Below, in pieces: positions 1 through 25,682 of a stretch of DNA of 25,682 bases (the first letter of the stretch is position 1; each line of letters begins with the position of its first letter). This DNA comes from a virus. Below the pieces are notes generated by a model. That model ran no database searches, was not told the DNA's origin, and was given only the letters and a program-made list of their open reading frames with translations. The stretch is taken from positions 1 through 25,682 of the IMG/VR virus record IMGVR_UViG_3300032287_000984, one strand, 5' to 3'. A program made the position numbers and the translations under genes.

Positions 1-1488
1 ACTGAGTTAGGTAGAGCAGTCTGGGATAATACCAACTATAATCAAGTAACTGGATTCATTTCAAATCTTAGAATTGTAAACGGAACTGCTGTTTATACTG
101 GAAATTTTACTCCACCAGATCCTCTAACAAATATTGCTAACACCACACTTTTATTTGCAAACAGTGCTTCTCCTAAAGATAATTCTAGTAACAATTATGC
201 ATATACTGTTTCTGGAACACAGGTAGTAAATAAATTTCATCCATTTAAAAAGATTTCTTACAACCCATCACTTCGTGGTGGAAGTGGTTATTTTAATGGA
301 AGTACTGATTACTTATCTTTACCAGCAGCATCCCAATACAATTTGACTGGAAGTTTTACAGTAGAATGTTGGTTTTATCTTACCTCAACACCACCAAACA
401 ATAATAACGGAACTCCTACTGCTTCATTGATGGTATATTGGTCTACAAATTTATCAGGAAATCAAGGATTTGAATTTAATATTACAACTGGAGGTTCTGG
501 TAATATTGGTTTTCAGAGGGCTGGTAGTGGTAATGGAATTTTTGCAAATTATACATCATTTGTTCTTAATTCTTGGTATCATGTTGCTGCAACATATAAT
601 GGAACAACTGGAGCATTATATTTAAATGGTGTGTCGCTTACATTAAGTACTAATAATTGGGCATGGACAATTCCAAGCGGAACACCAATTTTACGAATAG
701 GCGCGGGTTTATTTGCTGGTGGTTATAATCATTATTTGACCGGATATATTAGTAATATAAGAATAGTAAATGGTTCTGTTCTTTATACAGGAAACTTTAC
801 TCCTTCTACTACTCCGGTAACAAATATTGCCAATACTAGTTTATTGTGTGATTTTACTAACGGTGGTATTATAGATTATTCTACTGTCAATGATGGATCT
901 TTAATTGGGGATACTAGAGCAAGAATTTCTCCAACTGCACAATTTGGTTCTACTTCAATAGCGTTTGATGCAACAGGCGATTATTTAACTTTTCCATCAA
1001 ATCCAGCATTTGTATTTGGTACTGGTGATTTTACTATTGAAGCATGGGTTTATTCCAATGATGTTTCTGGATCTACTCAACGAGGTTGGATACAAATATC
1101 TGATACTGCTGGTGGGTTAAAAACAAGTTATACTACTGGTGTAGTAATATTGTTTGGTGCAGGTGCAGCGGGGGTTGCTTTTACAGGTGGAGTTAATACT
1201 AATGTTGCAGGAACTAATATTGGAATTAGTTCTGCTGTTGTTACGGCAGGAACATGGAACCATATTGCAGTAACTAGAGCTAGTGGTACTGTGAGAATTT
1301 TTGTCAATGGAACACTTACAACTAGTGGAACTGCGGCTGGAGATTGTTCTGGTGCTAATTTAGTTGTTGGTGGATATTACAATACCAGTTACTTATTAAA
1401 TGGTAATATACAGGACTTGCGAATAACCAAAGGCGTGGCTAGATATACTAGTAACTTTACTGTTCCTGCACAACTACCTCGGAGTTAA
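1..1488 (+). CDS. LamG-repeat (concanavalin-like) tail/adhesin protein, 5'-truncated
   Basis: The frame is open from the first base to the stop at 1486-1488 (495 codons visible), so the gene begins upstream of the window; the TTG at 343 is only an internal codon. Three LamG-like (Laminin_G_3) jelly-roll units are visible. The same closing strand motif recurs at codons 21-38 (SNLRIVNGTAVYTGNFTP), about 251-268 (SNIRIVNGSVLYTGNFTP) and about 468-485 (QDLRITKGVARYTSNFT), a period of roughly 220-230 residues. The motif FTVECWFY / FTIEAWVYS near the start of the second and third units is typical of the fold. Such domains bind glycans or other surface ligands. Being followed by a tail-assembly-chaperone-domain gene and other fibre-like genes, it is most likely a tail fibre or virion-surface adhesin. 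The family call is strong; the exact virion position is inference. Confidence 0.85.
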   Translation, partial: TELGRAVWDNTNYNQVTGFISNLRIVNGTAVYTGNFTPPDPLTNIANTTLLFANSASPKDNSSNNYAYTVSGTQVVNKFHPFKKISYNPSLRGGSGYFNGSTDYLSLPAASQYNLTGSFTVECWFYLTSTPPNNNNGTPTASLMVYWSTNLSGNQGFEFNITTGGSGNIGFQRAGSGNGIFANYTSFVLNSWYHVAATYNGTTGALYLNGVSLTLSTNNWAWTIPSGTPILRIGAGLFAGGYNHYLTGYISNIRIVNGSVLYTGNFTPSTTPVTNIANTSLLCDFTNGGIIDYSTVNDGSLIGDTRARISPTAQFGSTSIAFDATGDYLTFPSNPAFVFGTGDFTIEAWVYSNDVSGSTQRGWIQISDTAGGLKTSYTTGVVILFGAGAAGVAFTGGVNTNVAGTNIGISSAVVTAGTWNHIAVTRASGTVRIFVNGTLTTSGTAAGDCSGANLVVGGYYNTSYLLNGNIQDLRITKGVARYTSNFTVPAQLPRS

Positions 1489-1489
1489 A

Positions 1490-1915
1490 ATGTTAATATC
1501 AGATAAAAGTTTGAAAGTACAAGATCATAAAGAATGGTTTCCAGATACATCTTTTGGATTAGGTGGTCCTACTGTTGAGTTTATTAGGGAAAATGGATTT
1601 TATGTGGTGAGTCTATGGAAAGATCATGACAGCACCAAAGAGAAATTAATTCCAACTCCTGCTCATTTAATTAATGATATTGTTTACATTGTTGAAGTTG
1701 CCGAATTAACTGCTGAAGAATTAGAAGCAAATAAAAATAATAGATGGAACGCAATTAGAACAACTCGAAACGGTTTATTGTCCAGTACAGACTGGACACA
1801 ACTTGCCGATTCTCCAGTTAATAAATCTGCATGGGCAACATATAGACAAGAACTCAGAGATATTACATTGCAAGAAGATCCGCTAAATATAGTGTGGCCC
1901 ATTGCCCCTAACTAA
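1490..1915 (+). CDS. Tail fibre assembly chaperone-domain protein (Phage_tail_APC-like)
   Basis: A 141-residue protein whose start lies one base after the upstream stop. The C-terminal 60 residues (about 82-141) match the pattern of the small phage tail assembly chaperone domain: an [13 protein letters not shown] helix, then [11 protein letters not shown], a conserved YRQELRDIT and the terminal WPIAP. The N-terminal 80 residues ([29 protein letters not shown]) look like a small beta domain and I do not recognise them. In this family the domain helps a neighbouring fibre protein fold or is built into the tail. Its position directly after the LamG adhesin suggests that protein as its client, which is inference. 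The family assignment rests on motif recall, not a search. Confidence 0.75.
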
Positions 1916-1923
1916 TAACAATT

Positions 1924-2286
1924 ATGCCAATTGATTTTCCAAGTAATCCAGCAATAAACGATACATATACTGTATATGGAAGAACTCATACCTACAATGG
2001 TACTGGTTGGGTTGCTGCTGGAACATTAAATAGAGCAGGTGCGACTGGTTCTTTAGGAGCAACTGGTGCGACTGGTATTGGTGCAACAGGAGCAACGGGG
2101 TTTACAGGCGCAACTGGTTTTACTGGTGCTACTGGTGTTACTGGATCAACTGGTGCTCAAGGTTCTCCCGGTGGTGCTACAGGAGCAACTGGTATTACAG
2201 GCGCAACTGGATTTACTGGTGCAACTGGTGTTGGTGGAGTATCAACAGGAAAAGCCATAGCAATGGCAATCGTATTTGGAGGATAA
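1924..2286 (+). CDS. Short collagen-like virion protein
   Basis: A 120-residue protein. Residues 1-35 carry a fibre-type leader ([20 protein letters not shown], then a GW motif) often found before fibre repeats. Residues about 39-105 are Gly-X-Y collagen-like repeats dominated by GATG ([16 protein letters not shown]), and the last 13 residues ([11 protein letters not shown]) form a hydrophobic cap. Collagen-like triplets in phages form trimeric stalks in fibres. It lies between the LamG protein plus chaperone and a small structural protein, with an 8-base gap upstream, and its stop directly abuts the next start. The repeat DNA is itself repetitive (ACTGGT/GCAACTGG units) and may vary in copy number. 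It could be a minor fibre or head decoration. Confidence 0.8.
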
Positions 2287-2640
2287 ATGGCAGCACCTAA
2301 TATAGTAAACGTCAGTTCAATTTTAGGAAAAACGGCAGCACAAATTGTAACTAACTCTGCAAATACTATTGTTACAAATAGTGTAAGTAGTAATAAAGTT
2401 CTCAAAGTCAATGCTTTGTATGTGAGCAACATTGACCCATCTGGAACATTTAGTATTACATTAGATTTTTTTAGAAATTCTGTTGCGTACAGAATTACTC
2501 CAGCAATTACTATTCCAATTGCAGCAACTCTTGATATTATTTCCAAACCAATCTATCTTGAAGAAGGTGATTCTTTGAGAGTAACCGGATCTACGACTGC
2601 AAAACTGGAAGCAGTTTGTAGTTATGAGGAAATAACATGA
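2287..2640 (+). CDS. Small virion structural protein, putative
   Basis: A 117-residue protein with a good ribosome-binding site, GGAGG at 2278-2282, four bases before the ATG. The sequence is rich in beta-strand residues and Asn/Ser/Thr (NTIVTNSVSSNKVLKVNALY, SNIDPSGTFSITLDFFRN) and ends in ESEEIT-like acidic residues, without membrane segments or cysteine clusters. Proteins of this type recur beside fibre genes in aquatic T4-like phages, where they are annotated only as structural. Its stop TGA overlaps the next ATG (ATGA at 2637-2640), implying translational coupling to the glycine-rich adhesin downstream. I cannot assign a specific role; a fibre-attachment or decoration protein is plausible. 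Confidence 0.6.
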   Translation: MAAPNIVNVSSILGKTAAQIVTNSANTIVTNSVSSNKVLKVNALYVSNIDPSGTFSITLDFFRNSVAYRITPAITIPIAATLDIISKPIYLEEGDSLRVTGSTTAKLEAVCSYEEIT

Positions 2641-3566
2641 GAATGCGCCGCCAAAATGGGGGGATTTTGGCAGCGAAACAAACCTTTACTTCTGCTGGCG
2701 CGATTGGAATGTTTAATTTATCCACTCAGCAGCAGTTAAAAAGTAATTTGTCATGGCCCCCTGTTAGATCATTTACCATTTCTCCTGCTGTATCTGGATT
2801 GAGTACTTGGAATCTAGACACCAATGGACCACTCATTTTATCTACTGCATCTTCATGGACAATCGTTCCAACAATTGATACTTTAATTAGTATTAAAATG
2901 TGGGGTGGAGGTGGTGGAGGTGGTGGTCACGATTCTGGCGATACCAGTCTTTTTAGTGGTTGGGGTGGTGCAGGATCGTTTATAAAAGGGCAAATATCTT
3001 TAACTGGATCTACCACATACACATTATATGTTGGTGGTGCTGGCGCGGGTGGAGTATATACTTCTGGTGGAACATCTGCTGGTGGAGCCAACGGTGGTGG
3101 TGCTGGTTCAAACGGAAGCTCTGGTGCAAGTGGTCAAGGTGGTGGTGGAGGTGGTAGAACAGAAATTATGCAATCAACAACTCCAATAGTTTGCGCTGGT
3201 GGAGGTGGTGGTGGCAATGGTCATGGTAATGGTCAGGGTGTAAATTCTGGAAATGGTAATGGTAGTAGCGGATTGAATTCTACTGCTGATGGTCAATCTA
3301 CTGGATCAATTGGTGATAGAGGTGGTTATGGTGGTGGAGGTGGGGGTAGATTATTTGGTGGATCAACCGCAGAAGCTGGTGGTGCAAGTGGTCAAACATA
3401 TGCAAATTTAGTATTAAATTCTTCTGTTACACTTGCAACAGACCAAAATGCTCCAGCAACAACAGAAACATATTACATTGCAGGTGTTGCCGTAGGTGGA
3501 AATAGAACAAGCGCCGGTCAAGGTTCTGGTACTGCTGGTGGTTTAGGATTAATGGTGTTGTACTAA
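2637..3566 (+). CDS. Glycine-rich putative adhesin 1
   Basis: A 309-residue protein starting in an ATGA overlap with the gene before. Residues 4-40 form an anchor-like leader (RRQNGGILAAKQTF, then GMFNLSTQQQLKSN and WPP) shared in pattern with the next protein. From about residue 85 to the end it consists of glycine runs (WGGGGGGGG, GGGGGGRTEIM, GGYGGGGGG) interspersed with short beta-type segments. Poly-glycine blocks of this kind form PGII-helix sandwiches in known T4-type adhesins such as gp38, which recognise host receptors, and I infer the same role here. The GGTGGT-rich DNA invites slippage and recombination. It may equally be a fibre subunit rather than a detachable adhesin. Confidence 0.7.
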   Translation: MRMRRQNGGILAAKQTFTSAGAIGMFNLSTQQQLKSNLSWPPVRSFTISPAVSGLSTWNLDTNGPLILSTASSWTIVPTIDTLISIKMWGGGGGGGGHDSGDTSLFSGWGGAGSFIKGQISLTGSTTYTLYVGGAGAGGVYTSGGTSAGGANGGGAGSNGSSGASGQGGGGGGRTEIMQSTTPIVCAGGGGGGNGHGNGQGVNSGNGNGSSGLNSTADGQSTGSIGDRGGYGGGGGGRLFGGSTAEAGGASGQTYANLVLNSSVTLATDQNAPATTETYYIAGVAVGGNRTSAGQGSGTAGGLGLMVLY

Positions 3567-4529
3567 ATGATAGATCGAAGAGAAAATGGTGGATTGATAG
3601 GTCCATATAAAACAGCAAATATCAATAGTGCCAATGGAATGTGGTCAGTGTATGATCAATTCATGTTTAAAGCATCCAACAATTGGCCCGGAATTAGTAT
3701 TTTAAATGGTGTTCAATTTATTGTAATTGCCGGTGGTGGAGGTGGTGGAAGTACTCATGCTGGTGGTGGCGGTGCTGGTGGTTATAGGTCAGCAGTTGTA
3801 GGAGAATCTTCTGGTGGTGGTGGAGCAAACGAAGGAAATTTAGTTGCATATTTAAATACACCATATTCAATATCAGTTGGTGGTGGTGGAGCAGCAGGTG
3901 CAGATAGACCATTTAATGGTGCTAATGGCACTACAAGTTATTTTGCTACCATTTCATGTGTAGGTGGTGGTGGTGCTGGATCAGAATATAAAACTGGTTT
4001 AGGTGGTGGTTCTGGTGGTGGTCATGCGACTAATGGAACAGTGCAAACCGCACAAGGAACTGCAAATCAAGGTTACCAAGCTGGTTATGGTGGTCCCGGT
4101 TTCAGAGGGGGTGGAGGTGGCGGTGCAGGTGGTGCTGGTCAAAATGGATCAGACGCTGCTGGTGGTTCTGGTGGTTTGGGCATTCAATCATCTATTACTG
4201 GTACTGCGTTATTTTATGCTGGTGGTGGTGCAGGTGGTGGATATGGTGGTACTGCCGGTGTTGGTGGTTCTGGTGTAGGTGGCACTGGTAATAATGGTGG
4301 TGGAACTCAAACTGCTGGTGCAACAAGCACTGGTTCTGGTGGTGGAGGTGGTGGTTATCCAAACGGTGGTGGTGCTTCTGGTGGTTCTGGTGTTGTTATT
4401 TTAAAAACTCCAACTGGTGTTAATGCAACATTTACAGGTGGGATTACATTTACATCAAACACAACCGCGTCACCGGGATTTATTATCCATAGAGTTACTG
4501 CTGGAACTGGCACTGTAACATTTACATAG
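3567..4529 (+). CDS. Glycine-rich putative adhesin 2 (paralogue of adhesin 1)
   Basis: A 320-residue protein whose ATG directly follows the upstream stop. Its leader (DRRENGGLIGPYKTANINSA, then NGMWSVYDQFMFKASNNWPG) parallels adhesin 1: both read R-R-x-N-G-G, then a small-residue stretch, G-M, Q and W-P. I read this as a common attachment module. Residues about 55-275 are glycine-rich blocks (AGGGGGGS, GGGGAGG, GGGGGGAGGAG, GGGGGGYPNGGG) separated by variable segments. A C-terminal beta-rich tail of about 45 residues (VVILKTPTG, FTGGITFTSN, GTGTVTFT) is absent from adhesin 1. The role is presumably receptor recognition. Two adhesins with the same anchor and divergent bodies would broaden host range if both are displayed. 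Confidence 0.7.
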   Translation: MIDRRENGGLIGPYKTANINSANGMWSVYDQFMFKASNNWPGISILNGVQFIVIAGGGGGGSTHAGGGGAGGYRSAVVGESSGGGGANEGNLVAYLNTPYSISVGGGGAAGADRPFNGANGTTSYFATISCVGGGGAGSEYKTGLGGGSGGGHATNGTVQTAQGTANQGYQAGYGGPGFRGGGGGGAGGAGQNGSDAAGGSGGLGIQSSITGTALFYAGGGAGGGYGGTAGVGGSGVGGTGNNGGGTQTAGATSTGSGGGGGGYPNGGGASGGSGVVILKTPTGVNATFTGGITFTSNTTASPGFIIHRVTAGTGTVTFT

Positions 4530-4537
4530 GAATAAAT

Positions 4538-4906
4538 ATGGCACATTATGCTTTTATAGATTCCAATAATATTGTTACTGAAGTTATTGTTGGTAAAGAC
4601 GAAAACGAAGGCGATATTAATTGGGAAGAACATTATTCTCAATTTAGAAATGGTATGCGATGTTTGCGTACAAGTTACAATACATGGAGAGGAGTCCATG
4701 CATTTGGCGGTGTTTCATTTAGAAAAAACTATGCCGGAATTGGTTATAAATATGATGATGAATTAGATGCATTCATTCCACCAAAACCCTATCCAAGTTG
4801 GGTTTTTAATATAGATGCGTGTTCGTGGGATGCTCCAGTACCAATTCCAAATGATGGTGTTTATGGTTGGAACGAAGAAACATTATCTTGGGAAAAGATA
4901 GAGTGA
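4538..4906 (+). CDS. Conserved phage structural/accessory protein
   Basis: A 122-residue soluble protein preceded by AGGA at 4528-4531. The pattern is one I recognise from many aquatic phages: a start of MAHYAFIDSNNIVTEVIVGK, a central SYNTWRGVHAFGG and RKNYAGIGYKYD, then FIPPKPYPSW and a tryptophan-rich end (WDAPVPIPNDG, WNEETLSWEKIE). These proteins sit among tail or fibre genes and probably form a small virion component, but no biochemical role is known to me. The NATAAATA-like bases just before the start overlap the ATG, so a late promoter for this gene is unlikely. Confidence 0.65.
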   Translation: MAHYAFIDSNNIVTEVIVGKDENEGDINWEEHYSQFRNGMRCLRTSYNTWRGVHAFGGVSFRKNYAGIGYKYDDELDAFIPPKPYPSWVFNIDACSWDAPVPIPNDGVYGWNEETLSWEKIE

Positions 4907-5709
4907 AAACAATTAAAGAAAAGAGGATGTTAGTCAAGTGGGCGCGAGCAATGAACGAGCCTATAGACCCCTCTTTGGCTGAAGAAGTTGACAAGTACGA
5001 AGCACTTCAAGAAGAAATTTCGCAATCAGTAAAAAATAATTTATTCACTGATTTGGTTCATGCATCTAAGGTAGTTCAATTTCCTGTAAAGGAACCAATT
5101 ATTGAAACTACTCCTGTACAGTATCCGTTGCCACCATCATTAGATGATTTAGAAGCATTGTTGGAAGCAACAAAAAGTCAGTTAGTAGAAGTAGAAAAAC
5201 AAGAAGAACCAAAACCAGAACCAGCAAAACCAGAAACGCTGATTGATAGATCGGTAAAGCACATTACCAAAGAACTAAAGCTAGAAGCAAAAGCAGATTC
5301 GTATCAGCAACCAGATGCCGAGTTAGCTACTAAAAATATTAATGATGTAAGAAAAAAGATTAAATACTTAGAAGATTGGATTGCCAAGATTTCATTAACC
5401 GGTCCCGGTGGTGGTGCTGGCGATACAATTGGACTAGACTATCCAGTTAGGTTAGTGACACAAGACTATACGTTTACAAATAAGGATTATTATGTTGGGG
5501 TCAATGCAGCAGCTACAGTTACTATTACTATTCCAGACTATATTGGGTTTCCGGGTAGAAAAATAGTGATTAAAGATGAGAGTGGAAATTGTTCTTCAAA
5601 TCCAATAGTTGTGAATGGAACAGTTGATAATGATGTGGGTGGTTTTATTTTACAAATGGATAATGGTGGTATCCAGATGATTTACCGCGATGGTTGGAGA
5701 ATAATCTAA
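4903..5709 (+). CDS. Virion structural protein, putative fibre/base component
   Basis: I place the start at GTG 4903, which overlaps the upstream stop as GTGA and gives 268 residues beginning VKTIKEKRMLVKWARAMNEP; ATG 4927 is the alternative. Residues 1-60 are charged and helical. Residues about 65-110 are a Pro/Glu/Lys-rich linker (EEPKPEPAKPETL). A helical stretch near 140-168 (INDVRKKIKYLEDWIAKI) precedes a glycine hinge (GPGGGAGD). The C-terminal 100 residues look like a beta domain (YTFTNKDYYVGVNAAATVTI) ending in the common phage terminus MIYRDGWRII. Helical rod, hinge and beta tip suggest a trimeric fibre or whisker-like virion protein. The next gene starts in a TAATG overlap at its stop. 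Confidence 0.65.
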   Translation: MKTIKEKRMLVKWARAMNEPIDPSLAEEVDKYEALQEEISQSVKNNLFTDLVHASKVVQFPVKEPIIETTPVQYPLPPSLDDLEALLEATKSQLVEVEKQEEPKPEPAKPETLIDRSVKHITKELKLEAKADSYQQPDAELATKNINDVRKKIKYLEDWIAKISLTGPGGGAGDTIGLDYPVRLVTQDYTFTNKDYYVGVNAAATVTITIPDYIGFPGRKIVIKDESGNCSSNPIVVNGTVDNDVGGFILQMDNGGIQMIYRDGWRII

Positions 5710-7835
5710 TGACTTATCTTTTTTCTAGTAATTCTACTATTTCAAATGAAGTAGAAGTCAAAAATGATGTTGGTAATGCATTACCCGTAGTTGGTAATGT
5801 TTTAGCAACAGTTTATAATGGCACTGGTCTTGTAACGCAGTACAATCCTTTGCATGTATCTTTGGGTTCCAATACAATTACAATTATTGGCAACACCAAT
5901 ATTTTAGATACTGTAAATGTAGCAAGCACACCAGAAAATCCAGTACATAGCCATATCACAGAAGTTGGAACATCAAATGTATTAACAGTTCCATTTATGC
6001 CAATTGGTGGTAATGTTTATTTAACTAATAATTTTTCTAGTGTTAATTTAATTAACCCATTACCTGTTACTGCAACTGTTTCTGGTAATGTTGTCATTCC
6101 ACCCATAATTGGAAATGTTGTTGTAACAGGAAACGTAGTAATTCCACCAATTACTGGTAACGTAGTAATCCCACCAGTAACTGGAAATGTTGCAGTAACT
6201 GGTAATGTTTATTTAAACAATAATTCTGCGGTTGTTAGTATTTCTAATCCATTCCCCGTTACTGCTACTATTTCTGGTAATGTAACGGTGTCTGGCACAG
6301 AGGTATCAAATGTTGTCACTTACAGCAGATCGGATGATAATACTCAATTAGATACTGGTGGAAGATTGCGCGTTGCTACTGCTGGACAACAGTGGTGGTA
6401 TGTTCCTTCTGTTGATAAGGATGGTGATTTAAGATATCAAGAATTAAATACAGGTAATTTAGCATCATCGTTATTTGTTCAAAATTTAGCAGCGATTCAT
6501 TTGACCAGTGGTACTGATTCAAATGGTTATGCTATTAGGGCTAGTAGAAGAAGGCATAAAATAAGACCTGCCATTTCTCACCAATGGTACACTACAGTTA
6601 ATTTTGATGGTATTCAAGCCAATGTGACAAAGCGCGTTGGTATGTTTACCAATTTTAATGGTTTATTTTTTGAAGTGACTGATGATTTATATGTTGTTCT
6701 TAGACGCAGATTAACTGATGGAACATTAAAAGAACTTCGTGTTAAAAGAAACGAATTTAGTCATGACAGGTTATCTGGTGGCCCTACCTATAATCCAACT
6801 GGTTATAATTGGGATGAAAATAAAATTGCGAACCTAACTTCGCATATTAGTACCACATCAAATGCAATTGGAAATACTACAGTATATACAGTTGTTTTTG
6901 GTCATGATGGAACAGCAAACACGAATTTTACTACTGGTGATAAAGCAGTTATTAGTGGAGTTACTCCAGTAACTTTTAACAATTGTCCAGTTGTAACAAA
7001 TGTAAATTCTAGTAATGTGACTTTAGCTTATGTAACAAATCCCGGTTCGTTTTCTTCTTTGTCATCGGCAAAAATGACAAAGAATGGATTCAATAAAGTA
7101 CATACTTTCTTTTTTGATTTTAATGGTGGAAAAACATCTCACGCTAGATTTTGTATTCAAGGACCGCTAGGTCCAGAAACATTGCATGTTTTTGATTTGG
7201 AAAATTCATCTGGAACTCAATATGTTTCTGCACCAGCATTGATGGAAAGAGCAGAGGTTCAAAATATTGGAAATGTTTCGTTCTTGCCATCTTTGACAAT
7301 TCATGGAAGTGCATATAATGTTGAAGCCGAAACTGAATTAAATCCCGGATTTGGCGTGGCAATTTCACAAAATTCTAGAAATTTTAGTAAAACTGCTAAC
7401 GAACAATATGCAATTGCGGGAATTGGATTAAGAATAGGTGAGCCATATCAAAGAGCAGATATGCAAGTACAACGTGTTCAACTTACAGATTTGGGAAATA
7501 TCAATACACAAAATGCTGCGGTATTTGAATGGAGATTGGTACTTAATCCAACATTAACAGGGACCATTCCAGCACCAACTAATATTGGTAAAGCAACTAG
7601 ATTTTGGGATTACGCTGGCAATACAATCACTTCTGCGGGTGGTACAGATTTGGTTGGTGGGTTTAGTCAAGGAACAACATTTTTGGATTTCCAAAATGCT
7701 CTAAACTTCCTAAACATGGGATCTAACATTGATTATACTGATGCAGATAAAGTAGTTTTGGTTTGTAAATTATTGGTTGGCGGCAGTAGTGATAGTTTAG
7801 TTAGAGCGTCATTTAATTTCATAGAATCTTTATAA
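5709..7835 (+). CDS. Large virion structural protein, probable tail fibre/baseplate-associated
   Basis: The start is the ATG at 5709, fused with the preceding stop as TAATG, giving 708 residues; an upstream in-frame TTG at 5694 is less likely. Residues about 90-210 are made of repeated beta units built on GNV: VIPPITGNVVIPPVTGN and two copies of the module YL-x-NN...INPLPVTATVSGNV / ISNPFPVTATISGNV. Downstream come QQWWYVPSVDKDGDLRYQE and a long mixed-beta region without catalytic motifs. The repeats suggest a beta-helical or prism shaft. It closes the fibre cluster; a perfect late-promoter motif follows one base after its stop. Homologues I recall are annotated only as structural. Confidence 0.7.
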   Translation: MTYLFSSNSTISNEVEVKNDVGNALPVVGNVLATVYNGTGLVTQYNPLHVSLGSNTITIIGNTNILDTVNVASTPENPVHSHITEVGTSNVLTVPFMPIGGNVYLTNNFSSVNLINPLPVTATVSGNVVIPPIIGNVVVTGNVVIPPITGNVVIPPVTGNVAVTGNVYLNNNSAVVSISNPFPVTATISGNVTVSGTEVSNVVTYSRSDDNTQLDTGGRLRVATAGQQWWYVPSVDKDGDLRYQELNTGNLASSLFVQNLAAIHLTSGTDSNGYAIRASRRRHKIRPAISHQWYTTVNFDGIQANVTKRVGMFTNFNGLFFEVTDDLYVVLRRRLTDGTLKELRVKRNEFSHDRLSGGPTYNPTGYNWDENKIANLTSHISTTSNAIGNTTVYTVVFGHDGTANTNFTTGDKAVISGVTPVTFNNCPVVTNVNSSNVTLAYVTNPGSFSSLSSAKMTKNGFNKVHTFFFDFNGGKTSHARFCIQGPLGPETLHVFDLENSSGTQYVSAPALMERAEVQNIGNVSFLPSLTIHGSAYNVEAETELNPGFGVAISQNSRNFSKTANEQYAIAGIGLRIGEPYQRADMQVQRVQLTDLGNINTQNAAVFEWRLVLNPTLTGTIPAPTNIGKATRFWDYAGNTITSAGGTDLVGGFSQGTTFLDFQNALNFLNMGSNIDYTDADKVVLVCKLLVGGSSDSLVRASFNFIESL

Positions 7836-7843
7836 TATAAATA
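7836..7843 (+). promoter_or_regulatory. T4-type late promoter (TATAAATA)
   Basis: An exact TATAAATA, continuing CTAAT much like the extended T4 late consensus, lies one base past the stop of the fibre gene. In T4 this -10 box is read by gp55-directed RNA polymerase with the transcript starting about six bases after the last A. That places +1 at or next to the ATG at 7849, so the message would be nearly leaderless. It could drive the following gene and the dps-like gene. Confidence 0.65.
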
Positions 7844-7848
7844 CTAAT

Positions 7849-8256
7849 ATGCAAGAAATCTACGATCCACATCTAAAAATATCTAAATATCAATGGGGTG
7901 AGCCAGAAGGCACTGCCCATATGAAGAAAATGACCCCCGGAGAAAATAAAAATATGGGTTACAATACTTTAAAAATTTGGGAAGATCGCTCTAATGAGTT
8001 AGAATTTGATGGTATTCAGACCAAACATTTCCATTTTTGCCCATCAGCATACAAAGCATTTAAGAAAAACATCGATGATATTAGAGCAGGAAAGCATCTA
8101 GGTGAATTTGCTGGTACTGAGCCAATGCATACAACTTCTAGCAATACAGATAAAATGAATGCGGTTCCAGAGACTGGAAAATCCGACTTTGCAAAGGCTC
8201 CTTTGAAACCACGCACTCTTAGAATGATGCAGCAATCGTATTATTTGGGATTATAA
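7849..8256 (+). CDS. Conserved hypothetical protein
   Basis: A 135-residue soluble protein without membrane segments or clear catalytic motif. The N-terminal part (YDPHLKISKYQWGEPEGTAH, MKKMTPGE) and the His/Phe-rich centre (KHFHFCPSAYKAF) are followed by a low-complexity linker and a basic end (KPRTLRMMQQSYYLGL). No Shine-Dalgarno is visible before the ATG, because the late-promoter box occupies that place. Its stop forms TAATG with the start of the Dps-like gene, so the two are probably co-translated. Placement between structural genes and Dps suggests a late, possibly virion-associated product, but I do not recognise a function. Confidence 0.6.
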   Translation: MQEIYDPHLKISKYQWGEPEGTAHMKKMTPGENKNMGYNTLKIWEDRSNELEFDGIQTKHFHFCPSAYKAFKKNIDDIRAGKHLGEFAGTEPMHTTSSNTDKMNAVPETGKSDFAKAPLKPRTLRMMQQSYYLGL

Positions 8257-8684
8257 TGTTAGCAGATCAATTAAAAATTACTCAGGCAGATGCTTTTACC
8301 TTTTATTTAAAAGCTCATTTTTATCATTGGAATGTAGAAGGTCCAGATTTCGCGCAATACCATGAATTTTTAGCTGATTTATATCAAGATGTTTTTGAAT
8401 CAGTTGACACACTTGCCGAGTTAATTAGAACACTAGATGTTTATGCACCCGGCACAATGACCAGATTTAAAACATTGACAACCATTGAAGAAACCGATAT
8501 TATCCCTGATGCTAGAACAATGTTCATGAATTTGGCTCAAGAAAACATTAAAATGAGAGCATCATTGATGCGCTCATATGATATGGCAAACAAAGAAAAC
8601 GAGATTGGCATTGCCAATTTTCTGCAAGATAGAATTCAAGCCCATGAAAAACACTCTTGGATGTTGAGGTCAATTCTAAAATGA
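8256..8684 (+). CDS. dps: Dps-like ferritin (DNA-protecting ferroxidase)
   Basis: A 142-residue four-helix protein matching the Dps branch of the ferritin superfamily. The inter-subunit ferroxidase ligands line up by spacing with E. coli Dps H51, H63, D78 and E82 as H24 (in FYHWNVEGPDF), H36, D51 and E55 (SVDTLAE); the fifth ligand, D67, is replaced by A40 with D41 adjacent. Dps proteins form 12-subunit shells that oxidise Fe(II) with peroxide and can bind DNA. This protein lacks a long basic N-terminal tail, so DNA binding, if any, would use another surface. It is coupled to its neighbours by TAATG (8254-8258) and ATGA (8681-8684). Lying in the late region, it may protect phage DNA or the host from oxidative damage, or be packaged; that is inference. 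Confidence 0.85.
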   Translation: MLADQLKITQADAFTFYLKAHFYHWNVEGPDFAQYHEFLADLYQDVFESVDTLAELIRTLDVYAPGTMTRFKTLTTIEETDIIPDARTMFMNLAQENIKMRASLMRSYDMANKENEIGIANFLQDRIQAHEKHSWMLRSILK

Positions 8685-10564
8685 TTACAGATTTAGATGT
8701 TCAACACGAACTATTAAAGGTAGCTTTACTATCAACAGATAATTATTTGTCTATTGAGGAAGCCGCGCAAGATGCTGGCAGAGCAAATTCTGTAATGATG
8801 AAGGATTTTCTTTATCATTATGATTCTGCATATAGAGCATTGGTTTCCATTGGTATTTTGGATCAGCATCAAGAGTACATGCAAAAGCATCTGAATAACA
8901 TGTGGAAGTTATCTAAAGATGATGATGCAACTTTGGCTGACAATCCATATGCCGAAACCACCGGAATGAGTGGTGAGATGGGCGAATCAAGAGTCAATTC
9001 ATTTCTTGGATTTCATGCTGAAAAAGAATTAAATGAAAACGAAGTGACTGAAGATTTAAGAAAATGGTTTAAAGAAAAATGGGTCCGAATGGATACCAAG
9101 GGAAATATAAAAGGTGATTGTGCTCGCGAAGCTGGTGAGGGAAAACCAAAATGTTTACCACAAGCTAAAGCCAATGCTCTAAGCCAAGAAGAACGTGCGC
9201 GAGCAGCAAGACGTAAAAGAAGAGAAGATCCAAATCCAGAACGTGAAGGTAAACCCATTCATGTTAAAACAGAAAGTGTTACTGAAAGTGTTGAGGCATT
9301 AGAAGAAAAAAATGTGCCGACTAGTCCAGAGAAATGGGCGCAAGCAAAAGCCGCAGCAAAATTAAAATTTGCCGTATATCCTTGCGTACCATTAGATAGT
9401 TTGGCTATATCTAAAAATGGGCCAGCATTGCATGATGAGTTAGATATTGGTGATGAAATATTGACATATAATATGGAAAAAGATGTTTTAGAATGGAAAC
9501 CAATTATTCATAAACATTATTATGAAAATGCTCCTTTATTGGAAATAGGAAAACCAACTGGATTTTCAATTCGTTGCACACCTAACCACAAATGGGTAAT
9601 TATTAAAGAAAATAAACCAGAATATGATCCGAAAACAATAACACATGCACTTGTTGAAACGAAAGACTTAAATACTCACATGAAAATATTAATGTGTGCC
9701 ACATTAAAAAATGATTCTACATTGTTAATTGAAAATTGGTCTAAAAAAGACAATTGGATAGAAAAAGTTTTATCCATGAATGAAAAAGAAAGAGAAATAT
9801 TTTTAGCTAGTTCTGTTGTTTATGATGGTTGGGATAAAGGTGTTTCAACAAAAATAAAAGATCGGCATACTTTTGGATTTGTTCAAAAAGAATATGATCA
9901 TCTTTGGGCATCATTACTTGCAGCTTATTTAAATGGCTATTATGTTAATAGCAAACAAAAAGCGGAAGATATGACGGCAGCTAGTTATATTAGAAACAAA
10001 AGATTTCATAATACTCAAAATTTATATAAAAAAGAATCTGGAAATGAAGATGTGTGGTGTCCAACAACAGAAAATGAAACTTGGGTAATGATACAAAATG
10101 GATTGATTACAATTACTGGTAATTCAGCCTATGCTAATGGTTGGGCTGCAAAGAAATACAAAGAAATGGGTGGTGGTTGGAAATCAGTATCTGAAGAATC
10201 AGATTCATTTAAATCATTTTGTGACTTTCACGATTCGGGAATTGTAGAAGAAGAATTTATTTCTGATGGAAATGAATTGTATGAGGATTGGGGTGAAGTC
10301 GCAGAGCAAGTAGATGGAAAGACATTAAACAAACCATTCCTAACACCCAACGGTCCTAAGAAACGTGCAGTTTATGTAAAGAATGATTCTGGCAATGTAG
10401 TAAAAGTTAATTTTGGTGATCCGCACATGGAAATCAAGCGCGACAATCCAGAAAGAAGAAAGAGTTATAGGGCCAGACATAATTGCGACAATCCCGGTCC
10501 AAAACACAAAGCAAATTATTGGTCATGCAAATTTTGGTCTACAACACCAGTTTCAAAGCTATAA
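8681..10564 (+). CDS. Phage protein of unknown function (DUF6321/DUF5872-like regions) interrupted by an intein
   Basis: The start is ATG 8681, overlapping the dps stop as ATGA, giving a 627-residue precursor. Residues 1-75 are helical. Residues about 120-200 hold a Cys-containing basic region (DLRKWFKEKWVRMD, CAREAGEGKPKCLPQAKA, RARAARRKRRE) that resembles a conserved T4-like cyanophage domain I recall as DUF6321. Then comes KWAQAKAAAKLKFAVYP, which is interrupted. The intein occupies residues 235-481. The other half, SAYANGWAAKKYKEMGGGW, continues a motif I associate with DUF5872. The end (ERRKSYRARHNCDNPG, YWSCKFWS) is a further conserved Cys/Trp/Arg motif. Ligation would give a 380-residue extein. 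The function is unknown; location suggests a virion or morphogenesis role. Confidence 0.75.
   Translation: MITDLDVQHELLKVALLSTDNYLSIEEAAQDAGRANSVMMKDFLYHYDSAYRALVSIGILDQHQEYMQKHLNNMWKLSKDDDATLADNPYAETTGMSGEMGESRVNSFLGFHAEKELNENEVTEDLRKWFKEKWVRMDTKGNIKGDCAREAGEGKPKCLPQAKANALSQEERARAARRKRREDPNPEREGKPIHVKTESVTESVEALEEKNVPTSPEKWAQAKAAAKLKFAVYPCVPLDSLAISKNGPALHDELDIGDEILTYNMEKDVLEWKPIIHKHYYENAPLLEIGKPTGFSIRCTPNHKWVIIKENKPEYDPKTITHALVETKDLNTHMKILMCATLKNDSTLLIENWSKKDNWIEKVLSMNEKEREIFLASSVVYDGWDKGVSTKIKDRHTFGFVQKEYDHLWASLLAAYLNGYYVNSKQKAEDMTAASYIRNKRFHNTQNLYKKESGNEDVWCPTTENETWVMIQNGLITITGNSAYANGWAAKKYKEMGGGWKSVSEESDSFKSFCDFHDSGIVEEEFISDGNELYEDWGEVAEQVDGKTLNKPFLTPNGPKKRAVYVKNDSGNVVKVNFGDPHMEIKRDNPERRKSYRARHNCDNPGPKHKANYWSCKFWSTTPVSKL
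9383..10123 (+). mobile_element. In-frame intein (247 aa), Hint fold with probable degenerate endonuclease
   Basis: The segment starts with Cys1 in CVPLDSLAI and ends with TITGN followed by Ser+1. Block A is CVPLDSLAISKNG with IGDEILTYN. Block B is GFSIRCTPNHKWVI with the T-x-x-H motif at TPNH. Blocks F/G read VWCPTTENETWVMIQNG and LITITGN. The penultimate residue is Gly instead of the usual His, which is tolerated in some inteins. At 247 residues it is longer than a mini-intein and shorter than one with a full LAGLIDADG enzyme; the middle contains EREIFLASSVVYDGW and LASLLAAYLNGYYV, which look like a single degenerate LAGLIDADG-type unit. Removal rejoins AVYP with SAYANGW, restoring a contiguous motif. 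Confidence 0.9.
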
Positions 10565-10573
10565 GGGTATAAC

Positions 10574-11140
10574 ATGTTTAATGTCACAAAAGCACTTCAA
10601 GATGCAGTTCAAAAAGTTTTGGACGATTCACCAATGGCAGAAGCACTAATTGGTAATCAGACAAAGTTAGATGCCAATAAAAACGGTAAGCTAGACAAGC
10701 AAGACTTTAAACTTCTTCGCGGCGGCAAAAAAGAAAAAGAAAAGGAAGAACCCATTGAAGAAGCTAGGTTTAAAAAAGGACAGGATGTTGGTGATCCCGG
10801 TTTAAATTTCAAAAAAATTGCTGCTAAAGCTGCTGAAAAGTATGGTTCAAAAGCAGCAGGTCAAAGAGTTGCTGGTTTTGTTCTTAAAAAGAAACTTGCC
10901 AATTCCCGTATGAGTGAAGAAGCAGATCAGATTGAAGAACTAAAAAAATCAACTTTGACTTCTTATGCTGGTAAAAATGTTGAAGATCAACTTGACAGAG
11001 CATCAAGCGCCAGTTTTAAATCTGGTAAAGCTGGTGACATGTACAATAAAGCAGCAATTGCAAAAAAAGATATTAAACGTGCAAAGATGATGGGTGCAGC
11101 ACTACGCAAGCTGGCAGACCCAAATTATGGAAATAAATAA
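10574..11140 (+). CDS. EF-hand-loop protein, putative internal/virion protein
   Basis: A 188-residue highly charged, mostly helical protein with ribosome-binding site AAGGG at 10563-10567. Residues 33-44 (DANKNGKLDKQD) fit a single canonical 12-residue EF-hand calcium loop: D33, N35, N37, G38, L40, D41 and D44. A Lys/Glu linker follows (KKEKEKEEPIEE). Two helical regions rich in Ala/Lys (FKKIAAKAAEKYGSKAAGQR and AAIAKKDIKRAKMMGAALRK) occupy the rest, with SYAGKNVEDQLDRASSASF between. Proteins with this mix occur near structural genes in T4-like aquatic phages; an internal head or scaffold-type protein is my guess. A cluster of late-promoter motifs starts inside its final codons. Confidence 0.6.
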   Translation: MFNVTKALQDAVQKVLDDSPMAEALIGNQTKLDANKNGKLDKQDFKLLRGGKKEKEKEEPIEEARFKKGQDVGDPGLNFKKIAAKAAEKYGSKAAGQRVAGFVLKKKLANSRMSEEADQIEELKKSTLTSYAGKNVEDQLDRASSASFKSGKAGDMYNKAAIAKKDIKRAKMMGAALRKLADPNYGNK

Positions 11141-11151
11141 ATATATAAATT
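11132..11151 (+). promoter_or_regulatory. Late-promoter cluster (two AATAAATA plus TATAAATT)
   Basis: Three overlapping copies of the T4-like late box occur in 20 bases: AATAAATA at 11132-11139 and 11136-11143 (matching NATAAATA, the form I recall for T4-like cyanophages) and TATAAATT at 11144-11151. Initiation six bases after the second copy would give a leader of about 21 bases containing a GAGAG ribosome-binding site before ATG 11170. Confidence 0.5.
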
Positions 11152-11169
11152 CTATCAGAGAGATATAAA

Positions 11170-12498
11170 ATGATTAAAACAAAAAATTATATTCCAAGAA
11201 CAGTAACTAAGTTTACTTCTCCAGTTACTGGTAATAGAGCGGTTAAAGCCACAAGACAGTTTGGTGTTGATGCAGACGGCAAACTATTAAATACTGTCCC
11301 ACAAAGGTTTCCTGCTGGCAACATTGACCCCAATTTACCATCTGCTCCAGCGCATAAAACTGGTATGGATTTTAATAGAAGCGGCGAAGGTACAACTGCG
11401 TTTACTGCTCGCGCTCAGATGAAAGTGGCTAGGGATGTATCAACACCTAGAAGAGTTGTATCCGCAGATGATTATCCAGTAAAAAGATCAGCAGAATCAG
11501 AAAGAATGCGTAAAGCATCAGCAGAACATGACGCTGCAATTGAAGCAGACAAAAATCTTACTCCTGCTGGAACAATGTCTGCTGCACAAAAAATTGCAGC
11601 AATGAGAACATCAGCACAACCAGCACCAGCACCTTTAACAGTACACCATACCGTAAATACGCCTGTTAAACAAAGTTGGGAAAAAGAACATTCAGCATTC
11701 TACAAAAAAGCAGGAGCAGTTACCGTGACAAAACCTACAATGGAACAAGCAGTTTTTAATTTTTTATCAAAGAAACAATTTGGTGTAAATGAAGCAAAGT
11801 CAAAGATTGGTGAATATACCCATGGTCCAGTGACGGCAAGAATATATAAACTGAGCGGTCAGGAAAAATGGACTGACGGCAATCCATATAAGGTCCAACT
11901 TCATGTAAATGGTAAGCACCATGAGCCAGCAGATTACTGGACTGATGATGAAGATGATGCACATGGAACTGCTAAAATGATGGCAAAGAGGCATAAAGTT
12001 GATGAGCAAGCACCAACATCAGCAGCAAAGCCGGTTGTTGTTCCAACTAAAACAACAAATGTAACAAAACCAAAACCAAGAGAAACTATTCAGAATTCTG
12101 ATTACAAAGCCAGAATGAGAGCTAGAAAGAATCCAATCACAACTCACGAGGAAGTTGAGGTTGATGAGGTTGTTACTCTCAATGATAGTTTTGATTTTGG
12201 TTTAGATCTCAATGAGTCATATGATTTTGGTAGTTACTTATCAGCAGCAAAAACCATTTATGATGAAAATGAAGCAATTCAAGCTGCAAACGAATCATAT
12301 AAAGCGCAAGACACAGAGATTTTCTTTGAGGCATTTGCCGCTGAACAAATGGAAATCATTATTGCTGAAGAAGAAGCATTAGGCAACGAGGTTTCTGATG
12401 CTAAATATAGTATTGATGGCAACAATGCTCAGATTGAATACGTTGTTACAGAAGCCGATGGTATGCGTAAAAAATACGTTCACAAAGGCGCATGTTAA
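11170..12498 (+). CDS. Putative virion-associated protein, unknown function
   Basis: A 442-residue soluble protein. Residues 1-60 are basic and extended (YIPRTVTKFTSPVTGNRAVK). Residues about 60-190 are Ala/Arg/Lys-rich and low in structure. A compact domain lies near 208-275: IGEYTHGPVTARIYKLSGQE, then NPYKVQLHVNGKHHEPADYW and the acidic DDEDDAHGTAKMM. The last 130 residues are strongly acidic (EEVEVDEVV, then DFGLDLNESYDFG). A GAGAG ribosome-binding site and the late-promoter cluster precede it. The basic-to-acidic layout and neighbours suggest a structural or internal head protein; I cannot name it. Confidence 0.55.
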   Translation: MIKTKNYIPRTVTKFTSPVTGNRAVKATRQFGVDADGKLLNTVPQRFPAGNIDPNLPSAPAHKTGMDFNRSGEGTTAFTARAQMKVARDVSTPRRVVSADDYPVKRSAESERMRKASAEHDAAIEADKNLTPAGTMSAAQKIAAMRTSAQPAPAPLTVHHTVNTPVKQSWEKEHSAFYKKAGAVTVTKPTMEQAVFNFLSKKQFGVNEAKSKIGEYTHGPVTARIYKLSGQEKWTDGNPYKVQLHVNGKHHEPADYWTDDEDDAHGTAKMMAKRHKVDEQAPTSAAKPVVVPTKTTNVTKPKPRETIQNSDYKARMRARKNPITTHEEVEVDEVVTLNDSFDFGLDLNESYDFGSYLSAAKTIYDENEAIQAANESYKAQDTEIFFEAFAAEQMEIIIAEEEALGNEVSDAKYSIDGNNAQIEYVVTEADGMRKKYVHKGAC

Positions 12499-12538
12499 TT
12501 TCATCTAGGCATGGGTCATAACCATATTTAAAAAAATT

Positions 12539-12544
12539 AAGGAG
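12539..12544 (+). promoter_or_regulatory. Strong Shine-Dalgarno (AAGGAG) for the 12552 structural gene
   Basis: AAGGAG lies seven bases before ATG 12552 and is one of the best ribosome-binding sites in the window, consistent with an abundant structural product. The rest of the 53-base gap (12499-12551) holds an A-rich stretch and a weak ATGG/CCAT inverted repeat without a T-run; I see no terminator or clear promoter in it. Confidence 0.7.
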
Positions 12545-12551
12545 AAAGCTC

Positions 12552-13340
12552 ATGTCCTCATGGGGTAATTTAGATAACGTAGCAATTAAAGGAACTGTTA
12601 CAGTAGCTGCCGCAAACGGTAATGCTGTTTTGGGCATTTCATCTGAATTCAATTCAAATGTCAAAGCTGGTGATTATGTTTATATTGCCGCTAACAAGTA
12701 TCAGGTAGAGCAAGTTATTTCAAATACTAGCATTTACTTGACTTCAAATGCGGCTACTACTTCTGCTGGTGTACAAGCATATGTCCAGCAAGGTCCAAAA
12801 TATATTGCCAACGTAGCATTGTCAGAAAACACTTATACTATTCAGAGAGTATATAACGTCGATATTAATGAGATGCGTCCTAATCTATTAGGATCATTGA
12901 CCATTACCAATGCTGGTGCTGGTTACACTGCTGCTGCTATTGCAAATACCACATTAGCAATTGCGACTTCTGGTGCTACGCAACCTGTATCAAATGCACA
13001 AGCCAATCTAGTTTTCACTGGTGGTGTATTGACTGGTTATTACATTAACGTCGCTGGTACTGGTTATGTAACTGCTGCTACTGCAAATACAACTGCCACC
13101 ATTGCAACAAGTGGTTTATCACAACCCACAACAAATGCAACAGTAACATTGAACTTTGTTACCAGAGCAGACAATGCTGTTCATACTGGTTGGGTTCATT
13201 ACTTTACTTACACTGATGCATTGGGTCAAGTTAGACGCAAATCAGAAGTATTAGTTGCAATGTCCAAGAACTTCAATACTGATACTCCGGGCAATGTGAT
13301 CACAGATGCTGCTGACGATTCAATCTTCCCTGATGGTTAA
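12552..13340 (+). CDS. Virion structural protein with internal tandem repeat
   Basis: A 262-residue protein with a strong Shine-Dalgarno. The opening MSSWGNLDNVAIKGTVTV, with VLGISSEFNSNVKAGDYVYI and QQGPKYIANV, fits a family I recall as structural in T4-like marine phages. Residues about 117-198 contain two repeats of roughly 45 residues: LTITNAGAGYTAAAIANTTL with IATSGATQP, then INVAGTGYVTAATANTTATI with IATSGLSQP. These look like an extra module inserted into the family core, which resumes at VHTGWVHYFTYTDALGQVRR. It is probably an exposed virion protein with added surface repeats. Confidence 0.7.
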   Translation: MSSWGNLDNVAIKGTVTVAAANGNAVLGISSEFNSNVKAGDYVYIAANKYQVEQVISNTSIYLTSNAATTSAGVQAYVQQGPKYIANVALSENTYTIQRVYNVDINEMRPNLLGSLTITNAGAGYTAAAIANTTLAIATSGATQPVSNAQANLVFTGGVLTGYYINVAGTGYVTAATANTTATIATSGLSQPTTNATVTLNFVTRADNAVHTGWVHYFTYTDALGQVRRKSEVLVAMSKNFNTDTPGNVITDAADDSIFPDG

Positions 13341-13356
13341 AATTTAAAATAATATT

Positions 13357-13800
13357 ATGGCTGATACTAAAGTAAGTGACCTTCCTGTCGCTACGTCTGT
13401 TAGCGACAGTGATTTATTATATCTGGTACAGAATGTAACTAGTAAAAGAGTTACGGTTGGTACATTATTTGAAAATTTGAATAATGTGAGTTTGACTGGA
13501 AATGTTAGTTATTCTTCAGATGTGCAAACAATTACATATGCATCTGAAATTGACATTAACACTCCAGTCACTCTTTTGCAAGCAGATGCATCTGGTGGAG
13601 AATTAATTCTACCAGAAGCCACTAAAGAAAACCAAATCAAAATTCTAGTTATGACCTCCACAGAAGGTGGGGCGTATCATATCACCGAAAGAATTGCAAA
13701 TGGCAAATACTTGTCATTTTATGCAATGGGTGATACTGCCACATTAATGTATGTGGCTGGCAATTGGTATCTTATTGGAGGCACTGCTACGCTGTCTTAA
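13357..13800 (+). CDS. Phage structural protein, short fibre-type
   Basis: A 147-residue protein opening with MADTKVSDLPVATSVSDSDL and YLVQNVTSKRVTV, a leader very common in phage tail and fibre proteins. The C-terminal 90 residues are beta-rich with a patterned end (TLLQADASGGELILPEATKE, MYVAGNWYLIGGTATLS), as in small trimeric knob domains. It lies 16 bases after the previous structural gene and 2 bases before the next start. No catalytic motif is seen. I take it as a virion component, with location in the particle unknown. Confidence 0.7.
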   Translation: MADTKVSDLPVATSVSDSDLLYLVQNVTSKRVTVGTLFENLNNVSLTGNVSYSSDVQTITYASEIDINTPVTLLQADASGGELILPEATKENQIKILVMTSTEGGAYHITERIANGKYLSFYAMGDTATLMYVAGNWYLIGGTATLS

Positions 13801-13802
13801 CA

Positions 13803-14195
13803 ATGAATTTACAATTAAATGAAGATAACTTTATAATGTATGCGATAAAAAATTATGATAATCCAACTTGCAAAGGATTGTCTGAATTTAATGACGATAT
13901 AAAGAAGTTTGTATATTTAAAAAGACTGTTTAGAAAGTATAGAGCACGAAAAGATTTAAAAGAAAGGTTAATTTTAAATCATCTGATTGTTCTTTATAAT
14001 TTATTTGGGGCTGAAGCAACTACCAATATGTTGTTTTATAAGATTGAAAAGAGGTATTGGCCCCAACTAAAAACATTTCTAATATTCTTAAACATTATGC
14101 CCGAAAACTATATTATTACACATGTAGATGGAAACACGCATCAAACTGATATTCCAGTAGATCAAAAAATAATAGAAGTTTTAAGAGCAATTTAA
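13803..14195 (+). CDS. Conserved T4-like phage hypothetical protein
   Basis: The start is ATG 13803, two bases after the upstream stop; an extension to 13764 would overlap the previous gene by 37 bases and is unlikely. The 130-residue product opens MNLQLNEDNFIMYAIKNYDN, followed by a helical core (KKFVYLKRLFRKYRARKDLK, LILNHLIVLYNLFGAEATTN) and FLIFLNIMPENYI. This pattern is widely conserved in T4-like phages, but I know no function for it. Its stop directly precedes the ATG of another conserved protein, a pairing that I believe is also conserved. The high helix content suggests an adaptor or assembly role. Confidence 0.7.
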   Translation: MNLQLNEDNFIMYAIKNYDNPTCKGLSEFNDDIKKFVYLKRLFRKYRARKDLKERLILNHLIVLYNLFGAEATTNMLFYKIEKRYWPQLKTFLIFLNIMPENYIITHVDGNTHQTDIPVDQKIIEVLRAI

Positions 14196-14753
14196 ATGTC
14201 CAGATTCGTCGATTCAATCATTGCATATAGAATTCTTACTATGCTAGTGACTCCGTTTAATCAGACTGAGGCATTTAAGCAAGGTATTATTGACAAGAAT
14301 GGAAAAGAGTTGATGAGAATGGATCAACTCCATACTGTTGCTCAAAGAGATGCCTATTCTATTTTGCATAGAATGGTTTTTAGGCTCAAAAGAATTATTG
14401 AAAAAGTTCCAACTGAAAACAAAAAGTTAGTAAGTTTTGCTGCTGCTCTGTCTTTGGTTAAAGAACATCAAGAAAAAGAACCAATTGATTTGGAAAAACA
14501 ATTTATCACCCGAATGCAGGTTGATTTAACTGAGGAGTTGATTGTTACTGAGAAATTTATTAATGATAAATATCTTGTTCCTTTTAAACTTTTTATCGAG
14601 GATGCACCAGTAAATAATGCATCTGCGAGTCCCGGAATTGATGGATTGCCACCAGATTCAACAGTTCCAGTTAAACAACCTAATAAGTTAGTTAGAAGAA
14701 AACCAGTTTTTCTGACTAAGGAGATAAAATGGAAGAAACCGGAAAACAAGTAA
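14196..14753 (+). CDS. Conserved T4-like phage hypothetical protein
   Basis: A 185-residue protein starting directly after the previous stop. The N-terminal two thirds are helical: MSRFVDSIIAYRILTMLVTP, then QRDAYSILHRMVFRLKRIIE and LVSFAAALSLVKEHQEK. The C-terminal 45 residues are a Pro/Asn-rich tail ending in Lys (TVPVKQPNKLVRRKPVFLTK). I recognise the opening from other T4-like phages, always of unknown function and paired with a protein like the one before. The tail overlaps the start of the coiled-coil membrane gene by 25 bases, and that gene's ribosome-binding site AAGGAG lies inside it, implying coupled expression. Confidence 0.65.
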   Translation: MSRFVDSIIAYRILTMLVTPFNQTEAFKQGIIDKNGKELMRMDQLHTVAQRDAYSILHRMVFRLKRIIEKVPTENKKLVSFAAALSLVKEHQEKEPIDLEKQFITRMQVDLTEELIVTEKFINDKYLVPFKLFIEDAPVNNASASPGIDGLPPDSTVPVKQPNKLVRRKPVFLTKEIKWKKPENK

Positions 14754-15094
14754 ATGGGACTGGTGTATCTAGTATTAGACTCGCTGTTCTAGAAAAACAG
14801 TTTAATGTTCTGAGTAACAATTTTGATAAATTAGAAAGTAAAATTGAAAGCAATTATGTCACTCTACATAAAAGAATTAGTGAATTGCGCGACGATTTGC
14901 AAAATTCTATTGAGAAAAAACACGACAAATTAATTGAAAAAATCGACGATCAGATCAATAAAGATACTGAGCAACACAAAGCATTGTCTGATAAAGTTCA
15001 GCAAATTGAAAAGTGGAGATGGATGATCATGGGTGCTGCGGTTGTTGTAGGATTCTTAATTGGAAAAATTAATGTGGGTGGTCTATTCGGTTGA
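14729..15094 (+). CDS. Coiled-coil protein with C-terminal membrane anchor
   Basis: A 121-residue protein with strong AAGGAG at 14718-14723 before the ATG. Residues about 16-92 form a long heptad-type coiled coil (LAVLEKQFNVLSNNFDKLES and ELRDDLQNSIEKKHDKLIEK). After KWRW a single hydrophobic segment, about 97-113 (MIMGAAVVVGFLIG), would anchor it, followed by a short glycine-rich end. The layout resembles XhlA-type holin-associated proteins and small phage membrane proteins near lysis genes; a spanin pair lies 2 kb downstream. A lysis or membrane-tethering role is possible, not shown. It is the last gene before the terminator at 15121. Confidence 0.65.
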   Translation: MEETGKQVNGTGVSSIRLAVLEKQFNVLSNNFDKLESKIESNYVTLHKRISELRDDLQNSIEKKHDKLIEKIDDQINKDTEQHKALSDKVQQIEKWRWMIMGAAVVVGFLIGKINVGGLFG

Positions 15095-15119
15095 CATAAC
15101 CTTTTCACTCTGGTATCAT
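15091..15119 (+). promoter_or_regulatory. Near-consensus sigma70 promoter before the primase gene
   Basis: TTGACA at 15091-15096, a 17-base spacer, then TATCAT at 15114-15119 gives 11 of 12 consensus positions at ideal spacing in a true intergenic gap. Initiation is expected near 15126, inside the left arm of the hairpin at 15121-15139, leaving a leader of about 20 bases with TAGG at 15134-15137 as ribosome-binding site for ATG 15146. This is probably an early promoter for the replication and nucleotide block. Confidence 0.8.
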
Positions 15120-15120
15120 G

Positions 15121-15145
15121 AGCCTACTACATGTAGGCTTTTTTT
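15121..15145 (+). terminator. Rho-independent terminator at the end of the late gene block
   Basis: AGCCTAC (15121-15127) and GTAGGCT (15133-15139) form a perfect 7-bp stem with loop TACAT, and seven T residues follow (15139-15145). It ends directly before ATG 15146. It would stop transcripts from the structural genes. Any read-through RNA would have its TAGG ribosome-binding site buried in the stem. Confidence 0.85.
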
Positions 15146-16147
15146 ATGTCCATATTCCTTGATCAAAAATATTTAACCCTACTGAGCAATCGGTTGCCTT
15201 TGTTTAAGCGCAAAGATGACCGATTGTACAATTGCAGGTGTATATTATGTGGCGACTCCAATACCAACAAGCACAAAGCCAGAGGATACTTTTACCACTA
15301 CAAAAATGATTTAAAATACAAATGCCATAATTGTGGCGTGTCTATGTCTTTTAGTATGTTTCTAAAAACAGTCGATGCACCACTTCATTCTCAGTATATA
15401 TTGGAAAGGTTTGCCGAATCTGCTCCTATTGTAATTCCAAAAACACCAAAGTTTACTAAACCAGTTTTCAAAAAAGAAAACAAACTAGACTCCATTATGA
15501 AGCGAGTGGATACTTTGGGCAAAGACCACATTGCAGTTCAGTATTGCGAGAAAAGAAAGTTACCACCAGATAGGTTTGCCGAGTTATATTTTTTAGAAAA
15601 CAGCAAAGACTTAATCAAATTAAATCCCACATACAAGGATAGAATTTTTACTGATGAACCGAGACTTGCTCTGCCATTTTATGATGCGGCTGGTGAATTG
15701 ACTGGTGTAACTTGTCGAGCATTATTAGCCAATCCGATTCGGTATTTGACTGTAAAATTAGATGAAGAAAAGCCACTCATATTTGGAATAAATTCGATAA
15801 ATAAATCCAAACCTGTTCATGTTGTTGAAGGCCCAATTGATAGTTTATTTTTGAAAAATTCTATTGCGGTAGCAGGTACTGGATTTAACAAACTGAACCA
15901 AATAAATATACCGAAAGAAAAACTGATACTTATTTTTGACAATCAACCTAGAAATAAAGAAGTCTGCAAAGTTATTGAAAATTTCATTAATATGGATTAC
16001 AATGTAGTCATTTGGCCTCAAACGCTGGAAGAAAAAGATATTAATGATATGGTGTTGGCTGGAAAGAATGTTAATAGCATTATTTCCAAAAATGTTTATA
16101 GTGGCCTTATGGCTAAAGTTAATTTTACCTCATGGAAAAGATGTTGA
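15146..16147 (+). CDS. 61: DNA primase, T4 gp61-like
   Basis: A 333-residue protein, close to the length of T4 gp61. It opens with a zinc-binding module, C32-x2-C35 and C60-x2-C63 (with C30 nearby). A TOPRIM-type fold follows: HVVEGPIDSLFL with E228-G-P-I-D232, then LILIFDNQPRN at about 261-270 supplying the metal-binding Asp. Such primases make short RNA primers for Okazaki fragments and work with the gp41-type helicase; no helicase is in this window. It is the first gene after the sigma70 promoter and terminator, suggesting early expression, and overlaps thyX by a few codons. Motifs and length make the call firm. Confidence 0.88.
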   Translation: MSIFLDQKYLTLLSNRLPLFKRKDDRLYNCRCILCGDSNTNKHKARGYFYHYKNDLKYKCHNCGVSMSFSMFLKTVDAPLHSQYILERFAESAPIVIPKTPKFTKPVFKKENKLDSIMKRVDTLGKDHIAVQYCEKRKLPPDRFAELYFLENSKDLIKLNPTYKDRIFTDEPRLALPFYDAAGELTGVTCRALLANPIRYLTVKLDEEKPLIFGINSINKSKPVHVVEGPIDSLFLKNSIAVAGTGFNKLNQINIPKEKLILIFDNQPRNKEVCKVIENFINMDYNVVIWPQTLEEKDINDMVLAGKNVNSIISKNVYSGLMAKVNFTSWKRC

Positions 16148-16824
16148 TGGAACCTAATGTTAAACTAATCTCTTACTCTAAATCGGAAGAACATGAAACA
16201 ATCCAAGAACTTATCGCCTACTGTGCGCGTGTCTCCAATCCAGCCAATCAATCCAATAAAGAGACAACTGAAAAACTTCTCCGATACCTTATCCGACATA
16301 AGCATTGGTCACCTTTTGAAACAGCATCAATCTGCTTGGAAATTACCACAACCAGAGACATTGCTAGGCAAATCCTCAGACACCGCTCTTTCGCCTTCCA
16401 AGAGTTCTCCCAACGATATGCTAACCCAATTGAAAGCCTCGCGTTCGTACAGCGAGAAGCCAGACTCCAAGACACAAAAAACAGACAAAACTCAATAGAG
16501 TTAGATTTTGAAAATGATACTAATAGAATTTTAGCGTATCAGTGGGAAAATTTGCAGAACGATTTAATAAATAAATCTACCGATATATACAAGTGGGCTA
16601 TTGATCATGGTATTGCCAAAGAGCAAGCCAGAGCAGTATTACCAGAAGGATTGATTGAATCTAGAATTTACATGGCAGGAACAGTAAGATCGTTTATGCA
16701 TTACATTGAACTTAGGACAGGACCAGAAACACAAAAAGAGCATAGAGAAGTAGCATTAATGTGTGCTAAAGCAATTGAACCTATCTTTCCATTTATTATG
16801 GAATTTGTTAAAACCGGAGATTGA
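16132..16824 (+). CDS. thyX: FAD-dependent thymidylate synthase ThyX
   Basis: A 230-residue protein with the ThyX signature RHR-x7-S at residues 83-93 (RHRSFAFQEFSQRY) and a C-terminal ELRTGPETQKEHREVA that binds flavin and nucleotide. It methylates dUMP to dTMP with methylenetetrahydrofolate, FAD and NADPH, and unlike ThyA leaves tetrahydrofolate. Together with NrdA/NrdB it would supply dTTP for an AT-rich genome. The start is uncertain: ATG 16132, 16141 and 16147 are in frame; 16147 forms a TGATG with the primase stop. Codon use changes within the gene: about 16190-16495 is rich in C-ending codons, with 50% GC in 16381-16440, while the remainder is AT-rich like its neighbours (30% in 16561-16620). 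Confidence 0.93.
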   Translation: MEKMLMEPNVKLISYSKSEEHETIQELIAYCARVSNPANQSNKETTEKLLRYLIRHKHWSPFETASICLEITTTRDIARQILRHRSFAFQEFSQRYANPIESLAFVQREARLQDTKNRQNSIELDFENDTNRILAYQWENLQNDLINKSTDIYKWAIDHGIAKEQARAVLPEGLIESRIYMAGTVRSFMHYIELRTGPETQKEHREVALMCAKAIEPIFPFIMEFVKTGD

Positions 16825-16826
16825 TT

Positions 16827-17195
16827 ATGAATAGTTTTACTGATGTGAAAGAATTTATGGTTGCATGTGATCAAACCGAGACTGGTTTAGGTGAACAGGC
16901 AAACCTTTATTTGAAACTAATTGAAGAAGAGTTTTATGAATTGACAGATGCATTTCGCAATAAAGATATTGTTGAAATTGCAGATGCATGTGCAGATTTA
17001 AAATGGGTTATTGAAGGACTAGAACATACGCTAAATATCCCACAACAAGAAGTTTGGAATGAAGTTTCCAGAAGCAATTTGAGTAAAATCTCTGCCAGTG
17101 GAAAAGTTCTAAAGCGACTTGATGGAAAGGTATTAAAGCCAGATGGATGGACTCCTCCTGATATCAAATCAATTTTAGAGAGAAACAATGTTTGA
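16827..17195 (+). CDS. MazG-like nucleotide pyrophosphohydrolase
   Basis: The start is ATG 16827 with GGAGA six bases ahead; an in-frame TTG at 16821 is less likely. The 122-residue all-helical product has the MazG / phosphoribosyl-ATP pyrophosphatase-type metal pattern, an E-x-x-x-E helix (LIEEEFYELTDAF) followed by E-I-A-D-A-C-A-D (EIADACADLKWVIEGL), and a conserved tail, WNEVSRSNLSKISASGKVLK, then PDGWTPPDI. These enzymes hydrolyse NTPs or dNTPs to the monophosphate and pyrophosphate; phage versions are thought to clean nucleotide pools or lower (p)ppGpp. Sitting between thyX and nrdA it fits a nucleotide-metabolism role. The exact substrate cannot be read from sequence. Confidence 0.85.
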   Translation: MNSFTDVKEFMVACDQTETGLGEQANLYLKLIEEEFYELTDAFRNKDIVEIADACADLKWVIEGLEHTLNIPQQEVWNEVSRSNLSKISASGKVLKRLDGKVLKPDGWTPPDIKSILERNNV

Positions 17196-17808
17196 TTTAT
17201 TATTTTCTTTAACTACAATTATTACTTTATGCATCATTGCCGCTGGTGCTACTTTCTATATTGCCAGCAAACTAACTAATTTTTATATTGGTATTAAACC
17301 ATATAAATTACCTTTGGAGTTAGTGGGTATTGCTATTTTTTCATATGGTGTGTTACTATATGGTGGAAAGGCAAGTGAGCAGAAATGGGAAGAAAAAGTT
17401 GCAGAAGCACAAGTAAAGGTTGCTGCGGCTGAAGCTAGATCGCAAGAAGTCAATACTGTAGTTCAAGAAAAAATTGTTACTAAAATTGTGAAGATAAAGG
17501 ATAATTCAAATGCAACAGTCCAAGAAATTAAATCTAATGCACCCCAAATTGATTCTAAGTGTACTATGCTTGACTCTAGCGTCATGCTCCTCAACAGTGC
17601 CAGTCAAAATGAAGTTCCCAGAAGTACCACCGGAACTAATGGAACCACCACCGCAATTGAAGCAAATCGAGTTGAAGAAAAATCAACAGTAAAAGCATCA
17701 GACGTTTTAGAAGTAGTGGTAGAAAACTATGCAACTTGCAATGTAATTAGAGAAAAACTAATTGCATGGCAAGAATGGTATAGAGCACAACAAAAAGCAT
17801 ATCAATAA
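17188..17808 (+). CDS. i-spanin (Rz-like inner-membrane lysis protein)
   Basis: A 206-residue protein overlapping the MazG-like gene by 8 bases. Hydrophobic segments lie at about residues 5-27 and 43-59, then a long coiled coil (about 64-115, KWEEKVAEAQVKVAAAEARS) and a C-terminal helix (VVVENYATCNVIREKLIAWQ) typical of Rz-type proteins. I-spanins span the periplasm and pair with an outer-membrane lipoprotein to fuse both membranes at the end of lysis. The decisive evidence is the o-spanin gene embedded in another frame within it. Two hydrophobic segments are unusual, since classical Rz has one; either the N-terminus is periplasmic or one segment is not inserted. Confidence 0.85.
   Translation: MFDLLFSLTTIITLCIIAAGATFYIASKLTNFYIGIKPYKLPLELVGIAIFSYGVLLYGGKASEQKWEEKVAEAQVKVAAAEARSQEVNTVVQEKIVTKIVKIKDNSNATVQEIKSNAPQIDSKCTMLDSSVMLLNSASQNEVPRSTTGTNGTTTAIEANRVEEKSTVKASDVLEVVVENYATCNVIREKLIAWQEWYRAQQKAYQ
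17537..17692 (+). CDS. o-spanin lipoprotein (Rz1-like), fully embedded in the i-spanin gene
   Basis: This 51-residue gene lies wholly inside the i-spanin gene in the +1 frame, the same relation as lambda Rz1 within Rz. It has a lipoprotein signal peptide: basic start MHPK, hydrophobic core LILSVLCLTL and lipobox L14-A15-S16-C17. The mature 35-residue peptide is proline-rich (KFPEVPPELMEPPPQLKQ), as in Rz1 proteins. After lipidation at Cys17 it would sit in the outer membrane and bind the i-spanin coiled coil across the periplasm. An upstream in-frame ATG at 17510 would extend the signal peptide unhelpfully. It points to a Gram-negative host. Confidence 0.88.
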   Translation: MHPKLILSVLCLTLASCSSTVPVKMKFPEVPPELMEPPPQLKQIELKKNQQ

Positions 17809-17827
17809 AATAACAGGCAGAAAAAAT

Positions 17828-19618
17828 ATGGGTACAGGTAGTATCAGGGTAGACTATACTCGCGATTCTTTGTTTGATGAATTGGGTCTAAAAAGACTCA
17901 AAGAATCGTACATGAAAGAAAGCGAAAAATCACCACAAGAAAGGTTTGCATATGTTTCAAATGCATTTTCTAGCAATGAAGATCATGCTCAGAGGTTATA
18001 TGAGTACTCTTCAAAACATTGGCTTTCTTATTCTACTCCTATATTATCCTTTGGAAGATCTAATAAAGGGTTACCTATCTCATGTTTTTTATCGTACCTA
18101 GATGATTCATCTGATGGATTAGTTAATACTTTATCTGAAGTCAATTGGCTATCCATGTTAGGTGGTGGTGTTGGAATTGGTGTTGGTATTCGTTCAACAG
18201 ATGATAAATCAGTTGGTGTAATGCCGCATTTACGCACCTATGACGCATCATCATTGGCATATCGGCAAGGACGCACTCGGCGTGGTAGTTATGCTGCATA
18301 TCTAGATATTAGTCATCCAGATATCAATTTGTTTATTGATATGCGTAAACCAACTGGCGATCCTAATATGAGAGCAATGAATTTGCATCATGGGATTAAT
18401 ATCACAGATGATTTTATGCGTCTGATTGAAAAGTGTATGCTTGATACAACCGCAGATGATTCATGGGAATTAAAAGATCCACATAATGGTGAGGTGCGTG
18501 AGGTTGTATCTGCAAAAGAATTGTGGCAAAAGATTATTGAAACCAGAATGCTAACTGGTGAGCCATATATTCATTACATTGATACTACCAACAATGCAAT
18601 GCCAGAATTTCAAAAGGCATTGGGATTGAAAGTGCGTCAATCCAATTTGTGTTCTGAAATCACATTGCCGACAGATGAAACCAGAACTGCGGTTTGTTGT
18701 TTGTCTTCAGTTAATCTAGAATACTATGATGAGTGGTCAAAGGATTCTGTTTTCCTTTATGATGTAGCAGAGATGCTGGATAATGTTCTGCAATACTTTA
18801 TCGACAATGCACCTAAAACTGTAGATAGAGCAGTCTATTCGGCTATGCGTGAGCGTTCAATTGGTATTGGGGCATTGGGATTTCATGCTCTATTACAAAA
18901 GCGTGGCATTGCATTTGAAGGTGTAATGGCAAAGTTATTGAACCGCGATATTTTCAAACATATCAAAAAAGAACTTGATATTGCCAATAAGTTATTGGGT
19001 AAAGAGCGTGGCGAAGCACCTGATGCTGCTGGTACTGGTCGCAGATTTAGTCATATGTTAGCGATTGCGCCTAATGCATCATCATCAATCATTATGGGCA
19101 ATACTAGTCCATCAATTGAACCATATCGAGCAAATTGTTATCGGCAAGATACGTTGTCTGGATCATTCTTGAATAAGAATAAATTCTTGGATTCTGTAAT
19201 TAAAGATTATTGTTCCAAAGATACATCAATTGATTATGATGCAACATGGAGTTCTATCATTGCCACTGATGGGTCGGTTCAGCATCTAGAATGGTTAGAT
19301 GAAAACAATAAGGCAATTTTCAAAACATCAATGGAAATTGATCAGCGATGGGTTATTGAACATGCGGCTGATAGACAAGCATTTATTGATCAGGCGCAAT
19401 CTTTGAATGTGTTTTTCAGACCAGATTCAAATGTTAAGTATGTCCATGCTATTCACTTTTTGGCATGGAAAAAACAACTCAAGACACTTTACTATTGCCG
19501 GTCAGAAAAGTTAGCTAAAGCAGATAAAGTATCAAAGCGAATTGAGCGTAAAGTTATTGATGAAATTGATTTGGAATTAATCGCACAAGGAAATGATTGC
19601 ATTGCTTGTGAAGGGTGA
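17828..19618 (+). CDS. nrdA: Ribonucleotide reductase class Ia large subunit (NrdA)
   Basis: I set the start at ATG 17828, after the spanin stop, giving 596 residues; an extension to 17762 would overlap the spanin gene. Catalytic features are all visible: C86 (GLPISCFL) and C290 (VCCLSS) for the disulfide pair, N273-L-C275-x-E277 (SNLCSEI) for the thiyl-radical site, Y555-Y556 (TLYYCRS) for radical transfer and the C-terminal C591-x2-C594 (CIACEG) for re-reduction. It reduces ribonucleoside diphosphates to deoxy forms with NrdB. It is shorter than E. coli NrdA and begins SIRVDYTRDSLFDELGL, without an N-terminal ATP-cone, so the usual dATP off-switch appears absent. Its stop overlaps the region just ahead of the dadA-like start. 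Confidence 0.95.
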   Translation: MGTGSIRVDYTRDSLFDELGLKRLKESYMKESEKSPQERFAYVSNAFSSNEDHAQRLYEYSSKHWLSYSTPILSFGRSNKGLPISCFLSYLDDSSDGLVNTLSEVNWLSMLGGGVGIGVGIRSTDDKSVGVMPHLRTYDASSLAYRQGRTRRGSYAAYLDISHPDINLFIDMRKPTGDPNMRAMNLHHGINITDDFMRLIEKCMLDTTADDSWELKDPHNGEVREVVSAKELWQKIIETRMLTGEPYIHYIDTTNNAMPEFQKALGLKVRQSNLCSEITLPTDETRTAVCCLSSVNLEYYDEWSKDSVFLYDVAEMLDNVLQYFIDNAPKTVDRAVYSAMRERSIGIGALGFHALLQKRGIAFEGVMAKLLNRDIFKHIKKELDIANKLLGKERGEAPDAAGTGRRFSHMLAIAPNASSSIIMGNTSPSIEPYRANCYRQDTLSGSFLNKNKFLDSVIKDYCSKDTSIDYDATWSSIIATDGSVQHLEWLDENNKAIFKTSMEIDQRWVIEHAADRQAFIDQAQSLNVFFRPDSNVKYVHAIHFLAWKKQLKTLYYCRSEKLAKADKVSKRIERKVIDEIDLELIAQGNDCIACEG

Positions 19619-19620
19619 TT

Positions 19621-20790
19621 ATGAAAATAGCAGTAATCGGATCTGGTATTGTTGGTATTTCCTCTGCATATGAATTAGCAAAAAGCGGGTATGACGTAAC
19701 AGTATTTGATGCTGAGTCATATCCTGCAATGAAAACAAGTTATGCTAATGGGGGTCAAATCTCTGTTAGCAATAGCGAGGTTTGGAATTCATGGTCAAAC
19801 ATTTTCAAAGCAATTAAATGGTTGGGAAAGAAAGATGCACCATTGCTTTTTGATCCATCATTTGATTGGGATAAATTTGTATGGCTGACTAAATTTCTAA
19901 ATGTAGTCATAAAAAATCAAGGTGATGCGAACACCGCAACCACAATTAAATTAGGATTACAATCCAGAGAACTATATAAAGAAATTATTCGCGAAGAGAG
20001 AATTAAGTTTGATTACAATCAAGCTGGTATTTTGCATTTTTACAAAGACAAAAATTACTTTTTAAATGCAATAAAAATTGGTGATGTATACCGTAAGAAT
20101 GGTTGCCAATGGACTGTATTAACTCCAACAGAAGTTGCTGGTGAAGAGCCAAAGTTAAATATGAAGGGTGTATTGGGTGGAACTATTACACAAGACGATT
20201 GTGTTGGAGACATTCATAAGTATTGTTGGGCATTGCACAATGTATTGCGAAGAAAATATGATGTTAAATTTGAGTTTGACCAATCAATTGATGATCCTAG
20301 AGTTTTGATGCCACAGTTTGATAAGGTTGTAATTTCCAATGGAGTTGATGCAACCCGAATGACTAAGAAACTTGGTGACAAACAATTGGTGTATCCAGTA
20401 AAAGGATACAGTGTTACTATATACGGCAATGATGAAGTTGTGTTACCATCTAGAAGTCTGTTAGATGATCAGGCAAAGATTGTAACTTCTACATTGGGTA
20501 ATAGATTTAGAGTTGCTGGTACTGCTGAATTGGCAGGACACAATTGGGATATTCGCGCTGACAGAGTAAAACCATTGTTGGATTGGGTTAAAGTAAACTT
20601 TCCTCACATCAATACAAAGGACTATATTAGTTGGGCATGTTTAAGACCAATGACTCCTAATATGTTACCTATCGTAAAACGCAGCAAACTAAATAACATC
20701 TACTATCATTTTGGGCATGGGCATTTGGGTTGGACACTTAGTCCCGCAACCGCAAAACAATTAAAGGAATTAATCAGCAATGAAACTTAA
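19621..20790 (+). CDS. dadA: D-amino acid dehydrogenase-like FAD oxidoreductase (DadA family)
   Basis: The start is ATG 19621 with AAGGG five bases ahead; GTG 19615 is an alternative. The 389-residue product has an N-terminal Rossmann FAD motif G7-x-G9-x-x-G12 with acidic D30, then TSYANGGQISVSNSEVWNSW, which closely follows DadA, and a C-terminal FAD segment GHGHLGWTLSP at about 365-375. DadA enzymes oxidise D-amino acids, especially D-alanine, to 2-oxo acids and ammonia, passing electrons to quinones. It is about 40 residues shorter than the E. coli enzyme. Codon use matches its neighbours, so it is not a recent arrival. It lies between nrdA and nrdB, and its last codons overlap a relict nrdB start. 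A glycine-oxidase-like substrate is possible. Confidence 0.85.
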   Translation: MKIAVIGSGIVGISSAYELAKSGYDVTVFDAESYPAMKTSYANGGQISVSNSEVWNSWSNIFKAIKWLGKKDAPLLFDPSFDWDKFVWLTKFLNVVIKNQGDANTATTIKLGLQSRELYKEIIREERIKFDYNQAGILHFYKDKNYFLNAIKIGDVYRKNGCQWTVLTPTEVAGEEPKLNMKGVLGGTITQDDCVGDIHKYCWALHNVLRRKYDVKFEFDQSIDDPRVLMPQFDKVVISNGVDATRMTKKLGDKQLVYPVKGYSVTIYGNDEVVLPSRSLLDDQAKIVTSTLGNRFRVAGTAELAGHNWDIRADRVKPLLDWVKVNFPHINTKDYISWACLRPMTPNMLPIVKRSKLNNIYYHFGHGHLGWTLSPATAKQLKELISNET

Positions 20791-20815
20791 ACCTATTGGA
20801 TGCTTATCGAAGTAA
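20763..20815 (+). repeat. Relict copy of the nrdB ribosome-binding site and start
   Basis: AAAGGAA (20763-20769) and ATGAAACTTAAACC (20780-20793) repeat the corresponding bases before and at the true nrdB start (21466-21472 and 21482-21495); 15 bases are identical (20779-20793 against 21481-21495), with AGCA flanking both and a one-base gap. Translated from 20780 the relict reads MKLKPIGCLSK then stop at 20813-20815. It is best read as the original nrdB start, separated from its gene by insertion of the endonuclease gene. Confidence 0.75.
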
Positions 20816-20822
20816 AGAATTG

Positions 20823-20830
20823 TATAAATA
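20823..20830 (+). promoter_or_regulatory. T4-type late promoter for the homing endonuclease gene
   Basis: An exact TATAAATA lies in the short gap after the dadA-like gene. Initiation about six bases downstream (near 20836) gives a leader of roughly 23 bases with GGAG at 20848-20851, seven bases before ATG 20859. A weak AT stem (ATAAAT/ATTTAT) spans the box and the bases just before GGAG. T4 I-TevI also has its own late promoter, so late expression of a phage homing enzyme has precedent. Confidence 0.7.
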
Positions 20831-20858
20831 ATATATGAGTCATTTATGGAGAAAAACG

Positions 20859-21485
20859 ATGCACCCATATTTTTACAAAATACAAGAAATTACTACTGGA
20901 AAATATTATGTTGGTTGTCAATACGGTAAAAAAAGTAACCCATCAAATTTGTGGCAAACATATTTTACATCCAACAAATATATAAATACGCAACCAAAAG
21001 AAAATTTTAAAATTATTAAAGTAATTTGTAGAGATGATGCCAGAGAATATGAACGGAGATATTTAAAAAAATGTTATGGTATTTTTAAAAAAGAAAAGTT
21101 TTTAAAAATTTTAATAAACCGAAATATTGCTCCGGGGATATTAAATACACCAGAATCAATTGCTAAAGGAAATGAAAAGCGTAAAATATCTTGCGTAAAA
21201 CCAGCATTAGAAAGAATAAAAAATGGAACGCACAATTTTTTAACAAATCGGTATGTGCATACTGAAGAAGATAGAAAAAATGCGTCATTGAGAATGATGG
21301 GTAATCAATATGGAAAGTTGGTCAATAGAGATGAAGAATTTAGAAAAAAACAAGCAGAAGGTGCAAAAGGAAATACTAATGTTAGAGGAACTGTGTGGGT
21401 AATTAATTCAGACGGAAAGATGAAAAGAGTTGCGCCAGATAAAATACCAGATGGATATGCGCTAAAAAGGAAAACTAGCAAATGA
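20859..21485 (+). CDS. Free-standing GIY-YIG homing endonuclease
   Basis: I choose ATG 20859 because GGAG stands seven bases ahead and it lies at a proper distance from the late promoter; the upstream ATG 20835 would put the transcript start inside the coding region. The 208-residue product starts with a GIY-YIG-type nuclease fold (YFYKIQEITTGKYYVGCQYG; YFY and YYVG as the two signature strands), continues with GKKSNPSNLWQTYFTSNKYI, a lysine-rich DNA-binding middle and a C-terminal WVINSDGKMKRVAPDKIPDG module seen in T4 homing enzymes. Such enzymes cut endonuclease-free alleles and spread by repair. It interrupts the dadA-nrdB junction, and its last bases AATG overlap the nrdB start (stop 21483-21485). 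The product is AT- and Lys-rich compared with neighbours. Confidence 0.88.
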   Translation: MHPYFYKIQEITTGKYYVGCQYGKKSNPSNLWQTYFTSNKYINTQPKENFKIIKVICRDDAREYERRYLKKCYGIFKKEKFLKILINRNIAPGILNTPESIAKGNEKRKISCVKPALERIKNGTHNFLTNRYVHTEEDRKNASLRMMGNQYGKLVNRDEEFRKKQAEGAKGNTNVRGTVWVINSDGKMKRVAPDKIPDGYALKRKTSK

Positions 21486-21495
21486 AACTTAAACC
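21466..21495 (+). repeat. Re-created ribosome-binding site and start of nrdB inside the endonuclease 3' end
   Basis: This is the second copy of the repeat at 20763-20793. AAAGGAA at 21466-21472 and the ATG at 21482 lie within the final codons of the endonuclease gene, so the mobile gene carries a functional nrdB translation start on its 3' end. Confidence 0.75.
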
Positions 21496-22459
21496 AGACT
21501 TGACAAGAGAAAGAAGTTATTTCAAACCATTTAACTATGCATGGGCCTACGACGCATGGCTAAAACACGAACAATCACATTGGATTCACCTTGAATGCCC
21601 AATGGTTGAGGATGTAAAGGATTGGAAGAATAAACTATCTACCAATGAAAAAACATTTCTGACGCATATCTTTCGATTCTTTACTCAAGGCGACATTGAT
21701 GTTGCTGGTGGTTATGTAACAAACTATTTGCCATATTTTCCTCAACCAGAAATCCGCATGATGTTATTGGGATTCGCTGCTAGAGAAGCATTGCACATTG
21801 CAGCATATTCGCATTTGATTGAGACATTAGGTTTGCCAGAGACAACCTATAATCAGTTTCTTGAGTATAAAGAGATGCGCGATAAGCATGATTATATTGG
21901 TGCTATTTCTATGCAGAATAGTACCAAAGAAAGTACTGCCAAACACATTGCAGTGTTTTCTGCATTTACAGAAGGAATGCAATTATTCTCATCGTTTATT
22001 ATGTTATTGAATTTCCCTCGGCATGGAAAGATGAAGGGAATGGGTCAGATCATTTCATGGTCAATTGTTGATGAAACAATTCATGCTGAATCAATGATTG
22101 AAATGTTCAGAACATATGTGGAAGAAAACCGCGAGATTTGGAATGATGAATTGAAGTCTGATATATATGTTATTGCTGAGAACATGGTTAAGTTGGAAGA
22201 TAATTTTATTGATTTAGCATTTTCAATGGGGTCAATGGAAGGATTGAGTTCAGAAGATGTTAAGAAATATATTCGTTACATTGCTGACCGTAGACTCATT
22301 TCATTGGGATTGAAGGGTATCTTTAAAGTAAAGAAGAATCCATTGCCATGGGTAGAGGAAATGATTAACGCACCAATTCACACTAACTTTTTTGAAAATA
22401 AATCTACTGACTATGCTAAAGGCGCATTAAAAGGAACATGGGAAGAGGTATGGGCATGA
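21482..22459 (+). CDS. nrdB: Ribonucleotide reductase class Ia small subunit (NrdB)
   Basis: A 325-residue protein with a complete di-iron and radical site by spacing with E. coli NrdB: D71 (TQGDIDVAGGY), E102 and H105 (REALHIAAY), Y109 as the tyrosyl radical, E164 (AFTEGMQLF), E198 and H201 (VDETIHAES). It generates and stores the radical passed to NrdA. The ATG overlaps the endonuclease stop, and its ribosome-binding site lies inside the endonuclease gene. The insertion left the coding sequence intact: codons 1-5 (MKLKP) occur both here and in the relict at 20780. The C-terminus ends EEVWA, the tail that would dock on NrdA. The stop overlaps the next gene as ATGA. Confidence 0.95.
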   Translation: MKLKPDLTRERSYFKPFNYAWAYDAWLKHEQSHWIHLECPMVEDVKDWKNKLSTNEKTFLTHIFRFFTQGDIDVAGGYVTNYLPYFPQPEIRMMLLGFAAREALHIAAYSHLIETLGLPETTYNQFLEYKEMRDKHDYIGAISMQNSTKESTAKHIAVFSAFTEGMQLFSSFIMLLNFPRHGKMKGMGQIISWSIVDETIHAESMIEMFRTYVEENREIWNDELKSDIYVIAENMVKLEDNFIDLAFSMGSMEGLSSEDVKKYIRYIADRRLISLGLKGIFKVKKNPLPWVEEMINAPIHTNFFENKSTDYAKGALKGTWEEVWA

Positions 22460-22869
22460 TTGCTTTCAAAGATTTTAAAGAGCAACTTTCCGAATCATTA
22501 ATGGGAATAAATATTCGTTCTGATAAGAAAGCAAACATTTCTTATGCGGATAAAATTGTTGATGGTGAAAAGACTTTGGAATCGAGAGAAACGCATTCAT
22601 TAAAACCATATGTCGGAAAGCGTGTTGCAATTGTCAGGACTGGTGAAGGTACAGCAAAAGCAATTGGTGAAGTAACAGTTGGTGAACCAATTGTTGCAGA
22701 TGAAGCAGAATTTAGAAAACGACATAAAGAGCATTTGGTTCCGGCGGGAAGTCAATTTGACATTAAGAAAGGGCAGACAAAGCATTTGTATCCTATGCTA
22801 AACCCTGTTCGATACGAAAAAGAAAAAGATGTTGGGCATGGCATATTGGCAAGGAAAGTGAATGAATGA
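22456..22869 (+). CDS. ASCH-domain (PUA-like) protein, putative
   Basis: The start is ATG 22456, in ATGA overlap with the nrdB stop and with AGAGG seven bases ahead; ATG 22438 and 22450 are less likely. The 137-residue product has a short helical lead (FKDFKEQLSESLMG) and then a beta domain containing IVDGEKTLESRETHS, the G-x-K-x-x-E-x-R signature of ASCH/PUA-like folds, followed by GKRVAIVRTGEGTAKAIGEV. ASCH domains bind RNA or modified bases, and some cleave acylated nucleosides. Conservation of K and R in the motif suggests an intact pocket. Its location among nucleotide genes fits a nucleic-acid or nucleotide role. The substrate is unknown. Confidence 0.65.
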   Translation: MIAFKDFKEQLSESLMGINIRSDKKANISYADKIVDGEKTLESRETHSLKPYVGKRVAIVRTGEGTAKAIGEVTVGEPIVADEAEFRKRHKEHLVPAGSQFDIKKGQTKHLYPMLNPVRYEKEKDVGHGILARKVNE

Positions 22870-23119
22870 ATTAGTTGAAAGCCTTATTGAGTTAAGTAAA
22901 GAAATAGAAGCAGAAGACCCGATTGATTGGGCAGATTTACCAATCAGTGAAGATTCTGTTTATAGGACTATTGCATTGTCTACAGTTGAAGCATTTGACA
23001 AAATTAAAGATCCAAACACACGCAGTTTTACAATGCTTGCAACAATAACTAAATTAGTTGCAGAGAACTTTGTTCTTAACTTAAAACTTCAGAGGGAATA
23101 TGGAAAAATACAAATGTGA
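22862..23119 (+). CDS. Conserved small hypothetical protein
   Basis: An 85-residue acidic, helical protein overlapping the ASCH gene by 8 bases. It opens MNELVESLIELSKEIEAEDP, continues with IDWADLPISEDSVYRTIALS and ends in a helix (MLATITKLVAENFVLNLKLQ). I recall similar short proteins in aquatic phage genomes but know no function. No membrane segment, cysteine cluster or catalytic motif is visible. It overlaps the following zinc-ribbon gene by 20 bases, so the small genes here form a tightly coupled run. Confidence 0.6.
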   Translation: MNELVESLIELSKEIEAEDPIDWADLPISEDSVYRTIALSTVEAFDKIKDPNTRSFTMLATITKLVAENFVLNLKLQREYGKIQM

Positions 23120-23261
23120 TACTTGCGATGCAGAATTTAAAATTAAGTATGATTTAGATGAAGCATTCTTTTATGTTAATTTTTGTCCGTTTTGTGGTCA
23201 TGAGATTGATGATACAGATGAAGAAACAGATGATGAGTATGAAATGGAAGATGAAGATTAA
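23100..23261 (+). CDS. Small zinc-ribbon protein
   Basis: A 53-residue protein with AGAGGGA directly ahead of ATG 23100. Two CxxC knuckles, C6-x2-C9 and C29-P-F-C32-G, form a classical zinc ribbon with 19 residues between the pairs. The last 18 residues are nearly all acidic (DDTDEETDDEYEMEDED), resembling a DNA mimic or a protein-interaction tail. Phages often carry such proteins as transcription or replication accessories, but no specific role can be read. It overlaps the previous gene by 20 bases, and its stop forms TAATG with the GIY-YIG gene, which supports it being real. Confidence 0.75.
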   Translation: MEKYKCDTCDAEFKIKYDLDEAFFYVNFCPFCGHEIDDTDEETDDEYEMEDED

Positions 23262-23659
23262 TGTCTTGGCTTCATAATGGGATTGAGTTTACTTCTGAGG
23301 ATATTAAAAATTATGTCGGATTTGTGTATCTTATTACAAACCAAACCAATGGTAAACAATACATTGGCAAAAAACTCTTTTGGGCAATTAAAAGAAAACA
23401 AGTCAAAAATGTCCGAAAAAGATACAAAGCAGAAAGTGATTGGAAAGAGTATTGGAGTTCTTCTGAGGAACTCAAAGCAGATGTTCAATTATTAGGAAAA
23501 GAAAACTTTACTCGCGAAATATTGCACCTTTGCACACACAAAGGCACTGCTAATTACTTAGAAGCAAGAGAGCAGATTGATCGCAGAGTTTTAGAATCCG
23601 ATCATTGGTACAATGGTTGGATTGCAGTCAAAGTTCAAAAGAAGCATATCAAAATGTAA
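23261..23659 (+). CDS. GIY-YIG superfamily protein, conserved phage type
   Basis: A 132-residue protein starting in TAATG overlap with the zinc-ribbon gene. Residues about 18-40 (VGFVYLITNQTNGKQYIGKK) carry a GFVY-YIG variant of the GIY-YIG nuclease core. A basic stretch (AIKRKQVKNVRKRYK), YWSSSEELKADV and a C-terminal EAREQIDRRVLESDHWYNGW follow, where the Glu may serve as metal ligand. Similar short proteins occur in many T4-like and other aquatic phages at steady positions, so this is more likely a resident nuclease than a recent homing invader. It differs clearly from the endonuclease at 20859, having no C-terminal DNA-binding repeats. Its target is unknown. Confidence 0.75.
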   Translation: MSWLHNGIEFTSEDIKNYVGFVYLITNQTNGKQYIGKKLFWAIKRKQVKNVRKRYKAESDWKEYWSSSEELKADVQLLGKENFTREILHLCTHKGTANYLEAREQIDRRVLESDHWYNGWIAVKVQKKHIKM

Positions 23660-23688
23660 TTGACTTATGCAAAGACTTCCTGTAGGAT
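23660..23688 (+). promoter_or_regulatory. Putative sigma70-type promoter before the HExxH gene
   Basis: TTGACT (23660-23665), a 17-base spacer and TAGGAT (23683-23688) match 9 of 12 consensus bases at ideal spacing, beginning right after the GIY-YIG stop. Expected initiation near 23695 leaves an 18-base leader with AAGGAG (23700-23705), eight bases before ATG 23714. Confidence 0.55.
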
Positions 23689-23710
23689 GAGGTTTCAACA
23701 AGGAGTCTTT
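23671..23710 (+). promoter_or_regulatory. Hairpin masking the HExxH ribosome-binding site in read-through RNA
   Basis: AAAGACTTCC (23671-23680) pairs with GGAGTCTTT (23702-23710) to form nine base pairs with a one-base bulge and a 21-base loop. The right arm contains the GGAG of the ribosome-binding site. The left arm lies between the -35 and -10 boxes, so RNA from the local promoter lacks it and is predicted to be freely translated. There is no long T-run, so it is not an intrinsic terminator. Confidence 0.5.
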
Positions 23711-23713
23711 GTC

Positions 23714-24184
23714 ATGATACGTTCAACAGACATTTACATGGGATCGAATGTCTACAAATCGCGTGTTGCACACAATCAGTACCGGCAAGCGAGTACTGAG
23801 ATTTGTAGTTTAATCAAAGCAGCGATACCAGAATTGCGTAAACTTTTAGAGTTTAATCCCTATTTGTCTTATAGGGTATCGCCCATGCGCGGATCAACCT
23901 TTGGTCATTTCAAAAACGATGCAATGTGCGTGGAAATTTCATGCAGAGTGACTATTCCAAGGGCATTATTAATTCTGACGCATGAATTGATTCATGGCGA
24001 ACAATACTATCAGGGTAGATTGAAACAAATCTATGAGGGTAGTGAAATGGTATGGATGGGGCGCAGATCAAGTAATCGCGGCACTACATATGCTGCATAC
24101 CGCGAACAACCATGGGAAGTAGAAGCATTTGCTCGCGAACCAGAATTGTCAGAAATCGTTGCTAAAAAATTGGGGATAATCTAA
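23714..24184 (+). CDS. HExxH putative metallopeptidase-like phage protein
   Basis: ATG 23714 is chosen because AAGGAG stands eight bases ahead; an upstream TTG at 23660 would put the promoter inside the gene. The 156-residue product has H90-E91-L-I-H94 (ILTHELIHGEQYYQGR), the zinc-metallopeptidase motif, in a predicted helix, and a downstream EQPWEVEAFA (E135, E137) that could give the third ligand. The N-terminal 60 residues are helical, and GSTFGHFKNDAMCVEISC forms the likely edge strand. Proteins of this pattern recur in phages but have no known substrate to my knowledge. It may be a protease-like fold with a structural role. Its stop overlaps the glycosyltransferase start (TAATG). Confidence 0.7.
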   Translation: MIRSTDIYMGSNVYKSRVAHNQYRQASTEICSLIKAAIPELRKLLEFNPYLSYRVSPMRGSTFGHFKNDAMCVEISCRVTIPRALLILTHELIHGEQYYQGRLKQIYEGSEMVWMGRRSSNRGTTYAAYREQPWEVEAFAREPELSEIVAKKLGII

Positions 24185-24867
24185 TGTATAGTGTAATTGT
24201 GCCTACTATGTGGAAAACCAAAGACTTGTTTCTGGGGTTTTTGAATGATTTAGTTAAAGAAGAAATGGTTGGTGAAGTCATTATTATTGATAATGCACCA
24301 GAATTAAATGTGGATGATCCCGTATTAGATGATCCAAAGGTATTCATTTTTGAATTCGGGCAAAACGTCTTTGTTTATCCAGCATTGAACTTTGGCATTA
24401 GACAATCTAATTTTGATAATATTTGCCTTTTGAATGATGATTTGGTTTTTGACACTAAAGCATTTGCCAAGATTGCATCATATCTTTCTATTGAAGGAAC
24501 TGGTTATGTTGGTATTGCTCCCGGTGTGCGTGATCAACCACCTATGCGTGATGAATCAATTGACATTGTAGAATGGATTGGTCAAGATACATGGGGTTAT
24601 GGTTGTTTGATGTTCTTTAATAAACAGCATTGTCCAGTGTTTCCGGATGAATTGCTTGTATTTTATGGCGACAATTATGTGTTTGACTATGCATTGTCAA
24701 AGGGCAAAAAGAATTACTTTGTATCGAACATGAGATTCTTTACTCCATACCATGCTACTAGTAGTGATCGCGAGATTGTGGGGGATATCTACCTGCGTGA
24801 TCAGGCGGCGTTTTTCCAGTTGCGAGAGTCGCTACAGATAGACGGGCCGCGCTTTCGAGTGGGGTAG
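24184..24867 (+). CDS. Family 2-type (GT-A) glycosyltransferase
   Basis: A 227-residue protein with the GT-A opening MYSVIVPTMWKTKDLF, the nucleotide-binding EVIIIDNAPE (D36), GQNVFVYPALNFGIRQS and the metal-binding LLNDDLVFD (N84-D85-D86). Next is GYVGIAPG and a GYGCLMFFNKQ strand, where an acceptor-side D/E is expected. It transfers a sugar from a nucleotide-sugar donor; the acceptor may be host surface polysaccharide, phage DNA or a virion protein. The final 20 codons (from about 24800) change abruptly to GC-rich sequence (58% in 24801-24860), which is unlike the gene body. It is coupled to the HExxH gene by TAATG. Confidence 0.82.
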   Translation: MYSVIVPTMWKTKDLFLGFLNDLVKEEMVGEVIIIDNAPELNVDDPVLDDPKVFIFEFGQNVFVYPALNFGIRQSNFDNICLLNDDLVFDTKAFAKIASYLSIEGTGYVGIAPGVRDQPPMRDESIDIVEWIGQDTWGYGCLMFFNKQHCPVFPDELLVFYGDNYVFDYALSKGKKNYFVSNMRFFTPYHATSSDREIVGDIYLRDQAAFFQLRESLQIDGPRFRVG

Positions 24868-24938
24868 TGTTGTATCCAGCCAACACCTCCATAGTGGCCT
24901 ACACTTGACCTGTCTCGCAAACAAAACCGGAGTTTTTC
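24868..24938 (+). other. Intergenic segment with a small inverted repeat
   Basis: This 71-base gap follows the GC-rich glycosyltransferase end. It holds an inverted repeat overlapping the stop codon, GTGTTG (24867-24872) with CAACAC (24881-24886), 6 bp with an 8-base loop and no T-run. A TTGACC at 24905-24910 has no acceptable -10 box at 16-18 bases. GGAG at 24929-24932 serves the next gene. I see no convincing promoter or terminator. Confidence 0.5.
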
Positions 24939-25202
24939 ATGGCGCAAATTCAAACTGTTGATCTGTCGCAATGTCAATATGACAAAGCAAGCAAAGTGCT
25001 GAAAATGAGTAGTGAATTCATTGGTATGCCAGCACAATTCTTTATGGTTAGTCATCATACTGGCAAGACTGTTCGTTTCGTAGCAATTGATTGCTATGAC
25101 ACTTTGTATGATGCGGAAGGTTGGGATGGTGAGATGTGTATTTACCGTCCAATGGGTCATGTTCCTAATGTCGATCATTTGATCATTTATAGTGAGTATT
25201 AA
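24939..25202 (+). CDS. Small hypothetical protein
   Basis: An 87-residue soluble protein with GGAG six bases ahead of its ATG. It has a mixed alpha/beta pattern: MAQIQTVDLSQCQYDKASKV, then a strand FFMVSHHTGKTVRFVAIDCY and an acidic centre (DAEGWDGEMCIYRP) ending HLIIYSEY. No membrane segment or known motif is visible. It starts a run of small genes near the window end with a higher share of C/G-ending codons than the fibre genes. The function is unknown. Confidence 0.6.
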   Translation: MAQIQTVDLSQCQYDKASKVLKMSSEFIGMPAQFFMVSHHTGKTVRFVAIDCYDTLYDAEGWDGEMCIYRPMGHVPNVDHLIIYSEY

Positions 25203-25204
25203 AA

Positions 25205-25327
25205 ATGAATAAAGTAGAAATGTTTCGTTTCAATTCTGCTATGCAAGACGGGCGCACTGCCCGTTATCGCATAAAGATGAAACTGGTGTTTCTGCTTGGT
25301 TTTCTTTTTGGTTTTATTAAGGGGTAA
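25205..25327 (+). CDS. Very small membrane-anchored protein, putative
   Basis: A 40-residue reading frame starting two bases after the previous stop. Residues 1-25 are polar and basic (MFRFNSAMQDGRTARYRIKM). Residues 26-38 are hydrophobic (KLVFLLGFLFGFIKG), about one short membrane helix. Only a weak GAG precedes its ATG. Support comes from tight packing between two better genes and from the next gene's ribosome-binding site (AAGGGG) falling in its last codons. Confidence 0.45.
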   Translation: MNKVEMFRFNSAMQDGRTARYRIKMKLVFLLGFLFGFIKG

Positions 25328-25330
25328 ATC

Positions 25331-25489
25331 ATGGGTATGTTAAAAAGTAAAATTCACGATATTCAAGATGACATTGCTATGTCGGTGTTGTCTTTTGCTG
25401 CAATTGCCAAAAAGAACAATGTCACGTTTGACTTTGTTCAGATGGTTTGGGATGAAATGTGCAAACAAGAAGAAGAATATGGACAATAA
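25331..25489 (+). CDS. Small hypothetical protein
   Basis: A 52-residue, mostly helical protein with AAGGGG (25319-25324) six bases before ATG 25331. The sequence reads MGMLKSKIHDIQDDIAMSVL, then SFAAIAKKNNVTFDFVQMVW and an acidic end DEMCKQEEEYGQ. The amphipathic helix-turn-helix-like pattern might bind a protein or nucleic acid, but no named motif is seen. It overlaps the next start by 11 bases. Confidence 0.6.
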   Translation: MGMLKSKIHDIQDDIAMSVLSFAAIAKKNNVTFDFVQMVWDEMCKQEEEYGQ

Positions 25490-25667
25490 AATATGGGTAG
25501 ATCCACCGAATGGATGGGTATATGGATTTCCTAAATTGTGGGATAAGCAATTAAATCCAGATTTTATGGCATGGTTAATTGCAGAAGGTTATCCAAAATC
25601 AGAGATTGATTCATATGGAAAACATTTTTATGTCCGACAATGGGGATTTTATGATGATGAGTCCTGA
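25479..25667 (+). CDS. Small conserved hypothetical protein
   Basis: A 62-residue protein starting at ATG 25479; the frame extends upstream to 25368 but that part is the shadow of the previous gene. It is rich in aromatic residues (DNKIWVDPPNGWVYGFPKLW, then FMAWLIAEGYPKSEIDSYGK and YVRQWGFYDDES), a pattern I associate with small proteins of T4-like aquatic phages. No catalytic motif is visible. A GAAGAAGAA stretch before the ATG may act as a weak ribosome-binding site, and overlap with the previous stop suggests coupling. Confidence 0.6.
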   Translation: MDNKIWVDPPNGWVYGFPKLWDKQLNPDFMAWLIAEGYPKSEIDSYGKHFYVRQWGFYDDES

Positions 25668-25682
25668 TAACAATGTAAATGA
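25651..25682 (+). CDS. Possible start of a next gene, truncated by the window end
   Basis: Three consecutive in-frame ATGs at 25651, 25654 and 25657 follow GGGGA (25642-25646) and open a frame (MMMSPDNNVN) that runs off the window end. The overlap with the previous gene matches the packing seen elsewhere. Too little is visible for any functional statement. Confidence 0.35.
   Translation, partial: MMMSPDNNVN

Follow-up and report, generated by a model that had tools for sequence, protein, structure and literature searches.

Inteins resembling the one described here are known from several systems. The DNA polymerase I of phi92-like coliphages (Justusliebigvirus and Phapecoctavirus) contains a 245-aa intein with Cys1, HxW, VWCP, TITGN, and one LAGLIDADG-like motif. 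Class 3 inteins (e.g., MP-Be DnaB, Msm DnaBi1, MchDnaB1, and AceL NrdHF), which are also associated with phages, have no nucleophile at residue 1 and carry Trp B:12, Cys F:4, and Thr G:5 along with His B:10. This Trp-Cys-Thr signature has been described as class 3 only (PMC7664689; see PMC3196547), although the combination of Cys1 with the signature may have been noticed earlier. Thr B:7 of the TxxH motif, in turn, is a class 1 feature that is generally missing from class 3 (PMC6195587), and some known class 1 inteins have Cys at F:4 (PMC3196547). A penultimate His is common but not obligatory in class 1, and about 5% of functional inteins do without it (PMC4031507). One such case is the class 1 RDF intein (gp51) of mycobacteriophage Bethlehem, which splices completely with its natural penultimate Gly, while its Gly-to-His mutant needs over 5 h to get about halfway (PMC5050341).

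The stretch of DNA analysed here (hereafter “the window”) is a 25.7-kb virus record (25,682 nucleotides), in which positions 9383–10123 of a tailed-phage gene encode an intein that is predicted, from its anatomy, to be self-splicing. It is thus a known kind of element, at a site for which we found no published description, and with an unusual mixture of class 1 and class 3 residues. The overall explanation that we consider very probable is that the intein sits in a DUF5872-like motif, would splice out to leave a 380-aa protein, and would home as a homodimer of its single endonuclease half. The intein itself had been recognized in a preliminary description of this DNA; the Trp-Cys-Thr signature, a second insertion site four residues away, and transfer between phages are points beyond it.

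Anatomy and context of the interrupted gene

The precursor frame lies on the + strand, as do all parts of the gene given below, with a TTG (8657) or a same-frame ATG (8681) as its start and the stop at 10564. Counted from the ATG, the gene (8681–10564, 627 aa) comprises an N-extein of 234 aa (8681–9382), an intein of 247 aa running from Cys1 to Asn247 (9383–10123), and a C-extein of 146 aa (10124–10561), that is, Ser-Ala-Tyr-Ala-Asn-Gly-Trp and 139 more residues. The extein alone therefore has 380 aa, and both sizes agree with those proposed previously. The N-extein holds a Cys-containing module beginning DCAREAGEGKPKCLP (9053–9229; phrog_23735/phrog_727), and the C-extein a C-terminal module ending RHNCDNPGPKHKANYWSCKFW (10316–10531; phrog_7595/DUF5754-like, with a sub-threshold Pfam match).

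Within the intein, CVPLDS (from Cys1 at 9383), TPNHKW, DVWCPTTENETWVM, and LITITGN correspond in order to blocks A, B, F, and G of inteins; the window has a single occurrence of this ordered pattern, and 200 codon-shuffled windows had none. Block B (9578–9595) corresponds to intein residues 66–71 and contributes T66 (B:7), H69 (B:10), and W71 (B:12); block F (DVWC226PTTENETWVMIQ, 10049–10096) contributes Cys F:4; and block G (LITIT245-G246-N247, 10103–10123) contributes Thr G:5, Gly G:6, and Asn G:7, its ITITGN end being followed directly by Ser. The insert is in frame, at a conserved site, and missing from homologous proteins. It has C1, the TxxH motif (T66-P-N-H69), N247, and Ser+1, with C1, T66, H69, and N247 invariant in the 34 A2 sequences.

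Homology and predicted structure agree with this assignment. In a tblastn search, the intein matched 58 phage records, 34 of them over at least 80% of the query, and nearly all of these 34 were coliphage DNA polymerase I (32% identity, E down to 2e-25); one matching polymerase insert, in PaulScherrer, is annotated as an intein. The phi92-like polymerase intein is homologous over its full length (32–34% identity) and shares the motifs listed above, but differs in its extein and in having Cys rather than Ser at +1. Two relatives at the identical site were 78–79% identical to the window intein. An AlphaFold2 model (34 sequences; pLDDT 90, pTM 0.87) confidently showed a Hint fold, and the PDB matches listed by Foldseek and VIA-align were inteins or other Hint domains, including the endonuclease-bearing TliVMA intein, which aligned over 229 of 247 residues (Z 17.0, rmsd 3.6). 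The profile search suggested in the preliminary description did return Pfam and NCBIfam intein models, but with scores short of the curated cut-offs (18.3 of 35.8 bits and 20.5 of 24.5 bits). One genome scan for cellular relatives gave four weak matches, of which the three inspected (L462, L464, and L465) all belonged to ribonucleotide reductases, leaving the intein without a close cellular source in that scan.

Some of the records matched deserve comment in their own right. The PaulScherrer intein annotation (L005 1504–2238, MZ501100.1) is placed one codon late, omitting Cys1 and taking in Cys+1. Records named “Campylobacter phage” A150, A145, C3, and A110a (MG065639, MG065645, MG065656, and MG065689) matched coliphage-type inteins; that of A150 is classed as Justusliebigvirus, is marked unverified, and is probably mislabelled or contaminated. 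The Neomarinimicrobiota MAG contig L462 encodes an apparent ribonucleotide reductase in which three or more inteins lie near one another.

Virion/tail genes (for tail fibre, tail assembly, and virion) come before the intein gene and nucleotide-metabolism genes after it, where a DNA primase, ThyX, NrdA, and NrdB are encoded; the earlier assignment of the gene to a late region is best taken as tentative. Phage NrdA aligned without a break to 99% of the NrdA length, and the match of NrdB to its family covered residues 9–324, which bears out the earlier reading of the ribonucleotide reductase genes as intein-free. Phage inteins outside enzymes have precedents in portal and hypothetical proteins (PMC5050341), and the tape measure protein of Gordonia phage Mcklovin (MN428055 16025–17080) also matched the intein family, representing an intein in a structural tail protein. 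Other genes in the window include a Dps/ferritin-like gene directly upstream (8256–8684; Pfam Ferritin E 3e-24, phrog_3636), within which the alternative TTG start falls, a gene immediately downstream for a small protein that matched EF-hand weakly (10574–11140), an FAD-dependent oxidoreductase between the NrdA and NrdB genes (19615–20790; DAO, E 3e-53), and a family 2 glycosyltransferase (24184–24867).

Residues of two splicing classes

Cys1 was present in 47 of 47 inteins of the family assembled here (see below), as were HxW, VWC, the TGN end, and Ser+1. By its residues, the window intein is a class 1 intein that carries the full class 3 signature: it opens with Cys, the sequence feature of class 1 (its catalytic role being predicted), and W71, C226, and T245 occupy positions B:12, F:4, and G:5, all invariant in A2. 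The likeness to class 3 extends to His B:10 and to the spacing of 19 between Cys and Thr, which equals that of Cys118–Thr137 in Msm DnaBi1 (PMC6195587) and Cys124–Thr143 in MchDnaB1 (PMC7664689). However, class 3 inteins have no residue 1 nucleophile, and because Cys1 is invariant here, we do not file the window intein as class 3. Related polymerase inteins also combine Cys1 with the signature, and the GordTnk2 TerL and KIL4 polymerase inteins look similar, so the combination appears to be widespread in phages rather than special to the window.

Cys1 probably acts first in splicing, judging from these residues. In the proposed route, the bond before Cys1 would be attacked in the 627-aa precursor after translation, the N-extein would move onto Ser+1, and Asn247 would then cyclise, leaving the 380-aa protein and a free 247-aa intein. 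A class 3-like or dual route, in which Cys226, with His69 and Thr245, attacks the N-terminal junction first and Cys1 is spare or an alternative, seems unlikely to us. The presence and invariance of all three signature residues and the shared spacing fit such a route, as does the best VIA-align match, the class 3 intein AceL NrdHF (Z 17.8, rmsd 2.0, 143 residues); yet of the matches ranked 2–10, most were class 1 inteins, trailing the top Z by about 1.8 at most. Moreover, a Cys1 kept throughout the family argues that it is needed, Thr B:7, the class 1 feature, is likewise invariant in A2, and the known class 1 inteins with Cys at F:4 show that this residue also occurs outside class 3.

The penultimate residue (Gly246) had been raised in the preliminary description as a potential obstacle to splicing. 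This concern was not upheld: the residue is Gly in 47 of 47 family members, and in the Bethlehem intein the natural Gly outperforms its His mutant (PMC5050341). Since about one in twenty functional inteins has no penultimate His, Gly246 does not exclude membership of class 1. The likeness to the Bethlehem intein lies in the nucleophile at the start and this Gly (PMC5050341), and that intein has an endonuclease active enough to be toxic. Penultimate Gly, with splicing being a prediction, might also be taken to indicate a Hint or bacterial intein-like (BIL) domain, cleaving or inert, with the 627-aa form as the mature protein. We regard this as very improbable, since BIL domains have no +1 nucleophile while Ser+1 and the terminal Asn are invariant in the family, the insert splits an otherwise uninterrupted domain, purifying selection is family-wide, and complete splicing is on record for a phage intein whose natural penultimate residue is Gly (PMC5050341).

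The insertion site and an intein family at two neighbouring positions

The intein interrupts VYP|SAYANGW, between its Pro and Ser, in a DUF5872-like domain, whose first half is KNVPTSPEKWAQAKAAAKLKFAVYP (9308–9382) and whose second half, beginning with Ser+1, is SAYANGWAAKKYKEMGGGWK (10124–10183). With the intein present, Pfam gave only a stray DUF5872 match (E 0.076, residues 131–151), whereas joining the flanks gave a match across the junction (E 3.6e-4, residues 213–252), in line with the earlier proposal that the joined flanks restore an uninterrupted motif. The joined 48-aa domain has more than 500 relatives in viral contigs. The alignment to intein-free homologues that had been called for is provided by 131 loci in which the match spans the empty junction and takes in 20 aa or more of either flank. 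The site had also been thought to be constrained, and P-S-A-Y-A was indeed invariant across 60 intein-free domains, at the core of the domain.

As modelled, the interrupted domain is a small, viral helix-loop-helix domain. The intein-free model had a mean pLDDT of 79 (above 90 in residues 11–50), with the motif forming the loop that joins two helices and the insertion site falling between Pro31 and Ser32, at the start of helix 2. The PDB held no fold or sequence match to this SAYA domain. Predicted viral structures did resemble it: most belonged to uncharacterised proteins, of uncultured caudoviruses among others, and a DUF5872 protein from a giant virus of algae matched weakly. The DUF5872 domain of algal giant viruses and uncultured caudoviruses, together with related cyanophage domains, corresponds to the interrupted extein domain and supplies homologues with an empty site. 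In the literature, we found one paper naming DUF5872, in a genome table only.

Scans with junction patterns and an intein profile were used to collect the family. They yielded 28 distinct inteins at the site of the window intein (site a, VYP|SAYAN(G/A)W), and 19 distinct inteins at a second site (site b, WPSAYA|SG), which the shared motif places four residues downstream from site a and which lies in a domain homologous to that of site a (profile–profile E 3e-12). Site a inteins are 138–263 aa long, and those at site b 168 and 278–281 aa; the mini-inteins of 138, 163, and 168 aa at the two sites have no endonuclease half. In a tree of 58 inteins, site b formed one group (support 99/86) and most of site a another (90/75), with the 138-aa minis, L095, and L190/L098 outside. 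Because several site a inteins fall outside the main group, more than one intein arrival at site a is possible.

The 138-aa minis at site a (L195, L199, L214, and L217; CLP(I/V)SY...VTGN) are clearly of a different lineage. In L002 (448–4743), the site a intein lies in a 1431-aa ORF, in which several repeats of the EE(V/T)EQIDE type precede segments that look helical. Repeats of this kind also recur near intein-free copies, and a virion polyprotein might be processed at them.

The LAGLIDADG half and apparent movement between phages

A single LAGLIDADG half (residues 125–204, 9755–9994) was delimited from model secondary structure, pLDDT, alignment, and selection. It has the LASSVVYDG helix (residues 141–149) with the catalytic acid in an alpha-beta-beta-alpha-beta-beta core, and the modelled half is complete (helix 134–148, strands 149–154 and 162–168, helix 171–183, strands 187–194 and 197–204). 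Inteins usually carry two such motifs per chain, as in PI-SceI and TliVMA and in relatives of 311–328 aa (L140, L142, L145, and L146), which L145 illustrates with EAAILGWVLSDG and REAFLDAFIKAEG. The window intein shares with these the Hint fold and the place at which the LAGLIDADG part is inserted, but is without the first half, it and its kin having only the second motif (FLASSVVYDG). One-motif LAGLIDADG chains can act as homodimers, for example I-CreI.

The half had been described as a decaying or half endonuclease; the second term holds and the first does not. In close pairs, dN/dS of the endonuclease half was 0.03–0.14, below that of the splicing part in most pairs, and the acid of YDG is kept in the long members (by motif scan, and by alignment rows for three that the scan missed). 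Selection was read from close pairs, wider comparisons (e.g., with L190) being saturated and carrying little information. The endonuclease half is under strong purifying selection, which rules out decay. A non-cutting relic, kept for folding or splicing in an intein spread via ordinary homologous recombination, is a lesser possibility. One motif instead of two, and minis without the half at the same two sites, would suit a relic; the same minis, however, suggest that the half is dispensable for the splicing fold, and it also speaks against a relic that in most close pairs the half is conserved no less strongly than the splicing part and retains the acidic D of YDG.

We compared synonymous divergence of the intein with that of the 40 adjoining extein codons in 14 pairs of related inteins. 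The intein was less diverged than the extein in all 14 pairs, with p < 0.05 in seven, although some pairs share members and are not independent, and p values are uncorrected. The strongest case, L121/L124, had 0 of 157 synonymous differences in the intein versus 11 of 26 in the extein (p = 5e-11), followed by L116/L120 (p 2e-4, with distinct exteins), L123/L126 (2e-4), L120/L130 (0.002), L161/L172 (0.004), L096/L102 (0.011), and L088/L212 (0.023). Near-identical inteins in diverged exteins point to recent transfer between phages. Metagenome assembly that blends strains could produce such a signal in an individual pair but would hardly do so throughout; alternatively, the transfer could have gone by ordinary phage recombination.

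In the homing route that we favor, the excised intein would pair with itself via the LAGLIDADG half to give a homodimeric homing endonuclease, which would cut intein-free copies of the motif in co-infecting phages, so that the intein is copied in; the sequences support the transfer, and we infer the cutting. More specifically, the homodimer may recognize a pseudo-palindromic GCNTAYGC core that encodes Ala-Tyr-Ala, a joint proposal that we hold to be doubtful. If true, it would account for the position of related inteins on the two sides of this core, at a distance of 12 bp, in a pair of homologous domains. When the target DNA was tested for palindromes, the best centre fell 7 bp after site a in both domains (6.5 and 6.1 of 11 pairs). 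Synonymous recoding gave an equal value, so the palindrome follows from the amino acids, and we discarded it as evidence of selection.

Cyanophages and freshwater phages commonly carry the viral domain whose conserved core the site marks, and algal giant viruses have it as well; the two adjacent insertion points, with full-size and mini-inteins, form a natural series for homing and loss. As matches to the family fall below the Pfam and NCBIfam intein cut-offs, current annotation is likely to miss it. The co-occurrence of Cys1 and the class 3 signature is relevant to the question of a possible class 1 ancestry for class 3 inteins, and a stable family with both residue sets is a natural place to test the origin of class 3.
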